A stretch of 62,904 bases of DNA from Bacillota bacterium (GTDB lineage: Bacteria > Bacillota > Dehalobacteriia > UBA4068 > UBA4997): NCBI GenBank assembly GCA_021769035.1, contig JAETTP010000006.1:1-62904 (forward strand), given 5' to 3'. A program made the translations under genes and the position numbers. Shown one piece after another: positions 1-62,904 of this stretch. The notes under the pieces are model-generated. The model was not told the DNA's origin. It saw only the letters and a list, made by a program, of their open reading frames with translations, and made no database searches. Position 1 is the stretch's first letter, and the number at the start of each line of letters is the position of its first letter.

Positions 1-20
1 ATAAGTATGCTTTAAAACAC

Positions 21-74
21 GTGGCCGGGCTTTACGCTAAGCTGATTAAGTAAGCTTGGCATAAAGCCCGGCTA
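21..74 (-). terminator. Long hairpin downstream of cdaR
   Basis: Positions 21-43 and 52-74 form an imperfect inverted repeat of about 23 bp around a short loop, with the core GCCGGGCTTTA/TAAAGCCCGGC. Read leftward it follows the cdaR stop by about 25 nt and is followed by a short T-run (GTGTTTTAAAG), so it probably ends the cdaA-cdaR transcript. The stem is longer than most intrinsic terminators, so a dispersed repeat element is an alternative. Confidence 0.5.
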
Positions 75-98
75 CAATTTGGGTTTAATTAGGATTTA

Positions 99-1298
99 TT
101 AATTTTCTTTGCTGCTGACGTTTACCTCAATAAACAGGGGTTGAGCAGAAACAATTTCCACGTTGCTGTTAGTGGAGAGCTGTAAAAAGCCCTGATTGCT
201 GCCAATATCAAAATCGGCGGCGTTCAGTTGGGCGGAAATCGCCGAGTTGCGAATACTGCTGATGGCCGAGGCTGGGCCGCGCACCACCACGTCTACCGTG
301 TTGGTGTTTAGGCTGTAATTATAGGCGGCGTTGGTGTTGGTTAAGGAAACAACCACATCCTTAACCGTTGTGGTTTCTTCACGTTCAATCACCACCATAA
401 CCTTAAAGCGCAGGCTAGTGTCAACTGTAACGTCGTTGGCGTTTAACAGCGAAACTTCCTCTGTTACTGTGTTGGTGGCGCCGTTGATGTTTATAGCTGA
501 GGTGTAAACATAATCCACATTATCTAAGGCTCGCTGTGCGCCCATAATAACGGCCACAGCAGGGTCGGCCACAATGCGAGAAACCACGTAGCCATTGGCC
601 GGCTGGCCGCTCAGGGTGACGTTGACAGGCACCGTTTTGCTGGGCTGGCTGGAAACCACCGGCACCAACACATCCAGCATTGCCGGCTGGGGCGTGATCC
701 ATTGCAGCAATGAGTTGCCGGCGGCATCTTGAACGTTCACCGGCAGGCTGGCGCGATAATTGGCGCTGGCCTCCTCCAAATTTACGCTGACGAAAACCTT
801 ATCGATTAGGGCCAGCTTATCCTCCGGGCCGGAAAGCACAATTTCCGTGGGGGAAATGCTGGCGGGCAGGGTCATATAACCCTCCGCGACGGAGCCGGCA
901 TATTCCACCTGCACCTGACGCTGCACCTGGGCCAGCTCGTCAATCAGCACTGTTACCTCGGAGCGCTCGGCGGAGGAAAGCTGCACGCCGGCCGGCAGGT
1001 CAAAATTCAGCCGGGCAGTGTATTGGCCTAAGGTTGCGCCGGATAAATCCACGTAAGCGTTGACGTCGGAGGCGGAAAGGTTATCCAAAACGCTGGAGGT
1101 GGCGTTCAAACGCAGCTTGATTGTACTGGGTTTATCACTAAGGGCCAGATTGTCCGCCAGATTGATATAGTCAACCGGCACCTCAAACAGGCGTTCCTCC
1201 TGCGGATTATCCTGAATTGTTACAAAGCCCCACAGCATAATAGCCAAGGCCAGGGCAAGGGCCAGATAGCCCCAGTTTATTTGCTTGAAATCATTCAT
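99..1298 (-). CDS. cdaR: YbbR-domain regulator of diadenylate cyclase (CdaR)
   Basis: This 399-residue protein is membrane-anchored. A single N-terminal helix (about residues 8-27, LALALALAIMLWGF) is followed by extracellular YbbR-type beta repeats, recognisable from recurring V-x-V...G-P-x-x-x-I segments. YbbR proteins bind the cyclase CdaA and modulate c-di-AMP synthesis. The gene follows cdaA on the same strand and overlaps it by 8 nt, which implies translational coupling. I chose the ATG at 1298 because AAGAGG lies about 8 nt upstream; an in-frame GTG at 1307 is an alternative. Family-typical length. The CdaR role rests on family knowledge and the cdaA linkage. Confidence 0.9.
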   Translation of the reverse strand: MNDFKQINWGYLALALALAIMLWGFVTIQDNPQEERLFEVPVDYINLADNLALSDKPSTIKLRLNATSSVLDNLSASDVNAYVDLSGATLGQYTARLNFDLPAGVQLSSAERSEVTVLIDELAQVQRQVQVEYAGSVAEGYMTLPASISPTEIVLSGPEDKLALIDKVFVSVNLEEASANYRASLPVNVQDAAGNSLLQWITPQPAMLDVLVPVVSSQPSKTVPVNVTLSGQPANGYVVSRIVADPAVAVIMGAQRALDNVDYVYTSAININGATNTVTEEVSLLNANDVTVDTSLRFKVMVVIEREETTTVKDVVVSLTNTNAAYNYSLNTNTVDVVVRGPASAISSIRNSAISAQLNAADFDIGSNQGFLQLSTNSNVEIVSAQPLFIEVNVSSKEN

Positions 1299-2121
1299 TC
1301 TTGCCACCTCTTTTCAAGCGAAAGCGAGCCTGGATTTGCTTGACGCCGCCGCCAAAATGTTGGCTTAAATGCTGACGCAGGGCCTTTTCATCTAAATTAA
1401 CATAAATATGCCCGTCTTTGGCGACGGAGATGGCGCCGGTTTCTTCGGAAACAATCACAATCAGCGCGTCGGAAACCTCTGATAGGCCAATGCCGGAGCG
1501 GTGGCGCGTGCCGAAGGACATATCCAAATTTGGGTTGTCGGAAAGGGGCAAAAAGCAGGCGGCCGCCAAAATACGATTGCCGCGGATAATGGCAGCGCCG
1601 TCATGCAGGGGCGTGTTGTGCACAAATATGTTGATGAGGGTTTGCTCGGAAACCAGACAGTCCATTTTGATACCGGTGGCGACGTAATCATTCAGGCCGA
1701 TTTCTCGCTCCAGCACCAGCAGCATGCCGACGTTGTGCTTAGATTCTTCCACGGCTGCTTTGATTACGGCCTCGTGTACATTTTGCAAGTCCGTATCTGT
1801 GTTTTCAAAGGGTTTGATGTAAAGACGGCTGCGGCCAATTTGCTCCAGAGCGCGCCGCAGCTCCGGCTGAAAGATGACGGCCAGAGCAACCAAAGAGGCG
1901 GCCCAAAGCTGATTGAGCAGCCAACTGAGGGCGTGCAGCTGCAACCAGTTGCTTAAAACCACTACCAGAACCAAGATAACCAGGCCTTTGATTAGCTGCA
2001 CGGCTCTGGTGCCTTGGATGGTCATAAACAGGCAGTAAAACAAAACCGTCACCACGCCGATGTCCAGCAGCATAGAGAAAGCTTTGGCCAGGGTTAAGCT
2101 TTGCAACAAACTATTCAACAA
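1291..2121 (-). CDS. cdaA: Diadenylate cyclase CdaA (DisA_N domain)
   Basis: Membrane-bound enzyme that condenses two ATP into cyclic di-AMP, which controls potassium and osmolyte homeostasis and the cell wall. Three hydrophobic N-terminal helices lie within residues 12-85, followed by the DAC domain. The catalytic DGA motif is at residues 174-176 (PLHDGAAII) and the RHR motif at 206-208 (GTRHRSG). The length of 276 residues is normal. The start is a TTG about 10 nt after GGAGG, with a second TTG directly following. First gene of a two-gene operon with cdaR, transcribed away from the DUF881 genes. The family's frequent third partner, glmM, would lie left of the window and is not visible. Confidence 0.95.
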   Translation of the reverse strand: MLNSLLQSLTLAKAFSMLLDIGVVTVLFYCLFMTIQGTRAVQLIKGLVILVLVVVLSNWLQLHALSWLLNQLWAASLVALAVIFQPELRRALEQIGRSRLYIKPFENTDTDLQNVHEAVIKAAVEESKHNVGMLLVLEREIGLNDYVATGIKMDCLVSEQTLINIFVHNTPLHDGAAIIRGNRILAAACFLPLSDNPNLDMSFGTRHRSGIGLSEVSDALIVIVSEETGAISVAKDGHIYVNLDEKALRQHLSQHFGGGVKQIQARFRLKRGGKNE

Positions 2122-2294
2122 AATTGAGCGCCTCCAAATGCTATCTTCAACTATAAATTAAACCACAAATCAAAATCACCCTAAAAAATGCACATTAAAA
2201 ATATTCTACATTTTGAGGCTCATTCCTGCCGCAGATGGCTATAAAATCGGCTTATTATGCCGGATAAAAATTGTGACAAAATGCCAAAAGGCTA

Positions 2295-2323
2295 TTGTTA
2301 TCTGCTGATTTTAATAGTATAAT
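2295..2323 (+). promoter_or_regulatory. Sigma-A-type promoter for the DUF881-Sbp operon
   Basis: TTGTTA (2295-2300), a 17-nt spacer and TATAAT (2318-2323) lie in the 285-nt divergent gap between cdaA and the DUF881 gene, about 80 nt before its ATG. No second clear element was found in this gap; the cdaA promoter on the other strand is not obvious. Confidence 0.6.
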
Positions 2324-2406
2324 AAAAGATGTACACGTTTTGTTAAGCAAGTCTTAATCCGGCTTTTGATAGGTTTAAATGAAGCCCTTAGGAGCAATAA
2401 TTTAGC

Positions 2407-3147
2407 ATGACTGAATTTTTTAAAAAAAATCGTAACGTTTTAAGCGTATCCTTGCTTTTTTTGCTGGCCGGTGCGGCGATGAGCATTTGGCTGCGGGCGT
2501 GGTCTATCAATGTGGCCACGGGCCCGGGCGGGCAAAGCCAATCGCTGGTTGATGTAATCAATCAGCTGGAGGTGGAAAACAAGGGGCTGGAGGCGGAAAT
2601 TGACGCTTTGCGCAGCCGAATCAGCGGGCAGATTTTGTCCAGCGCGGAAAGCGACGAATATATCGCCAGGCTTCGGCAGGAGCTGGCTCAGCTGCAATTA
2701 ATTTCTGGCCAAACCGCGGTTTGTGGCAGCGGCCTGGTAATCAGTATTAGCGATAACACGGCCGGCGCGGAGGCGGCCAAACAGCTGGACCCAGCCAATT
2801 TTTACCCGGAAAATTACATTATTCACGACAGCAACCTGCGTTATCTGCTGAACGATATTGCCTATTTGGCGGACGCGGTGGCTATCAACGGCCAGCGGAT
2901 TGTCGATTTGTCGGAAATCCGCTGCGTAGGCACGGTGATTATTATTAATTCCACACGTGTAGCGCCGCCCTATGAAATTTCTTTGATTGGGCCGGCCTCT
3001 TTGCTGGAGGGCGCTTTGCAGGAATCATCACAGTATATTTACTTGCACAACAAGAATATGCCTATTCGGGTTACCCGTGAGGATAATTTAACCATACCGG
3101 CTTACACCGGCGCGACAATGCCCAATTTTGCCAAACTGGCCGAGTAG
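2407..3147 (+). CDS. DUF881 family membrane-anchored protein (first copy)
   Basis: 246 residues: a short basic N-terminus, one transmembrane helix (about 12-32), a coiled-coil stretch (about 50-95, rich in E, L and R) and a globular extracellular DUF881 domain with the usual pattern of 'G-x-G-L-V-I-x-I-x-D', 'A-E-A-I-x-I-N-G-Q-R' (here AVAINGQRI) and 'P-Y-E-I-x-x-I-G'. The function of DUF881 is not established. In clostridia and actinobacteria the genes sit beside sbp and cell-division loci. Preceded by TAGGAGC 12 nt before ATG. First of three genes, with a second DUF881 copy two genes on. Confidence 0.85.
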   Translation: MTEFFKKNRNVLSVSLLFLLAGAAMSIWLRAWSINVATGPGGQSQSLVDVINQLEVENKGLEAEIDALRSRISGQILSSAESDEYIARLRQELAQLQLISGQTAVCGSGLVISISDNTAGAEAAKQLDPANFYPENYIIHDSNLRYLLNDIAYLADAVAINGQRIVDLSEIRCVGTVIIINSTRVAPPYEISLIGPASLLEGALQESSQYIYLHNKNMPIRVTREDNLTIPAYTGATMPNFAKLAE

Positions 3148-3177
3148 GGCGCACTTTAAGGAGAGGAAAACACAAAA

Positions 3178-3834
3178 ATGTATAAGCTATTATTGCCGCT
3201 GGGTAGTTTGGCGGTGGGGGCCATTATCGGCTCTATTCTCACGGTTAATGCTTCCTTGGGCATTGCCAAATATCTTTCGATTGCTATTTTGGCGGCTTTG
3301 GATTCTGTGCTGGGCGGTGCGCGCGCTTTGCTGGAGGATAGTTTTGACAGTCTGATTATGCTTTCCGGCTTTTTTGTCAATGCGCTGCTGGCAATGCTGC
3401 TGGCCTTTTTGGGCGACCAAATTGGTATAGATATGTTTATGGCGGCCAGCATTTGTTTTGCCTTGCGTATTTTTTCCAATCTGGCTTTTATTCGCCGGGA
3501 TATTATTTCTAATTATCGGTTGAAATATGCTCAGCGCAATGCGCAAAAGCGGCAGGAAGCTCCGTTGCAAAAAATTCGCCTGATAAGCGCGCCAAAGGTC
3601 GTTGAGGCTAAACCGGCTGAAAACAAGCCCGCGGAGTCTAAATCCGAACCGGCGCCTAATTTGGAGAACACCATTTCCGGCCTGCTGCTGGATACGCTGC
3701 CCTTGGAGGAGCTGAAAACGGAAAGTTGGGATTTTGCGGCAGACGAGCCTGCGGAGTCTGAGGATAAAATCGACCAAACTCCGGTTAAGGTTAAGGCTAT
3801 CATCAGCCCGGATAAGAAAAATGAGGAGTCTTGA
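3178..3834 (+). CDS. sbp: Small basic family protein (Sbp/DUF1290) with a long C-terminal tail
   Basis: Residues 1-110 are a three- to four-helix membrane domain matching the small basic protein family, with the hallmark 'AALDSVLGGxRA' segment around residues 41-53. The family is usually about 110-120 residues. This protein has 218, the extra hundred being a hydrophilic Ala/Glu/Lys/Pro-rich cytoplasmic tail (PAENKPAESKSEP and similar) that looks disordered. The membrane function is unknown, but the gene is regularly sandwiched between DUF881 genes, as here. RBS AAGGAGAGG about 10 nt upstream. The stop at 3832-3834 almost touches the next ATG at 3836. Confidence 0.8.
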   Translation: MYKLLLPLGSLAVGAIIGSILTVNASLGIAKYLSIAILAALDSVLGGARALLEDSFDSLIMLSGFFVNALLAMLLAFLGDQIGIDMFMAASICFALRIFSNLAFIRRDIISNYRLKYAQRNAQKRQEAPLQKIRLISAPKVVEAKPAENKPAESKSEPAPNLENTISGLLLDTLPLEELKTESWDFAADEPAESEDKIDQTPVKVKAIISPDKKNEES

Positions 3835-3835
3835 A

Positions 3836-4540
3836 ATGCCTGAAAAATCGCCTAAAACCAACCGTTTGCTTTCCTTTTGCGTGGCGTTAACCTTTTTAAG
3901 CTTTGCCATTGTCTGCCAGATTAATTTTGAATCCAACAGTGTGCAGTCGCTGGAAAGCCAAAGCACGGAAAATTTGGTGGCTATGGTGCGCAGCCAAAAC
4001 GATTATCGCAATCGTTTAAATACGGAGTTGGCGGCCCTGGAGCGGACCGAATCTTCGCGTAGTATCACTGCCAGCCTGGAGCAACAGCTGAACAGCGCCC
4101 GGATTTTCGCCGGTGCGGCTGCCGTCAGCGGGCCGGGGGTCAGCGTCACCATCACGGCGGATTATGACCTTTACAGCACCGATGTAATAGATATTGTAAA
4201 TGAGCTTAAAGTGAGCGGGGCGGAGGCCATTGCTGTGAATAATCAACGGGTGACCAACAAAAGCCGAATAACCCAGGAAACAGATTTAGATGAGCATTTG
4301 TTTTTGGCCTTGGACGGTGAACGCCTGCTGACTCCTATTGTGATTACGGCGATTGGCGACCCGCTTACGCTGGAAAAGGGGCTGACTTTCACCGGCGGCA
4401 TTGTAGATAATTTAAACACTTTGTATGGTATCTATCCGATTGTGCGGCAGGAGGAGCAGGTGACGATGCCTGCGGCCAACCTGAACACCACGCCGGCTTA
4501 TATGAAGCTGCCGCCGGCGGAGGGTTCAAACCCTACTTAA
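3836..4540 (+). CDS. DUF881 family protein (second copy)
   Basis: 234 residues from the ATG at 3836, which has GAGGAG 8 nt upstream inside the end of sbp; a longer frame from 3734 would overlap sbp by 100 nt and lacks an RBS. One N-terminal transmembrane helix (about 10-28), a short coiled coil (about 45-80) and the DUF881 domain, with GPGVSVTI, 'AEAIAVNNQRV' and 'ITAIGDP' segments parallel to the first copy. The two copies are clearly paralogous in plan but not near-identical. Coupled by overlap-scale spacing to sbp, so the three probably form one complex or process. Confidence 0.85.
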   Translation: MPEKSPKTNRLLSFCVALTFLSFAIVCQINFESNSVQSLESQSTENLVAMVRSQNDYRNRLNTELAALERTESSRSITASLEQQLNSARIFAGAAAVSGPGVSVTITADYDLYSTDVIDIVNELKVSGAEAIAVNNQRVTNKSRITQETDLDEHLFLALDGERLLTPIVITAIGDPLTLEKGLTFTGGIVDNLNTLYGIYPIVRQEEQVTMPAANLNTTPAYMKLPPAEGSNPT

Positions 4541-4602
4541 AGCTGATAAAAGCTTGAAAATGAAAAAAGCTTGCAAGAATTAAAAATTGAAAGGAAGTTT
4601 TT

Positions 4603-5082
4603 ATGCTAGAATGGTTTTCGGAAACCGCGTTGCGGCAAACGCTGGGCACTCTGCTGGTTTCAGTGGTGCCGGTGATTGAGCTGCGCGGGGCTATCCCAAT
4701 CGGGGTGGCGTTGGGCCTGCACCCCTTTTGGGCAATGCTGGCTAGCATCGTTGGCAATATGCTGCCGGTGCCTTTTATTATTTTGTTTGTACGTCACGTC
4801 TTCACCTGGCTGAAACGGCACAGCTCCCTACTGGGGCGGTTGGTGCAAAAGCTGGAGGATAAGGCGCATAACAAAAGCGCACTGGTGGTTAAGTACCGCG
4901 CGATTGGGTTGTGCTTGCTGGTGGCGGTGCCTTTTCCAGGCACCGGGGCCTGGACGGGCTCGCTGGTGGCGGCGCTGCTGGATATACCGCTTAGGGAGGC
5001 CGTGCCGACAATCCTGTTGGGCGTTGTCATCGCTGGCTTGATTGTCACCGGCGTTACCTGCGGCGTGATTACCATTTTTTAA
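4603..5082 (+). CDS. COG2426 small membrane protein (small multidrug export family)
   Basis: 159 residues with four to five predicted transmembrane helices and the family signature 'PxIELRGAIPIG' at about residues 19-30 plus 'PFPGTGAWTGSLVAALLDIP' split over the C-terminal half. The family is annotated as a small multidrug exporter, but direct evidence is weak, so the substrate should be taken as unknown. RBS AAAGGAAG precedes the ATG by about 7 nt. It lies 62 nt after the second DUF881 gene, so it could be the last gene of that operon, which ends at the hairpin at 5098-5138. Confidence 0.8.
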   Translation: MLEWFSETALRQTLGTLLVSVVPVIELRGAIPIGVALGLHPFWAMLASIVGNMLPVPFIILFVRHVFTWLKRHSSLLGRLVQKLEDKAHNKSALVVKYRAIGLCLLVAVPFPGTGAWTGSLVAALLDIPLREAVPTILLGVVIAGLIVTGVTCGVITIF

Positions 5083-5097
5083 CTTAATATTACATAA

Positions 5098-5138
5098 AAA
5101 GCCGTCAATCGCCTGGTTTGCAGGGAATTGACGGCTTT
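5098..5138. terminator. Bidirectional intrinsic terminator
   Basis: AAAGCCGTCAAT and ATTGACGGCTTT form a perfect 12-bp stem with A-rich and T-rich flanks. It sits between the convergent COG2426 gene and the XRE regulator and can serve both. Confidence 0.8.
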
Positions 5139-5156
5139 CTCTGTTTGTGAGTTGCC

Positions 5157-5393
5157 TTAATCGTCGATAAAAAACTTGTCGACAGGAACCTCCAGCTTTT
5201 CAGATATGGTGAACAAGGTTTCCAGTGAGATTCCTTTGATTTTGGTTCCGTTGTTGGCCTCCACCTGGCTGACAAAGGACCAGCTTTTGTCAATCAGCTC
5301 CGCAAACTGCTCCTGGGTGTAGCCTCGTTTTTTGCGATAGTAGGCAATCTTTAAGCCCAGTAAACGATATTTTTCCCGAAAACGCTCCTGCAT
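5157..5393 (-). CDS. XRE-family helix-turn-helix regulator
   Basis: A 78-residue, single-domain Cro/C1-type protein. The HTH spans about residues 13-70 (LGLKIAYYRKKRGYTQEQFA, then SWSFVSQVE and LFTISEKLEVPVDKFF), and there is no effector domain. Such stand-alone HTH proteins bind DNA as dimers. The target is not evident, but the divergent small ORF at 5529 and the gene's own promoter are the closest candidates. Start ATG at 5393; the upstream region is AT-rich and the RBS (GGGGTGA) is acceptable. Confidence 0.8.
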   Translation of the reverse strand: MQERFREKYRLLGLKIAYYRKKRGYTQEQFAELIDKSWSFVSQVEANNGTKIKGISLETLFTISEKLEVPVDKFFIDD

Positions 5394-5463
5394 TTTATCA
5401 CCCCGCTTAATTTAGCATAGTTTATTTAGCGGTATATTATTACAGGCTTATAGTGAAAAAATA

Positions 5464-5492
5464 TTTACTTTTAGCGAGTAATATGCTATAAT
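5464..5492 (+). promoter_or_regulatory. Promoter for the small Cys-rich ORF
   Basis: TTTACT (5464-5469), 17 nt, TATAAT (5487-5492), about 35 nt before the candidate start at 5529. The -35 element is poor, the -10 perfect. Confidence 0.45.
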
Positions 5493-5528
5493 AGGCAGAG
5501 GATTAGATTAAAAAGGGGAGTGGTGCGC

Positions 5529-5696
5529 TTGTTTTGGCTGGTTTTAGCGGCTTTTTGTCTGCTTTTTTGCAGCTGTTCAGTGGATATAAAAATCGCTATG
5601 CTGGGCTGTTTCTGTTTAACCGGCAATCCCTTGTTGTTTGGCTGCTTGTTGTTTGTGCTGTTCGATTGCTGTTGTTTTGATTTATATTTAAAATAG
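5529..5696 (+). CDS. Small Cys-rich hydrophobic protein, function unknown
   Basis: The frame runs from GTG 5520 (or GTG 5523) to TAG 5694-5696. I favour the TTG at 5529, because AAGGGGAG (5513-5520) then lies 8 nt upstream; this gives 55 residues. The product is almost entirely hydrophobic: one helix ends in LLFCSCS, which is lipobox-like, followed by a second hydrophobic part with CFC and CCC clusters and about nine cysteines in all. It has its own promoter and shares a terminator with the convergent lipoprotein gene. No family recognised. The promoter, RBS and terminator support a real gene, but low-complexity composition makes this tentative. Confidence 0.45.
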   Translation: MFWLVLAAFCLLFCSCSVDIKIAMLGCFCLTGNPLLFGCLLFVLFDCCCFDLYLK

Positions 5697-5725
5697 AAAG
5701 GAGCAGGTAAAGTCCTGCTCCTTTT
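5697..5725. terminator. Bidirectional intrinsic terminator
   Basis: AAAGGAGCAGG...CCTGCTCCTTTT: a 9-bp GC-rich stem with A-run and T-run flanks directly after the small ORF's stop and just beyond the stop of the convergent lipoprotein gene. Confidence 0.85.
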
Positions 5726-5730
5726 AGCTA

Positions 5731-6528
5731 TTATTCAGATAAAATAGTTTTGCCCAGATAGATAATTTTATTATTATCATTAAAGGTGAAAAAAATTTCA
5801 TATTTTGCCGTGATGTTAAATGGTTCCGGCATTTCCTGAGCATTGGCGATAATTTCCCAGGCATTGTCCGGCGGATATTCTATAGAGTCGCCAGTGTTGT
5901 TATATTCAAATACGCTGGCACAATAAAATATTTGCCCATTTACATTTTCCAGGGTGAGATTGTCTAATTCCCAGATAGGGGCTTCAGCCCAACTGGTGCT
6001 AGGATAATAGTAATATTCGCCGTCAAAATCTATTTTTGCAATGCTGCCAGCTTCTGGAGTGGGAGTATCTATGCCGCAGTGAGTTTGGAGAAAATTATGC
6101 ACATAAGCTGCGGAAAGCTTTTCCGGGGTTTGCTCATGGTCTATATTGCCATAGCTTTCCCAAATTATAGCTTGCGCCAGCACCCAATATAGGTAGTCGT
6201 CGAAGTCCTCTATGGAAATTGGCTCTTCGGTCACTTCCTGGCCTACTTCATAATCTTTGGCAGGCATAAAGTCCAAGCGATTTTGTTGAGCTAAATCAAA
6301 GAAAGCTGTACGTAAATCAGGCGTAATTTTCACTTCGTATCTGCCGTTGGGTTGCAACGCTTCAGCGTCGCTTGCCGTTAGCTGTTTAATTTGCGCAGCA
6401 GCGGAGGGCGGCGGCGTCGCATTCTGCTGTGGTTTCTTATCACCGTTTTCTGAGGTTACAATCGTATCACAGGCGGCCAAAAACAGGCACAGGGATAAAC
6501 TCAGGCAGCATAGTAACAGTTTTTTCAT
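5731..6528 (-). CDS. Predicted lipoprotein, function unknown
   Basis: 265 residues. A signal peptide with a clear lipobox (LCLFLAAC, Cys at residue 20) predicts lipid anchoring on the outer face of the membrane. A Pro/Ala linker (about 35-50) follows. The rest is an acidic, Tyr-rich globular part without a motif I recognise. It lies 33 nt downstream of the DacF-like gene on the same strand and may share its transcript. RBS AAGGA before ATG. Possible roles such as a cell-wall or substrate-binding accessory are guesses. Confidence 0.65.
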   Translation of the reverse strand: MKKLLLCCLSLSLCLFLAACDTIVTSENGDKKPQQNATPPPSAAAQIKQLTASDAEALQPNGRYEVKITPDLRTAFFDLAQQNRLDFMPAKDYEVGQEVTEEPISIEDFDDYLYWVLAQAIIWESYGNIDHEQTPEKLSAAYVHNFLQTHCGIDTPTPEAGSIAKIDFDGEYYYYPSTSWAEAPIWELDNLTLENVNGQIFYCASVFEYNNTGDSIEYPPDNAWEIIANAQEMPEPFNITAKYEIFFTFNDNNKIIYLGKTILSE

Positions 6529-6561
6529 CGTTAAATCCTTCTTTCACATTAAAAGGCATAA

Positions 6562-7740
6562 TTAACTGAACGGTACTACAAACACCTGCCAAACGCTCTG
6601 GAAAGATTGACGCACCACCAGGCGTAGATTGTAGCGGCCCACGTCCTTGGCGGCCAACAGATTGGTGCTGTAGGTGTAGCCGTTGTCATCGGTGTAGGTA
6701 ACGGAGCCGATAACCTCGCCGCGGTGAATAGGGGCGGGCACTGAGTTGGGCAAATCTAGGCTTTCCTGCACGTTGATATTTTCGTCCGTGCGCATAACGG
6801 AATAAAGTGATTTTTCGGCAATCACCTCCACCTGGCTACGTCCGCCGTTCAGCACCTTAACCTGGGCTTTCACTTCGTTGGCGCTCACCAGCAGGTTGTG
6901 CTGGGAGTTGGCAAAGCCCCATTCCAGCAGTTCCCGGCTTTCCTCATAGATATTGGGGCTGTTAAGCACCACCACGATCAGCTGCATATCGTTTTTGGTG
7001 GCGCTGGCCACAATGCAGTTGCCGGCCTGGCGGGTGTAGCCGGTTTTGATACCGTCCGCGTATTCATATTGGCTGAGCAAGCTGTTGCGGTTGGCGACAG
7101 TAAAATTTTCCCCGCCGTTCAATTTGCGCACCGTGAAAGAATCAGTGGTGACAATGCGGCGAAACTCAGGGTTCTCCATCGCCACGCGGGCAATCATTGC
7201 CAAATCGTAGGCGGAGGTGTAGTGGTTTTCATTATGTAGGCCGTGTGGATTGCTGAAATGGGTGTGCTCCAAACCTAGGGCGGCCACCCGCTGATTCATC
7301 AGCTCCACAAAGCTTTCCTCCGTGCCGGCCACGCCGATTGCTAAAGCCTGCCCGGCGTCGTTGGCGGAGTAGAGCATTAAGGCCATCAGCAGCTCCTCCA
7401 CCGTTTGGCGCGCGCCTGCCTGCAAGCCGATGTTGGTTTCGCCCACATTGACAAAGTCCTCCGGCAGGGTGATTTTGTCGTCAAGCTCCATATTTTCCAG
7501 CGTCAAAAGGGCGGTCAGCACCTTGGTGGTGCTGGCTGGATAATGCTCGGCGTTCATATCCTTTTCGTAGAGCACCTTGCCGCTGGCTTGGTCGATTACC
7601 ACCGCCGCCACTGCGCCAATCTGCGGCGGGCCGTCTGCCCTGGCCAGCAGGGCTGGCAAGGCAGACAGACAGAGCACGGTCAGCAGGGCAATCAGGCTTA
7701 GGGTAAATTTGGCAGAGCCTTGTGCTAATTTGTTGAACAT
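6562..7740 (-). CDS. D-alanyl-D-alanine carboxypeptidase (DacF/PBP5 type)
   Basis: Serine DD-carboxypeptidase that trims the terminal D-Ala from peptidoglycan stem peptides outside the membrane. The signal peptide is about residues 14-35. The penicillin-binding motifs are complete: SxxK at 70-73 (STTK), SxN at 125-127 (SAN) and KTG at 232-234. A beta-rich C-terminal PBP5 domain and a hydrophobic C-terminus follow. The length of 392 residues is normal. Its start overlaps the end of gerW by 16 nt. In spore formers the DacF paralogue sets cortex cross-linking; the position beside gerW agrees with that but does not prove it. Confidence 0.9.
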   Translation of the reverse strand: MFNKLAQGSAKFTLSLIALLTVLCLSALPALLARADGPPQIGAVAAVVIDQASGKVLYEKDMNAEHYPASTTKVLTALLTLENMELDDKITLPEDFVNVGETNIGLQAGARQTVEELLMALMLYSANDAGQALAIGVAGTEESFVELMNQRVAALGLEHTHFSNPHGLHNENHYTSAYDLAMIARVAMENPEFRRIVTTDSFTVRKLNGGENFTVANRNSLLSQYEYADGIKTGYTRQAGNCIVASATKNDMQLIVVVLNSPNIYEESRELLEWGFANSQHNLLVSANEVKAQVKVLNGGRSQVEVIAEKSLYSVMRTDENINVQESLDLPNSVPAPIHRGEVIGSVTYTDDNGYTYSTNLLAAKDVGRYNLRLVVRQSFQSVWQVFVVPFS

Positions 7741-8123
7741 TCTTGTTGTTTATCCTTTTTCAAAATATTTTCCAGCTTGGTTAAAAGGCCGGGGGTCATA
7801 TCCACCAGCTTTTCCAACGGCTCCTGGCCGCTCACGGGGATATAGCGCAGCTGGCCGCCCGGCGCGCTGGTTAAAAAGCCCACCGGGGAAACTGCCAGGC
7901 CGCCGCCGGAGCCGCCGCCAAAGGCCGGGTCGGCCGCGGGCTGGGTTTTGGGGCCGTATTCGCCGCCGCCGGCCACAAAGCCCAGGCTCACCTTAGATAT
8001 GGGGATTATCGTGGTGTCGCCGGCAAAAATAGGGTCGCCCACCACGGTGTTCACCTGCACCATTCCGTTCAGCTTTTCCATCGCCGTGCCCAGCAGGCCG
8101 GCAATATTCTGCTCACCAGTCAT
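7725..8123 (-). CDS. gerW: Sporulation protein GerW/YtfJ
   Basis: 132 residues with the family start 'LLGTAMEKLNGMVQVNTVVGDPI' (split here at about 10-32), the 'IIPISKVSLGFVAGGGEYG' region at about 41-60 and a Gly-rich low-complexity stretch (GGGSGGGLAV). In Bacillus the protein is made in the forespore and is needed for normal germination. The DUF2953 gene upstream is its usual partner. This is one of the clearest signs that the organism forms, or descends from, spores. Confidence 0.9.
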   Translation of the reverse strand: MTGEQNIAGLLGTAMEKLNGMVQVNTVVGDPIFAGDTTIIPISKVSLGFVAGGGEYGPKTQPAADPAFGGGSGGGLAVSPVGFLTSAPGGQLRYIPVSGQEPLEKLVDMTPGLLTKLENILKKDKQQECSTN

Positions 8124-8139
8124 AAATCATACCGCCTCT

Positions 8140-8613
8140 CTAAATATTATCTGTTGGCTTTAGTTTGAACCGACGGCGGCCAAAATATGCGGCCAGGCGA
8201 ACGACGGCGGTGATTATGGCCCAAAGGGGCAGGGAGATTTTCAGCCAAACCTCGCCGGAGAGGCTGTCAGTCTGCGGCATTTTTTCATTTGCGACAAGCT
8301 GCAAAGCCAAATCCGGTCTGGGGCAGTCGGCGGCCGCAGCCAGTCCGTGCAGGGTGGCCAAAAGGCAGCCGCCGGCCAGCGCGCAAACGTCAGGCCGCCC
8401 GGCCAGCCGCAGCCGGCAGCGCAGGCGTTTTAAGCGCAGGGATTTCAGCAAAAATTTGCTTAAACGCAGGTAAAAGGGCAGGTCGGCCGCGGAAAAGGGC
8501 AGGCGCGGCGTTGCGGCCAGGGGATAGGTCAGGCGCAGAGAAAGGCGCAGGCGTATTTGCGAGGCTGCCAGCAGCAGGCCAACGGTAATTAAAATGGTAT
8601 AAAATGGCGTCAT
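8140..8613 (-). CDS. DUF2953 domain protein
   Basis: 157 residues with an N-terminal transmembrane helix (about 5-20) and a C-terminal hydrophobic segment (about 130-148), and Leu/Arg-rich in between (RLSLRLTYP, LRLKRLRCRLRL). The order DUF2953 then gerW is widespread in spore-forming Bacillota, and the intergenic distance here is only 16 nt. Function unknown. Divergent in sequence, so the family call leans on position. Confidence 0.6.
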   Translation of the reverse strand: MTPFYTILITVGLLLAASQIRLRLSLRLTYPLAATPRLPFSAADLPFYLRLSKFLLKSLRLKRLRCRLRLAGRPDVCALAGGCLLATLHGLAAAADCPRPDLALQLVANEKMPQTDSLSGEVWLKISLPLWAIITAVVRLAAYFGRRRFKLKPTDNI

Positions 8614-8628
8614 ACGCCTAGTTTGGCT

Positions 8629-11091
8629 TTATTTGGCTACAATATTCACCAATTTGTCTGGAACGATAATAATTTTTGCCGCCTGTTTATCGCCCAGCCA
8701 TTTGGCAAAGTCCGGCAGGGCGCGCACATGGGCCTCGGCGGCTGCTTTATCCAGGCCGGTAGGGATAGTAATACGGGCTTTCAGCTTGCCGTTCACCTGC
8801 ACAGCGATTTCCACCTCTGCCTGTTGCAGATAATCCTCATTGTAAGCCGGCCAGGCGGTATCGTAAACCGTGCCGGCGTGGTTGGTGAGCTGCCAAAGCT
8901 CGTCGGTAATGTGGGGCGCAAACGGGGAAAGCATAATCAGCAGCTTTTCGGCCGCGTCTAGCAGCACAGCGGCGTTGGCGGCCTCGCCCTCTGCGTCGCG
9001 ATAGGCGGTCATTGCGTTCACCAGCTCCATCATCGCGCTGATGGCGGTGTTGAAGTTGAAGCGGTCGGCAATGTCCGCCGTCACCTTTTTCAGGGTAAGG
9101 TGCACGGTGCGGCGCAGGTCAGCGTCGGCAGCCGTCAGCTCGCGGTTTTGGTAGCCGGCCTCGTAAATGCTCAAAACCAGCTTCCAAATGCGGTTCAAAA
9201 AGCGGTAGCAGCCCTCCACGGCCGCGTCGTTCCATTCCAAATCGCGCTCCGGCGGGGCGGCGAAGAGGATAAACAGGCGGGCGGTGTCCGCGCCGTATTT
9301 GTCGATAATTTCCTCCGGACTCACCACATTGCCCAGGCTTTTGCTCATCTTGGTGCCGTCCTTGAGCACCATGCCCTGCGTCAGCAGGTTAGTGAACGGC
9401 TCCTCCACGCCAATCAGGCCAAAATCGTACATCGCCTTGGTGAAGAAGCGGGAATACATCAAATGCAAAATAGCGTGCTCCACGCCGCCGATGTACTGGT
9501 CAACGGCCATCCAGTAGTCGGTTTTGGCTTTGTCCCAGGGTTGTTGGTCATTGTGCGCGTCGCAGTAGCGCATATAGTACCAGGAGGAGCACATGAAAGT
9601 GTCCATCGTGTCCATTTCGCGGGTGGCCGGGCCGCCGCAGCAAGGGCAGGTGGTTTGGCCGAAGGTGGGGCTGGTTTTCAGCGGGGATTCGCCAAAAGGC
9701 AGAAATTCCACATCGGTGGGCAGCAAAATTGGCAATTCTTCCTCCGGCACCGGCTGCATACCGCATTTTTCACAGTAAACCATCGGGATAGGCGCACCCC
9801 AATAACGCTGGCGGCTGATCAGCCAATCCCGCAGGCGGTAATTAATCACTTTTTTGCCTTTGCCCTCAGCCTCCAGCCAATCGGCAATGGCATTAATCGC
9901 GTCCGGCTTGTTGGCCAGGCCGTCGAACTGGCCGGAATTTACCAACACGCCCAATTCGGTGTAGGCCTCTTCCAGCGGCTCGTCGGCAGAGTTTACATCT
10001 TTGGCGATAACCCGAATAATCGGCAAGTTGTATTTATGAGCAAAATCAAAGTCGCGCTCGTCGTGGGAGGGCACGCCCATCACCGCGCCGGTGCCGTAAT
10101 CCATCAATACGTAGTTGGTAATCCAAATTGGCACTTTAACGCCGTTCACCGGGTTGATAGCATAGGCGCCGATGAACATGCCCTCCTTTTCCAGATTGCC
10201 GGAGGTGCGGTCGATATTGGAAAGCTGCTGCACCTTGCGGGTGAACTCCGCCACCGGCTCCTCATATTCCGTGCCTTTGGTCAGCTTGGCAACCAAGGGG
10301 TGCTCCGGCGCCAGCACCATATAGGTTACGCCGAAGATGGTGTCCACGCGGGTGGTGAACACGGGCAGCTCGTCGCCGGCCTCGGTTTTGAACATAGCCT
10401 CCACACCCTCGCTGCGGCCAATCCAGTTGTGCTGCATGGTTTTCACCTTTTCCGGCCAGCCGGGCAGCTTTTCCAGGTCGTCCAGCAGGCGTTGGGCGTA
10501 ATCGGTGATTTTGAAAAACCACTGGTCTAAATCCTTTTTCTCCACCACCGCGTCGCAACGTTCGCAGTGGCCGTCCACCACCTGCTCGTTAGCCAGCACC
10601 GTGGCGCAGGAGGGGCACCAGTTGACGGCGGCGTGTTTTTTGTAGGCCAGGCCGTGCTTGTACAGCTGCAAAAACAGCCATTGCGTCCATTTGTAATATT
10701 CCGGCAGGCAGGTTGCCACCTCGCGGTCCCAATCGTAGCTGAGGCCCAGGCTTTGCAGCTGGCTGCGCATATTGTCGATATTGGAGAGCGTCCAATCCCG
10801 CGGAAAAACGCCATGCTTGATGGCCGCGTTTTCCGCCGGCAGGCCAAAGGAATCCCAGCCCATCGGGTGCAGTACATTATAACCCTGCATATGCTTAAAA
10901 CGGGCCACCACATCGCCGATTGAGTAATTGCGCACGTGGCCCATATGCAGGTTGCCGGAAGGGTAGGGGAACATCTCCAGCACGTAGTATTTAGGCTTGT
11001 CTGTTTCCTCCCGCACTTTGTAGATTTCGTCGGCAGCCCATTTTTGCTGCCATTTGCTTTCTATCTCCCGAAAATTATAATGTCTTTCCAT
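8629..11091 (-). CDS. leuS: Leucyl-tRNA synthetase
   Basis: Class I aminoacyl-tRNA synthetase charging tRNA-Leu. The 820 residues hold HMGH (residues 49-52, the HIGH motif), the zinc-binding CP insert (CPSC...CERC near 155-180), the CP1 editing domain (about 220-410), a second Cys cluster (CEKC...CPCC) and the KMSKS loop (DGTKMSKS). A C-terminal anticodon-binding domain ends the protein. Full length and intact. Only 78 nt separate it from the upstream phosphoesterase gene. I looked for a T-box leader there and found none, so it is probably expressed from an upstream promoter. Confidence 0.97.
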
Positions 11092-11169
11092 CGTGATACC
11101 TCCAACAAGTTAATCTATTTGTTTATCTTTTTATTTTAACGCAAAATCCGCCAAATAGCAAGGCCTATT

Positions 11170-12024
11170 TTAAGTTAAGTCAATAATAACCAGCTCCGGC
11201 CGGTTAAAAAGGCGTGGGATACGGGTGCTTTCCCTGGCCAGGCCGCGGCTGACCAGCATGGTGCAGGCGGCCTGCTGATAAACCCCGCCGGCATATTTGG
11301 GCCAAAAGCCCTGGCCGGGCGCGTAAACTCCGTTAAGCAGGCCGGGCACGCGCCACTGGCCGCCGTGGGCGTGGCCGCACAGGGCCAAATCAAAACCCTG
11401 CCGGGCGTAGAGCGAAAAGTATTCCGGCCGGTGGGCCAGCAGAATGGTGCAATTGCCGTTTTGGGCGGCTTGCCGCACCTGGGCCAGCTGCGCCTCAAAT
11501 TCCGCCAGCCCGTCGCTTTGGCTGGCTCCGTCTGCAATGCGGTATAGGTCGGGGTCGTCGACGCCGCCAATATTGAGGGTTTGGCCGTTGATAGTTATGG
11601 TATCCACGGCTCCGGCCAAACGCCTTACGTTGCAATCGATCAAAATCTGCATTTTTGCGGCAAAGGCCGCCGGGCCGGCCCAATATTCGTGGTTGCCGGT
11701 GACGTAGTAGCAGGGATATTGGCCGGCGACGGCTTGCAGCAAGGCGGCGGTGTTAGCGTCGGGGATTTTGTCGTCAAAAATATCGCCTACCAGCAGCAGA
11801 ATATCCGGCTGTTCGGCCTCAATAGCCTCCACCAACTGCTGCTCATTTTCGCCGTAGCGGCAGGAGTGCAAATCCGTAAGCAGACAGAGGCGCACCGGCT
11901 GGCTGATTGCCGCCGCCTCCACGCTGTAATGCTGGATTAACAAGCGGTTGTCCAGCGCGATTGCCAGCAACAGCAGCAGCCCGGCGGCCAGCCAAAGGAG
12001 TTTTCTTTTAATGATAGGTTTCAT
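11170..12024 (-). CDS. Membrane-anchored metallophosphoesterase (YaeI/YkuE type)
   Basis: Calcineurin-like phosphoesterase of 284 residues. One N-terminal membrane anchor (about 7-25) is followed by the dimetal motifs LTDLHS, GDIFDD, GNHEYW, LLAHRPEYF and CGHAHGGQWR. Members of this family act on UDP-diacylglucosamine-like or phosphodiester substrates; the substrate here is unknown. The start ATG at 12024 abuts the stop of the upstream YnbB-like gene at 12025, which implies tight coupling. Confidence 0.85.
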   Translation of the reverse strand: MKPIIKRKLLWLAAGLLLLLAIALDNRLLIQHYSVEAAAISQPVRLCLLTDLHSCRYGENEQQLVEAIEAEQPDILLLVGDIFDDKIPDANTAALLQAVAGQYPCYYVTGNHEYWAGPAAFAAKMQILIDCNVRRLAGAVDTITINGQTLNIGGVDDPDLYRIADGASQSDGLAEFEAQLAQVRQAAQNGNCTILLAHRPEYFSLYARQGFDLALCGHAHGGQWRVPGLLNGVYAPGQGFWPKYAGGVYQQAACTMLVSRGLARESTRIPRLFNRPELVIIDLT

Positions 12025-13275
12025 TTAGAGCAGCCCGGCCACTAGCATATCCTGCAAGGTGCGGCAAACGGCCAGCTTGGCGTGCCAGCGGTTCAGCCCG
12101 CCCTGAAAGTAAGCGATGTATGGCGGGCGCAGAGGTGCGTCGGCGGAGAGCTCAATGGAGCTGCCGCTGATGAAAGAGCCGCTGGCCATCACCACCTGGT
12201 CGGTGTAGCCCGGCATATCCCAGGGCTCCGGCCGCACGTAGGAATCCACTGGGGAATATTTTTGAATCCCCTGACAAAAGGCCAGCAGGCGTTCCGGTGT
12301 TTCCAGTTGGATAGCCTCCACAATATCGGAGCGGTTTTCCGTCACGCCGGGCGAGGCCGCAAAGCCCAAGGCCTCAAAAATCGCTGCGGTGAACACCGCC
12401 CCGCATAAGGCCTCCTGCACTACCAAAGGGGCCATAAACAGCCCTTGGTAGAAAACCCTTTGCCCCAGCAGAGAGCCGCCCACCTCCGCGCCAATGCCAG
12501 GGGCTGTGAGCCGGGCGGCGGCCCGCTCCACCAAAGCCTGGCGGCCGGCCACGTAACCGCCGCCGGGGGCAATGCCGCCGCCGGGGTTTTTAATCAGGGA
12601 GCCGGCAATTAAATCCGCGCCCAGCTCGGTCGGCTCCTGCTCGCCAACAAATTCACCGTAGCAGTTGTCCACAAAAACGATGACGTCCGGCCGGGCCTGG
12701 TGCACCGCCTGAATAATCTTCGCCAGCAGGCTGAGGGAGAGGGGCGGCCGCCAGGCGTAGCCGCGGGAACGCTGCAAGGCCAGGATTTTGGTTTGGGGCT
12801 GCAAGGCAGCCACAATCTGGGCCGGGTTGGGTTGGCTAAAATCAAAATCCACCTCCCGATACAGCACGCCGCTTTCCAGCAAGCTGCCGGGCGTTTCGCC
12901 CTGCAAGCCGATGACCTTGCAAAGGGTGTCGTAAGGCTGGCCGACGTATAAAAGCTCGTCGCCGGGTAGTAGGTTGCCCAGCAGGGCCAGGGTGATGGCG
13001 TGAGTGCCGGAAACTATCTGCTGGCGCAGCAGGCAGGCCTCCGCGCCCATTATCTTTGCAAAAATCGCCTCCAAAGCGTCGCGGCCCACGTCGCCGTAGC
13101 CGTAGCCGGTGCTGCCTTGCAGGTGGTTCTCGCTGATTTTGGCCGCCCGCATTGCGTCCAGCACCTTGGCAAAGTTCTGCTCCGCCACCGGGGCGTAGGT
13201 CAGCGCAAACTGCTGCATAGCCTGTTCTGCTTGGGCGGCGGCGTGGTCGAGGGTTTGTTGGTTAATATTTTTCAT
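12025..13275 (-). CDS. YnbB-like PLP enzyme (methionine gamma-lyase/aluminium resistance family)
   Basis: Fold-type I PLP protein of 416 residues. The segment GSLIKNPGGGIAPGGGYVAG carries the likely Schiff-base lysine (SLIK), FVDNCYGEF carries the PLP-stacking and aspartate region, and SGTHAI lies near the phosphate site. The family is labelled both methionine gamma-lyase and aluminium resistance protein, and neither activity is firmly assigned. Its location downstream of hfq in mutSL-miaA-hfq loci is conserved across Bacillota, as here. Full length. Confidence 0.85.
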   Translation of the reverse strand: MKNINQQTLDHAAAQAEQAMQQFALTYAPVAEQNFAKVLDAMRAAKISENHLQGSTGYGYGDVGRDALEAIFAKIMGAEACLLRQQIVSGTHAITLALLGNLLPGDELLYVGQPYDTLCKVIGLQGETPGSLLESGVLYREVDFDFSQPNPAQIVAALQPQTKILALQRSRGYAWRPPLSLSLLAKIIQAVHQARPDVIVFVDNCYGEFVGEQEPTELGADLIAGSLIKNPGGGIAPGGGYVAGRQALVERAAARLTAPGIGAEVGGSLLGQRVFYQGLFMAPLVVQEALCGAVFTAAIFEALGFAASPGVTENRSDIVEAIQLETPERLLAFCQGIQKYSPVDSYVRPEPWDMPGYTDQVVMASGSFISGSSIELSADAPLRPPYIAYFQGGLNRWHAKLAVCRTLQDMLVAGLL

Positions 13276-13306
13276 TTGGTTGGTATCTTCTTTCTTATTT
13301 TATATA

Positions 13307-14902
13307 TTAGCGCAGGCTGTAGATTTTATAATTGCTGGCCGGCCGGCAGAGCCAGCCGACGAGGGTTAAGCCCAGCCAAAACAGCGCCACGGGGATAACC
13401 TGATATTGGCCGGAGCGGGCAAAAAGGGACAGGCTGGGGGCCAAGCCGATTTCCGCCACCGCGGCCTGGTTTTCCTCGGTGCGGGCCAAAATGCGTCCCT
13501 GATTGTCAATGATGGCGGAAATGCCGCCGTTGGTGCTGTGGACAAGGGGCAGACCGTATTCAATAGCCCGCAACACGGAGTGGTTCAGGTGCTGGTAGGT
13601 GAGGGTGGTGCCGCGATACCAAACGTCGTTGGAGGCGGCCAGCAGCAGCTGTGCGCCTTCTTGCACGGCCTGGCGGGGATAGGCGGCAAAGCAAACGTCG
13701 TAGCAAATCAGGGGGGCGGTGATTAAACGGCTGCCGTCCGGCAGGCTAATTGCCGCGCCGCCCTGTTCCTGGCCGGCTTGCAAGCGGCCGATAGGGAAGC
13801 TGTCCCAAAACCCCTGGGGCAGCAGCTTGTCCAGCAGGCCTTGCAGGGGGATATATTCGCCAAAGGGCACCAAGGCTCGCTTTTGGTAAATCTCGGTCAA
13901 CTTGCCGCCCTGGGCGCTAAACAGGCTGTTGTAGGTTCCGTTTTGATGTTCGGCAAAGCCGCCGGCCACAATGGTCAGCTGATGTCTGGCAGCCAGCTGC
14001 AAATATTGCGCGCCGTAGCCGCTGTCGGCTTGCAAGGCGTAGGGCAGGGCGGTTTCCGGCAGCAGCATTAGCTGCACGCCCTCCGTTTGGGCGGCGGCGG
14101 CCTGCCCGGCGATAATGGCGAAGATGTCCGCGTCGAAGCTGCCGTCCCAGCGGTCGCTCAAAGCCACGTCGGTGTGGGCGGCTGCGACGGAGAGGGTTTG
14201 CGTCGGCTGGCTCAAAAAATGCCAGTCCACCAGGCCGGAGATGATATTCACAACAAAGATAGCTAAAGCCAGCAGCAGATAACGCCAGCGGTGGCCTAAA
14301 AGGGCGGCGGCCAGCAAAACGTTGATTAAAATTATCAGTGCGGAAAGGCCCAGCGCGCCCCAGCAGGCGGCGCTTTGGCAAAGCAGTGGATAGGCTCCCT
14401 GGCTGGTCCCCAGACTGATGGCTGGAAAGCCGCCGAACAGGTGGCCTTGCAGCCATTCAATCAGATAGCAGGCCAGCGGCCAAAAGCCAAAGGCGATTGG
14501 CAGCGGCGGCCGGGTCAGGCCAAAAATCAGGGCGGCGGCCAGCCAAAGCAGACTGAGCAGCAGCACGCAAAGGGCTGCAAGTCCCAGCACCAGCAGGCCG
14601 GCTTGCCAGCGCGGCAGGCTGATGTAGTCGGCCACCTGAAGCAGACCGGCCAGGGCCACGCTGTAGTAGCAGCCGGCAAACAAGGCCGCCCGCCAGAGGT
14701 ATTCCCGCAGGGGTTTGTGAGGGGCTAGCAGCATGGAGAAAAAAAGGCCAGCCGGGGCCAGCCAGACTAGCCAGGCGCATAAAGGATAAAGCATGGCTAA
14801 ACCGGACAAAATGCCGGATATGGCGGCGCAAATGCGCCAAATCCAAACGTTCCAGGCCTCCATTGGCGGTTTGTTTACATAATTGAGAGCGGAATTTTCC
14901 AT
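13307..14902 (-). CDS. lnt: Apolipoprotein N-acyltransferase
   Basis: 531 residues from the ATG at 14902 (TTG at 14908 also possible). Six to eight transmembrane helices fill about residues 20-215. A nitrilase-like domain follows with the full catalytic set: Glu in LLPETALP, Lys in YQKRALVPFGEY and Cys in PLICYDVCF, plus SNDVWY and a final transmembrane helix. Lnt adds the third acyl chain to lipoproteins in the membrane and is classically a diderm enzyme. An intact copy between hfq and the YnbB-like gene in a spore-forming Bacillota locus is unusual, and the lipoprotein at 5731 would be a possible substrate. Confidence 0.9.
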   Translation of the reverse strand: MENSALNYVNKPPMEAWNVWIWRICAAISGILSGLAMLYPLCAWLVWLAPAGLFFSMLLAPHKPLREYLWRAALFAGCYYSVALAGLLQVADYISLPRWQAGLLVLGLAALCVLLLSLLWLAAALIFGLTRPPLPIAFGFWPLACYLIEWLQGHLFGGFPAISLGTSQGAYPLLCQSAACWGALGLSALIILINVLLAAALLGHRWRYLLLALAIFVVNIISGLVDWHFLSQPTQTLSVAAAHTDVALSDRWDGSFDADIFAIIAGQAAAAQTEGVQLMLLPETALPYALQADSGYGAQYLQLAARHQLTIVAGGFAEHQNGTYNSLFSAQGGKLTEIYQKRALVPFGEYIPLQGLLDKLLPQGFWDSFPIGRLQAGQEQGGAAISLPDGSRLITAPLICYDVCFAAYPRQAVQEGAQLLLAASNDVWYRGTTLTYQHLNHSVLRAIEYGLPLVHSTNGGISAIIDNQGRILARTEENQAAVAEIGLAPSLSLFARSGQYQVIPVALFWLGLTLVGWLCRPASNYKIYSLR

Positions 14903-14919
14903 AACCAAACACTCTTTAC

Positions 14920-15147
14920 TTAATATTCATTGGGGAAATCTATGGGTATCGTTGGGGATATTGTCGATATGGCTTGCTGAAACAGCATCTGCTTTTTGCC
15001 GCCGGATTCCACGATTAGCACCTCGTCGTCATAATGCAGCAAAACTCCTTTAAGCTGAAAACCGTTCAGCAGGAAAAAGGTGGTGGGTGTGCGGCCAAAC
15101 TGCAATTCGTCCAGCACATATTCACAGATGTTATAACATTCCTTCAA
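14920..15147 (-). CDS. hfq: Hfq RNA chaperone, divergent proximal site
   Basis: 75-residue Sm-like protein located after miaA as in most Bacillota. The Sm1 part (TPTTFFLLNGFQLKGVLLHY) and the Sm2 part (QMLFQQAISTISP) are clear. The usual Sm2 sequence YKHAIST is here FQQAIST, so the Lys-His pair that lines the uridine pocket is replaced by Gln-Gln. The N-terminal Gln of N-Q-L-R/K is replaced as well (DELQ). The start is TTG with GGGAGGGAG about 6 nt upstream. Probably still a hexameric ring, but with altered proximal-face RNA binding. Confidence 0.85.
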   Translation of the reverse strand: MKECYNICEYVLDELQFGRTPTTFFLLNGFQLKGVLLHYDDEVLIVESGGKKQMLFQQAISTISPTIPIDFPNEY

Positions 15148-15252
15148 GGCTGCTCCCTCCCGCTGCTTTGGCTATCCCTACATTTTATTGGTTGCGGGCC
15201 GGGGAGGTGCAAGGTCATATTAAAGCCGGCTCAAGTCTGGCTCAAAGTCAGC

Positions 15253-16221
15253 TCAGGGTTGGGTCAAAGCTGGGAAGCGCTCCTGGGCCAAGCGGAGCAT
15301 AGCAGCCAAAGCCTCGGCGGGCGATTGCTCGCTCAGGTTGAACCAGTAAACGCGCTCCTCGCGCCGCCACCAAGTCAGCTGGCGTTTGGCAAAACGCCTG
15401 GTGTCGCGCTTAATCAGGCGGGCCATTTCCGTATAATTCAGCAGGCCTTGCATATACCAAACGGCCTGGCGATAACCCAATCCTTGTAGCGGTTTCAAAT
15501 CCGGGGCCAGGCCGGCGGCCAGCAGGCGTTCACATTCCGCTAGCAGGCCAGCGGCCAGCATAGCCTCCACCCGCTGCTCAATGCGTTGGTAAAGCTCGGC
15601 TCGTTCTCTGGTTAAGCCCAGCAGCAGCAAATCGTAGGGTGTTTCCGCCGCTTTGCCCTGGGCGGAGATGGGCCGGCCGGTCAGCTGCCAAACCTCCAGG
15701 GCCCGCAGCAGGCGTTTTTCGTCCTGCGGGGCGATTTTGGCCGCCGCCGCGGCGTCTACCTGCGCCAGGCGGCGGTGCATTTCCGCCGCCCCCAGCCTGT
15801 GATAATCCCGGCGCAGCTCCTGCCGCAGCCGCTCGTCGGCGGGCGCGGCTTCGCTCAGATGAAAGCCGTCGCAGAGGGCTTTGATATAAAGGCCGGTTCC
15901 GCCCACCAGCAAGGGCAGGCGGCCGCGCCGGTAAATTTCCGCAATCAGCCGGCCTGCGTCCTGCTGAAAGTCCGCCGCGCTGTAGGGCTCGTCGGGGTTG
16001 CAAATATCAATTAAATGATGGGGAATCAGCCGCCCGCTGCCGGCCAGCATTTCCGCCGGGCGAATTTTGGCGGTGCCAATATCCAGCCAGCGGTAAAACT
16101 GCATGGAATCGCCGGAGATAATTTCGGCGTTCAGGCGGGCGGCCAGCTCCACGGAAAGGGCCGTTTTGCCCACCGCTGTGGGGCCCAGCAGCACAATTAA
16201 GGGCATTTTGGCGTTACTCAT
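15253..16221 (-). CDS. miaA: tRNA dimethylallyltransferase
   Basis: Transfers a dimethylallyl group to N6 of A37 in tRNAs reading UNN codons. 322 residues with P-loop GPTAVGKT (13-20), the DSMQFYRWLDIGTAK substrate region (the usual wording is DSMQVYRGMDIGTAK), GGTGLYIKAL and the C-terminal 'RRFAKRQLTWWRR' tRNA-contact helix. The start ATG lies 8 nt after the mutL stop, so it is coupled to it. About 105 nt separate it from hfq, without a clear terminator. Confidence 0.95.
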   Translation of the reverse strand: MSNAKMPLIVLLGPTAVGKTALSVELAARLNAEIISGDSMQFYRWLDIGTAKIRPAEMLAGSGRLIPHHLIDICNPDEPYSAADFQQDAGRLIAEIYRRGRLPLLVGGTGLYIKALCDGFHLSEAAPADERLRQELRRDYHRLGAAEMHRRLAQVDAAAAAKIAPQDEKRLLRALEVWQLTGRPISAQGKAAETPYDLLLLGLTRERAELYQRIEQRVEAMLAAGLLAECERLLAAGLAPDLKPLQGLGYRQAVWYMQGLLNYTEMARLIKRDTRRFAKRQLTWWRREERVYWFNLSEQSPAEALAAMLRLAQERFPALTQP

Positions 16222-16229
16222 GGCCGGCC

Positions 16230-18410
16230 TCAGCTACGCATAAAACGGCGGCGGATTTCCGCGTCCGTCAGCTTGATAAAGGTGGGGCGGCCGTGCGGGC
16301 AGGTTTGGGGCTTATCGCATTCCGCCAGGTTGTAAAGCAGCCAGGAGATTTCCTGCCCGTTCAGGCGTTCGTTGGCCTTGATAGCGCTTTTGCAGGCCTT
16401 GGTGAAAAGCTCCTGCTGGCTCAGGCGGGAAATATCCAGCTGGTCGGCCTCCGCGTTTTGCAGAAGCAGCTCAAAAATATCTAGGAAAAAGCCTTTAATA
16501 TCATTGTCGTAAATGCTGGATTTGCGTTTGTGGTCGCTTTCCGCGCCGCGCACATACCACAGGGGCACCGCCCGGATAACAAACTGGCTGCCGCCGAAAT
16601 GCTCCAGCACAAAGCCGCAATCGGCCAGGCGGGTAATGTTGTTGAGCAGCAGTTCCGCGTGCAGGCTGCCCACGTCTACGCTGATCGGCGAGGCCAACTG
16701 CGAGGAATCCCGGCAGTCCAGCGCGTAGGCCAGGGAAAACTCTTCATATAAGATACGCTCGTGGGCGGCGTGCTGGTCGATAATATAGAGGTCTTCGTTC
16801 AAAGCGGCGATGATATAGGAGTTGTTTAGCTGGCCAAGCGGCTTTAATGCCAAAAAGAGATTGTCCGGCTGTTGACTAAAAAGGCTTGTTTGCTCGCTTG
16901 CCGGCTCGTCCAGATAGGTTACGCCATAGTTCTCCGCCAGCCATTCGCCGTCGTCGCGTTTGTATTCCACCTTGGTTCCGGGCGCGTTGGCCATCAGATT
17001 TTGAAAAAGCTTGGCGGCGAAGCCGGGCTCCTGCTGCTTTTGGTTGCTCAGCAGCTTCTTGATGTCGGCCCCGTCCAGTTGCTGCAAATTTGGCAGCTTC
17101 TCTGCTGGGCTATCTGCGGCAGCCGGCTGTTGGTTTGGCGTCAGCTGCACGCCGCCCAGCTTCAGGGGCGGCTCGGCCGCTTTGGCCGTCTGGTGGGGTT
17201 GCGTCAGCAGAAAATTCAGCAAATCCAGGCCGTTGGCCTCGGCCTGAATGCTGTCCTCCGGATTTTGATTGGTAAGCTGTGGATTGTTGTCCATATTATC
17301 TTCTCCAATTTGCGTATTTTCAAAATCAACATTATTAACATTTAAATCAAGATTGTTAGCTTTGGGCAGCAAAGCCTCCCGCAGAGCATTCAGAAGAACC
17401 TCGCGCACAGCGGCCAGCTGCTTAAAGCGGATTTCCGTTTTGGCCGGGTGCACGTTGATGTCCACACTTTCGGTTGGCAGTTGCAAGCTCAGGATAACCA
17501 GCGGATAGCGGCTTGCGGGCAGCAGGCTTTGATAAGCGTCGTCCACCACGGCGTTCAGCTCCGGGCTTTTGATTAGCCGGCCGTTGACGAAAAAGTGATA
17601 GTAACGGCGGGAGGAGCGGGCAAAGGGCGGCATTGAGGCAAAGCCGCTGACGGCGATGGGCCCGGTGGTCAGCTGCACCGGCCGCAGCTCCGCCAGCACC
17701 TGGGAGCCGTAAACAGCCAGGGCCGCCTTGCTGAGCGCCTGCTGGCCGGCGGCAGCTCCGTGGGCGCGCAACACCTGCCGGTCGTCAATTTGCAGGCTGA
17801 AAGCAATATCCGGCCGGGAGAGAATAAAATCGCCCAGCAGTTTGGCAATGGCCCCGGTTTCGGTGGCGTAGGATTTCAAAAATTTTCGGCGGGCCGGCGT
17901 GTTGTAGAACAAATCGCGCACGATAACCCGCGTGCCCCGGGCCAGGGCGGCCTCCTGCGGCTGGCTGATTTGCCCGTCCGCCGCCTGCACCTGCCAGGCG
18001 CAGGCCTCGCCCTGGGCGCAGCTGGTGATTTCCACCCGGCTCACCGCGGCGATAGAGGGCAGGGCCTCGCCCCGAAAGCCTAGCGTGCGCACAAAGCTCA
18101 GCTCCTCCGCCTGGCTCAGCTTGCTGGTGGCGTGCCGGCCAAAGGCCTGGGGCAAATCCACCGGCAAAATGCCGCAGCCGTTGTCCACCACCCGGATTTC
18201 CTCAATATACTGCTGGCCGCTTGCCTGGTCCAGGCCGCCGATCAGCTGCACGTCTATCCGGCTGGCGGCGGCGTCAATAGCGTTTTCCACCAGCTCCTTC
18301 ACCACGGAAAGGGGCCGTTCCACCACCTCGCCGGCGGCAATCTGGCTGGCCGTCAGGGCGTCCAGCTGGCGGATAATGCCGCGCGGGGCGGCGTTGGTTT
18401 CAGTTGTCAT
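16230..18410 (-). CDS. mutL: DNA mismatch repair protein MutL
   Basis: 726 residues. N-terminal GHKL ATPase with GEVVERP, the metal-binding ELVENAIDA, DNGCGI and RHATSK, and FRGEALPSI. A long, Gln/Asn/Pro-rich linker covers about 345-500. The C-terminal endonuclease domain carries DQHAAHERILYEE (matching DQHA-x2-E-x4-E), ACKSAIKAN and CPHGRPT. This is the endonuclease-type MutL, as expected for an organism without MutH. RBS GGAGATAATA before ATG. Located 48 nt after mutS on the same strand. Confidence 0.97.
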   Translation of the reverse strand: MTTETNAAPRGIIRQLDALTASQIAAGEVVERPLSVVKELVENAIDAAASRIDVQLIGGLDQASGQQYIEEIRVVDNGCGILPVDLPQAFGRHATSKLSQAEELSFVRTLGFRGEALPSIAAVSRVEITSCAQGEACAWQVQAADGQISQPQEAALARGTRVIVRDLFYNTPARRKFLKSYATETGAIAKLLGDFILSRPDIAFSLQIDDRQVLRAHGAAAGQQALSKAALAVYGSQVLAELRPVQLTTGPIAVSGFASMPPFARSSRRYYHFFVNGRLIKSPELNAVVDDAYQSLLPASRYPLVILSLQLPTESVDINVHPAKTEIRFKQLAAVREVLLNALREALLPKANNLDLNVNNVDFENTQIGEDNMDNNPQLTNQNPEDSIQAEANGLDLLNFLLTQPHQTAKAAEPPLKLGGVQLTPNQQPAAADSPAEKLPNLQQLDGADIKKLLSNQKQQEPGFAAKLFQNLMANAPGTKVEYKRDDGEWLAENYGVTYLDEPASEQTSLFSQQPDNLFLALKPLGQLNNSYIIAALNEDLYIIDQHAAHERILYEEFSLAYALDCRDSSQLASPISVDVGSLHAELLLNNITRLADCGFVLEHFGGSQFVIRAVPLWYVRGAESDHKRKSSIYDNDIKGFFLDIFELLLQNAEADQLDISRLSQQELFTKACKSAIKANERLNGQEISWLLYNLAECDKPQTCPHGRPTFIKLTDAEIRRRFMRS

Positions 18411-18458
18411 TATTATCTCCTTATTTTGGCTTGATTTATAATATTATATGAAAGAAAA

Positions 18459-21155
18459 TTAATTATTTAATTCCTGCTGCCATTTTTCGATATATAACAG
18501 GGCCTCAATGGGCCGCAGATTGCTCAGCTGCAACTGCTTGATTTCCGCCAGCACCGGCGAGGGCGCGGCCTCCGCCGGCGTTAGCGCAGGCTCGCTGGGC
18601 AGGCTGCTGCTGATTTGCGGGCTTTCCGCGCCGGCGTTTTCCAGCTGGTGCAGGATTTCGTCGGCCCGCTGGGTCACCACGGCCGGCAGGCCGGCCAGCT
18701 TTGCCACATGCACGCCGTAGCTTTTATCGGTGCCGCCCGGCACAATTTTGCGCAAGAAGACCACATCGTTGCCTTTGTCTTTCACCTGTACGGAAAAATT
18801 TTGCACCTGCGGGTGGCTGGCGGCCAGCTCAATCAGCTCGTGATAGTGGGTGGCGAACAGGGTTTTGGGGCAGGCCTCCGGCCGCAGCAGATATTCCGAA
18901 ACCGCCCAGGCAATGCTCAGCCCGTCGTAGGTGCTGGTGCCGCGGCCGATTTCGTCCAGAATAACCAAGCTTTGGCTGGTGGCGCTGCGCAGAATGTTGG
19001 CGGTTTCGCTCATCTCCACCATAAAGGTGCTCTGTCCGGCGGAAAGGTCGTCGCTGGCGCCCACGCGGGTAAAAATCCGATCAATCCGGCCGATGTGGGC
19101 GCGCTCCGCCGGGATATAGCTGCCAATGCGGGCCAAAATCACGGCCAGCGCCACCTGCCGCATATAGGTGGACTTGCCGGCCATATTGGGGCCGGTAATC
19201 AGGGCGAAGCGCTGGGCCTCGCCTTTAAGCTCCGTATCGTTGGGGATATAATTTTCCCGGCCGATAGCCAGCTCCACCATCGGGTGGCGGGCGGCGTGCA
19301 GGCTGAGAATATCGCTGTCGTCCACCTGCGGGCGGCAGTAGCCGTTTTCATCAGCCAGGCGGGCCAGCCCGGCCAGGCAGTCTAACAGGGCCACGCATTT
19401 GGCGGTGTGCTGAATCCGTGCCGTCTGGTTGATGATTTCCTCCCGCAGGCCGGCCAAAAGCCGCTGTTCGATGGTTTGCAGGCGCTCTCCTGCGCTTAGC
19501 AGCTTTTCCTCCAGCTCCTTTAGCTCGGCGGTGGTGAAGCGCTCGCAGTTTACCAGGGTTTGGCGGCGGATGTAATCGTCCGGGGCCAGGTTGGCGCTGC
19601 CCTTGCGGATTTCAATATAGTAGCCGAAAACCTTGTTGTAGCATATACGCAGGGCTTTGATGCCGGTGCGCTCCCGCTCCTTGGCTTCCAGGGCCAAAAT
19701 TAAATCGGAGCCCTCGGTTTGCAGGCGGCGCAGCTCGTCCACCTCCGCATTGCAGCCGGGCTTGATAATCCTGCCGCCGGCCTTGTCTTTTTTGGCTCCC
19801 AGCTTGAGTTGGCCCTCCGCCGGTGGTTCGTCAAAAAGAGTGTCTTCAATTTTTTGCCAAACGTCCTGCAAATTGTCAAACTGCTGGTAGATTTGGCGGA
19901 AGATGTCCGCCTGCAAGGAAATCAGCGTTTTTTCCAACTGGGGCAGCAGGGCGAAAGAATGTTTTAAGGCCAGCATATCCCGCGGCGTGGCGTTGCCGTA
20001 AACCACACGGCTGATTAGGCGTTCAATATCGGCAATGCTTTTCATAGCGGCCCGCAGCTGCTCGTGCAGCAGGGGTTGGGCCAAAAGCTCCTGAATACCG
20101 TCCAGGCGCATATTCACCATTGCGCTGTTTAGCAGGGGCTTTTCCAGCCATTGCCGCAGCAGGCGCGAGCCGGGAGCCGTCAGGCATTTATCGCAAACGC
20201 CGAACAGGGAGCCGGCCTTTTTGCCGGTGTTCACCGCGGCGGTCAGCTCCAGATTGCGGCGGCAGTTAGCGTCTAAAACCAGGAAATTGTCAATATGATA
20301 AACCTGCAATTTGTTGAGATAGGCCAAATCGCGCTTTTGGGTCAGCTGGCAGAAGTAAAGCAGGGCGGCCGCCGCCTGCACCGCGCCGGGCAAATCGGCT
20401 AGGCCCAAGGCTTGCAGAGAGGGCAGCTTGAAGTGGGTTAAAAGCAGGGTTTCCGCATTTTTGCGCACAAAAAACTCGTCTTTGGCCGGGCTGATGGTGA
20501 TTTTGCCGTTGAGGTCCCAGGCGTGGGCGGCAAAGTAGGGCTCGTCTAGCAGGGCCTTGGGCAGGATACACTCCTTTGGGGCAACGGCGGCCAGCTCGTC
20601 GCCAATTTGGGCCAGCGCGTCTTCTGCGTTGGTTTGGGCCGCAAAGAATTCGCCGGTGGAAATATCCGCGTAGGCCAGGCCATAGCCTTTAGCCAGCGGA
20701 AAAACCGCCGCCAGATAGTTGGCGCCGTCCTCCTGCAAAAGCTCGCTGTCCATCAGGGTGCCAGGGGTGATAACCCGGATAACCTCCCGCTTCACCAGGC
20801 CCTTGGCCAGCTTGGGGTCCTCCATCTGCTCGCAGATAGCCACCTTAAAGCCCTGCTCCATCAGCTTGGCCAGATAAACGTCGGCTGCGTGATAGGGCAC
20901 GCCGCACATCGGCAGCACATTTTCCGCGCTGCTTTTGGTGTTGCGGGCGGTCAGGGTGATGTTCAAGGCCTTGGAGGCCACCAGTGCGTCGTCGCCGAAC
21001 ATCTCGTAAAAATCGCCCATACGGTAAAACAGCAGGCAGTCGGGATAATCCTTTTTAATTTCCGCATATTGAGCCTGCATGGGGGTTTGGGCGGCGTTGC
21101 CGGACTTTTTGGCATTTTTATGTTCTGTTTGCTTTATGTTTTCGTCTTTTTTCAC
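18459..21155 (-). CDS. mutS: DNA mismatch repair protein MutS
   Basis: 898 residues from a GTG at 21155, chosen because GGAGA lies 6 nt upstream; a frame extending to 21188 lacks an RBS. Domain I holds the mismatch-reading F-x-E (DFYEMFGDDA). The Walker A motif is GPNMAGKST, followed by the GxSTFMVEM dimer-signalling segment and the DEIGRGTSTYDG Walker B region, and a short C-terminal tail follows. First gene of the mutS-mutL-miaA-hfq series and divergent from the TtcA-like gene. The Lys/Glu-rich start (about residues 1-20) precedes the conserved domain and is probably flexible. Confidence 0.97.
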   Translation of the reverse strand: MKKDENIKQTEHKNAKKSGNAAQTPMQAQYAEIKKDYPDCLLFYRMGDFYEMFGDDALVASKALNITLTARNTKSSAENVLPMCGVPYHAADVYLAKLMEQGFKVAICEQMEDPKLAKGLVKREVIRVITPGTLMDSELLQEDGANYLAAVFPLAKGYGLAYADISTGEFFAAQTNAEDALAQIGDELAAVAPKECILPKALLDEPYFAAHAWDLNGKITISPAKDEFFVRKNAETLLLTHFKLPSLQALGLADLPGAVQAAAALLYFCQLTQKRDLAYLNKLQVYHIDNFLVLDANCRRNLELTAAVNTGKKAGSLFGVCDKCLTAPGSRLLRQWLEKPLLNSAMVNMRLDGIQELLAQPLLHEQLRAAMKSIADIERLISRVVYGNATPRDMLALKHSFALLPQLEKTLISLQADIFRQIYQQFDNLQDVWQKIEDTLFDEPPAEGQLKLGAKKDKAGGRIIKPGCNAEVDELRRLQTEGSDLILALEAKERERTGIKALRICYNKVFGYYIEIRKGSANLAPDDYIRRQTLVNCERFTTAELKELEEKLLSAGERLQTIEQRLLAGLREEIINQTARIQHTAKCVALLDCLAGLARLADENGYCRPQVDDSDILSLHAARHPMVELAIGRENYIPNDTELKGEAQRFALITGPNMAGKSTYMRQVALAVILARIGSYIPAERAHIGRIDRIFTRVGASDDLSAGQSTFMVEMSETANILRSATSQSLVILDEIGRGTSTYDGLSIAWAVSEYLLRPEACPKTLFATHYHELIELAASHPQVQNFSVQVKDKGNDVVFLRKIVPGGTDKSYGVHVAKLAGLPAVVTQRADEILHQLENAGAESPQISSSLPSEPALTPAEAAPSPVLAEIKQLQLSNLRPIEALLYIEKWQQELNN

Positions 21156-21312
21156 AATTATCTCCAAATAAATTTGCCGGATAACCAAAGATAGCTAAAA
21201 CTAATCCGCTAAAAAAGATTGACTATTCAGGCAAAAAAGTATACTATTATAATAAAATTCGGCAGGCTGGCAAATTTTCCTGCCTTAAAAGCAGCAAAAG
21301 AGGTGGCTTAAA

Positions 21313-22062
21313 TTGAGTGCAGCAGAGAAAAAAATTATGAAATATTTCCGGCGGGCCGTAATTGATTACGACCTGCTGGGCGACGAGCAGGGCGTGTTGG
21401 TGGGCCTTTCCGGCGGCAAAGATAGCCTGACCCTGCTTTGTATGCTGAAGCTGTTTTTGCGCAGCTCCAAATATAAGTATCCGCTGGCGGCCGGCTATGT
21501 TGATTTGGGCTTTGGCGCGGATATTGAGCCGCTGCGCCAATTTTGTTGCCAGCTGGAGGTGCCGCTGCTGGTGGAGCCCACCGCTATCAGCCAGATTGTT
21601 TTTGATTACCGGCAGGAGCAAAACCCCTGTTCGCTGTGCGCCAATATGCGCCGCGGGGCCCTGAACAGCCTGGCGGTGCGCCACGGTTTCGCCAAAGTGG
21701 CCCTGGGCCATCATCTGGACGACGTGGCGGAAACTGTGCTGCTGAATATGTGCTTCAACGCCCGGGTAGATTGCTTTAAGCCCAAAACCTGGCTTTCCAG
21801 CCGGGAAATTACGGTTATCCGGCCGCTGGTCTACGTGGACGAGCGTAGCATTGCCACTTACGCCCGCCAGCAGCAGCTGCCGGTGATTAACAGCTGCTGC
21901 CCGGCCAACGGGCGCACCAAAAGGCAGGATATGAAAGAGGCCCTGAGCCAAATCCAGGGGTTTGCGCCCATTGCCAAAAGCCGCATTTTGGCCGCGCTGC
22001 AAAATCTGCCAGGCAACGAATGGCATGATATGCTGCGCCGGCGGCCAAACACCAATGAATAG
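21313..22062 (+). CDS. TtcA/TilS-like PP-loop tRNA thiolation protein
   Basis: 249 residues with the ATP-pyrophosphatase motif SGGKDS at about residues 35-40, a C-x-x-C pair (PCSLCANMRRG), the HHLDDVAETVLLNM motif and a later SCCPANG that can supply the third cluster cysteine. This cysteine plan matches TtcA, the [4Fe-4S]-dependent enzyme making 2-thiocytidine 32 in tRNA, though clostridial paralogues may modify other positions. The start is TTG with AGGTGG upstream. Convergent with rqcH, whose stop is 23 nt away. Confidence 0.85.
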   Translation: MSAAEKKIMKYFRRAVIDYDLLGDEQGVLVGLSGGKDSLTLLCMLKLFLRSSKYKYPLAAGYVDLGFGADIEPLRQFCCQLEVPLLVEPTAISQIVFDYRQEQNPCSLCANMRRGALNSLAVRHGFAKVALGHHLDDVAETVLLNMCFNARVDCFKPKTWLSSREITVIRPLVYVDERSIATYARQQQLPVINSCCPANGRTKRQDMKEALSQIQGFAPIAKSRILAALQNLPGNEWHDMLRRRPNTNE

Positions 22063-22084
22063 GCAGAACGCCAATGCGTATGCC

Positions 22085-23857
22085 TTAGGCCTCCTCCGGT
22101 TCCGGTGGTAAATCCTGCGGCTGCACGTACAGGGTTTGCTGCTCAAAGTAAATGACCATGCCGGGGCGGGCGCCGTTGGGCTTTTTCACATTGTGCACCT
22201 CGGTGTAATCCACCGGCACCTTGTCCGCCTGCCGGGCCTGGCTGTGCCAGGCGGCCAGGGCGGCGGCTTCCAGCAGGGCGGTTTCTGTAAACGGTCGGTT
22301 TGCCTCCCGCTTGAGGATTACGTGGCTACCGGGGATCTTTTGGGTGTGCAGCCAAATATCGTCCGGGGCGGCCAGCTTGGTTGTCAGGCGGTCGTTTTGG
22401 CGGTTGTTGCGGCCCAGCAGTAGCAAAAAGCCGTCCGTGGTGCGGAAGCGCCGGGGCTGGCTGGCGGCGGTCTGCTTGGCGGCCTTTGGCTGTTCGGCCT
22501 TGCCGCTCAGATAGCCTGCGGCGCGGATTTCCTGTTCCACCGCCTGCAAATCCGCCAAATTTTCTGCTTCCGCCAGGGCGGCGCCGAGGCTTTGCAGATA
22601 AGCAAATTCGGCCCGGTTTAGCTCTAGCTGGCGGGTTATTTGCTTTTCGGCATTTTTGGCTTTGTTATAGCGGTGGAAGTAACGCTTGGCGTTATCCGCC
22701 GGGGAAAGCTCTGGCTTCAAGCTGATTTTCACCAGCTCGTCGGGGTTGTAAAAGCTGGGCAGCTCCGCCTGCTTTTGGCCGGGTTGCAGCAAATGCAGGT
22801 AGGCCGTCAGCAGCTCGCCGGCATTTTTGAATTTTTCCGCATTGCCGGCGGCCTGCAAGTCGGCCTCCTCCAGCTGGATTTTTTTGCGCAAACGCTGCTC
22901 CTCCTTGTCCACCAGCTTGGCCAGCCGGCGGTGCTCATTGGTAAAGGTCTGGCGTTCCTCGCGGGCCTGGTAAAAACAGTCCAGGGCCTGGCTTAGGCTG
23001 GCAAACTGCGGCTGCTCAAGGCTGGGCAGAGATTGTAGCGGCAGGGGATAAAAGCCTTGGTAAACGTCCTGCGGCTGCCCGGCTTGGCGCAGCAGTACCG
23101 GCTGGAATTGCCCGGCCGTAATAATTTGGTGCAGCTGTTGAATTTGCTGGTGCAGACGCTCTAATTCATAGAGGCCCAGCTCCTCGCAATTTGGCAGGCC
23201 TTGCAGGCCGGCCCGGCAGCAGATTTCCTGCGCCATCTGGCTGGACAGGCCGCTGAAGCGGCTTTGCAGCAGGCGGGCGGGCGGCAGGCTTAAATCGCCG
23301 GCCAAAAGCTGCTTGGCAAATTCGCTTTCCGGCAGGCGGTGCCAGACGGGCAGCTCGTTTACGGGCGGGGCCAGATACGCAACCCCCGGCAGCACCTCCC
23401 GGTGCCGGGAAACATTGTGGGAATAGCGCCGGGCCGCGTCGATAATTTGGCCGGAGGGAGTATCCAGCAGCAGCAGATTGCTGTGCTTGCCCATAATCTC
23501 CAGCACCAGGGTGCGGGCGGTGGGCGTACCGATCTCATCATGGGCGGCAAAATCCAGGCGCACAATGCGCTCGTCCGGCACCTGCTGCACGGCTAACAGG
23601 CGGGCGTTTTCCAGGTGTTTGCGCAGCACCATACAAAACAGCGGCGGCTTGGCCGGGTTTTCCGAGTTGCGTTCGGTCAGCTGCAAGCGGCCGTTTTCCG
23701 GGTTGGCGCAGAGCAGCAGCCGGCGGTTGCCGGCCGGGCCGTAAAGCCGCAGCATAATGGTGTGTTTGTCTGGTTGATTGATTTTGGTTATTTTGCAGCC
23801 CAGCAGTGCTTGGCAATCCTGCACGGCGGCGGCCAGGCAGAGGCTATCAAATGGCAT
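22085..23857 (-). CDS. rqcH: Rqc2/RqcH ribosome quality control protein (NFACT family)
   Basis: 590 residues from the ATG at 23857, placed 8 nt after GGGGAGG; an upstream in-frame extension to 23914 is not needed. NFACT-N domain (about 1-200), helix-hairpin-helix and a long coiled coil (about 280-440), then the NFACT-R part with TTDGFLLLLGRNNRQND and DIWLHTQKIPGSHVI (split). RqcH binds obstructed 50S subunits and adds C-terminal alanine tails. Older annotation as a fibronectin-binding protein reflects the same family. Own promoter at 23892-23920. Confidence 0.93.
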   Translation of the reverse strand: MPFDSLCLAAAVQDCQALLGCKITKINQPDKHTIMLRLYGPAGNRRLLLCANPENGRLQLTERNSENPAKPPLFCMVLRKHLENARLLAVQQVPDERIVRLDFAAHDEIGTPTARTLVLEIMGKHSNLLLLDTPSGQIIDAARRYSHNVSRHREVLPGVAYLAPPVNELPVWHRLPESEFAKQLLAGDLSLPPARLLQSRFSGLSSQMAQEICCRAGLQGLPNCEELGLYELERLHQQIQQLHQIITAGQFQPVLLRQAGQPQDVYQGFYPLPLQSLPSLEQPQFASLSQALDCFYQAREERQTFTNEHRRLAKLVDKEEQRLRKKIQLEEADLQAAGNAEKFKNAGELLTAYLHLLQPGQKQAELPSFYNPDELVKISLKPELSPADNAKRYFHRYNKAKNAEKQITRQLELNRAEFAYLQSLGAALAEAENLADLQAVEQEIRAAGYLSGKAEQPKAAKQTAASQPRRFRTTDGFLLLLGRNNRQNDRLTTKLAAPDDIWLHTQKIPGSHVILKREANRPFTETALLEAAALAAWHSQARQADKVPVDYTEVHNVKKPNGARPGMVIYFEQQTLYVQPQDLPPEPEEA

Positions 23858-23891
23858 AAAAAATTCCTCCCCAAAGTTGAAGTATTTATAT

Positions 23892-23920
23892 ATTGTACCT
23901 CTTTTGGCGGGCAATTACAA
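23892..23920 (-). promoter_or_regulatory. Promoter for rqcH
   Basis: Read leftward: TTGTAA (23920-23915), 17 nt, TACAAT (23897-23892), 35 nt before the rqcH start. Good spacing and near-consensus hexamers. Confidence 0.6.
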
Positions 23921-24039
23921 GTTTTCTGTTGAGTTTTTGCATAGATTCTAATTTTTGTTACATTTTAGCAGGATTTTGCAGAAATTTTATAGAATTAATA
24001 AAAACCAATTTTATCAGAAGCAAAAAAGGGGTGGCAAGC

Positions 24040-24942
24040 TTGCTGAAAAGTATGACAAGCTTTGGCCGGGGTGTGGCTGCCGGGGCCAATTTTAAGCTGA
24101 CTGTGGAGCTGAAATCTGTCAACAACCGCTATCTGGAGGTGGTGACGCACGCGCCGCGGCTGCTGCTGTTTTTGGAGCAGGCTTTGAGAAGCCAAGTGGC
24201 TGAATATGCCGCCCGTGGCAAGGTGGACGTTTTTGTGCAGCTGGAAACCATTGGCGAGCGCACGCCGCGCCTGAAAACCGATAAGGCCCTGGCGGCGGCC
24301 TATCTGAAAGCGGCTCAGGAGCTGGCCGACGCATTAAAGCAGCCCTTGGTGGTGAAGCTGACCTTGGAAAACCTGCTGACCTTGCCGGGGCTTGTGACTA
24401 TGGAGCAGGACAGAGAGACCGAGGAGGCTGAAAACCAGGCGGAGCTGGCCCAGGTGTTAAATCAAGCTTTGGGCGAGGCTTTGCAAGCCTTTGCGGCTAT
24501 GCGGGCCCAGGAGGGCGAACGCTTGCAGAGGGATTTGCTGCGCCGGGCCGAGCAGGTGGCGGCTTTGGTGCGCCGGATTTCCGGGCTGGCCGAGCAGGTG
24601 GTGGCAGAATATCAAAGCAAGCTGACGGCCCGGATTGCCGAGCTGCTGCCGGAGAACGTGCCGCTGGACGAGGCGCGACTGGCCAACGAGGTGGCTTACT
24701 TTGCGGATCACGCTTGTATTAATGAGGAGTTGGTGCGCCTGGAGAGCCATTTGGTGCAGTTACGCCAGCTTTTGCAGGCGGCGGAGCCGGTGGGCCGCAA
24801 GTTGGACTTTCTGTTGCAGGAATTGAATCGGGAGGTCAACACGATTGGCTCCAAGGCCAATTCCCTGCCGATTAATCAGCTGGTGATTGAGGCCAAAAGC
24901 GAACTGGAAAAAATCCGGGAGCAAATTCAAAATATTGAGTAA
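24040..24942 (+). CDS. yicC: YicC family endoribonuclease
   Basis: 300 residues if started at TTG 24040, which has AAAGGGGTGG just upstream and gives MLKSMTSFGRG, matching the family's usual MIRSMTGFGRG start; a longer frame reaches back to 23893 without support. It contains 'LKSVNNRYLEV' near the start, a central helical region and the conserved C-terminus 'GRKLDFLLQELNREVNTIGSK'. YicC proteins are RNases that act on structured RNAs. First gene of the clostridial yicC-remA-gmk-rpoZ neighbourhood, here interrupted by two small genes. Confidence 0.92.
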   Translation: MLKSMTSFGRGVAAGANFKLTVELKSVNNRYLEVVTHAPRLLLFLEQALRSQVAEYAARGKVDVFVQLETIGERTPRLKTDKALAAAYLKAAQELADALKQPLVVKLTLENLLTLPGLVTMEQDRETEEAENQAELAQVLNQALGEALQAFAAMRAQEGERLQRDLLRRAEQVAALVRRISGLAEQVVAEYQSKLTARIAELLPENVPLDEARLANEVAYFADHACINEELVRLESHLVQLRQLLQAAEPVGRKLDFLLQELNREVNTIGSKANSLPINQLVIEAKSELEKIREQIQNIE

Positions 24943-25039
24943 ATTGAACCGTTTTAGATAGTTAAAGTTTTAGATGCTTAAAATAGAGGTATAATTATAC
25001 TGGCTAATTAGAATTGGTTTAATATTATAGAGGTATAAA

Positions 25040-25438
25040 ATGACAGAACAGGAATTTAAAGCCCGCGCAACAAAGTTGGTTGAATTGATGATAAATACGA
25101 TTGCGGATAAGGAATATGCCAAATTGGTATCTAGTATTTTACCAAAATCCTCTTGGAGACGATTTTATGAGGGAGAACCCACATTGGAAAACAGCTGCCT
25201 GGGATTTGGCAAGTGGTTGGACGAGCAATTAGCCCTCTGGGAAGAGTATGAAGAGAAAAGCTTTGTTGTAGACCGTTTTAACGCGTCTTGTTTAGATGAA
25301 ATAGAGCTTGAAGATGATAATACTTCTTTTGTGACTTATAACCCAACAAGCTTTGGAGAAACGCTTGATTTTTGGTTTGAAATAGAATTTGAGGTTAAGG
25401 ACGAGCAGATAACGGCAATGTTTGAAATAAATATATAG
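25040..25438 (+). CDS. Hypothetical acidic protein
   Basis: 132 residues, acidic and rich in Glu, Asp, Trp and Phe (WLDEQLALWEEYEE, LDFWFEIEFEV), with no motif I can assign. Its A/T content and codon choice are clearly higher in A and T than the flanking yicC and mIHF genes, which hints at later insertion into the conserved cluster. Preceded by AGAGGT about 8 nt before ATG and a TATAAT at 24990-24995. Small acidic proteins of this kind are sometimes immunity proteins, but nothing here shows a toxin partner. Confidence 0.6.
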   Translation: MTEQEFKARATKLVELMINTIADKEYAKLVSSILPKSSWRRFYEGEPTLENSCLGFGKWLDEQLALWEEYEEKSFVVDRFNASCLDEIELEDDNTSFVTYNPTSFGETLDFWFEIEFEVKDEQITAMFEINI

Positions 25439-25543
25439 GGTTTGTAATCTCAAATTTTTTAGTGATAGCCTTTTCCAGAAATGGATTTTATAAGATTTTA
25501 ATTAATTTTGCACAAAGCAGAAAATGAAGAAAGGTTGTTATTT

Positions 25544-25855
25544 ATGTCTATTCCTAAGCTAAGCGCTGAGCAGCGGGCGAACGCCCTGCAAAAGGCTCAG
25601 CAGATGCGCACTCAGCGCATGATTCTTCGGCAGGAGCTGAAAACCGGCCGGATGACTTTGGCCGAGGTGCTGGAGCGTGCGGAGGAGGAACTGGTGGGCA
25701 AAATGCGGGTGAAGTACCTGCTGGAAAGCCTGCCGCAGGTTGGCAAAATCACTGCCGCCAAATTGATGGCCGAAATTGGCATTGACGAGGTGCGCCGCGT
25801 TCAGGGGTTGGGGAGCCGCCAGAAAGCGGATTTGTTGCAGCGTTTTGCTGATTAA
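25544..25855 (+). CDS. Integration host factor, actinobacterial type (mIHF-like)
   Basis: 103 residues from ATG 25544 (RBS AAAGG about 8 nt before); the frame is open further upstream without an RBS. An N-terminal basic helix (EQRANALQKAQQMRTQRM) is followed by two helix-hairpin-helix-like segments, LPQVGKITAAKLMAEIGI and RRVQGLGSRQKADLLQRF. This is the plan of mycobacterial mIHF, a nucleoid-associated DNA-bending protein unrelated to HU/IHF of E. coli. It also occurs in clostridia at this place next to gmk. Confidence 0.85.
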   Translation: MSIPKLSAEQRANALQKAQQMRTQRMILRQELKTGRMTLAEVLERAEEELVGKMRVKYLLESLPQVGKITAAKLMAEIGIDEVRRVQGLGSRQKADLLQRFAD

Positions 25856-25951
25856 AATGGTTTAATTTTGGGCGTGTGGGCTCAAAACAGAAAAAGGGTG
25901 TAATTCAAGTTTTTTAGAACGGCAGCAGGTTAAAAAAGGGAGGGGTTTTAA

Positions 25952-26263
25952 GTGACTTCATTAATTAATATCGGTTTTGGCAATATGGTTGCCGCCGAAA
26001 GAGTTATTGCCATCGTTAGCCCGGAATCCTCGCCTATCAAGCGAATTGTTCAGGAGGCCCGCGAGGGGCAGGGCAGCTTGATTGACGCAACCTATGGCCG
26101 CCGCACGCGCGCGGTTTTGGTTATGGACAGCGGTCATATTGTGCTTTCGCCCATTCAGCCGGAAACTATCTCGCATCGTTTTGTAGATATGACGGCGGTG
26201 GCTTCCGCCGCTGCGGCGGCTTCTGCTTCTGTTCCTGCGGACACGGAGGTGGCAAATGTCTAA
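25952..26263 (+). CDS. remA: RemA/DUF370 regulatory protein
   Basis: 103 residues. The first 80 match RemA closely: [47 protein letters not shown] and [10 protein letters not shown]-like endings are all recognisable. In Bacillus RemA is a DNA-binding activator of matrix and osmoprotection genes. The C-terminal 20 residues are Ala-rich and not conserved. The start is GTG with AAGGGAGGGG upstream. Its end overlaps the gmk start by 8 nt, so the two are translationally coupled. Confidence 0.93.
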
Positions 26264-26831
26264 ACAGACGGCACTTTATGTTATATCCGGCCCTTCAGGC
26301 GTGGGCAAAGGCACGGTTTGTAAGGCCTTGTTAGCGGATTTGGGCGAGGGGCCAAACCGAAGCCTGACGCTTTCCATATCCGCAACCACGCGGCCGATGC
26401 GCCCCGGCGAGGTTGATGGTGTGAACTATCATTTCCTGAGCCAGGAGGAATTTTTGCGCCGGGTTGGCAATGGCGAATTTTTGGAATATGCCACGGTTTA
26501 CGGTAATTACTACGGCACCCTGCGCAGTGCGGTGCAGGATGAGTTGACGGCTGGCCGCAATGTTCTGCTGGAGATTGACACCGACGGCGCGCGGCAGATA
26601 AAGAAGCTGATGCCGGAGGCGGAACTGATTTTTTTGGCGCCGCCCTCGCCGGAGGAGCTGTTGCGTCGCTTGCAGGGCCGCAACACCGACAGTGCGGCTG
26701 AAATTGCCCGCCGTCAACAGTGCCTGGAGGCCGAATTGGCGCAGCAGGTATATTATGACTATGTTGTGGTTAATGATGTAGTTGAGGACACTGTGGCGCA
26801 AATTCGTCAGATTATGGCTAAAGGGCTGTAA
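26256..26831 (+). CDS. gmk: Guanylate kinase
   Basis: Phosphorylates GMP to GDP. 191 residues with P-loop [10 protein letters not shown] (about 11-20), the GMP-binding region [16 protein letters not shown] and [14 protein letters not shown], the [11 protein letters not shown] segment (the usual wording is DIDWQGAxQV) and a lid with [13 protein letters not shown]. Full length. Overlaps remA at its start and is followed by rpoZ after 19 nt. Confidence 0.96.
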
Positions 26832-26850
26832 GAACACTAGGGAGGAAAAG

Positions 26851-27198
26851 ATGAACAAGCCTTATATTGACAGTATTATAACAAAAAGTGATTCCAAATA
26901 TCTTTTGATTGTGGCAGCTGCCAAGCGGGCGCGGCAGATTACGTTGCTGGAGCCTGAGCTGACGCGTTCCGGCAAGATTAATCCGGTTTCCGCGGCTTTG
27001 CATGAGATTAACGACGACGAATTAACCTGGGAGATTGGTCAGCCTGAAGCTGCGGAGGCTGAGGAACCGGCGGCCGCCAAGGCTGTCCTGCTTGCGGAGG
27101 AAGCGCCGGCGGAGATGACAGCGGAAAAGTCAGCGGAGGCTGGAGAAACATTGGAAGCGGCAGAGGAAGCCGCCGCCACGGAAAATGTGGTGGATTAA
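26851..27198 (+). CDS. rpoZ: RNA polymerase omega subunit with long acidic tail
   Basis: 115 residues from ATG 26851 (GGGAGGAAAAG upstream); an open frame from 26782 overlaps gmk. Residues 1-65 are the omega fold (SKYLLIVAAAKRARQI is the conserved helix; NPVSAALHEI follows). Omega usually ends near residue 65-75 in clostridia. Here some 45 further residues are Ala/Glu-rich (EAAEAEEPAAAKAV and similar), probably disordered. Position between gmk and coaBC is standard. Confidence 0.9.
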   Translation: MNKPYIDSIITKSDSKYLLIVAAAKRARQITLLEPELTRSGKINPVSAALHEINDDELTWEIGQPEAAEAEEPAAAKAVLLAEEAPAEMTAEKSAEAGETLEAAEEAAATENVVD

Positions 27199-27201
27199 GC
27201 A

Positions 27202-28428
27202 ATGGAAAAATTTGCAAACAAGAAAATTGTGCTGGCCGTCAGCGGCGGTATTGCGGCCTACAAAGCGGCGGACGTGGCCAGCTGGCTGACTAAAAACGGC
27301 GCGCAGGTGCATTGCGTTCTGACTAAAGCGGCGGCGGAATTTGTTTCGCCGTTGGTTTTGCAGTCCTTAACCGGCTATCCGGTGGTGCAGGATGAATTTG
27401 TCACAGGGCCGGGCTGGGGAATTGTGCATATCGAGCTGGCCGCGGGGGCGGATTTGCTGGCCGTGATACCGGCCACGGCTAATATTATTGCTAAAATTGC
27501 TGCCGGTATAGCCGATGACGCGCTGACCTCTACCGTGCTGGCGGCTACTTGCCCACTGTTTATGGCCCCGGCAATGAATACGCATATGTATGAAAACCCG
27601 GCCACCCAGCAGAATTTGCAGATTTTGCGCGGGCGCGGTTGGCAGATTATGCCGCCGGATAATGGCCGTTTGGCTTGCGGCGCAGTGGGGCAGGGCAAGC
27701 TGCCGGCTGTGGAGGCGATTGAGCTGGAATTGGAGCAACTGCTTTTGGCGGCCACGGCGGAGCCTGGCCGCCGGGATTTGGCCGGCAAAAGGGTGCTGGT
27801 GACGGCCGGCCCCACCACGGAGCCTATCGACCCGGTGCGCTATATCAGCAACCGTAGCAGCGGCAAAATGGGTTACGCCGTGGCTACCCGGGCGGCGGAG
27901 CGCGGGGCCGAGGTGCTGCTGGTGAGCGGGCCGACTGCTTTGCAGCCGCCGGACGGGGTGCGTTTTGTGCAGGTGGAAAGCGCCTGCCAAATGCGCGAAG
28001 CGGTGCTGGCGGAATATGCTGCCTGCGATGTGGTGATTATGGCCGCTGCTGTGGCTGATTATCGGGTGGCGGAGCCGGCAGACCACAAGATTAAAAAGAC
28101 CGGCGATAATCAGGAAATGACGTTGCGCCTGTTGCGCAATCCGGATATTTTGCAGGAATTAGGCGAAGCCAAGCAGCAGCAGTTCTTGGTTGGCTTTGCT
28201 GCGGAAACGCACAATCTGGAGGAGTACGCCAAGGGCAAGCTGGCTGCTAAACACGCTGATTTGCTGGTGGCCAACGATGTCAGCCGGGCGGACGCCGGTT
28301 TTGATGTGGATACCAACCAAATTATTATTTTTGCTGCAGACGGTGGCAGACAGACTTATCCCTTGACAACCAAGCTGGCGGCCGCTGATTATATTCTGGA
28401 TGCGGTTGCGGCCAGGATAAATATTTAA
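27202..28428 (+). CDS. coaBC: Bifunctional CoaBC (PPC synthetase/decarboxylase)
   Basis: Makes 4'-phosphopantetheine precursor from 4'-phosphopantothenate and cysteine. 408 residues. The N-terminal flavin-dependent CoaC domain has VSGGIAAYKA, the catalytic His in WGIVHIEL and PAMNTHMYENPA. The C-terminal CoaB domain has TAGPTTEPIDPVR, ISNRSSGKMGYA, AAAVADYR and KIKK. Begins 3 nt after the rpoZ stop. Full length. Confidence 0.96.
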   Translation: MEKFANKKIVLAVSGGIAAYKAADVASWLTKNGAQVHCVLTKAAAEFVSPLVLQSLTGYPVVQDEFVTGPGWGIVHIELAAGADLLAVIPATANIIAKIAAGIADDALTSTVLAATCPLFMAPAMNTHMYENPATQQNLQILRGRGWQIMPPDNGRLACGAVGQGKLPAVEAIELELEQLLLAATAEPGRRDLAGKRVLVTAGPTTEPIDPVRYISNRSSGKMGYAVATRAAERGAEVLLVSGPTALQPPDGVRFVQVESACQMREAVLAEYAACDVVIMAAAVADYRVAEPADHKIKKTGDNQEMTLRLLRNPDILQELGEAKQQQFLVGFAAETHNLEEYAKGKLAAKHADLLVANDVSRADAGFDVDTNQIIIFAADGGRQTYPLTTKLAAADYILDAVAARINI

Positions 28429-28465
28429 GCAGTAGTTTTTGCTGGATTATAAAATATGAGGAGGT

Positions 28466-29596
28466 ATGAAAAAAATGAATAGAATTTTTACTTCTGAATC
28501 GGTGACGGAGGGACATCCCGATAAGATTGCCGACACCATATCAGACGCGATTTTGGATTCTGCCCTGGAGCAAGACCCTAACTCTCGCGTGGCCTGTGAA
28601 ACTTTTACCAACACAGGTATGGTTTTGGTGGGTGGTGAGATTACTACCAAGGGTTATATGGATATTCCCAAAATTGCCCGTGACGCAATCCGGGAAATCG
28701 GCTACACCGGTTCCAGTATGGGCTTTGACGCTGATACCTGCGCTATTTTGACCAATATTGACGAGCAAAGCACAGATATTGCAATGGGCGTGGACGTTGG
28801 CGGTGCCGGCGACCAGGGCCTGATGTTTGGCTACGCCTGCCGGGAAACGCCGGAGCTGATGCCAATGCCGATTATGCTGGCCCACAAGCTGGTGCAGGAG
28901 CTGACCAGAATGCGCAAGGATGGCGATTTGCCGTGGCTGCGGCCGGACGGTAAATCCCAGGTGACGGTGGAATATGATGAAAACGGAAAACCCTGCCATA
29001 TCCCGGCGGTGGTGGTTTCCGCCCAGCATGACCCGGTGATTGAGATTGAGGAGCTGCGCCGGGATTTGCGGGATAAGCTGATTAAGAAGATTTTGCCGGC
29101 GGAAATGCTTTCCGAGCAGACGGTTTACCATATCAATCCCACCGGCCGTTTTGTTATCGGCGGCCCACAGGGCGATAGCGGCCTGACCGGGCGTAAAATT
29201 ATCGTGGATACATACGGCGGCATGGCGCGCCATGGCGGCGGCTGCTTCTCCGGCAAGGACTGCACCAAGGTTGACCGCTCGGCGGCTTATATGGCACGCT
29301 ACATTGCTAAAAACTGTGTGGCGGCCGGTTTGGCCGATCGGCTGGAAATTCAGCTGGCCTATGCCATTGGCGTAGCGGAGCCGGTTTCGGTGATGGTGGA
29401 CACCTTTGGCACCAGCAAAATGAGCGAAAATGAGATTGTCGCCAAAATCCGGGCTAACTTCGATATGACCCCGGCTGGGATCATCAACACCTTTGGTTTG
29501 CGCCGGCCTATCTTCAAGCAGACTGCGGCCTACGGCCATTTTGGCCGGCCGGAGCTGCCCTGGGAACAGCTGGATATGGTTGATAAGCTGGGTTAA
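28466..29596 (+). CDS. metK: S-adenosylmethionine synthetase
   Basis: Forms S-adenosylmethionine from methionine and ATP. 376 residues. [15 protein letters not shown] lies at the start, [13 protein letters not shown] in the middle (the family has GAGDQG), then [30 protein letters not shown] and a C-terminal [23 protein letters not shown] before ATG. The 37-nt gap to coaBC leaves no room for a SAM riboswitch, so control must come from further upstream or another level. Confidence 0.96.
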
Positions 29597-29627
29597 ATCT
29601 GCCTACCAATTTAATTGTTTACTAAAC

Positions 29628-29667
29628 GCAGGACTGCTGCCTCGATTTTTGGGGGCGGCAGTCCTGC
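29628..29667 (+). terminator. Intrinsic terminator after metK
   Basis: GCAGGACTGCTGCC pairs with GGCGGCAGTCCTGC over 14 bp (one G-T wobble) around a 12-nt loop, followed by TGTTGTCTGTTTT. It ends the yicC-to-metK transcript. Confidence 0.85.
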
Positions 29668-29710
29668 TGTTGTCTGTTTTGGCATATATTAGCTAAAAGG
29701 AGGGTGGAAA

Positions 29711-30859
29711 ATGAATATTTATGTTGTACAGGCGGGCGACAGCGTGTCAAGCATTGCCGCGGCTTTTGGTTTATCGCCGGAGGAGATAATTTATCTTAAT
29801 CAAGTGGCCGAGCCTTATGGTTTGGCGTTGGGTCAGGCTTTGCTGCTGCCGACCGGCGGCGGCGAGGGGGCGATTTTTGAACGGCCGTTTTTCAGCTTTG
29901 GTTATGCTTATCCTTTTATTGACGAGTCAGTGTTGCAGGAAAGCCTGCCGTATCTTTCCGGTTTGGCGGTGTTTTCCTATGGCTTCAGCGCGGAGGGGGA
30001 GCTGGTGCCGCCGCAGCTGCCGGACGAACCCTTGGTGGCGGCGGCTTTGGCGGCTGGTAGCCGGCCGATTTTGACGCTGACCCCGTTTGGCCCAGACGGT
30101 AACTTCAACAATTATCTGGTTTCGGCGGCGTTGAATGATGCTGCGGCTCGGCAGCGTCTTTTGGCCGAGTTGCTGGCCACTGCGCAGGCCAAGGGCTATT
30201 TGGGCGTGGACGTGGATTTTGAATATATTTTGCCGGAGGATAGGCAGGCTTTTTCCGCCTTTGTGCAGGAGCTGGCCAATTTGCTGCACATCCAAGGCCT
30301 GACGCTTTCCGTGGCGTTGGCACCTAAAACCTATGCCGAACAGCCGGGCCTGCTTTATGAGGGGCAGGATTACGCTGCTTTGGGCGCGGCCGCGGATTAC
30401 GTGCTGCTGATGACCTACGAATGGGGTTACACCTACAGCGAGCCTATGCCGATTGCACCGCTGAATTGGGTGCGTCGGGTTTTGGAGTATGCCGTGCAAG
30501 AAATCCCGCCTGATAAAATCACTTTGGGGATTCCCAACTACGCCTACGATTGGACGCTGCCCTATGTTAGGGGGGAAAGCCGGGCGCGCACGTTGGGCGT
30601 TGTGGATGCCATGCAGCAGGCGATTGACGTTGGGGTGGAAATTCTGTTTGATGAGGTGGCCCAAACGCCGTACTATAATTACGTGCAGGACGGTCAGGAG
30701 CATCAGGTTTGGTTTGAGGACGTGCGCAGCCTGGCCGCCCGTTTTCAGCTTATCAACGAATTTGGCCTGCTCGGCGGTGGCTGGTGGCAGCTGATGCGGC
30801 TTTTCCGGGCCGGCTGGCGGCTGCTTATCGGTTCTTTTTATATTACGAAAAATTTGTGA
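29711..30859 (+). CDS. LysM and GH18 domain protein (SleL/YaaH-like)
   Basis: 382 residues. One LysM peptidoglycan-binding repeat (residues 1-47, IYVVQAGDSVSSIAAAFG) is followed by a glycoside hydrolase 18 barrel with the catalytic D-x-D-x-E (GVDVDFEYI) and the later LMTYEWGYTYSEP strand. In spore formers this arrangement is typical of the N-acetylglucosaminidases that degrade cortex fragments on germination. There is no signal peptide, also as in YaaH. The usual second LysM is missing. RBS AAAGGAGGG before ATG. The C-terminal hydrophobic end is unusual. Confidence 0.85.
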   Translation: MNIYVVQAGDSVSSIAAAFGLSPEEIIYLNQVAEPYGLALGQALLLPTGGGEGAIFERPFFSFGYAYPFIDESVLQESLPYLSGLAVFSYGFSAEGELVPPQLPDEPLVAAALAAGSRPILTLTPFGPDGNFNNYLVSAALNDAAARQRLLAELLATAQAKGYLGVDVDFEYILPEDRQAFSAFVQELANLLHIQGLTLSVALAPKTYAEQPGLLYEGQDYAALGAAADYVLLMTYEWGYTYSEPMPIAPLNWVRRVLEYAVQEIPPDKITLGIPNYAYDWTLPYVRGESRARTLGVVDAMQQAIDVGVEILFDEVAQTPYYNYVQDGQEHQVWFEDVRSLAARFQLINEFGLLGGGWWQLMRLFRAGWRLLIGSFYITKNL

Positions 30860-30879
30860 AAAAAATTGCCAAAAACCTA

Positions 30880-30908
30880 TTGACAAGCGCCCGGAGTGGT
30901 GTTAGAAT
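30880..30908 (+). promoter_or_regulatory. Strong promoter for the GntR-ABC operon
   Basis: TTGACA (30880-30885), 17 nt, TAGAAT (30903-30908). It lies about 480 nt before the GntR start, so the transcript has a very long leader containing the G/T-rich repeats. Confidence 0.65.
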
Positions 30909-31081
30909 ATAAGCGTACTAAGTGTGTCAAGTGAATTAATACAGTTAAATGTATTGATACGGTTGAGTTTGTGTGAGCTTTGGAGGTTAATGCTGTGTAT
31001 ATCGCTTTTTTGGCCTGTATAGTGCTCTGGTGGGAGCAGTTGCCATAGAAGCTTTAGTGTGAGCTTTTGGGTGATGTGTAT

Positions 31082-31330
31082 GGTTGCGCGGGCTTTTGTG
31101 TAGTGTGTGAGTTTTTCTGTGCTGTGTATGGTTGATGTGGGCTTTTTGTGTAGTGTGTGGTTTTTTTTGTGAAGTGTGTGGTTGATGTGGGCTTTTTGTG
31201 TAGTGTGTGAGCTTTTTTGTGTAGTGTATTGGGTTTTGTGTGCTATGTGTAGCTTGGGTGAGCTTTTGTCTATGATGTGTGTAGATTGTGTGAGTTTTTT
31301 TGTGTTAGTGTGGAGGTGTAAGTTTTGTGC
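31082..31330 (+). repeat. About 50-bp G/T-rich tandem repeats in the GntR leader
   Basis: The stretch is almost free of C on the + strand. Units starting at about 31082, 31130 and 31180 each begin GGTTG, continue through GGGCTTTT(T)GTGTAGTGTGTG and end in TGTGTAGTGTAT-like sequence. The period is 48-50 bp, and more degenerate copies run to about 31330. The 31130 and 31180 units share their first 29 bases. It is transcribed from the promoter at 30880. No protein frame on either strand looks real: the frames are low-complexity. Confidence 0.75.
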
Positions 31331-31386
31331 AGTTGACAGTGTATCGTGGTGTGAGCAATACGCAAAGAGAGGAGGCGCCAAACGTG

Positions 31387-31797
31387 ATGATTACGATTGA
31401 TTACAAGGACCGGCGTCCGCTTTATCAGCAGCTGATGGAAAAAATCGAGGATTTGGCTTTGAACGGCTTAATTAAGGCCGACGAGCAACTACCCTCGGTG
31501 CGCAGCCTGGCGGTGGAGCTGGCCATCAATCCCAACACCATTCAACGCGCTTATGGTGAGTTGGAAAAAAAGGGCATTGTCTATTCCGTGCCCGGCCGCG
31601 GCAGTTTTTTGGCGGCCAGTCAGGAGGCTTTGCTTTCACAATCACGGGAGGTTATCCTGCGGGAGCTGGCTCAGCTGATTGAACGAGCCAAAGGCTGCGG
31701 CCTGAGCCGGGAGGCTTTTTTGGCTGAGGCGGCCAAATTTTATAATGAAGGGAATGATCAGAGTGATAGTGACTCAAAATATCAGCAAACGCTTTAA
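31387..31797 (+). CDS. GntR-family regulator (YtrA-like)
   Basis: 136 residues from ATG 31387 (GTG 31384 adjacent), with GAGAGGAGG about 10 nt upstream. Winged HTH of the GntR type, PLYQQLMEKIEDLALNG then QLPSVRSLAVELAINPNTIQRAYGELEKKG, and a short C-terminal dimerisation helix. Short GntR proteins of the YtrA subfamily repress the ABC operon they head. The ATPase gene follows with overlapping ends, so autoregulation of this operon is the likely role. Confidence 0.88.
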   Translation: MITIDYKDRRPLYQQLMEKIEDLALNGLIKADEQLPSVRSLAVELAINPNTIQRAYGELEKKGIVYSVPGRGSFLAASQEALLSQSREVILRELAQLIERAKGCGLSREAFLAEAAKFYNEGNDQSDSDSKYQQTL

Positions 31798-32659
31798 TGA
31801 TGTGCAAGCCCTGAATGAAATCAGCCTGCATATCAACAAGGGCGCGGTGTTTGGGCTGGTGGGCACCAACGGCGCCGGCAAAAGCACTTTTTTGCGGCTG
31901 TTGGCCGGCATATACCGCCCTGATACCGGGGAAATTTTGATTGACGAGCAGCCGGTTTGGGAGAACGCCCAACTGAAAAGCCGCCTGTTTTATATTTCCG
32001 ACGAGCAATATTTTTTTGCCAACGCCACGCCGCAGGAGGTTGCCCACTATTACAACGGCCTTTATCCCAATTTTGATTTGTCGCGCTTTGCGGAGCTGAT
32101 GCAGGGCTTTGAGCTGACGGCCACCCGTAAAATCAGCACTTTCAGCAAGGGCATGAAAAAGCAGCTTTCCGTTATTTTGGGCTTGTGTTCCGGGGTGGAT
32201 TACATTTTCTGTGATGAAACTTTCGACGGTCTGGATCCTGTGATGCGCCACGCGGTGAAAAGCCTTTTTGCCGCTGATGTGGCGGACAGAGGGCTGACCC
32301 CAATTATTGCTTCCCACAACCTGCGGGAGCTGGAGGATATTTGCGACCACGTGGGCCTGCTGCACCGCGGCGGCGTGCTGCTGGAAAAGGATTTGGACGA
32401 TATGAAGCTGGGCGCGGGCAAGGTGCAGTGTGTGCTGCCGGAGGGCGTGGAGCCGGCCAGCCTGGGCTTAAACATTGTGATAGATGAGCAGCGCGGCCAG
32501 CTGCACACCCTGATTGCCAGGGGCTCCCAGGAGGAGATTATGGCCAAAGTGGCGGCGGCCAACCCTGTGTTTATGGAATTTTTGCCGCTGACGCTGGAGG
32601 AATTCTTTATTATGGAAACGGAGGTGGCGGGATATGACCTCAAAAAACTCTTCATCTAA
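31763..32659 (+). CDS. ABC transporter ATP-binding protein (YtrB-like)
   Basis: About 298 residues. The start is uncertain: AAGGGA at 31748-31753 favours GTG 31763, but ATG 31754 and ATG 31745 are in frame. Walker A is GTNGAGKST; the signature is degenerate (STFSKGMKKQL instead of LSGGQ); Walker B is YIFCDETFDGLDP; the switch His lies in IIASHNLREL. Overlaps the regulator before it and the permease after it by 26 nt, so all three are co-translated. Export or peptide-antibiotic sensing is typical of this family. Confidence 0.9.
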   Translation: MIVTQNISKRFNDVQALNEISLHINKGAVFGLVGTNGAGKSTFLRLLAGIYRPDTGEILIDEQPVWENAQLKSRLFYISDEQYFFANATPQEVAHYYNGLYPNFDLSRFAELMQGFELTATRKISTFSKGMKKQLSVILGLCSGVDYIFCDETFDGLDPVMRHAVKSLFAADVADRGLTPIIASHNLRELEDICDHVGLLHRGGVLLEKDLDDMKLGAGKVQCVLPEGVEPASLGLNIVIDEQRGQLHTLIARGSQEEIMAKVAAANPVFMEFLPLTLEEFFIMETEVAGYDLKKLFI

Positions 32660-34961
32660 CAGTTCGGCCCAGCCAGCCAACCGGCAGATTAGCCTTTGGC
32701 AGCTGACCCGTAAAATTGTCAAGCGGCACATCTGGCTGCCGGTTTTGGCCCTGCTGGGCTTTGTGCTGGCCTTTCCGGTGGCCACGGCCTTGGTTATCAA
32801 CAACTTTATGGCCTATAGCGAGGATTGGCAGCGGGTGAAGCTCTGGTGTGGCGACTTGCTGATTATGTGGCAGGGCTTTTCCGCCTGCATAATTGTGGTT
32901 GGGGCGCTGCTTTCCGCTTTTGTGCTGTTCCGTTATCTGCACGTGCGCAAGCAGGTGGATTTTTATCACAGCCTGCCGGTGCGGCGGGAGCAGTTCTTTT
33001 TCAGCAATCTGATGGCCGGCCTGCTGGTGTTTTTGGCGCCGTATCTGGTGGCAACCCTGCTGAATTTGCTGGTGCTGGCAGTCAGCGGCTGGCTCTCTTA
33101 TTTGAATGTGGGGCAGTATTTTACCTATATCCTGTTCAACGTGCTGGTTTATCTGCTGTTTTTTGGCTGCGGCAGTCTGGCTATGCAGCTTTCCGGCACT
33201 ATGCCTTCGGCTATCAAGGTGCTGCTACTGACCTTTGGCCTGGCTCCGCTGCTTTCCGGTATGTTTGAGTTGCTGGGCGCTTGCTTTTTCGATACCTGGG
33301 TTTCTTTCTTCTCGCCGGCTTCGGTGGTGCTGCTGAAAGCCTCGGTGCTTGAGCGTTACGTTTGGGTAAGCGCATTGGCCAGTTCTCCTCATCCTTTTGC
33401 CTGGCAGGATTGGCTGGCCGCGCTGCTGCTCACCGCCGGCACGCTGGGCGTCAGCCTGTGGCTGTATCAACGCCGCCGCTCCGAGGCGGCCGGCAGCACT
33501 CTGGCCTTTGCCTGGCAAAAACCCTTTTATAAGTATCCGTTGGTGGTTTGCGGCGGCCTAATGTTGGGCGTGTTCTTCTTCCTGATGGGCGACCGTAGCC
33601 CGCTCTGGATGTACTTTGGCGCAGTGTTGGGCACGATGTTTATGGCCCTGCTACTGGAAATTTTCATCAGGAGCGATTTTAAGGCCGTCAAGCAAGGTTG
33701 GAAAGCGGCCCTGGCAACCTCGGTTGCGGTGTGCGTGCTGCTTTCGGTCTATGCCTTTGATTTAACTGGCTTTGATAACAAAATGCCGGACGGCGACCGG
33801 GTGCAGACGGTTTATGTCAGCAGCAACAGCTTGAACAGTGTGTTTGGCGATTCCTATTATAATGATTATTATCTTGACGACCAAGATTTCTTTGAAACTT
33901 ACTGGACGTTTAGCACGGCTAAGTTTTTAGAGCGCACCGATATGCTGCAATTCAGCGAGCCGGAAAATGTGGCGGCGGTGCTACGGATGGTTGATAAAGC
34001 GCAAAACACCAGCCCTGAATTTGACTATGACAGTTATGATTGGGACGTTCCGGTGATGACGGATAACATGCTGGTGATATGCAAGATGAACAACGGTTCT
34101 GTATCCGCCCGGCGTTACTGGACTTACAACGTGCTGGACGAGGCGCACCAGCAGGCCTTTGAGCAGCTGGTGGGCAGCCAGGAGTGGCGCGAACAGTTGA
34201 CGGTGAACAATATCCCTTTGGATAAACTGGTGGTGACCTCTCTGGAAAGCTACGCGCTGGGCCAGACGGAAAGCCTTTACTTGCAGGACCGGCCCAATGA
34301 TGATTTGGCCAGGCAGTTGGTGCTGGCAATACAGGCGGATTACGCCAAGCTGAGCGCGGACGAAATTTTATACAGCGCGCCGCTGGGCAGCGTGGAAATC
34401 AGCACTTATGAAAGCCGCGAATATATACCGGAGGAACATTGGTATAACTATACCGGTATGCGCCGCTATGATGTTATGATTTTCCCTCAGATGACGGAAA
34501 CGATTGCCCTGCTAAATGAGCGTTTTGACAATATTATGCAGCCTAACTTTGATTTGACCAATATTATCGAGGTTAGCGAATATCGTCAGGTTTCAATGCG
34601 GGAGGTGCAGCTGGCGGAAGCCGCGGCGGAGGCATACGAGGAGGAAGACCCGGCTAAGACAATGCCGACGCCGGTGGTGGAAACTACCGAGGGCGATAGT
34701 TCTGCGGTGGCTGTTTACAGGCCGGAAACTGACGCGGCCGCTATTGAGCGGATTTTGCAAAACAGCGTGCGGGAACGGGCCATTTGGAATTGCGGCTTCT
34801 GGACCCCGCGCATGTTCGATACTTACTATGTGGTAACATATTACGACAACGGCGAATATGATAAAGATGTGACTTATGACGAACGCCGCGACGTGCTGAC
34901 CTCAACCTTGTATCCCCGGCCGGACAAGGCAATGTGGAACCGTTTGATTTACGGCAAATAA
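32634..34961 (+). CDS. Large ABC transporter permease
   Basis: 775 residues. The N-terminal half (about 30-400) has around nine transmembrane helices, including FYHSLPVRREQFFFSNL, a motif common in bacitracin/lantibiotic-type ABC-2 permeases. The C-terminal half (about 400-775) is a hydrophilic, acidic, Tyr-rich domain with no transmembrane segment and presumably faces outward, resembling the DUF6449-type extension found with YtrA/YtrB partners. The substrate is unknown. Last gene of the operon, closed by the terminator at 34977. Confidence 0.82.
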   Translation: MTSKNSSSNSSAQPANRQISLWQLTRKIVKRHIWLPVLALLGFVLAFPVATALVINNFMAYSEDWQRVKLWCGDLLIMWQGFSACIIVVGALLSAFVLFRYLHVRKQVDFYHSLPVRREQFFFSNLMAGLLVFLAPYLVATLLNLLVLAVSGWLSYLNVGQYFTYILFNVLVYLLFFGCGSLAMQLSGTMPSAIKVLLLTFGLAPLLSGMFELLGACFFDTWVSFFSPASVVLLKASVLERYVWVSALASSPHPFAWQDWLAALLLTAGTLGVSLWLYQRRRSEAAGSTLAFAWQKPFYKYPLVVCGGLMLGVFFFLMGDRSPLWMYFGAVLGTMFMALLLEIFIRSDFKAVKQGWKAALATSVAVCVLLSVYAFDLTGFDNKMPDGDRVQTVYVSSNSLNSVFGDSYYNDYYLDDQDFFETYWTFSTAKFLERTDMLQFSEPENVAAVLRMVDKAQNTSPEFDYDSYDWDVPVMTDNMLVICKMNNGSVSARRYWTYNVLDEAHQQAFEQLVGSQEWREQLTVNNIPLDKLVVTSLESYALGQTESLYLQDRPNDDLARQLVLAIQADYAKLSADEILYSAPLGSVEISTYESREYIPEEHWYNYTGMRRYDVMIFPQMTETIALLNERFDNIMQPNFDLTNIIEVSEYRQVSMREVQLAEAAAEAYEEEDPAKTMPTPVVETTEGDSSAVAVYRPETDAAAIERILQNSVRERAIWNCGFWTPRMFDTYYVVTYYDNGEYDKDVTYDERRDVLTSTLYPRPDKAMWNRLIYGK

Positions 34962-34976
34962 CTGAATAGATACAGT

Positions 34977-35005
34977 AAGAGGGCCTGCCGGCGGCAGGCC
35001 CTCTT
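34977..35005. terminator. Bidirectional intrinsic terminator
   Basis: AAGAGGGCCTGCC and GGCAGGCCCTCTT form a perfect 13-bp stem with a 3-nt loop between the convergent permease and bioA genes. Confidence 0.85.
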
Positions 35006-35024
35006 AATTTGCGTAAGTTTAATG

Positions 35025-36212
35025 TTATCTGTTAAACCAAGCTTTCATTGTATCAAATATCTGTACCAGCTCCTCATCTTTGATGATGTAGGGCACCATT
35101 GAATACATATAGCGCAGGAACGGCCGGCAGAACACGCCGCGCTGATAGGCGAACTGCTGAAAGCCCTCCAAATCCGCGCCGTCAAACACCTCAATGCAGG
35201 CGCAGCCGCCCAGCACCCGCACCTCTTTAATCCGGGGATCGGCAAAGCCCAGCAGCTCCCGCCGGGAAACCTCCTCAATGTGGCGGATTTTGCTCATATA
35301 ATCCTCTCGCTCAAAAATCTCAATGCCCTTTAGGGCCGCGGCGCAGGCCAGGGCGTTGCCCATAAAGGTGGGGCCGTGCATTAAGGCGTGGCGGTCGTTA
35401 TCGCTGTAAAAAGCGTCAAAAACCTTGTGGTTGGCTACGGTGGCGGCGTGGCCGATGTAGCCGCCGGTGAGGGCTTTGCCCAGCACCAAAATGTCCGGCA
35501 GCACCAAATCCGCCACAAAGCGGTTGCCGGTGCGGCCAAAGCCGGTGGCCACCTCGTCGAAAATCAGCAGCACGTCGTATTGCGTGCAAAGCTCGCGGGC
35601 GCGCTGTAAAAAGGGCAGGTCATATATCAGCATGCCGCCGGCCCCTTGCAGCAGCGGCTCCACAATGAAGCAGTTCAGCTGGTCGTGATATTTGGCAAAG
35701 GCCTCCTCCAGAGCCGGAATTTGCGTGGGGATATGCACCACGCCGCTTTTTTGCTCAAAGGCAAAATGGTAATCCTCGTCGTCGCCAACCTCCATCGCCT
35801 TAAAGGTGTCGCCGTGATAGGCGTGCTCCAGGGCCAGCACCAGCGGACGTTTGCGGCCCTGATTGGTGTTGTACTGCAAAGCCATCTTCAGCGAAACCTC
35901 CACCGCCACGCTGCCGGAATCGGAAAAAAAGCAGTAATCCAAATCGCCGGGCAAAAATTCCTGCAATTTGGCGGAAAGCCTCTGCACCGGCTCGTGGGTG
36001 AGGCCGCCCAACATCACGTGGCAAAAATTGTCCGCCTGCTGCTTGATGGCCGCGGTCAGCTCCGGGTGCTTGTAGCCGTGGATCATACACCACCAGGAGG
36101 AAACGGAGTCAATCAGCTTTTGGTCGGCAGTGTAAAGATAAACGCCGTTAGCGTCCAAAATTTTGTAGGGCTGGCGCATGTTCTTCATCTGTTCATAGGG
36201 ATACCAAATCAT
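35025..36212 (-). CDS. bioA: Adenosylmethionine-8-amino-7-oxononanoate aminotransferase
   Basis: PLP enzyme of biotin synthesis that aminates KAPA to DAPA with SAM as donor. 395 residues from ATG 36212, preceded by GAGGTGA. The BioA-specific start WYPYEQM and SSWWCMIHGYKHPEL, the Asp of IFDEVATGFGRTG, and the Schiff-base Lys in VLGKALTGGYIGHAATV are all present. Somewhat shorter than the common 420-430 residues, but with all active-site segments. No other biotin gene is visible nearby. Divergent from a SAM-methyltransferase gene across a region with two strong promoters. Confidence 0.92.
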   Translation of the reverse strand: MIWYPYEQMKNMRQPYKILDANGVYLYTADQKLIDSVSSWWCMIHGYKHPELTAAIKQQADNFCHVMLGGLTHEPVQRLSAKLQEFLPGDLDYCFFSDSGSVAVEVSLKMALQYNTNQGRKRPLVLALEHAYHGDTFKAMEVGDDEDYHFAFEQKSGVVHIPTQIPALEEAFAKYHDQLNCFIVEPLLQGAGGMLIYDLPFLQRARELCTQYDVLLIFDEVATGFGRTGNRFVADLVLPDILVLGKALTGGYIGHAATVANHKVFDAFYSDNDRHALMHGPTFMGNALACAAALKGIEIFEREDYMSKIRHIEEVSRRELLGFADPRIKEVRVLGGCACIEVFDGADLEGFQQFAYQRGVFCRPFLRYMYSMVPYIIKDEELVQIFDTMKAWFNR

Positions 36213-36270
36213 TTTCAATCACCTCAAAAATAAAATAGTCTGGTTTACTATTTGTCAAAAACTGTTTACA

Positions 36271-36299
36271 ATTATAGCACATCTAACCAGTTCTGTCAA
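36271..36299 (-). promoter_or_regulatory. bioA promoter with TTGTAAAC repeats
   Basis: Leftward TTGACA (36299-36294), 17 nt, TATAAT (36276-36271): a perfect promoter. ATTGTAAAC occurs twice on the same strand: one copy begins inside the -10 element (about 36272-36264) and one lies upstream (36326-36318). TTGTAAAC is the half-site of BirA-type biotin operators, but the partner half-sites are imperfect (GTTGACAG), so BirA control is only a suggestion. Confidence 0.6.
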
Positions 36300-36331
36300 C
36301 TATAAAAAATGTTTTAGTTTACAATACCGGC

Positions 36332-36360
36332 TTGACAAAGGGCCGGCGCTGTTGTATAAT
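36332..36360 (+). promoter_or_regulatory. Promoter for the methyltransferase gene
   Basis: Perfect consensus: TTGACA (36332-36337), 17 nt, TATAAT (36355-36360), 36 nt before the ATG at 36396. Confidence 0.75.
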
Positions 36361-36395
36361 TAGGAACAATATTTTAGGGTATAGGTGTGTTAAAA

Positions 36396-37085
36396 ATGGA
36401 TATTGAAAAGCAGTTTAATCTTATTGCTGCTGAATATGACGCTAATCGCCGTCGATTTATTCCTTGTTTTGCTGATTTTTACCAAACCAGCACCGCTTTA
36501 ATAGCCAACGGAGTAAACAGAGATGACAATCTGCCTGTGCCGCAGCGGATTTTGGATTTAGGGGCGGGCACCGGCCTGCTGGCCTACTTTTGGTATCAGC
36601 ATTTTCCGGCGGCGGAATATTTGCTGGTGGATATAGCCGAGGAGATGTTGGCGGTGGCACGGCAAAGATTTGCCGGTTTGGCTAATGTGTCCTATCAAAT
36701 ATTAAACTATGCGGACAAGCTGCCGGAGGCTGATTTTGATGTGATTGTTTCCGCTTTGTCAATCCACCATTTGACGGACGCGGAAAAGGCGCGGCTGTTT
36801 GCCCGGATTTACGCCAAGCTGCCCAGTGGCGGCCTGTTTGTGAACTACGACCAATTTTGCGCTGAACAGTCTGCAATTAACGGCTGGTTTAATACCTATT
36901 GGGAAAATCAGCTGCACCAAAGCGGTTTAACCGAAAATGATATAGAGCTTTGGCAGGAACGCCGCAAATTGGATAAGGAGTGTTCGGTTGAGGCGGAGGC
37001 GGCAATGCTGCAGGATTGTAAATTCCGGGAGGTTAAATGCCTTTACACCTATCATAAATTCTCGGTAATTGCAGCAATAAAGTAA
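36396..37085 (+). CDS. Class I SAM-dependent methyltransferase
   Basis: 229 residues from ATG 36396 (AGGTG 8 nt upstream). Rossmann-type methyltransferase with SAM-binding motif I RILDLGAGTGLLAYF (about 52-66), the acidic LLVDIAEEML after strand 2, and FDVIVSALSIHHLTD as motif IV. The substrate is not evident. The divergent pairing with bioA raises the possibility of a BioC-like role, but sequence alone does not support it, and small-molecule methylation in general is the safe reading. Confidence 0.75.
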   Translation: MDIEKQFNLIAAEYDANRRRFIPCFADFYQTSTALIANGVNRDDNLPVPQRILDLGAGTGLLAYFWYQHFPAAEYLLVDIAEEMLAVARQRFAGLANVSYQILNYADKLPEADFDVIVSALSIHHLTDAEKARLFARIYAKLPSGGLFVNYDQFCAEQSAINGWFNTYWENQLHQSGLTENDIELWQERRKLDKECSVEAEAAMLQDCKFREVKCLYTYHKFSVIAAIK

Positions 37086-37111
37086 AATATTAATGATGAG
37101 GAAATCAGAAA

Positions 37112-38071
37112 ATGCCCAAAGTTAAGGCAAGCCGAAACAAAACCCTGGATACGCCGCTGGACGAGGGGGCGGCCTGGCTGAACCGCTGTCTGCGGCTGGC
37201 CGAGCGGCCGCAAAGCCTGGACGCGGTGCTGGATAAAACCATTTTAGGCGATTTTTTTGCCGTCGCGCCCTTGCTGCCGCCGGCCTGCGCGGATTTAATC
37301 GTGGCGGATCCGCCCTATAACTTAACCAAATCCTTTAACGGCACGGTTTTTAGCAAAAAAAATAAAGCTGAATATGAGGCCTACACTAGGCGCTGGCTTG
37401 GTTTGCTGCAAGGCCTGCTGAAGGAAACCGGCTCTATTTACGTTTGCTGTGATTGGCAATCCAGCCTGATTATCGGCAATGTTCTGGCTGATTTTTTTCA
37501 GGTGCGCAACCGCATAACCTGGCAGCGGGAGAAGGGGCGCGGGGCCAGCGCCAACTGGAAGAACAGCCAGGAGGACGTTTGGTTTGCCACCAAAAGCAAC
37601 GCCTACACCTTTAATCTGGCCGCGGTGAAAATGCGCCGCCGGGTGCTGGCGCCTTACCGAGCGGAGGGACAGCCCAAGGATTGGCAGCCGGCAGCCGGCG
37701 GCAAATATCGCGACACCTGCCCGTCCAACTTTTGGGACGACATAACCGTGCCCTTTTGGTCTATGCCAGAAAACACGGCTCACCCCACCCAAAAGCCGGA
37801 GAAGCTGCTGGCGAAGATTATCCTGGCCAGCTCAAACCCCGGCGACGTGGTGCTGGACCCTTTTTTGGGCTCCGGCTCCACCAGTGTGGCGGCCAAAAAG
37901 CTGCAAAGGCATTATATCGGCATTGAGGTGGAGCCGCAATATTGCCTTTGGGCGGAGCAGCGGCTGGAGCAGGCCGAGGCGGATTCAACCATTCAGGGCT
38001 ACGCGGACGGCGTTTTTTGGGAGCGCAATTCGCTGGCCGAGCAGCAGCGTTTAGCTAATCAGGCTGATTGA
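37112..38071 (+). CDS. Site-specific DNA methyltransferase (N6-adenine/N4-cytosine class), orphan
   Basis: 319 residues. Motif IV VADPPYNLTKSF (about 67-78) comes first, then a target-recognition segment (QREKGRGASANWKNSQEDVWF), and SAM motif I DPFLGSGSTSVAA towards the C-terminus: the permuted beta-class order. No restriction endonuclease or second subunit is adjacent, so it is probably an orphan methyltransferase with a regulatory or housekeeping role, or a relic of a restriction system. Its last 13 nt overlap the end of the convergent MFS gene. Confidence 0.85.
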   Translation: MPKVKASRNKTLDTPLDEGAAWLNRCLRLAERPQSLDAVLDKTILGDFFAVAPLLPPACADLIVADPPYNLTKSFNGTVFSKKNKAEYEAYTRRWLGLLQGLLKETGSIYVCCDWQSSLIIGNVLADFFQVRNRITWQREKGRGASANWKNSQEDVWFATKSNAYTFNLAAVKMRRRVLAPYRAEGQPKDWQPAAGGKYRDTCPSNFWDDITVPFWSMPENTAHPTQKPEKLLAKIILASSNPGDVVLDPFLGSGSTSVAAKKLQRHYIGIEVEPQYCLWAEQRLEQAEADSTIQGYADGVFWERNSLAEQQRLANQAD

Positions 38072-39285
38072 TGGGTTTGTCCCCGCCGCATTTCCCGGCT
38101 TTGGCTGACGAACAATCCGCAGCTCAGCAGCCCCAGGCCGGAGGCGGCCATCAGCCATTGCAGCGGTATAATATCCGCCAAGGGGCCGAAAACGGCCATG
38201 CCAAGGGGCAAGAACCCGGCATACATAGAGCTCATCAGGCCAAAAATGCGCCCCTGAATGTTGGCCGGGGCGTTTTCTTGGATTAAGGTGGTGACGGCGG
38301 TTTGCACGCAGGTTAGGGCAATGCCGAAAAGCAGCATTAGCAGCAGATAAAACAGGAAGCTGGCGGCCAGGCTCAGCCCGATTGCCAGCAGGCCGAAGCA
38401 GGTCAGGCTGCCGGCCAGTGTGCGCAGCCTATCGCTGCAACCGCCCCAAATGGTCATCAGCAGGCCGCCGCCGGTCATGCCAGCAAAGCCTGCCAGCTCC
38501 ACGGCGGTTAAATACCAGTAGTCGCTGCCAAAAAGACGGCTCGTCAGCAAGCCGGCCATAAAGCCTGCCGGCACGCACAGCAGCACAAACAGACCGTAAA
38601 TCAGCAGTAATCGGCCAAGCAGCGGCTCCTTAAAGGAGTAGCTTAGGCCGATTTTTAAGTCGCGCCAAAGATTGGCGGTTTTTTCCGGCCGGGCTTGCCG
38701 GGGAATCAGCAGGCAGCTGAAAAGGCCAATGCCAACTGCTGCCGTTAAAACGTCAAGCAGCAGGGTGGCGTGCAGGTTGCTGAGGCTTAAAATCGCGCCG
38801 GCGGCGGCTGGGGCGGCAAAGTTCACCAGGGATTGCATAGCAGCGTTCAGGCCGTTGCAGCGCATTAGCTGCTCGGCCGGCGCCAGCTGCGGCAAAACCG
38901 CGTTGACGGCGGGCGTTTGTACGCCTGCGCCCAGGGAGCGGATAACAGACATCACCAGCAGCGCGCCTAGCAGCAGCGGTTGGCTGGCTAGATAGGGCAT
39001 CAGGAAGTACATCAGCAGGGTGACGGCGGCAATTAGGCCGTCGGAGAGGATAATCAGCCGTTTGCGGTTGTAGCGGTCGGCCCAAACGCCGCCGATAAAG
39101 GAAATCAGGAACTGCGGCAGGTAAGAGCAGACAGAAAAAGCGGCCAACCAAAGGCCGCTGGCGGTTTGCAGGGTGACATACCAAACGATAGCCATTTGCA
39201 CCAGAGTGGAGCCAAACAGGGTTATGCACTGGCTGGTGAGGAAAAGCAGCGTGCGGCCCTGCCAGCTAAGCGTGGTTTGCGGCAT
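38059..39285 (-). CDS. MFS transporter (macrolide-efflux-like)
   Basis: 408 residues from ATG 39285, which has AGGAGG about 10 nt upstream; the frame is open 19 codons further, inside the AraC gene, without an RBS. Twelve hydrophobic helices, with the MFS loop motif GGVWADRYNRKRLIILSD between helices 2 and 3. The pattern fits the MefA/Bmr3-like drug efflux group. It overlaps the upstream AraC-GNAT gene by 20 nt, so that regulator most likely governs it. Confidence 0.85.
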   Translation of the reverse strand: MPQTTLSWQGRTLLFLTSQCITLFGSTLVQMAIVWYVTLQTASGLWLAAFSVCSYLPQFLISFIGGVWADRYNRKRLIILSDGLIAAVTLLMYFLMPYLASQPLLLGALLVMSVIRSLGAGVQTPAVNAVLPQLAPAEQLMRCNGLNAAMQSLVNFAAPAAAGAILSLSNLHATLLLDVLTAAVGIGLFSCLLIPRQARPEKTANLWRDLKIGLSYSFKEPLLGRLLLIYGLFVLLCVPAGFMAGLLTSRLFGSDYWYLTAVELAGFAGMTGGGLLMTIWGGCSDRLRTLAGSLTCFGLLAIGLSLAASFLFYLLLMLLFGIALTCVQTAVTTLIQENAPANIQGRIFGLMSSMYAGFLPLGMAVFGPLADIIPLQWLMAASGLGLLSCGLFVSQSREMRRGQTHQSA

Positions 39286-40132
39286 AAAGCGTCGCCTCCT
39301 TTGCTGCGGCCGGTAGCCGGAAACGCTGGGTGGGGTAACCAAATTCCACCAGCAGCTCGGCCTCCTGAAAGCCTAAACGGCGATATTCCTCCCGCCAACC
39401 GGTGTCCGCCTTGTCGCCGGCCCGGTAGGTGGTTAGGCTGAGGGCGTGGCCCGGCAGCAGCTCCCGGCGCAATTTGCCTACAAACAGCCGGTTTAATCCC
39501 TGGCGGCGGTGTTGCGGGTGAATTGCCAAAAAGTCAATGCTGCCGGCTGCGGCGGAATAAGTCATAATCCCAAGCGCCGTTTGCCCGGCGCGCAAAATCA
39601 GGGCTTGCCGGCTGGCAATATACCGCCGCAGCCTAGCCAGATATTCAGCCTCGTCCAGACAGGGGAAGCCGTCGACGGTTTGGCGCACCAAAGCCAGCCA
39701 GGCCGGTATGTCTGCCTCCTGCGCTGCCCTTAGGTCGGCAAAACCAAAAGCATTTGTTGGCGGGGTGGTTTGCAGCTTAACCGGCAGCTGCAACGGATAA
39801 AAAATCCCTTTGGCTCGGAACTTGGCCGGGCTGCTTTTATACATCGCCTTGAAAACGTCGGAAAAGGCCTGCTGGCTGGTGTAGCCGGTGCTTAGGGCGA
39901 TTTCAAGAATCGGCAGTTCGCTGCCAACCAAAAGCCGGGCGGCCTCCGTTAGCTGCCGTCGCTTGACATAGCTGTGCAGGGTTTGCCCCAGCGTTTGGTT
40001 AAAGCTGCGGTGCAGGTGAAATTTGGAGTAATGCAGCGCGTCGGCAATCTGCTCCAAATTAAGCCTGTCGCCCAGGTTGGCTTCAATGTAAGCGACAGCT
40101 TGAGCAGTCAAATCAAGATTAGAGTTGGGCAT
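39266..40132 (-). CDS. AraC-type regulator fused to a GNAT acetyltransferase domain
   Basis: 288 residues. Residues 1-107 are a double-HTH AraC/XylS domain (LNLEQIADALHYSKFHLHRSF, then LPILEIALSTGYTSQQAFSDVFK). About 125-288 form a GNAT fold with the acetyl-CoA loop HPQHRRQGLNRLF. The order is opposite to most AraC regulators, whose DNA-binding domain is C-terminal, but is known for the MarA/Rob style. Probably senses or modifies a small molecule and controls the overlapping MFS pump. RBS AAAGGAGA before ATG. Confidence 0.82.
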   Translation of the reverse strand: MPNSNLDLTAQAVAYIEANLGDRLNLEQIADALHYSKFHLHRSFNQTLGQTLHSYVKRRQLTEAARLLVGSELPILEIALSTGYTSQQAFSDVFKAMYKSSPAKFRAKGIFYPLQLPVKLQTTPPTNAFGFADLRAAQEADIPAWLALVRQTVDGFPCLDEAEYLARLRRYIASRQALILRAGQTALGIMTYSAAAGSIDFLAIHPQHRRQGLNRLFVGKLRRELLPGHALSLTTYRAGDKADTGWREEYRRLGFQEAELLVEFGYPTQRFRLPAAAKEATLYAANHA

Positions 40133-40228
40133 TGATTTTCTCCTTTCGTTTTGTAATCAGGTTTATATTATATATTATCCAACGCGCTTTTTCTTCATTA
40201 ATCTTGCTGTGTTTAATTCGGCGCAATA

Positions 40229-40258
40229 GCAAAGCCCGGCCGAAAGGCAGGGCTTTGT
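40229..40258 (-). terminator. Hairpin after the 40271 gene
   Basis: GCAAAGCCC...GGGCTTTGT with an inner CC/GG pair forms an 8-10 bp stem just past the stop of the leftward gene. No real T-run follows, so the termination efficiency is doubtful. Confidence 0.4.
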
Positions 40259-40270
40259 CAAATAAAGCTT

Positions 40271-40732
40271 TTACTTTTTGACGGATATGTAAAGATAGCA
40301 ATGCGCCTGGCCGTCCGGCGCTTGTGCTGCCGGCAGACTGCTTTCGTAATCGTAGGTGAAAGCACGGCGGATTTTTTCCTTTCTCTGGTCGGACCAAACG
40401 GCTTCCCAGGCCTTTTGGGCGCACTTTTTCAAGTTGCCTTTGGCGTCGGCGGCCTCATATTTTTTCATAAAGCCACGGGCTGTTTGCTGCTCCAGCTGGT
40501 CAAAAAATTTGGCGGTTACGGCCAAAATGCTCATATCATAATCAGCCTCAGAGCCGTTTTCATAGTTGCAGTATTCCACCAGCGGTATAATCTCCGGCCG
40601 GGGGTTATGCTCGCTATCGAAAAGCAAGGGCAGCTTGCCGCTGAAAACATCTTGCCAAAGCTCGGCAATTTGTTGCAGGCCTTCGTCGGTGTTGTTGGTG
40701 CTAATCGTAATTTGTTCAAGAAAATAGGCCAT
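40271..40732 (-). CDS. Conserved small protein, possibly GyrI-like effector-binding domain
   Basis: 153 residues, no signal peptide or transmembrane segment. The start MAYFLEQITISTNNTDEG and the end AHCYLYISVKK are patterns I associate with a clostridial family annotated as effector-binding (GyrI-like) domain proteins, but this is from memory and tentative. It sits 11 nt after the TetR gene on the same strand and may share its transcript. No catalytic motif visible. Confidence 0.5.
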   Translation of the reverse strand: MAYFLEQITISTNNTDEGLQQIAELWQDVFSGKLPLLFDSEHNPRPEIIPLVEYCNYENGSEADYDMSILAVTAKFFDQLEQQTARGFMKKYEAADAKGNLKKCAQKAWEAVWSDQRKEKIRRAFTYDYESSLPAAQAPDGQAHCYLYISVKK

Positions 40733-40743
40733 TTTAAATCTCC

Positions 40744-41355
40744 TTAAATTTTATTTTCAGCTGGGTTAAGTTTGGGCCGCGCCAAATCCGGGCCGATTTC
40801 TCTTTTACCATTTAGGCTGTGATTGACAACGAAGATAAAATTGTCAATCACTTCCTCAGGCGTTTCTAGCATACCGTTTTTTACCCAGTCGAAAAGGTAA
40901 TTGCTGAGGGCGTAGGTGTAAAAGCGGGCGGTGAAGTCCAGATACTTTTCCGGGATTTGATTTTGGGGCAGAGAACGCAGAATGATTTTGCGGACAATCT
41001 CGTAAATGCTGTTGTGCAGGCTTAAAATTAGCTGGTCGCGGGCCAGTCCGCAAACAATACACTGGCAAATATATTTGTTCTGGCTGATATATCTAACCGA
41101 ACCGGCAAAAATCTCTTCCCAGGTATATTCCGGCTTTTGCAGATAACTGTCAATAAAACGAAACTCCTCTTGAAAGCTCCATTCCAGCAAGTCGTAAATA
41201 TCTTTAAAATGGTAGTAAAAGGTTTGGCGGTTCAGGCCGCAAGTGTCGGTAATATCTTTAATCGTTATTTTGTTGATGGATTTGGTGGTAATCAGCTTTT
41301 TCAAGGCGTGATACATCGCCTGTTTAGTAAACTGGGCCTTGTTGGCGTGGCTCAA
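40744..41355 (-). CDS. TetR/AcrR-family regulator
   Basis: 203 residues. N-terminal TetR HTH (TKQAMYHALKKLI, then KITIKDITDTCGLNRQTFYYHFKDIYDLLEW) and an all-helical ligand domain resembling the DhaS/TetR_C_8 group. It is downstream of the AI-2E permease gene with 55 nt between. That gap holds TATCG-N8-CGATA (41381-41398) and a further CGATA copy, a plausible operator. Targets may include itself and the 40271 gene. Confidence 0.82.
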   Translation of the reverse strand: MSHANKAQFTKQAMYHALKKLITTKSINKITIKDITDTCGLNRQTFYYHFKDIYDLLEWSFQEEFRFIDSYLQKPEYTWEEIFAGSVRYISQNKYICQCIVCGLARDQLILSLHNSIYEIVRKIILRSLPQNQIPEKYLDFTARFYTYALSNYLFDWVKNGMLETPEEVIDNFIFVVNHSLNGKREIGPDLARPKLNPAENKI

Positions 41356-41410
41356 TTTCAGTCAGCCTCCTGGTTGATACTATCGTCAACTTTCGATAAT
41401 TGCCGATAGA

Positions 41411-42664
41411 TTAATGGTAGCGATAATTATCGGTGTCCACCGGCAATTTTTTACGTTTCAGTTTGGTTTCTACGGTGTTTTTCACAATCATGTAAATGGT
41501 GGCAAAGATTGGCACGCCAATAAACATGCCGACAATCCCTAGCATACCACCCATCACGATTACTGCAAAGATAACCCAAAAAGCGGTTAGGCCGGTGGCG
41601 TCGCCCAAAATTTTGGGGCCCAGAATGTTGCCATCGAACTGTTGTAGAACCAGCACAAAAATGGCGAAAATTAGCGCTTCCTTGGGGTCGATAATCAGCA
41701 GCAGCAAAATGCTGGGTATGGCGCCGATAAACGGGCCAAAGAAAGGGATAACATTGGTTACGCCAATAATCATACTGATAAGCATGGCATATTCCAAATG
41801 CAGTATTTTCATACCAATAAAACAGATAATGCCAATGATCAGCGAATCCAATATTTTGCCGGACAAAAAACCGCTGAAAATGCGGTTGGTGCGGTGGCAG
41901 AAGTCGATGAAATGCTCGGCCCGATCCTGCGTGGTGCAGGCGAAGATGATTTTGCGGCTTTGGGCCAAAAAAGTTTCCTTGCCAATCATCATATAAACGG
42001 AAACAATAAAGGCCAGCAGAATATTTTTGGCGCTGACGCCGGCTTTAAGCAAAAAGCCTGTTGTATAGGAAAGCAGCTTGTTGAGATATTCCTGTGGGTT
42101 TTCCAGATAATGCAGCAAGGCATTGGGGCTGGTGGAGCCGTCTTCGGTGCTTATTGCGCCAATATCTTCCATATAGGAGAGCACGCCTAAGTCTTTTAGT
42201 TGTTGCAGACCATTTTGCAGATATTCCAGCAGCCAATCATAGGAGCTGCTTTTGGTGAGGATATTGAACAGTGAGATTATACTGTTGGCCACCTCTGGAA
42301 TAACCATACTGAAAAAGATACCAACCAGGCTGAAAAAAAGCAGCAAGGTGATGAGTAAGCTGGCGGTTAAGCAGACCCGATTGTGGCGGCGCATAAATTC
42401 CAGTCGGCGTAGGTTGTCTTGAAACCAATTAAACAGCGGCATCAAAATATAGGCAATGCAAATGCCCCAGATGAAAGGTGTCAGCAGGCCCATCAGGCCC
42501 TGCCAGCGTTCTTTCATGCCGTCAATGTTTTGCATAAAAAAGTAAACCAACAGCAAAGCCAGGCCGGTTAAAAAAACATAGACGGCGCGTTCCAGGTAAT
42601 TGCGGTTGAATAAGTCCTCCACTCGGCGCAGAGGCTTATCCTCGGTATTGTTTTTGTTGTTCAT
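41411..42664 (-). CDS. AI-2E family transporter
   Basis: 417 residues with about eight transmembrane helices and the family segments 'FFMVIPEV' (here FFSMVIPEVANS), 'GKETFLAQSRKII' and 'IPFFGPFIGAIPSILL' followed by 'GPKILGDATGL'. The family includes quorum-signal and Na+/H+ exporters; the substrate here is unknown. Divergent from the thiamine diphosphokinase gene across 230 nt of AT-rich DNA, where the only element I see is a TATAAT at 42853-42858 on the + strand. Confidence 0.88.
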   Translation of the reverse strand: MNNKNNTEDKPLRRVEDLFNRNYLERAVYVFLTGLALLLVYFFMQNIDGMKERWQGLMGLLTPFIWGICIAYILMPLFNWFQDNLRRLEFMRRHNRVCLTASLLITLLLFFSLVGIFFSMVIPEVANSIISLFNILTKSSSYDWLLEYLQNGLQQLKDLGVLSYMEDIGAISTEDGSTSPNALLHYLENPQEYLNKLLSYTTGFLLKAGVSAKNILLAFIVSVYMMIGKETFLAQSRKIIFACTTQDRAEHFIDFCHRTNRIFSGFLSGKILDSLIIGIICFIGMKILHLEYAMLISMIIGVTNVIPFFGPFIGAIPSILLLLIIDPKEALIFAIFVLVLQQFDGNILGPKILGDATGLTAFWVIFAVIVMGGMLGIVGMFIGVPIFATIYMIVKNTVETKLKRKKLPVDTDNYRYH

Positions 42665-42894
42665 AAATTTTGGGCTACACTCCTCACATTTGAATTATTC
42701 ATAGTTACTAATATTAATCATTTTATTATTATACTATAGTTAAGCCGGCAAGACAAGAGTAAATCTGGTTTTGTAATCTAACTTTAGTATTTTTTAGTAA
42801 AATTTTTGCAAAAAATAATCATAAAAAGCTACAAATTTGCTGCGGATTAGTGTATAATAAAAAGGCTATGAGTTTTAAATAAAGGAGGCAGCCG

Positions 42895-43578
42895 ATGTTT
42901 TTAGTACAAAAAGGCCGGCAGTTGTCGCCGCAGACGGCGGTGGCGCTTTTGGGCGGCGAGGCTCCGCGGCGGACAGAATGGTTGGCCTGTATCAGGCAGG
43001 CGCGGTTTTTGGCTGCTGCGGATTCCGGGGCTGCGCTGGCCTTGCAGCAGGGGCGTTATCCCAACTTGCTGGTGGGGGATTTTGATTCGCTGCCGGCTAA
43101 TTTGTTGGCCCAATGCCAGGGAGCGGGCTGCCAAATTTGCCGCTTGCCGGTGCACAAGGATTTGACGGACGGCGAATTTTTGCTGCAATGGCTGCACCGG
43201 GCCGGTTGGCGGCGGCTGCTGCTGCTGGGCGCTTTGGGCGGCCGTTTGGACCAAACCCTGGCCAACCTCTGCACGGCGGCTCCATTGGCCTGGCAGGGGG
43301 TGGAAATCTGCCTGGCCCAGGAGGACGGCCTACTGCTGCTGCTGGCGGCGGAGGACGTGCCGCGCCGGCTGTGCTTGCAGGATTTTGTTGGCAGCACGGT
43401 TTCCCTGTTGGCGTTGGGGCAGGCCTGCGCCCGGGTGGAGCTGGCCGGCTTTGAGTATCCCTTGCAGGGGCCGCTTTCGCCTTACACATCTTTGGCCATA
43501 AGCAATGTGGTGCAGCAGCCGCAGGCCACGGTTGAGCTGTGGCAGGGCTGTTTGCTGGTTTGCGTCAGCGGCTGTTGA
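42895..43578 (+). CDS. thiN: Thiamine diphosphokinase
   Basis: 227 residues. Converts thiamine to thiamine diphosphate. ALLGGEAP near the start, ADSGAALAL, VGDFDSLP and DLTDGEFLLQWL are the ATP/Mg and thiamine-binding segments of the TPK family, followed by LLLLGALGGRLDQTLANL and the C-terminal beta-sandwich with ISNVV. RBS AAAGGAGGC before ATG. No TPP riboswitch is visible upstream. Confidence 0.88.
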   Translation: MFLVQKGRQLSPQTAVALLGGEAPRRTEWLACIRQARFLAAADSGAALALQQGRYPNLLVGDFDSLPANLLAQCQGAGCQICRLPVHKDLTDGEFLLQWLHRAGWRRLLLLGALGGRLDQTLANLCTAAPLAWQGVEICLAQEDGLLLLLAAEDVPRRLCLQDFVGSTVSLLALGQACARVELAGFEYPLQGPLSPYTSLAISNVVQQPQATVELWQGCLLVCVSGC

Positions 43579-43608
43579 TTAAAAATTGAATTTGGGAGAT
43601 GATTTACT

Positions 43609-44220
43609 TTGGCAGATATTAACAATGAGGTGGTGGGGGCGCCTCAAAAAAACCAGCAGGAAAAACAAAAAAAACATAAGCTGGATTTTAAGGAGTTTAA
43701 ATTTAAAACCAGCATAGACGACGCGTTTTACGCCAGGGCCCATTTTGAGGAATTTTTCCGCCGCACCGGCACCCAGCTGATGATCGTGTTGGCGGTGGCT
43801 CTTATTGCGCAGTCTTTGATTGCTAAAACCTTTTTTAATCCTGAGATCAGCCTGTTTTATAAGTTTGGCATTGTGCTGGTGGCTTTGATAACCTTTGTGG
43901 CGATGCCGTTGCTGGCTAAAAAACGCTGGCCCTATATGAAGCAAAACAATGATTTTTGGTTGCCGGAGCAGCGTTTTGTGCTAAACTTAAAAGGCCTTGA
44001 CGCAAACAGCCGCCGCGGAGAGCGCCGCTTGCAGTGGCGGGAGTTGCGCAAAATTTTTGAAACCAATGAAGCTATTGTGTTTGTGGTTTACAAATTTCAT
44101 ATGGTGGTTATGCCGCTTAAAGATTTTACGGAGGATGAGAAACAACAGATTAGGAAGCTTATTTTATATTGTACCAGGAATATGCGTATTAAACCCAAGC
44201 TGAAAAAAGTAAAGCGTTAG
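43609..44220 (+). CDS. YcxB-like membrane protein
   Basis: 203 residues starting at TTG 43609 (GGGAG 10 nt upstream). A hydrophilic Lys/Gln-rich N-terminus precedes two transmembrane helices (about 60-78 and 84-104). The C-terminal domain has QWRELRKIFETNEAIVFVV and VVMPLKDFTEDEKQQIRKLI, the pattern of the YcxB-like C-terminal domain (PH-like). Function unknown. It lies 30 nt after thiN and leads into two further co-oriented genes. Confidence 0.65.
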   Translation: MADINNEVVGAPQKNQQEKQKKHKLDFKEFKFKTSIDDAFYARAHFEEFFRRTGTQLMIVLAVALIAQSLIAKTFFNPEISLFYKFGIVLVALITFVAMPLLAKKRWPYMKQNNDFWLPEQRFVLNLKGLDANSRRGERRLQWRELRKIFETNEAIVFVVYKFHMVVMPLKDFTEDEKQQIRKLILYCTRNMRIKPKLKKVKR

Positions 44221-44241
44221 CGAGGAGAGGAGTTGGATTAA

Positions 44242-44751
44242 ATGGCGGAAAAGGAAAAAACGCCGGACACCAAGGCGGAGGCGAAAAAAAAGCCAGCTGG
44301 CACACGCAAAGCCCGCAAAAACTCCAGAGCGATGTATGAAGAGATATTTGTTAATGCGGCCAGAGAGGAGAATGAGCATTTAAGTCCCAAAAATCCCGAA
44401 CACCTTGAGGGTGTGGATTTACTTTGGGCCTTGCTGCAGGAATATCAGCAAAATCCTGAGGTCACAACCAAGCAGCGGCCTCTATCATTGCAGTTGTTGG
44501 CCGCCTGCCTGAATATAATGCACCGAAGCAAAGTTGATACCAATTTGCTGGAGCTTTTGCAGCACCGGCCGCCTAATCTCACCTTGCGGGAGCCGGGGCG
44601 TAAATATCCACTGGGCAATGGCGGTATAACTAATGAAGATATTGCTATGGAGATTGTGAATTCTAACCAAGAGGCTTTTCAAACGCCGGAGCAGCTTGAA
44701 AGGCTGTTGATTGAATTAAAAAAATATGAAAATTTTGGGAGGCTAGTATGA
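44242..44751 (+). CDS. Hypothetical protein
   Basis: 169 residues. The first 35 are Lys/Ala-rich and look disordered (KAEAKKKPAGTRKARKN). The rest is helical and mildly acidic, without a family I recognise (DLLWALLQEYQQNPE, LLAACLNIMHRSKVD). RBS GAGGAGAGGAG about 10 nt before ATG. It ends 4 nt into pduL (ATGA-type overlap), so the two are translationally coupled; whether it serves PduL is open. Confidence 0.6.
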   Translation: MAEKEKTPDTKAEAKKKPAGTRKARKNSRAMYEEIFVNAAREENEHLSPKNPEHLEGVDLLWALLQEYQQNPEVTTKQRPLSLQLLAACLNIMHRSKVDTNLLELLQHRPPNLTLREPGRKYPLGNGGITNEDIAMEIVNSNQEAFQTPEQLERLLIELKKYENFGRLV

Positions 44752-45386
44752 TTCGGAAATTTACGATTGATGAAAGTGTTTTAAATGATGATAACAACCC
44801 GGCCGTAAGCACGGTTGGCGTTTCTAATCATCATATTCATTTGTGCCAGGCTGATTTAGAAAAGCTTTTTGGCGAGGGCTATCAGCTGCACCCTAAAAAA
44901 CCGCTGACCCAGCCCGGACAGTTTGCGGCGGAGGAAACTTTGACGGTGGTTGGCACCAAAGCGATGATTGAGCATGTGCGTATTCTGGGGCCTTTGCGGT
45001 CGGAAACGCAGGTGGAGCTTTCGGAAACGGAGGCCCGTTTGGCGGGGATTGAGGCTTTGCTACGGGATTCCGGCGATTTGGAGGGCACCAAAGGTTGCAT
45101 TTTGATGGGGCCCAACGGCCATTTGGTGTTGGAGCGCGGGGTAATCTGCGCGGCCACTCATTTGCATTTGCATACGGATGAGGCAGCTAAGCTGGGTATT
45201 GTGGACCATCAGCGGGTGGATATTTATATTCACAGCGAGAATAAATCCGGCTGCCTGTTTGATGTGCCGGCCCGCGTGGGGGAGCTGCACGCCAAGGATT
45301 TGCATATTGATACCGACGAGGCGAACACTTTTAAAATCACTAACAATTCCAAAGCCTTGATTTTGCTGAATGAGAATAAAAAATAA
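44748..45386 (+). CDS. pduL: Phosphate propanoyltransferase PduL
   Basis: 212 residues. The zinc ligands of the PduL fold are visible in NHHIHLCQADLEKLFG and later THLHLHTDEAAKLGI. VGVSNHH at the start and the DIYI...DVPARVGE half repeat complete the two beta-barrels. It transfers acyl groups between CoA and phosphate. No microcompartment shell genes are nearby, so it most likely works as a housekeeping phosphotransacetylase in fermentative acetate formation. Confidence 0.9.
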   Translation: MIRKFTIDESVLNDDNNPAVSTVGVSNHHIHLCQADLEKLFGEGYQLHPKKPLTQPGQFAAEETLTVVGTKAMIEHVRILGPLRSETQVELSETEARLAGIEALLRDSGDLEGTKGCILMGPNGHLVLERGVICAATHLHLHTDEAAKLGIVDHQRVDIYIHSENKSGCLFDVPARVGELHAKDLHIDTDEANTFKITNNSKALILLNENKK

Positions 45387-45404
45387 CTGCTGCCTTTTTA
45401 TATG

Positions 45405-45436
45405 TAGGGAGCCGCTTGCTTGCGCAGGCGGCCCTC
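45405..45436. terminator. Terminator between pduL and DUF378
   Basis: AGGGAGCCGC and GCGGCCCT form an 8-bp stem with one bulged A between convergent genes, with TCTGTGTTAGTT after it on the + strand. Moderate quality. Confidence 0.5.
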
Positions 45437-45440
45437 TGTG

Positions 45441-45683
45441 TTAGTTGCTCAGGCTATCGGCCCGCCAGCTGGTTTCGCTGTTGCGCCGGAACAAAAAGCT
45501 GATGACGTAAAGGCCGGCCAGGCCCACCAGGGCGAAGATGAAACGGCTGACCATGCTGGACATGCCGCCAAACAGCGCGCCCACTAAATCAAAATCAGCA
45601 AAGCCCACCAAACCCCAGTTGATGGCGCCGATGATTACTAAAATCTGGGCTATATAATCAATAGCATTTAGTTTTAGCATCAA
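45441..45683 (-). CDS. DUF378 small membrane protein
   Basis: 80 residues with two transmembrane helices (about 8-26 and 48-66) and the family core 'GAINWGLVGFADFDLVGALFG' (split as GAINWGL and FDLVGALFGG). Function unknown. RBS GGAGG before ATG. Divergent from the DUF1294 gene. Confidence 0.85.
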   Translation of the reverse strand: MMLKLNAIDYIAQILVIIGAINWGLVGFADFDLVGALFGGMSSMVSRFIFALVGLAGLYVISFLFRRNSETSWRADSLSN

Positions 45684-45736
45684 AATCTACCTCCTTCCAG
45701 ATAACTGCCAGAAAAAAATAAAAAAAATTGCAGATA

Positions 45737-45757
45737 AAAGATAAACTATTTATCTTT
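45737..45757. promoter_or_regulatory. Perfect inverted repeat, candidate operator
   Basis: AAAGATAAA-CTA-TTTATCTTT: 9-bp arms, 3-nt centre. It covers the place where the -35 element would fall for the TATAAT at 45773-45778 ahead of the DUF1294 gene. It is also upstream of the divergent DUF378 gene. Most likely a dimeric regulator's site; the regulator is unknown. Confidence 0.45.
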
Positions 45758-45845
45758 CAAGGTTTATTATGCTATAATTAAATTAGCTCTATTCTTAAAA
45801 ATAAAATTACCAAAATTGCAAAATTTTAAAAGGGCGGTTGAGTTT

Positions 45846-46133
45846 ATGAATTCAGTTTTTGCTTGGGCCGTTTTTGGCTATTACTTAGTGTTTAATTTGT
45901 TGCTGCTGGCCCTGATGGGGTTGGACAAGCTGAAAGCGGTGAAAGATTGGCGGCGGATTCCGGAAAAAAATTTGCTGATTTTGGGCCTGCTGGCCGGCGG
46001 CCTGGGCGGCTTAATCGGCCAGCAGCTTTTTCATCACAAAACCCGCAAGCCGGTGTTTTGGTTGGTTTTTGTGCTGGCCTTTTTGGCGCATTTGCTGCTG
46101 TGGCTGTTTTTGATTAGATTGGTGGGGCGTTAA
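45846..46133 (+). CDS. DUF1294 small membrane protein
   Basis: 95 residues from ATG 45846 (AGGGCGG upstream). Three hydrophobic helices and the family's 'YYLVFNLLLLALMGLDKLKA' start and 'RIPEKNLLILGLLAGGLGGLIGQQLFHHKTRKPVF' core (recognised in pieces). Function unknown. The stop TAA at 46131-46133 directly abuts the ATG of the next gene. Confidence 0.85.
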   Translation: MNSVFAWAVFGYYLVFNLLLLALMGLDKLKAVKDWRRIPEKNLLILGLLAGGLGGLIGQQLFHHKTRKPVFWLVFVLAFLAHLLLWLFLIRLVGR

Positions 46134-46871
46134 ATGGCGGTTTGGGCAATTTCCGATTTACATCTTTCCTTGAGCCAACCCTTTGTGCCGGGATGCGCGC
46201 CGCAGCTTTACAAGCCAATGGCTAATTTTGGTGAAAAATGGTTGGGCTATGTGGAAAAGCTCTATGCCAACTGGCAGCGACTGGTGGCCCCGGAGGATAC
46301 CGTTTTGGTGCCGGGCGACGTCAGCTGGGCTATGCGCCTGCCGGAGTTGGTGCATGATATGGCTTTTTTGGGCAGCCTGCCGGGGCAGATTTATCTCTCC
46401 AAGGGTAATCATGATTTTTGGTGGGAAACTAAAAAGAAAGCTGCGCCCCTGCTGCCGCCCAACGTGCAGCTTTTGCAGCACGAGGCCTGCCGGGCGGAGG
46501 GCTTGGCGGTTGCGGCCACCCGCGGCTGGTATTGCCCCGGCAGCCAGGATTTTGACGCGGAGGCGGCCAAAATTTATCGCCGGGAGTGCCTGCGGGCGGA
46601 GATGGCTCTGCAACAGGCGGCCCAACTGAATCAGGCGGCGGGCGGCGGGCTGGAAACTGTGCTTTTGCTGCATTTTCCGCCGGTGAACGACAAATGGGAT
46701 TACAATGAATTGATTGAGCTAATGCAAAAATATCAGGTTAGCCGCTGCTTGTACGGTCATCTGCACGGCGGCAAAAGCGCGCGGGCCTTGCAGGGCGAGC
46801 GCTGGGGTGTTGAGTTTACCCTGGTCAGCACTGATTTTTTGGCGCACCGGCCGCTTTTAATTACGCGTTGA
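46134..46871 (+). CDS. Cytosolic metallophosphoesterase
   Basis: 245 residues, no signal or membrane anchor. Dimetal motifs: ISDLHLS (residues 5-11), PGDVSWA, KGNHDFWW, LHFPPVND and YGHLHGG. This is the clostridial/Bacillus group annotated as predicted phosphohydrolase; the substrate is unknown. Its ATG follows the DUF1294 stop without a gap, and the radical SAM gene follows after 10 nt. Confidence 0.85.
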   Translation: MAVWAISDLHLSLSQPFVPGCAPQLYKPMANFGEKWLGYVEKLYANWQRLVAPEDTVLVPGDVSWAMRLPELVHDMAFLGSLPGQIYLSKGNHDFWWETKKKAAPLLPPNVQLLQHEACRAEGLAVAATRGWYCPGSQDFDAEAAKIYRRECLRAEMALQQAAQLNQAAGGGLETVLLLHFPPVNDKWDYNELIELMQKYQVSRCLYGHLHGGKSARALQGERWGVEFTLVSTDFLAHRPLLITR

Positions 46872-46881
46872 GGGAGAAAAA

Positions 46882-48729
46882 ATGTTTTTACCAATTAATC
46901 GACAGGATATGAATTTGCGGGATTGGCATTATTTGGATTTTCTGATTATCACCGGCGACGCGATTGTCGACCATTATTCCTTTGGCTCGCCTTTGATTGG
47001 CCGTTGGCTGGAGCATTTAGGTTATCGGGTGGGGATAATCGCCCAGCCGGACTGGCATGACCTGGACAGCCTGAAAATTATGGGCAAGCCGCGCTTCGGG
47101 GTGCTGGTGAGCGCCGGCAATTTGGATTCGATGATTAACCATTACACGGCCGCCAAAAAACCGCGCCGCCAGGATGCTTACTCGCCGGGCGGGCAGGCCG
47201 GCCTGCGCCCGGATTATGCGGCGGCGGTATATAGCAGGCTGGCTAAGCAGGCTTTCCCGGACGTGCCGGTGATTTTGGGCGGTGTGGAAGCCAGCATGCG
47301 CCGCTTTGCGCATTATGATTACTGGTCGGATTCTGTTAAGCCCTCCTGGCTGGTGGAGGGTGGCGCCGATTTGTTGGTGTACGGCATGGCGGAGCTGACC
47401 TTGCAGGAGGTTGCGGCTATTTTGGCCGGTGGCGGCACGGCGGCCGATTGCCGGCAGGTGCCGGGGCTGGCTTATCTTTTGCCGCTGGGCGCGCCGCTGC
47501 CGCAAAGGCGGGCTTTGGAAATCCCCAGCCTGAAGCAGGTGCGCAGCAGCAAGCGGGCCTTTGCCAAGGCTTTCCAGCAGATTGATCGAGAGCAAAATTT
47601 TTATGACGGCAAAATTTTGCTGCAACGGCATAATGAGGTTTATCTGGTGGTAAATCCGCCTCAGCGGCCCCTGACCACGCTGGAGATGGACGAGATATAC
47701 GAGCTGCCATTCAGCAACTGCTGGCATCCCAGTTACGACGCGCAGGGCGGGGTGCCGGCCCTGACGGAGGTGGAATTTTCGCTGCTCTCGCATAGGGGCT
47801 GCTTTGGCGGCTGCGCTTTCTGCTCAATCGGTCATCATCAGGGGGCTATCATTCAAAACCGTAGCGCCCAAAGCATATTGGCGGAGGCCCGGCGTTTGAC
47901 ACAAAAGCCTAACTTCAAGGGTTATATCCACGATTTGGGCGGCCCTACGGCCAATTTCCGCGGCCAGGGCTGCGCCAAAGCCCGTAAATTTGGTCCCTGC
48001 CGCAACAAAAAATGTCTTTATCCGGAGCCCTGCGCCAATTTACGGCCCGATATGCACGAATATATGGGTCTGCTGCGTCAGGTAGCAGCCCTGCCGGGAG
48101 TGAAAAAGGTTTTCATTCGCTCCGGTATTCGTTACGATTATCTGCTGCTGGACCGCAGCGAGGCCTTTTTGCGCCAGCTTGTGGCCAACCACGTGAGCGG
48201 TCATTTAAAAGTGGCGCCGGAGCACAGCCAGCCTGCGGTTTTGGCGGCTATGGGCAAACCGGGTTGGGCGGTTTACCGCCGGTTTGCCGCCAAATTCGCC
48301 AAGCAAAATGAGCTGCTGGCTAAAAAGCAGTATTTGCTGCCTTATTTTATTGCGGCGCACCCCGGCTGCACCTTGCAGGACGCGGTGCAGCTGGCGGTGC
48401 AGATGAAGCAGGGCGGCTGGCGGCCGGAGCAGGTGCAGCTGTTTTTGCCCTCGCCGGGCAGTAAAAGCACCTGTATGTATTACACAGGGCTGAATCCAGA
48501 CGATTTGCAGCCGGTTTACGTGCCCAAAAGCCGGGAGGAGCGGGAAATGCAGCTGGCCCTGCTGCTGTACGCCCAGCCGCAAAAGCAAGCCTTGGTGCGC
48601 AAGGCCTTACAAAAGGCTGGGCGCGAGGATTTGATTGGCTGGGGCCGGCAGTATCTGGTGCCGCCGGAGGGTGCGCCGCCTGGCAAGCGGACTAAGGAGT
48701 ATAATAAAGGGCAAAGGAGGCGGTCTTGA
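46882..48729 (+). CDS. YgiQ-family radical SAM protein
   Basis: 615 residues. An N-terminal cobalamin-binding-like UPF0313 part (DYWSDSVKPSWLVEGGADLLVYGMAE in pieces) precedes the radical SAM cluster motif in LLSHRGCFGGCAFCSIGHHQG, here C-x3-C-x2-C. Further cysteines follow in RKFGPCRNKKCLYPEPC, and a C-terminal extension ends the protein. The reaction is unknown. RBS GGGAGAAAAA before ATG. Its stop overlaps the next gene's start (TGATG). Confidence 0.9.
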   Translation: MFLPINRQDMNLRDWHYLDFLIITGDAIVDHYSFGSPLIGRWLEHLGYRVGIIAQPDWHDLDSLKIMGKPRFGVLVSAGNLDSMINHYTAAKKPRRQDAYSPGGQAGLRPDYAAAVYSRLAKQAFPDVPVILGGVEASMRRFAHYDYWSDSVKPSWLVEGGADLLVYGMAELTLQEVAAILAGGGTAADCRQVPGLAYLLPLGAPLPQRRALEIPSLKQVRSSKRAFAKAFQQIDREQNFYDGKILLQRHNEVYLVVNPPQRPLTTLEMDEIYELPFSNCWHPSYDAQGGVPALTEVEFSLLSHRGCFGGCAFCSIGHHQGAIIQNRSAQSILAEARRLTQKPNFKGYIHDLGGPTANFRGQGCAKARKFGPCRNKKCLYPEPCANLRPDMHEYMGLLRQVAALPGVKKVFIRSGIRYDYLLLDRSEAFLRQLVANHVSGHLKVAPEHSQPAVLAAMGKPGWAVYRRFAAKFAKQNELLAKKQYLLPYFIAAHPGCTLQDAVQLAVQMKQGGWRPEQVQLFLPSPGSKSTCMYYTGLNPDDLQPVYVPKSREEREMQLALLLYAQPQKQALVRKALQKAGREDLIGWGRQYLVPPEGAPPGKRTKEYNKGQRRRS

Positions 48730-50102
48730 TGCTGTTGGGCGTGGGAGTTGATTTGCTGGAAAAGCGGCGTTTGAACGGCTGGCTGCAACGGCCCGGCGTG
48801 TGCCGGCGTTTCAGCGCTGCGGAGATTGCCTTTGCCGAAGCCAGCGGCCGGACGGAGGAGGCTTTGGCCTCCGCCTTTGCCGCCAAGGAGGCTTTTTACA
48901 AGGCGGCCGGCACGGTTTTGGGTGATTTGCCGGAGCTGCCAGCCTGGTTTTGGCTGGCTAATTTGCAGCGTTTGCCCAGTGGCCGGCCTCAGCTGGAGGT
49001 GCTGGAGCCTTTGGCCGGCAGATTGCAGGCGGCCGGAGTGGGGCGGATTATGCTCAGCCTGACGCACGACCGGGAACGGGTGCTGGCGGTGGTTTTGCTG
49101 CTTTCGGTAGACAGTGAATTGGCGGCCGGCAACGCGCTTTTGCAGCAGCTAACGCCACCCGGTTACCTGCCGCTGTGGGAAGCGGCGGAGGATAATGCGA
49201 ACGATTTGCCGGAGCCGGTGGAAGTGACCTTGCAGCTGGCGGCCGGTTGGCTGCCGGAGCGTCCGGCGGCGGCGCATAAGGGCAATTTTGGCCACGTGCT
49301 GGTTGTGGGCGGCAGCAAGAACTTTCACGGCGCGGTGCAGATGGCGGCGGAGGCCGCCTTGCGGGGCGGCGCGGGCCTGGTGACGCTGGCGGCCCCTTTG
49401 CATATTGAACCACTCTCGCCGGAAATTATGCACCTGCCGTTGGTAGCAGCAGGCGGCTATTTGTCGGAGGAGGTGTTGCCAGCCCTGCATTTGCGCTTGC
49501 CCGGCAAGGTGCTGGCGCTGGGTATGGGGTTGGGCCGGGAGCTGGCCAGCTGCAAATTAGCCCTGGCTTTGGCTCAAAGCTTGCAGCCGCGAGTGCTTGA
49601 CGCAGACGCGCTTTATGCCTTGGCGGCGGAGCCAACGCCGGTTCCTGGTGCGGTTTTGACCCCGCACAGCGGGGAAATGGCCCGTCTGCTGGGCGAGAGC
49701 TGGACGGCTGAGGCGGTGGAGGCCGAGCGTTTGCAGGCGGTGCGGCTTTGTGCAGCGAAATATCAGGCAGTGACGGTGCTGAAAGGCCGCCGAACGCTGA
49801 TTTGCGAGCCGCCGGAGCGCGGCCGGGCCGAGGGACGCCCGCAGCGTATCTTCATCAACAGCACCGGCAATCCGGGCATGGCTGGCGGCGGCAGCGGCGA
49901 CGTTTTGGCCGGCCTGACGGCGGCCTGGTTGGCGCAGGGCTTGCCGGATTGGCAGGCGGCGGCTTTGGCCGTTTATCTGCACGGCCTGGCCGGTGATTTG
50001 GCGGCGGCGGCGCTTTCGCCCTATGCAATGTCGGCTATGGATATTTTAAGATTTTTGCCGCAGGCTTATCTGAAGCTGATGGCGGCTAAGGAGCAGGGAT
50101 AA
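48729..50102 (+). CDS. Fusion of holo-ACP synthase (AcpS) and NAD(P)H-hydrate dehydratase (NnrD)
   Basis: 457 residues from ATG 48729 (AAAGGAGG about 8 nt upstream). Residues 1-125 form an AcpS domain: GVGVDLLEKRRL holds the metal-binding Asp, SAFAAKEAFYKA the Glu, and LSLTHDRERVLAVVLL the closing strand. A linker of about 40 residues leads to an NnrD/YjeF-C domain (about 175-455) with HKGNFGHVLVVGGS, ALRGGAGLVTLA, LTPHSGEMARLLG and the phosphate loop NPGMAGGGSGDVLAG. The NnrE epimerase half normally found in front of NnrD is missing. Confidence 0.88.
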   Translation: MLLGVGVDLLEKRRLNGWLQRPGVCRRFSAAEIAFAEASGRTEEALASAFAAKEAFYKAAGTVLGDLPELPAWFWLANLQRLPSGRPQLEVLEPLAGRLQAAGVGRIMLSLTHDRERVLAVVLLLSVDSELAAGNALLQQLTPPGYLPLWEAAEDNANDLPEPVEVTLQLAAGWLPERPAAAHKGNFGHVLVVGGSKNFHGAVQMAAEAALRGGAGLVTLAAPLHIEPLSPEIMHLPLVAAGGYLSEEVLPALHLRLPGKVLALGMGLGRELASCKLALALAQSLQPRVLDADALYALAAEPTPVPGAVLTPHSGEMARLLGESWTAEAVEAERLQAVRLCAAKYQAVTVLKGRRTLICEPPERGRAEGRPQRIFINSTGNPGMAGGGSGDVLAGLTAAWLAQGLPDWQAAALAVYLHGLAGDLAAAALSPYAMSAMDILRFLPQAYLKLMAAKEQG

Positions 50103-50105
50103 GGT

Positions 50106-51275
50106 ATGGATTATGCAAAAATAGGGCTGACGCGCCCGGCCTGGATTGAGGTTGATTTGGCGGCCTTGCGGGAGAATTTTGCGAATATTAAGCGGCTACT
50201 GCCGGAGGGTCTGCCGATTGTGGCGGTGGTTAAGGCCGACGCTTATGGGCACGGCGCGGTGCCGGTGGCGGAATGTCTGCTGGCAGGGGGAGCCAGCCGG
50301 CTGGCCGTGGCCACGCTGGACGAGGCGCTGGCATTGCGCCGGGCTGGCATAGCGGCGCCGATTATGCTGCTAGGCTTTTGTGCGCCGGAGCTTGCGGCTG
50401 TGCAGTTGGCTGTGGAGCAGGAAATTATTTTGCCGGTTTACTCTCTGGCTCAGGCCCAGCTGTTGGCGGCGGCAGCGCAGGCTGTGGGCCGGCCGGCGCA
50501 GGCTCAGCTGGTGCTGGACACCGGCATGGGGCGGATTGGCCTGCTGCCTACGCCGGAGGGCTTGCAGGAGGCTTTGGCGATTGCTGCCTTGCCTGATTTG
50601 CAGCTGGAGGGAATGTTCTCCCATTTTGCCGCGGCGGACGAGCTGGATAAAAGCTATTCAAAGCAGCAGCTGCGCGTGTATCAGCAGTTTGCGGCGGATT
50701 TGGCGGCGGCCGGATTGCAGTTGCCTTTGTTGAATATTGCCAACAGCGCCGGGCTTATGGAGCTGCCGGCCGCGCGGCTGGCTATGGTGCGGGCGGGCAT
50801 TATCCTTTACGGCTATTATCCCTCGGCCGAGGTGGACAGAAGCCGCTTGGCTCTGCGCCCGGCGCTTTCCATCAAAGCCCGGCTGACCTGCGTTAAATGG
50901 CTACCGGCCGGCTCCGCCGTCAGCTACGGTTGCACCTTTGTCACCAAGCGTCCGTCGCTGATCGGCACGGTGCCGGTGGGCTATGCGGACGGCTGGAGGC
51001 GGGCTTTGAGCAACTGCGGCGAGGTTTTGCTGGGCGGACTGCGCCTACCGATTGTGGGACGCGTTTGTATGGATCAATTTATGGTGGATTTGACGGCGGC
51101 GGCTGAGCAGGGGATTGCGGTGCAGGCCGGCGACGAGGTGATTTTGCTGGGCGCAGACCCAAAAAGCGGCGAGTGCATTGACGCGGAGGAAATTGCCGCC
51201 CGGCTGCATACGATTAGTTATGAGGTTTTGAGTTCTCTGCTGCCGCGGCTGCCGCGGGTTTACTTAAATCGCTGA
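50106..51275 (+). CDS. alr: Alanine racemase
   Basis: Converts L-alanine to D-alanine for peptidoglycan. 389 residues. PLP lysine at residue 43 in VVKADAYGHG, LDTGMGRIGL, MFSHFAAAD, and the second catalytic base Tyr in AVSYGCTFVTKR with VPVGYADGW. Full length. It follows the AcpS-NnrD fusion after 3 nt; the order acpS, nnr, alr is common in Bacillota. Confidence 0.95.
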   Translation: MDYAKIGLTRPAWIEVDLAALRENFANIKRLLPEGLPIVAVVKADAYGHGAVPVAECLLAGGASRLAVATLDEALALRRAGIAAPIMLLGFCAPELAAVQLAVEQEIILPVYSLAQAQLLAAAAQAVGRPAQAQLVLDTGMGRIGLLPTPEGLQEALAIAALPDLQLEGMFSHFAAADELDKSYSKQQLRVYQQFAADLAAAGLQLPLLNIANSAGLMELPAARLAMVRAGIILYGYYPSAEVDRSRLALRPALSIKARLTCVKWLPAGSAVSYGCTFVTKRPSLIGTVPVGYADGWRRALSNCGEVLLGGLRLPIVGRVCMDQFMVDLTAAAEQGIAVQAGDEVILLGADPKSGECIDAEEIAARLHTISYEVLSSLLPRLPRVYLNR

Positions 51276-51305
51276 AAAAAAGCTGAAAAAAGTGGCCAAA
51301 AGGGG

Positions 51306-51334
51306 TTGCATTTTGCGCCCCTTTGCTATATAAT
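51306..51334 (+). promoter_or_regulatory. Promoter of the FMN riboswitch-ribU transcript
   Basis: TTGCAT (51306-51311), 17 nt, TATAAT (51329-51334), about 20 nt before the aptamer. The AAAGGGG...CCCCTTT hairpin (about 51298-51323) that probably terminates alr overlaps this promoter. Confidence 0.6.
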
Positions 51335-51353
51335 ATATAAAAAATTTAATAGC

Positions 51354-51480
51354 TGTCTTCGGGGCAGGGTGAAATTCCCTACCGGCGGTGAGCGTCAATT
51401 TGGCGCAAGCCCGCGAGCGTAAGCTGATTTGGTGAGATTCCAAAGCCGACGGTATAGTCCGGATGAGAGAAGATGCGATA
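51354..51480 (+). ncRNA. FMN riboswitch (RFN element)
   Basis: Conserved blocks appear in order: CTTCGGGGCAGGGTGAAATTC, CCTACCGGCGGTGA, AGCCCGCGAGCG, GGTGAGATTCC, AAAGCCGACGGTATAGTCCGG and ATGAGAGAAGATG. These match the RFN aptamer throughout. It senses flavin mononucleotide; the riboflavin transporter gene ribU follows. The hairpin with T-run at 51552-51589 provides the terminator of the expression platform, so FMN should switch transcription off. Confidence 0.96.
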
Positions 51481-51551
51481 AATGCTAATTAATGCTGGGC
51501 GGCTTTGGGCCGCGGTTTGGCGTTGATATTTGGCATTTTAAGCTTGTTTTG

Positions 51552-51589
51552 GCTTCCCCCCGAAATCTGTTTTGGGAGAGGCTTTTTTT
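51552..51589 (+). terminator. Riboswitch-controlled terminator
   Basis: GCTTCCCCC pairs with GGGAGAGGC (one mismatch, one wobble) and is followed by seven T. It lies between the RFN aptamer and the ribU RBS, where the switch's terminator is expected. Confidence 0.7.
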
Positions 51590-51635
51590 ATTGTTTAAGT
51601 TAAGGCAGCTATACTTACCAAAGGAGGATGTTTTT

Positions 51636-52220
51636 ATGAAAAACCAAACCGATGCTGTAATGCCTAAAAAGCTGCCTGCCAATACGCGCTTGTTGACCCG
51701 TATCGGCTTGCTGGCTGCGCTTTCCGTGGTGTTTTTGCTGGCCGTGCCGCGGGTGCCTCTGGTGCCGGCTGCGCCGTATTTGCAATATGATATGGCCGAC
51801 GTGCCTATTTTGCTGGCCAGTTTTCTGCTGGGCACCGGCCCCGGCCTGTGGGTGCTGGGCTTGGTTAGCTTAATCCAGGGCGTGGTGTTGGGTGAGAATG
51901 GCCTGATTGGCGCTTTTATGCACTTTTGCGCCACTGGCGGGCAGGTTTTGGTGGCGGTTTTTATCGCTAACCGCTTGCGCGGCACTAAGGGGTTGCTGCT
52001 GGGCCTTTTGGCCGGTTCGGTCACCAGAATGTTGATTATGATACCAATGAACCTGCTGATTACGGTTTATGTTTTCGGGCAGCCGGCGGAGGTTGTTCGG
52101 GCGGCGATGCTGCCAGGGATTATGCCTTTCAATTTTTTGGTGGCGGCCATTAATTCGGTAATATTCTTTGTGATTTACACTGTAAATGAAAAAGTTTTCC
52201 GTGATATGTTGAAAAATTAA
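51636..52220 (+). CDS. ribU: Riboflavin ECF transporter S component RibU
   Basis: 194 residues from ATG 51636 (AAAGGAGG upstream); the frame extends back into the riboswitch without meaning. Six hydrophobic helices and the S-component pattern LQYDMADVPILLASFLLGTGPG, MHFCATGGQV and a later PMNLLITVYVFG. It binds riboflavin in the membrane and works with shared ECF ATPase/EcfT subunits encoded elsewhere. Regulation by the FMN riboswitch fits exactly. Confidence 0.93.
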   Translation: MKNQTDAVMPKKLPANTRLLTRIGLLAALSVVFLLAVPRVPLVPAAPYLQYDMADVPILLASFLLGTGPGLWVLGLVSLIQGVVLGENGLIGAFMHFCATGGQVLVAVFIANRLRGTKGLLLGLLAGSVTRMLIMIPMNLLITVYVFGQPAEVVRAAMLPGIMPFNFLVAAINSVIFFVIYTVNEKVFRDMLKN

Positions 52221-52228
52221 TAAAACAC

Positions 52229-52279
52229 AACATCAAAGCAGCTGCGGCTATTGAATCAGGCCGCAGCTGCTTTGATGTT
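52229..52279. terminator. Perfect 20-bp hairpin between ribU and tmk
   Basis: AACATCAAAGCAGCTGCGGC and its exact complement flank an 11-nt loop, between convergent stops. Flanking T-runs are weak, but position and stem point to a bidirectional terminator. Confidence 0.75.
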
Positions 52280-52285
52280 ATTGGT

Positions 52286-52924
52286 CTATTTAGGCTGGTT
52301 AAAGAGAGGGGCGGCGGCCTGCCAAATGCGCTCGGCCACGGTTTCGGCATCGGCGTCAGCGTCGATTATCGCAATGTTTTCTTCGTTCTGCAATTTAGCA
52401 AAGGCGGTTAGGTACTGCCGGCGCACGGCCAGCAGGCGTTCCTCCTTTTCGTATAGCTCCGTGTGAAAACGGCCGGCTTGAATCCGGGCCAATGCCGTGG
52501 ATACGGGAATATCCAAAAATATAGTCAGGCTGGGCCGCAGAATTTCAGCGCTAGGGCGGTTGGCGTTAATCAGCCAATCCAAATCCATATCCACGCTTTG
52601 GTAGGCGTAGGAAGAAAAATAGTAGCGGTCGGTCAGCACGCAAACGCCTGCCTCAATTTGCTGGCAGATACCGTCGGCGCTGTTCAGCAAGTGGTCCAGC
52701 CTGTCCGCCACAAAAAGGCTGGCCATCACGCGATTGTCGGCAAGGGTGCGGCCGGTTAAAATTTGCCGAATTAGCGAGCCTACGGGGCCGCCGGTGGGCT
52801 CCTGGGTTAAGTAATGTTTGATATTTAGCTGGGCAAGGCGGGCGGCCAGCTTTTGCAGCTGGGTGGTTTTGCCGGAGCCGTCGATACCCTCCAACGCTAA
52901 AAAAATACCTTTTGCTTGAGTCAT
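52286..52924 (-). CDS. tmk: Thymidylate kinase
   Basis: Phosphorylates dTMP to dTDP. 212 residues with P-loop LEGIDGSGKTTQ (about 11-22), DRYYFSSYAYQ as the DRY/substrate motif, and FLDIPVSTALARI followed by a lid region. Full length. Its start overlaps the end of the upstream gene at 52921 by 4 nt, so it is the last gene of a leftward three-gene unit. Confidence 0.95.
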   Translation of the reverse strand: MTQAKGIFLALEGIDGSGKTTQLQKLAARLAQLNIKHYLTQEPTGGPVGSLIRQILTGRTLADNRVMASLFVADRLDHLLNSADGICQQIEAGVCVLTDRYYFSSYAYQSVDMDLDWLINANRPSAEILRPSLTIFLDIPVSTALARIQAGRFHTELYEKEERLLAVRRQYLTAFAKLQNEENIAIIDADADAETVAERIWQAAAPLFNQPK

Positions 52925-53631
52925 AATTTGTCCTCTGCTTGTATTTGAATTTGTTGTTGAATAATATTATATAGATTTTGCCGCCAAAAATCAACCTTAA
53001 TTCTTAATTCGTCTGGGCTGGCGTTTTGCTCTTTAGCGGAGCGTTTGGCCTGCGTCCAAATCATAACCTCACAGAGGTTGTCCGGCGTATCCTGGTAAAA
53101 GGGGTTGTATTCCGCCAGGCTTTGCCGAATATAGTCCGGCGGGAATTGCCGCAGAAAACGCTGCTCCAGGAGCAGGCACTGAATATATGCGTAAATCAGG
53201 TGTATGCCGGTGTGGTTGGCAAGATTTTGCAAAATCGGATAATCCAATGTCAGAATGTTGTTTTGGGGCTCAAAACGCAAATCGTACCATTTGAAAAATT
53301 CTGGCAGGCCATTTACAACGGTGTTGCGCAGAAAATAGTTGCCATAATCAGAAAAATCTGCCAGCAACTCATTATATAAGACAAGAGCCTGCTGCGTTTT
53401 TTGCTCAAGCAGGCGATAGCCCAGTTTATAGGCCTGCGTTGCTGGCATTTTGGTTTTGCTTATCAGGGCTTGCGGCTGTTCGGTTTCCGCTGCCTGAATA
53501 CAATACAGCACTGCGGCCATCAGTTGCTGAGCCTTGGCGTTGCTGATTGAAGTGCTGTTGCTGGCGGTGTACCGGTCGGCCAATTCGGCAACAATCGGGA
53601 TCAGCTCTTCCATTGTATAGCTTGTTGTCAT
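52921..53631 (-). CDS. Uncharacterised protein (DUF6179-like region)
   Basis: 236 residues, mostly helical and soluble, rich in Gln, Leu and Tyr (LLEQKTQQALVLYNELLADF, LPEFFKWYDLRFEPQNN in pieces). No catalytic motif recognised. It follows the gene at 53638 after 6 nt and overlaps tmk. I associate this pair with two clostridial families of unknown function (DUF6323 then DUF6179), but from memory and without alignment; this protein is shorter than I would expect for DUF6179. Confidence 0.5.
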   Translation of the reverse strand: MTTSYTMEELIPIVAELADRYTASNSTSISNAKAQQLMAAVLYCIQAAETEQPQALISKTKMPATQAYKLGYRLLEQKTQQALVLYNELLADFSDYGNYFLRNTVVNGLPEFFKWYDLRFEPQNNILTLDYPILQNLANHTGIHLIYAYIQCLLLEQRFLRQFPPDYIRQSLAEYNPFYQDTPDNLCEVMIWTQAKRSAKEQNASPDELRIKVDFWRQNLYNIIQQQIQIQAEDKL

Positions 53632-53637
53632 TAGCGT

Positions 53638-54171
53638 TTACCTCCAGCAAATATCCTGCAAAGCTTGCAGATATAAATTGTAATCCCAACGCTGCACCTC
53701 GTCGAACTTGGCATATTCACCTGGCTCGGCAGAATTTTGGTAACCATTATAACCGGCCCGGATTGCTTGGGCAAAGTTGTATAAACAGGTGTTTTCCAGA
53801 TAATCCAAATCTCCGAAGCAGAGATTTTCAAACTGTTCTTTCATTAAGCGAATGAGCTCGTCGTCAGTAATTTCATCTTGCATTTCATTTTTGTAGAGAT
53901 AAAAAATTTCCTGCAAGCGAATGATGCTATTTACAAAGTTGTTTTGGTTGAGGTAGGCAGAGTTGCAAAATTCATAAATAATTTTTGGCGTGATACTAGG
54001 GCCAAATTCCACGCGCATTTGCTCTTGCAAGGTGCGGCGGCTTTCCTGCGCAATCAGATTGGCCTCCTGTTCGCTTAAAACCAAACCAAATTTTTGGCTG
54101 TGCCGGTTGGTTTGCAGTACCTGATCAGTTATGTTTTCTCTTTGCCAGCTAATTAACCAATTTTCTGCCAT
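53638..54171 (-). CDS. Uncharacterised protein (DUF6323-like)
   Basis: 177 residues, soluble, acidic, helical. Patterns such as FGLVLSEQEANLIAQESRRTL, IIYEFCNSAYLNQNNF and EIFYLYKNEMQDEITDDELI recall the clostridial DUF6323 family as I remember it. Function unknown. First gene of the leftward unit with the 52921 gene and tmk. RBS GGAGGA before ATG. Confidence 0.55.
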   Translation of the reverse strand: MAENWLISWQRENITDQVLQTNRHSQKFGLVLSEQEANLIAQESRRTLQEQMRVEFGPSITPKIIYEFCNSAYLNQNNFVNSIIRLQEIFYLYKNEMQDEITDDELIRLMKEQFENLCFGDLDYLENTCLYNFAQAIRAGYNGYQNSAEPGEYAKFDEVQRWDYNLYLQALQDICWR

Positions 54172-54275
54172 AAGCTTGTCCTCCTCGATGTCTTGTTGGG
54201 AAGCTTATTATAGCACGCCGCTTTGCTTAAAACCAGTCTTGTTTTTTGTCTATTTTTATGTTATAATATAAATGG

Positions 54276-54302
54276 AAAGAGAGAGCGTTTGGCTCTCTCT
54301 TT
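54276..54302 (-). terminator. Hairpin after the cotJC remnant
   Basis: AAAGAGAGAGC and GCTCTCTCTTT form a perfect 11-bp stem with a 5-nt loop. It lies just past the stop codon of the leftward cotJC remnant and was probably its terminator. Confidence 0.6.
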
Positions 54303-54308
54303 TGCTGT

Positions 54309-54518
54309 TTATTTGCTGGCAGGAAATTCTGGATTAAAAGCATAGAAATTGCGGCAGTTTAAGCGGTCTTTAGTACGCTCAAGCGCTTCGCCGAACCGTT
54401 GAAAATGGACAATCTCCCTTTCACGTAGGAACTTTATTGGGTCAAGAACATCAGGGTCGTCAACCAACATTATGATGTTATCATAGGTTGTGCGAGCCTT
54501 TTGTTCTGCTACAATTAC
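54309..54518 (-). pseudogene. cotJC: 3' remnant of cotJC (spore coat manganese catalase-like)
   Basis: Read leftward, 69 codons without a stop encode the C-terminus of a CotJC/manganese catalase protein: VAEQKARTTYDNI, VDDPDVLDPIKFLREREIVH and FQRFGEALERTKDRLN are diagnostic, and the E-R-E and H-F metal-ligand helix is intact. The frame is closed upstream by a TGA at 54519-54521, and the N-terminal two thirds are missing; unrelated sequence takes over. No cotJA or cotJB is present. The remnant supports a spore-forming ancestry and shows that the coat gene has been lost here. Confidence 0.8.
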
Positions 54519-54637
54519 TCAAGAACAAACTTTTAGAAAAGACCTTAGCCATTCCGCCAAAAATGGATGCAAGTGATGTTATCAACTTAGATTTGATTTA
54601 TGTAGTTTTAGGGAATTTTTTGCAGAAGGTTTGGTAA
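54506..54637 (+). pseudogene. C-terminal fragment of an unidentified gene
   Basis: Directly across the cotJC break, the + strand has an open stretch ending at TAA 54635-54637 that reads like a protein end (KNKLLEKTLAIPPKM, then DLIYVVLGNFLQKVW). No start codon with an RBS and no recognised family. It may be the other side of the deletion or insertion that cut cotJC, or chance. The following 100 bases to 54738 hold nothing I can name. Confidence 0.3.
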
Positions 54638-54738
54638 TATATTGGAAAAATAGGGCAAAGCTGCTCTATAGCATAGCTAGTTCGGCTGCTGGTTTTTTGG
54701 CTTATCTGCCTGGCAAGTGGGCAATAGTGGCGCATTGT

Positions 54739-54972
54739 TTAAGGCTCTATGGTAAGCAGACTGTCAATGGAGCAGCCTGATTGTTCACTTATATTGTAGG
54801 CCAGTGATAAGGAAACGTCGGTATCTTTGCTTTTCAGATTGCGCAGATAACGGTCGGTTATTCCCCAATTTTTGGCCAATTCCTCCTGGGTCAGGCCGGA
54901 TTCTTTAATTATCACGGCAATTTTTTCGTGATTTAACAATGCCTTTTTGGCTCTTTTTCTCATATACATCAA
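54739..54972 (-). CDS. Small HTH protein (XRE-like)
   Basis: 77 residues. ALLNHEKIAVIIKESGLTQEELAKNWGITDRYLRNLKSKDTDVSL (seen in pieces) is a Cro/C1-type HTH; the C-terminus (AYNISEQSGCSIDSLLTIEP) completes the fold. No partner domain. RBS AAAGGA before ATG. It sits alone in an AT-rich decayed stretch and may be a remnant regulator of a mobile or lost element. The target is unknown. Confidence 0.65.
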   Translation of the reverse strand: MMYMRKRAKKALLNHEKIAVIIKESGLTQEELAKNWGITDRYLRNLKSKDTDVSLSLAYNISEQSGCSIDSLLTIEP

Positions 54973-55260
54973 ATCCTTTCTATATCTTAATAATAAAGGA
55001 TTTTAATAAGATTTTACAGGAATTGCAGTTCCGAATTAGGGATTTTTTATTCTTTTAAGTTGTTTAGTTTTAGCTTGTCAACACAAGGGTTTGGCAAAAT
55101 GACCAAAAAAGGCGTCGTTAAAGGTGAACATTCCCTTAGCTTGTTTCATAGAATAATATATAAAAATTACGTTTAAAATAGTACACTTTCTAATGGCGTA
55201 AATTTCATTATATAGACTATATATCCAGTTTTGGTTTAATGATAATTTTTTGTAAAAGTA
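54973..55260. other. AT-rich intergenic region, no gene seen
   Basis: About 290 bases with only very short frames. The best + strand ORF would have 25 codons without a convincing RBS. Composition is clearly more AT-rich than the rest of the window. Confidence 0.6.
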
Positions 55261-55289
55261 TTGTAAAAACAAATTAAGTATGTTATACT
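55261..55289 (+). promoter_or_regulatory. Promoter for the hemerythrin-protein leader
   Basis: TTGTAA (55261-55266), 17 nt, TATACT (55284-55289), giving a leader of about 250 nt before the ATG at 55550. Confidence 0.5.
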
Positions 55290-55330
55290 CTATATAATAT
55301 CTAAAGGATGCCTAAAGCAATGTTTATATC

Positions 55331-55466
55331 GGGTTTTTTGGTTCATCTTCTGCTGGAGATTTGACAATGTAAACCCTCTGTTCCCCTCTCCCTGCCTAAT
55401 TAGTAAGCTGTTTTGCCTGATTGATTGTGCGTGGAGAGAGGTGCGGTTGATTACTGTTAAATCAAC
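55331..55466 (+). other. Structured leader RNA, class not recognised
   Basis: Three helices can be drawn in order: GGGTTT/AAACCC (55331-55336 with 55371-55376), CCCCTCTCC/GGAGAGAGG (55383-55391 with 55433-55441, one mismatch) and GTTGATT/AATCAAC (55446-55452 with 55460-55466). A further GCTTTT/AAAAGC hairpin lies near 55480-55505, before the RBS AAAGGAGG. The helices do not fit any riboswitch I know. An AGAGGTGCG block recalls the lysine switch, but the rest does not. Confidence 0.4.
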
Positions 55467-55549
55467 TGCTAGAAACTGCGAGGAAGTGGCTTTTAGCAAA
55501 AAAGCTGCATAAACAATGGCTTATTAATTGCAGCAAAGGAGGATTTCTT

Positions 55550-57100
55550 ATGGATACCAAGTTTGAATGGCGGGACGAGTTTAATATTGGTGTTGATATT
55601 ATTGATAAGGAACACCAGCGGCTTTTTAAGATTATTAACAAGCTGTTTTTGTTTAAGGATGAGGGCAAGGATGACCAATGGACTTGTCAAGAAGGCATCA
55701 AATTCTTTAAAGGGCATGCAATAAAGCACTTTGCTGAGGAAGAGGCCTATATGGAGTCTATCGGCTATGCAGGCCTGGAGCAGCATAAAATCATACATGA
55801 TGGTTTTAAACAGAACACTTTGCCGGCGCTTGAGCAGGAGTTGGAGAGAACAAATTATGCGCCAGATGCAGTGGATCATTTTCTGGGGGTGTGCGCGGGC
55901 TGGTTGATTGGCCACACAATGACTGAAGATCAGGCGATTGCTGGCAAACATATTCGCAAATGGGAACACTTACTGCCAAATGATGAAATGATGGCTATGC
56001 GCAAGGTAATCATTCAGTTGTTGTTTGATATGTTTCATTTGGAATCCCAGCTGATTAGCGACGTTTATAATGGTGAGAAATTTGGCCGCGGCGTTTATTA
56101 TCGTCTGGTTTACGGCACTAAGAGTGATAAAAGGACCAAAGAAGTTCTTCTGGTTTTTGAAGAAAAACTGCTGATTAACACTGTTGGCAAAATTATGGGT
56201 ATCAAAACCAACAAACTGGACAATATGCTAATTCACGCTGTGCGTTACACGGCGCGTCGCTTTGTGGAAAGCGTTATGGAGGCTTTCCCGTCTATGGATG
56301 ATTATATTTTAAAGGATGAAAATCTGCTTTCATATGACCAGTTCCATAAGGTGCTGACGGGGGAGAAGATGCAGGTGAGTTTGCTGTTTAACACCGGTGG
56401 CGCCGGTTACTTTGCTTACTGCATGATTGCGCCGCATTTGCTGGAGAAAGGTGTTGGCGATTCCGTTGAGGATGATTACGAGATGGACGAGGTTGACAGG
56501 TATTTGACGCAACATAGGACTAAAAGGCCTAAGGTAGCCAAGGCGCCTAAGCCGGAGGAACTGGAAGATGATGGATACTCTCTGGATGAGCTGGATAAGT
56601 ATTTGGCACAGAATAAAACGGCCAAACCTAAGACACAGAAAATTTCTCAGCCGGAAACGTTGGTAGAGGAAAGCAATGTGAAAGATAAAGTGGCCCGCTA
56701 TCTTACACAGTTTGAGGAGCAGGAGGAGAAAAACAAAAAGCACAAGGTGTTAGTGGTGGACGATTCTATGACGATGCGTTATGGTATGAAAAAGCTCCTG
56801 GATGATGATTATGAGGTGGCTATGGTGGATTCCGGAGTGGCTGCAATCCGGGCGATTATCTTAAATCGGCCTGATCTGGTGTTGCTGGATTATGAAATGC
56901 CGGTTTGCGATGGTCGCCAGACTTTGGAAATGTTGCGTTCTCTGCCGGAATTTGCCGGCGTGCCAGTTGTGTTTTTAACTGGCCGAAGCGATCCGGCCAG
57001 CGTGCGCAATGTGATGTCATTAAATCCGGCCGGTTACTTGCTGAAGAATCTGAAACCGGCAGATATTAAGAAAAAGATTGACGCATTTTTTGTGAAATAA
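55550..57100 (+). CDS. Hemerythrin / CheX-like / response regulator receiver protein
   Basis: 516 residues, cytosolic. About 1-130 is a bacteriohemerythrin with the di-iron ligands in DKEHQRLF (H22), GHAIKHFAEEE (H56, H60, E64) and EQHKIIHD (H79, H83). About 150-285 resembles the CheX phosphatase-type fold (LLINTVGKIMGIKTN). About 300-390 is an acidic linker with three related units (VDRYLTQ, LDKYLAQ, VARYLTQ). About 398-516 is a receiver domain with VVDDSMTMR, phospho-acceptor Asp in LVLLDYEMP, and FLTGRSD. It may sense oxygen or NO and feed into chemotaxis signalling. Neighbour of a chemoreceptor gene. Confidence 0.87.
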   Translation: MDTKFEWRDEFNIGVDIIDKEHQRLFKIINKLFLFKDEGKDDQWTCQEGIKFFKGHAIKHFAEEEAYMESIGYAGLEQHKIIHDGFKQNTLPALEQELERTNYAPDAVDHFLGVCAGWLIGHTMTEDQAIAGKHIRKWEHLLPNDEMMAMRKVIIQLLFDMFHLESQLISDVYNGEKFGRGVYYRLVYGTKSDKRTKEVLLVFEEKLLINTVGKIMGIKTNKLDNMLIHAVRYTARRFVESVMEAFPSMDDYILKDENLLSYDQFHKVLTGEKMQVSLLFNTGGAGYFAYCMIAPHLLEKGVGDSVEDDYEMDEVDRYLTQHRTKRPKVAKAPKPEELEDDGYSLDELDKYLAQNKTAKPKTQKISQPETLVEESNVKDKVARYLTQFEEQEEKNKKHKVLVVDDSMTMRYGMKKLLDDDYEVAMVDSGVAAIRAIILNRPDLVLLDYEMPVCDGRQTLEMLRSLPEFAGVPVVFLTGRSDPASVRNVMSLNPAGYLLKNLKPADIKKKIDAFFVK

Positions 57101-57141
57101 GTTTGTAAATAAATTAGTTAAAATATTTTAGTTTAAGTATA

Positions 57142-57179
57142 TTTTTAGCGGCGTTTTCCTCATAAAACGCCGCTAAAAA
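57142..57179. other. Perfect hairpin with T-run before and A-run after the stem
   Basis: TTTTTAGCGGCGTTTT and AAAACGCCGCTAAAAA are exact complements around the loop CCTCAT. It lies 40 nt after the hemerythrin gene. The flanks have the reverse order of a normal intrinsic terminator on both strands (T first, A last), because the A- and T-runs are part of the stem. It may still stop transcription or stabilise the mRNA 3' end. Confidence 0.6.
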
Positions 57180-57237
57180 AATGCCAAAAAATCTTGTGGT
57201 CTATTGGCAAAGAAAGCGAAAAAAGGGGTTTAATGTA

Positions 57238-57266
57238 TTGAAAATAAACTAATCATCGTATATAAT
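57238..57266 (+). promoter_or_regulatory. Promoter for the chemoreceptor gene
   Basis: TTGAAA (57238-57243), 17 nt, TATAAT (57261-57266), 64 nt before the ATG at 57330. Confidence 0.65.
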
Positions 57267-57329
57267 ATTAATGATGTTAAGAAAAAAGGGAGGGCAGGCT
57301 CTGGCTTTGGCAGCTTGTGGCGGAAAGAA

Positions 57330-59297
57330 ATGAAGAAGATACAAACAAAAATCATTGCAATGGTGGTTTTGGCGACTATATGTGTTTCTTTTATTACCGG
57401 AGGAATCAGCATGCTGGTTACGCGCTACTCCACTATTTCGGCTATTGAGAAAAATCTTGTGGAAACAGCCGAATTGGCTGCTTTGGCGGCGGAGAATATG
57501 ATTTCCACTTACACGCTGACGATTGCCGAAATTGCTTCTAATCCTATATTGGTGGATGATAATATATCCCTGGAGGAAAAACAGGCGTTTATTCAAGCGC
57601 GGGCTGAGGCCTACTATATGCGAATGGGCGGTCTGGCGGATTTAAATGGTTATGATGCGGTTAATCAAAAAGATATTTCACAGGAAACCTTTTTTCAGGC
57701 GGCTCGGCAAGGGCAAAACTATATGTCAACGCCTTACATAGATGGTACTGACGCTTATTTGATGGTGGCATCGCCTGTTTTTAAGGATGGCGCGGTGCAG
57801 AGTGTAATTTACTTTCAATGTGATACTTACGTTTTGCAGTCTATTATTGAGGGATTGCAAATTGGCGAGGAAGGCGAAGCCTATATTCTGGATAAGACGG
57901 GCACTACTATTGCTTATGTAGATCAGCAGTCGGTTTTGGGGAAGGAAAATATTATTCAGCAGGCGGCGGCAGATCCCGCCAATAAGGATTTGCAGACAGT
58001 GGCGGCGATTGAAAAACGAATGATTGCCGGTGAGCTCGGTGTGGAGCAATATGCCTACAAGGCCGATCATTCTAATAATATCCAGGCCTATGCTCCTATT
58101 AATGGTACGGATGGCTGGTCTATTGCCGTGAACATTGACGAAGACGAGTTTATGCGGCCAGCCTTTTTCGGCAATATTTTTCAGGTTGTGACCTGTGTGC
58201 TGGCCTGCATTGTGGTGATTATTGTTTCGGTTAGAATTAGTCGTTCTATTGCTAATCCGATTGTGCGTTGCGCTGCTCGTTTGCAAGCGCTGACTAATGG
58301 TGATCTGCAAAGCGCAGTGCCGCAGGTGGTCGGCCAGGATGAAACCAGGGTGCTGGCTGATTCCACCGCGCGTTTGGTTAGTGATTTTGCGCGGATTGTT
58401 CAGGAAATTGACCGTTTGCTCAGCGCTATTGCGAACGGGGATTTGACGCAACAAAGTGATAGTCATTATTATCCGGGTGATTTTGCAGTTTTGCAAAAAT
58501 CGCTGCAAATTATTACGGAAAAACTGAACAAGACGATGTCTGGTATTGTGGATGCTTCTGTGCAGGTTTCCAACGGTTCGGTTAATGTGGCTGCCAGCAG
58601 CTCGGTGCTTTCTCAGGGGGCGTTGGCCCAGACCAGCGCGGTGGAGGAGCTTTCGGCCACGATTGACGATATGAACCGAGGCGCTCAATCTACAGCCCAA
58701 ATGACGCAACAGGCTAAAGATACTGTCAATGGCGCAGGTGTGAAGTTGCAGGAAAGTAAGGAATATATTGATAATCTGAATCAGGCAATGAATTTGATTA
58801 CGGAATCTTCCGGTGAAATTAGCCGGATTATTGATACTATTGAGAATATTGCTTTTCAGACTAATATTTTGGCTCTGAATGCCGCCGTGGAAGCTGCCAG
58901 AGCTGGTTCTGCCGGCAAGGGCTTTGCCGTGGTGGCAGATGAGGTGCGCAATCTGGCAACAAAATCTGACGAGGCGGCCAAAGCCACGCAGGAACTGATT
59001 AAACGTTCCGTGGACGCTGTGGAAAGCGGTAGTGTGGTTGTGGGCCGGGTTACGGAATCGGTTCGGGATATGGCGGCTTTGGCTGAGCAGGCTGTGCAGC
59101 AAATGGAACTGGTTACGGAGGCCGTTGTTGGCCAAACCGGAGCAATTGAGCAGGTGGCTGTGGGTATTGACCAGATTGCGGGCGTGGTGCAGGCTAACTC
59201 GGCCACGGCGGAGGAAAGCGCAGCCACCAGCCAGGAACTTTCCGGTCAGGCTGATATGCTGAAACAGCTGGTTGGCAGCTTTAAGCTGCGTAATTAA
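57330..59297 (+). CDS. Methyl-accepting chemotaxis protein with dCache sensor
   Basis: 655 residues from ATG 57330 (GGCGGAAAG upstream). Transmembrane helix about 7-28, a periplasm-side dCache domain (about 35-270; QCDTYVLQSIIEGLQIGEEGEAYILDKTG in pieces is typical), a second helix (about 280-303), HAMP (RISRSIANPIVRCAARLQAL) and a signalling domain with the hairpin tip FQTNILALNAAVEAARAG. No C-terminal receptor pentapeptide. It senses a small external ligand and controls CheA. Monocistronic, with its own promoter. Confidence 0.93.
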   Translation: MKKIQTKIIAMVVLATICVSFITGGISMLVTRYSTISAIEKNLVETAELAALAAENMISTYTLTIAEIASNPILVDDNISLEEKQAFIQARAEAYYMRMGGLADLNGYDAVNQKDISQETFFQAARQGQNYMSTPYIDGTDAYLMVASPVFKDGAVQSVIYFQCDTYVLQSIIEGLQIGEEGEAYILDKTGTTIAYVDQQSVLGKENIIQQAAADPANKDLQTVAAIEKRMIAGELGVEQYAYKADHSNNIQAYAPINGTDGWSIAVNIDEDEFMRPAFFGNIFQVVTCVLACIVVIIVSVRISRSIANPIVRCAARLQALTNGDLQSAVPQVVGQDETRVLADSTARLVSDFARIVQEIDRLLSAIANGDLTQQSDSHYYPGDFAVLQKSLQIITEKLNKTMSGIVDASVQVSNGSVNVAASSSVLSQGALAQTSAVEELSATIDDMNRGAQSTAQMTQQAKDTVNGAGVKLQESKEYIDNLNQAMNLITESSGEISRIIDTIENIAFQTNILALNAAVEAARAGSAGKGFAVVADEVRNLATKSDEAAKATQELIKRSVDAVESGSVVVGRVTESVRDMAALAEQAVQQMELVTEAVVGQTGAIEQVAVGIDQIAGVVQANSATAEESAATSQELSGQADMLKQLVGSFKLRN

Positions 59298-59428
59298 TCG
59301 CTTGCTGCGCTTGTCATTAGCAGTTTGGCTCGATGTTGCATATATTAAAACGGTGGCAAAAAACTTTGTTGACATTTGTTTAGGCGATAACTAAAAAATA
59401 TTGTAAAATATAAGAAAAAGTATTGTAT

Positions 59429-59457
59429 TTGTCAGTAAAGTTTGTTACAATTATAAT
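59429..59457 (+). promoter_or_regulatory. Promoter of the triple-riboswitch leader
   Basis: TTGTCA (59429-59434), 17 nt, TATAAT (59452-59457). The transcript would start near 59464, giving a leader of about 550 nt before the short ORF at 60014. Confidence 0.7.
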
Positions 59458-59490
59458 GTATACAAAGGTATTTACGGAAGATTTATTTTT

Positions 59491-59534
59491 ACAAATTTAT
59501 CTGATGATGTTGAACGGTTGTCAGATAAATTTGT
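59491..59534 (+). other. Hairpin at the 5' end of the riboswitch leader
   Basis: ACAAATTTATCTGA and TCAGATAAATTTGT are perfect 14-bp arms around a 16-nt loop, followed by a T-rich stretch (CTGTTTTTAGGTTTTTAG). It is the first structure in the transcript, before the aptamers. It could be an early terminator or a 5' stabilising stem. A six-codon frame (ATG at 59590, RBS-like AAAGGGGGG) lies between it and the first aptamer. Confidence 0.6.
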
Positions 59535-59695
59535 CGTATCTGTTTTTAGGTTTTTAGTTTGCTCTAATTGATAGATATTGAAAGGGGGGATGCCTATGCG
59601 TTTAGCTTAGGTTTCGGTTCCAGAGCCGGATTTACTGGGCAGATGATTGGCTGGAGCAATGGATATCGAACTTTTATTAAACTTCTCTTGAAGGA

Positions 59696-59785
59696 ACACT
59701 GGGCAAACCCAGCAAAAGCTGGGGACGCAAAGCTATAGGGGCTAAGTTCTACATCTTGTTGGGTGAGGATACGCCAGCCTGGCCG
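59696..59785 (+). ncRNA. c-di-GMP-I (GEMM) riboswitch aptamer 1
   Basis: GGGCAAAC, stem-loop CCCAGC-AAAA-GCTGGG, the GGGACGCAAAGCT block and the GGGGCTAAG...GCCAGCCTGGCCGC 3' part match the GEMM-I consensus. The G before CAAAC (59703), equivalent to the ligand-contacting G20 of the Vibrio Vc2 RNA, is present, as is the GCAAAGC adenosine. This predicts c-di-GMP rather than cGAMP recognition. First of three tandem copies. Confidence 0.93.
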
Positions 59786-59791
59786 CTGAAT

Positions 59792-59876
59792 TTTAGGCAA
59801 ACTCAGCCAAAGCTGAGGACGCAAAGCTATGGGGGCTTAAACCTGACCTGAGGTTGGGAGTGCCAGCCCGGCTGCT
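59792..59876 (+). ncRNA. c-di-GMP-I (GEMM) riboswitch aptamer 2
   Basis: AGGCAAAC, stem-loop CTCAGC-CAAA-GCTGAG, GGACGCAAAGCTATGGGGGC and TGCCAGCCCGGCTGC. It starts 94 nt after the equivalent base of aptamer 1. The CTCAGC/GCTGAG stem keeps pairing although its bases differ from copies 1 and 3, good evidence that the structure is maintained. The conserved G is at 59797. Confidence 0.93.
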
Positions 59877-59879
59877 AAT

Positions 59880-59964
59880 TTTTAGCAAACCCAGCGAAAG
59901 CTGGCGACGCAAAGCTAAGGGGGCTAAGTCTAGTGGGTAAGGCTAGATAAGCCAGCCCGGCCGC
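59880..59964 (+). ncRNA. c-di-GMP-I (GEMM) riboswitch aptamer 3
   Basis: TAGCAAAC, stem-loop CCCAGC-GAAA-GCTGGC (the only copy with a canonical GNRA tetraloop), GCGACGCAAAGCTAAGGGGGC and AGCCAGCCCGGCCGCC. It starts 88 nt after copy 2, with its conserved G at 59885. As the copy nearest the expression platform it probably sets the final decision. Confidence 0.93.
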
Positions 59965-59999
59965 CGGATACTTTGCATCCGTAGAGTTTTTTAGCAAAG
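59965..59999 (+). terminator. Two mutually exclusive hairpins after aptamer 3
   Basis: CGGAT/ATCCG (59965-59969 with 59977-59981) followed by TAGAGTTTTTT looks like a weak terminator. CTTTGC/GCAAAG (59971-59976 with 59994-59999) uses the loop of that hairpin and ends at the RBS AAAGGAAG, so the two cannot form together. This is a plausible expression platform, though the stems are short and the direction of control (on or off with c-di-GMP) cannot be deduced. Confidence 0.5.
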
Positions 60000-60013
60000 A
60001 AAGGAAGATGTTT

Positions 60014-60136
60014 ATGTTTAAAAATCAAAGAACTGTTGGTTCGACATTTGGCTCTGGCAAAATTCCTGGCAAGGGAGATGTTGCGATGTTGTTTGCGTGT
60101 AAGCGACGTGGAAACCAGAGGTGGTATTTGAAATGA
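60014..60136 (+). CDS. 40-residue basic ORF coupled to the surface protein
   Basis: Starts at ATG 60014 (ATG 60008 also in frame) 7 nt after AAAGGAAG and ends with TGA 60134-60136, which overlaps the next gene's ATG (60133-60135) as ATGA. The product is basic (many Lys and Arg), has no signal or transmembrane helix and no known family. As the surface-protein gene has no good RBS of its own other than inside this ORF, the ORF may exist mainly to pass ribosomes on by re-initiation. It could also be a functional small protein. Confidence 0.5.
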   Translation: MFKNQRTVGSTFGSGKIPGKGDVAMLFACKRRGNQRWYLK

Positions 60137-62904
60137 CAAAAAATAAAAAACAAAAAATTCAGAAAAAATTTAGCCGTCAGCATTTGGCGATGACGCTGGT
60201 TTTGGCTGTGGCTTTAACCCTGGGCGCGTGGCTTGCTGTGGTTTGGCCCTCTGCTTTTGCTGAGGCGGACAGCGAAGGACACGTGCATAGTGTGCTTTGC
60301 TACGACGGGGTGGCTTTGAATTGTGCTGAAACTGATGAGGCGCATGAGCACACTTTGAACTGCTTGACAGGAATTGAATTGACTTGCTCTGAGGATCATG
60401 TGCACAGCCTTGATTGCTATGCAGCTACATCTGCGGAGTTGGTTTGCGGCGTGGCGGAAGGCCAGGAGGCCGAGCATGTGCACAATATGCCCGGTTGGGA
60501 ATGTGTGCCGGTTAAGATTTTGACCTGCACTCAGCCGGAACATACGCACACCGCAGCTTGCCAGCCGGAAACCTTGAAGCCGACTGTGGATCCGAAACAG
60601 GATGACGGTGGTTATGTTATCTACGAAACTGGTGTTGAGGAAAGCAACGATCCGCTTGATCCTTATGACGGCCCAGACGTGAAAGATGACGAGTATGGCG
60701 GCTTTGGTGGTGACGACGATTTCGGTTTTGGCGGTGACGACGATAATTTTGGCGTTGACCCTGGCCTTGACGACGACTTTGGTGTCGACCCGGAAGATCC
60801 CGGAACTGAGGGCGGCGACACCGACCCGGCTGATACTGAGGGCGGCGACACCAACCCGGCTGACACTGAGGGCGGCGACACCAACCCGGCTGATACCGAG
60901 GGCGGCGACACCAACCCGGCTGATACCGAGGGCGGCGAAACCAACCCGGCTGATACTGAGGGCGGCGAAACCGACCCGGTTGACACTGAGGGCACTACTA
61001 ATTTGGCGGCCAAAAAGATTTACGGCCTGCCTGTGCCGTTGACAGAATTGCCGGAGAATCTGCCAGCTGCTGATACAGCGACAGATTACGCTTGCGGACA
61101 GACCGAACATGTGCATGGCGCAGAGTGCTACACGGTGGTTTGGTTGTGCCGGCAGACTGTGGTTATCAATGTGCCGGAACTGCCCACCAGCGGGACGCTC
61201 AACCTGCTGGACGGCGTGACTGTGGAGCCGGCCGAGATTGACGGCAAGCCTTTGCAGGTTATGGTGGCTGCCGTTGACGCTGAGGACGCCAAAGGGAATT
61301 ATCACGAGGCCCTTTGGGACGTTGAAGCAAACACTCTGACGATTGAAGCTGATATTACCTACGAGGTTACTTACGTGGCCTACTATCTCAGCGACGAGCC
61401 CACTGAGGATTCTGCAATGTTTGCAATGCCGGCGGCTGATGATAGCGAACAAACCGGCTTCCCGGTTATGGCTGGTTTGTTGAAAGTGCAGGCAAGAGGA
61501 AATGGCGGCCAAGTTGCTAAAATTGGCGAACAAACCTTTGATACCTTGCAGAAAGCCATTGACGCAGCAGAAGAAAACAATGCTGCAACAACAATAGTGT
61601 TATTAAAAGATACAAAAGAGAATATTACTATTGCTAAGGGTAATATTACACTGATTACCGAGGGAACTGACAGCTTTACGATTTCCGGTAACAAACCAGA
61701 TAATTTTACTCCTCCTACCACTGCGGCAGGTTATGAGAACAATTCTGTTATCACTATCACTGGCGGTACGTTTACCCTAAATGGTAATATTACCATTACT
61801 GGCGGAACCGGCAGCGTGATAGCGACAAATCAAAAACCAGGCGGTCAGTGGTATGAAACCTATACCGCCGGTGGCGGCGTTTTGGTTGCAGGCGGCACCT
61901 TTAATCTGCAAAAGGGTACGATTAGCGGTAATGAAGCCAACAAAGGCGGCGGTATCTATGTTATGTTTGGTCACGTAACAAATGGATATTGGTTAGATGG
62001 TAAAATATCTGCTGGCAATCCTGAACTGAAGATGACTGGCGGTACTGTTACAAATAACAGTACTCAAGGTGTAACACCAACATTTACTGACAAAGCAGAT
62101 GGTAATCCAAACGGTAATTTCCGGGCTGGTGAAGGCGGCGGCATTTTTATCGCTAGCAAAACTGGCAATGAAATTACCGGCGGTAGCATTACTGATAACA
62201 AATGTAACACTACGATGGACTGGGGCGGCGGCGGTGTTTACGTTAATAGCGGCGCGTCCTTGACTATCAAAAATGCTGTTATCACGGATAATACAGCCAA
62301 AGGTTTGGGCGGCGGTATTTCCGGCTGTCCGCATGCCGACATCTTCTTGTCGATTGATGATGGCGCTGTCCTCTATGAAAATAAAGCCCAAAAAGATATT
62401 TCTCCTAAAAGATACCCTAATGAGCCTTATAAATGGGATAGCAAGTATCTTAATAACGTGTATGTGAGTGGTAACGGCACTGGCGATTATTTAGCATACG
62501 ATAAGGATCCGGGCTTTACTGCTGACAAGGCAATGGATTTTTATTGCGTTGATGAGTGTGTTGTAGTTGGTCAGTCGGTAAGCGATGATAATGGTGTTGC
62601 CTATATAGGCAGACGTATAGAAATTCCCAGCTCGGTAGTGTCAAGCGGTTTTGGAACACAAAATGCTAATGAGCATAACAATGTCCAAATATCAGCAGGT
62701 GATGTTTCTGTAAAACAAGGCGAACCCATTGCTGTGAAACGTGGTTCTTTAGGACTGACAGCAGTTGGCAGACCAACCAGTGTTACAAACAGCGTTATGA
62801 TTTCCGGCAACAGCAGTACAACACACGGCGGCGGTATTGCCTGCAATGGCGATCTTATTTTAGGCACAAGAACAATAAAAAAAGAATCTGGCAATTCTTG
62901 GCCG
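60133..62904 (+). CDS. Large secreted surface protein/adhesin, incomplete at the window edge
   Basis: Open for 924 codons to the last base, no stop. A basic start of 16 residues and a hydrophobic core (about 20-42) with cleavage near AFA-EAD form a signal peptide. About 48-145 and again near 325 have repeated H-x-H-x3-C units (HVHSVLC, HEHTLNC, HVHSLDC, HTHTAAC, HVHGAEC), possibly metal-binding or disulphide-forming. About 180-225 is Gly/Asp-rich, 227-286 is an acidic tandem repeat, and from about 450 on come Gly-rich repeats such as GNEANKGGGIYV and DNTAKGLGGGI, typical of right-handed parallel beta-helix surface proteins. An LPXTG or other anchor would lie beyond the window. Controlled by the triple GEMM leader. 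Confidence 0.85.
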   Translation, partial: MTKNKKQKIQKKFSRQHLAMTLVLAVALTLGAWLAVVWPSAFAEADSEGHVHSVLCYDGVALNCAETDEAHEHTLNCLTGIELTCSEDHVHSLDCYAATSAELVCGVAEGQEAEHVHNMPGWECVPVKILTCTQPEHTHTAACQPETLKPTVDPKQDDGGYVIYETGVEESNDPLDPYDGPDVKDDEYGGFGGDDDFGFGGDDDNFGVDPGLDDDFGVDPEDPGTEGGDTDPADTEGGDTNPADTEGGDTNPADTEGGDTNPADTEGGETNPADTEGGETDPVDTEGTTNLAAKKIYGLPVPLTELPENLPAADTATDYACGQTEHVHGAECYTVVWLCRQTVVINVPELPTSGTLNLLDGVTVEPAEIDGKPLQVMVAAVDAEDAKGNYHEALWDVEANTLTIEADITYEVTYVAYYLSDEPTEDSAMFAMPAADDSEQTGFPVMAGLLKVQARGNGGQVAKIGEQTFDTLQKAIDAAEENNAATTIVLLKDTKENITIAKGNITLITEGTDSFTISGNKPDNFTPPTTAAGYENNSVITITGGTFTLNGNITITGGTGSVIATNQKPGGQWYETYTAGGGVLVAGGTFNLQKGTISGNEANKGGGIYVMFGHVTNGYWLDGKISAGNPELKMTGGTVTNNSTQGVTPTFTDKADGNPNGNFRAGEGGGIFIASKTGNEITGGSITDNKCNTTMDWGGGGVYVNSGASLTIKNAVITDNTAKGLGGGISGCPHADIFLSIDDGAVLYENKAQKDISPKRYPNEPYKWDSKYLNNVYVSGNGTGDYLAYDKDPGFTADKAMDFYCVDECVVVGQSVSDDNGVAYIGRRIEIPSSVVSSGFGTQNANEHNNVQISAGDVSVKQGEPIAVKRGSLGLTAVGRPTSVTNSVMISGNSSTTHGGGIACNGDLILGTRTIKKESGNSWP
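60811..60990 (+). repeat. Six 30-bp tandem repeats coding DTEGG(D/E)T(N/D)PA
   Basis: Units begin at 60811, 60841, 60871, 60901, 60931 and 60961, each starting GGCGGCGA and ending CTGAG/CCGAG. They differ at few positions and keep the reading frame, giving a 10-residue acidic, Pro-containing spacer (residues 227-286). Such a repeat can change copy number by slippage and would lengthen or shorten the stalk of the surface protein. Confidence 0.92.

Follow-up and report, generated by a model that had tools for sequence, protein, structure and literature searches.

Three abutting c-di-GMP-I aptamers followed by a single conserved platform at the ribosome site in a Bacillota bacterium

The closest described triple of c-di-GMP-I aptamers is Bc3-5 of B. 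thuringiensis, a triple-tandem riboswitch (PMC4759541). A survey from 2022 counted 347 c-di-GMP-I doublets and 12 triplets, and proposed a pseudo-cooperative logic for tandems (PMC9481103). Tandems of this class are mainly complete units, and enrichment of adjacent aptamers, defined as those with less than 20 nt between them and a single platform after the last one, was reported only in Pseudomonadota (PMC12452182). The Vc2 riboswitch is known to switch through P1 (PMC9262584).

This study concerns a 62,904-nt stretch of a Bacillota genome, hereafter the window (contig JAETTP010000006.1, assembly GCA_021769035.1), in which exactly three RF01051 matches were found, all on the + strand (cmscan, gathering score 35). 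Like Bc3-5, the window carries three RF01051 aptamers in one leader ahead of one downstream gene set; however, Bc3-5 is described as three complete elements with terminator platforms, ON with ligand, whereas here abutting aptamers share one Shine-Dalgarno platform. The array belongs to the same aptamer class as the tandems of the 2022 survey (PMC9481103). It resembles the tandem glycine riboswitch in its adjacent aptamers and single platform and differs from it in ligand and fold, and it shares with Vc2 a presumed control at the ribosome site, although its last aptamer, unlike Vc2, has no recognisable P1.

An earlier note on this DNA had described three complete GEMM-I aptamers in one leader, spaced by 94 and 88 nt and each containing the GACGCAAAGC block. 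The RF01051 search agrees on all of these points and on the coordinates: the matches score 49.8-60.0 bits against the threshold of 35, the core-to-core distances are 94 and 88 nt, and the block is present in every copy (core positions 59724-59733, 59818-59827 and 59906-59915). Scanned alone, aptamer 3 extends over 59874-59968 with 59.4 bits. An RF01051 search for a fourth, degenerate aptamer upstream in the leader returned none at E<=10. Adjacent Rfam models are separated by 0 nt, and C92 of one aptamer lies 8-9 nt from position 20 of the next, so that a platform of its own is possible for the last aptamer only; with the platform solely behind the last aptamer, the array is of the adjacent type defined above. 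The features of the locus are collected in Table 1.

Table 1. Features of the array, its leader and the downstream reading frames, in window coordinates.
Feature	Position	Strand	Basis
Candidate sigma-70-like promoter TTGTCA-17-TATAAT, likely leader start	59429..59457	+	consensus scan, 11/12 matches
Inverted repeat (18 bp, A+T-rich, loop of 8 nt) between promoter and array	59491..59534	+	
c-di-GMP-I aptamer 1	59692..59790	+	RF01051 60.0 bits, E 3e-9
c-di-GMP-I aptamer 2	59791..59879	+	RF01051 49.8 bits, lowest of three
c-di-GMP-I aptamer 3	59880..59968 (whole-window scan)	+	RF01051 53.5 bits
Platform hairpin S1	59965..59981	+	CGGAU 59965-59969, loop A+CUUUGC (59971-59976), AUCCG 59977-59981
'Anti-core' CUUUGCAUCC	59971..59980	+	complementarity to core GGACGCAAAG; CUUUGC part also to GCAAAG 59994-59999
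GCAAAG, core-motif copy directly 5' of Shine-Dalgarno	59994..59999	+	pairs with CUUUGC; invariant in 14/14
Shine-Dalgarno AAAGGAAG	60000..60007	+	sequence; conserved among platforms
40-codon ORF on the platform's ribosome site	60014..60136	+	sequence; no Pfam match
Large secreted repeat protein (signal peptide, acidic repeats)	60133..62904	+	ORF; runs off contig

The re-paired first stem of the earlier note holds for copies 1 and 2, where P2 changes from CCCAGC/GCUGGG to CUCAGC/GCUGAG by a compensatory C-G to U-A replacement, but not for copy 3 (CCCAGC/GCUGGC), in which the last pair is C.C. The P2 loop is GAAA in copy 3 alone; copies 1 and 2 have AAAA and CAAA in place of the expected GNRA tetraloop, and the lowest-scoring aptamer 2 also has a degenerate tetraloop receptor (CUUAA). 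Such losses would be expected if only the 3'-most aptamer worked and copies 1 and 2 were decaying duplicates. This appears unlikely, given that both copies retain the core, G20 and C92, that one base pair in P2 of copy 2 has changed in a compensatory way, and that arrays of several aptamers with G in the first are kept in ten genomes; in the sister array C91, the P2 loops of all three aptamers are GAAA.

The G before CAAAC that had been noted in each copy is not the ligand-specificity base. The latter, which we take to be position 20 in Vc2 numbering, lies one nucleotide further 5'. It is G in copy 1 (59702) and copy 2 (59796) and A in copy 3 (59884), this A aligning opposite consensus G11 in the Infernal alignment to RF01051. 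The claim of pure c-di-GMP control had passed over this change. C92 is present in all three copies (59964 in aptamer 3).

The same positional pattern was found in related arrays. The first aptamer has G20 in all 29 arrays, from ten genomes, while the last aptamer carries A in 11 arrays, C in 7 and G in the remaining 11, a discordance of 18 versus 0 (sign test p = 8e-6, indicative since the arrays are related, with letters partly read by eye). Counted by genome, nine out of ten have at least one non-G last aptamer (p = 0.004, likewise indicative for related arrays). A20 occurs in the last aptamers of the sister arrays C91 and C23. Single aptamers ahead of the common platform carry G20 (L096, L098), and a tight triple without this platform (L071) shows the opposite order, A, A, G. 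We know of no ligand change caused by C at position 20.

The survey gives A at position 20 as a signature of c-AMP-GMP aptamers, and in one case put to the test this base made c-AMP-GMP bind better (PMC9481103); the GEMM-Ib aptamers of Geobacter and Desulfobacca carry A at this position, as aptamer 3 alone does here. The array might be imagined to take two inputs, aptamers 1 and 2 responding to c-di-GMP and aptamer 3 to 3',3'-cGAMP, which would agree with A20 being found in 11 of the 29 last aptamers and never in a first one. It is nevertheless quite unlikely. Only one GGDEF protein was found in the source genome (a response regulator with HD and GGDEF domains), besides one partial EAL match, and its GHIFGD motif contains the Asp of the canonical enzyme and not the Ser of Hypr GGDEF (PMC6456294). 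A search of this 98% complete genome for cGAMP synthases of the Hypr GGDEF and SMODS kinds gave no Hypr GGDEF and no SMODS match. Unlike GEMM-Ib, sister arrays carry C at position 20 (7 of the 29 last aptamers), and in the P1-less Cd1, replacing base 20 by A or C made no large difference (PMC9262584). Because C20 is also present, no cGAMP synthase is recognisable and Cd1 tolerates the change, relaxed recognition in aptamers that lie directly behind another and have no P1 of their own is favoured. The probable ligand of all three aptamers is c-di-GMP. For aptamer 3, with its A at position 20, relaxed c-di-GMP sensing appears likelier than cGAMP sensing. In a bacterium of the same order, a triple GEMM-I array with 116-118 nt spacing and A20 in all copies was seen (L047, G016:C6), which is a candidate c-AMP-GMP-type array.

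The platform occurs once in the window, at 59965-60007, 3' of the last aptamer, and is ordered as CCGGAUACUUUGCAUCCG, spacer, GCAAAGAAAGGAAG and start codon. Alignment of 14 platforms gave GCCNGCCGGAU.CUUUGCRUCCG...GCAAAGAAAGGA near letter for letter, with CUUUGC, UCCG and GCAAAGAAA invariant and the spacer changing freely; hairpin S1 is kept in 14/14, and 98.6% of S1 cells pair. Almost no covariation was found among these 14 platforms, because the key helix CUUUGC/GCAAAG is invariant; this pair shows no compensatory change, so its backing is the invariance itself. By inspection, S1 and CUUUGC-GCAAAG have dimensions compatible with an H-type pseudoknot, with stems of 5 bp and 6 bp, one loop of 1 nt and a spacer loop of ~5-14 nt. 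Six more GGATACTTTGC matches in the source genome, considered as aptamer-free platforms, have no GCAAAG-Shine-Dalgarno part and are unrelated.

A U6 run stands 3' of S1 in the window, and terminator-like sites lie at 59852 and 59965. Together with the prevalence of complete tandem units among c-di-GMP switches (PMC12452182) and the example of Bc3-5 (PMC4759541), these could point to three independent complete switches, each ending in a terminator and acting one after the other, with a digital response through serial termination. This is very unlikely to be the case here: no inter-aptamer sequence is left for a platform, terminators do not follow each aptamer, the site at 59852 sits inside P3 of aptamer 2, and sister platforms without the U-run (e.g. 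C23) still keep CUUUGC, GCAAAG and the Shine-Dalgarno sequence. The platform is without a consistent terminator. The 'digital' response expected by the earlier note is not supported in that form either, having been measured on three complete switches with predicted terminators of their own, which this array does not have.

The source genome (G000, 2.23 Mb) contains ten RF01051 matches, all of them within arrays, namely the triples C99 (the window) and C91 and the doubles C23 and C55 (3, 3, 2 and 2 aptamers). The common platform ends all four, as well as one array in a congeneric genome (G006). Scanning 84,980 species genomes for three exact cores at the tight spacing of the window returned 21 stretches. 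Ten of them are genuine GEMM-I arrays, every one from a Bacillota-like genome, and about half are simple repeats and not GEMM-I. Eight of the ten real triples end in the common platform (the L060 array being seen whole as L106); of the other two, L079 has a variant platform and L071 neither. These counts support the rarity of triples, at this spacing and with exact cores, that had been proposed from the sequence; as a type, however, triples were already known (PMC4759541; the 12 triplets of PMC9481103). With a covariance model built from the platform (R1), matches were obtained in 3 of the 398 genomes in a phylum-wide sample, 24 times in seven of eight array-bearing gut genomes, with eight in one genome, and at all four arrays of the source genome. 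Where the platforms are readable, at least one GEMM-I aptamer lies upstream, as far as the contig allows, and a gene for a secreted-type protein downstream. Arrays of up to five aptamers with the platform occur in other Clostridia-like gut bacteria, the L066 array apparently having five. Neither tight triples nor the platform were found in viral contigs.

A search of the accessible literature for the platform sequence returned unrelated papers only. Neither the shared CUUUGC/GCAAAG platform nor the positional change of base 20 was found by text search in the accessible part of the 2022 survey (PMC9481103). Since published tandems are mainly complete units, and the adjacent type is enriched only in Pseudomonadota, the single-platform Bacillota array with a conserved platform at the ribosome site is a new variant in the searchable literature, most subscription papers excepted.

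The array comprises three aptamers with no space between them, no consistent terminator and a platform conserved across genomes. On balance, we lean towards regarding it as a close-packed c-di-GMP-I riboswitch, in which three aptamers act on one shared, most likely translational, platform by core-decoy switching. CUUUGC-R-UCC is the reverse complement of the core GGACGCAAAG, usually matching the last core at 8-10 of 10 positions (29 platforms); the match is 10/10 in several genomes and commonly 9/10 with one A.C. The complementarity of CUUUGC to both GCAAAG and the aptamer core suggests a core-decoy switch. In the ligand-free state an empty aptamer core (GACGCAAAG) would capture the platform CUUUGCAUCC. 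Ligand would lock the cores, and CUUUGC would then pair instead with GCAAAG beside the Shine-Dalgarno sequence, possibly forming with S1 an H-type pseudoknot directly next to the ribosome site. Since the single platform strand could be held by any core still free of ligand, switching would require all aptamers to be occupied, and the response would be steep. The invariance of CUUUGC and GCAAAG could be explained by both pairing partners being constant.

Adhesins are often turned on by c-di-GMP, which fits a switch that is OFF with ligand poorly. The direction is uncertain, OFF with ligand being slightly favoured, and the functional class I switches of C. difficile are OFF switches (PMC6200980). 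As the data do not fix the direction, the motile-to-attached switch of the earlier note cannot be called.

Folding predictions were made for the two alternative pairings. Forced folds of 26 loci showed core and GCAAAG pairing to be of similar energy, with a mean difference of 1.0 kcal/mol (sd 3.3). When aptamer 3 and the platform were folded alone without constraint, the platform strand was placed on core 3, and in the whole array 85% of this strand was predicted on the cores (core 1 0.58, core 3 0.24). In nested folding of 23 arrays, without pseudoknots, blocking the cores raised the mean GCAAAG pairing of 0.28 to 0.47, while in the window it stayed weak (0.03, nested model). Since the rise is what competition requires, alternation between core and GCAAAG pairing is plausible in these models, with the predicted accessibility of the Shine-Dalgarno sequence unchanged: its occlusion by ligand was not seen in nested folding (0.66 to 0.67 on core blocking). 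The fold z-scores are unremarkable (-0.75 and -1.08), shuffled platforms equalled the core complementarity of the window in 16 of 300 trials, and for about half of the arrays the models predicted little core pairing. In some last aptamers the core is altered (GACACAAAG, GACGGCAAAG), which weakens anti-core pairing. Core variants (GCAAAA) and a G-type platform were seen to be linked in a compensating manner, but this link, being dominated by one genome (G442), was not used. More tentatively, and with considerable doubt, the arrays may represent an RNA AND gate recurrent in gut Clostridia, in which the platform strand is complementary to every core of 2-5 aptamers, a copy of the core stands beside the ribosome site, decoy cores give steepness, and later aptamers have been freed at position 20.

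The stop codon of the 40-codon ORF overlaps the ATG of the surface-protein gene (ATGA), making translational coupling possible. In sister loci the surface gene itself starts at the platform site, so this ORF may be a coupled leader or reflect a frame change. The large repeat protein has a sub-threshold Pectinesterase match only (Pfam). Downstream of every array in the source genome is a gene for a secreted, repeat-rich protein. At C91, C23 and C55 this protein terminates in PKTGD and a hydrophobic segment, which by inspection is a sortase-type signal; MucBP and DUF11 domains are present in the one at C55. Upstream of the window array are a dCache-HAMP-MCP chemoreceptor and a hemerythrin-response-regulator protein, in keeping with the earlier note, which placed the triple before one surface-protein gene and next to a chemoreceptor.

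Several other elements were observed around the arrays. In the leader, the inverted repeat is followed by a short T-rich stretch. Between it and the array lies a short ORF that has a strong Shine-Dalgarno sequence (window 59580-59610), and one is also present 5' of the arrays in L102, L105, L106, L114 and L121-L124; in other genomes it often has PP near the start and overlaps a CCGCC...GGCGG hairpin. The palindrome TTTACAAAAANGTATACNTTTTTGTAAA, possibly the operator of a shared regulator, is clustered upstream of three of the four arrays (C91 70522-70661, C55 8232-8259, C23 9096-9237) and also occurs at C37 14638-14778, C89 and C117 of the same genome (15 half-site matches, against none in the reversed control). 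A gene for a small AP2-like protein (sub-threshold PF00847), a candidate partner or regulator, is located directly 5' of several arrays in unrelated genomes (L043 2750-3208, L044 7720-8223; also L096, L116, L119 and L120). Elsewhere in the window, an FMN riboswitch (51351-51478, 119 bits) precedes a membrane protein ORF (51492-52220) that looks like a riboflavin transporter.

Described c-di-GMP tandems are mostly separate switches in series. A conserved single-platform array, if true, would offer a testable route to steep RNA switching via core decoys, and its position-20 pattern, with G first and A or C last, is directly readable by ligand-binding assays. In this uncultured bacterium, a small c-di-GMP network, with one GGDEF enzyme found, is tied to four surface-protein genes.
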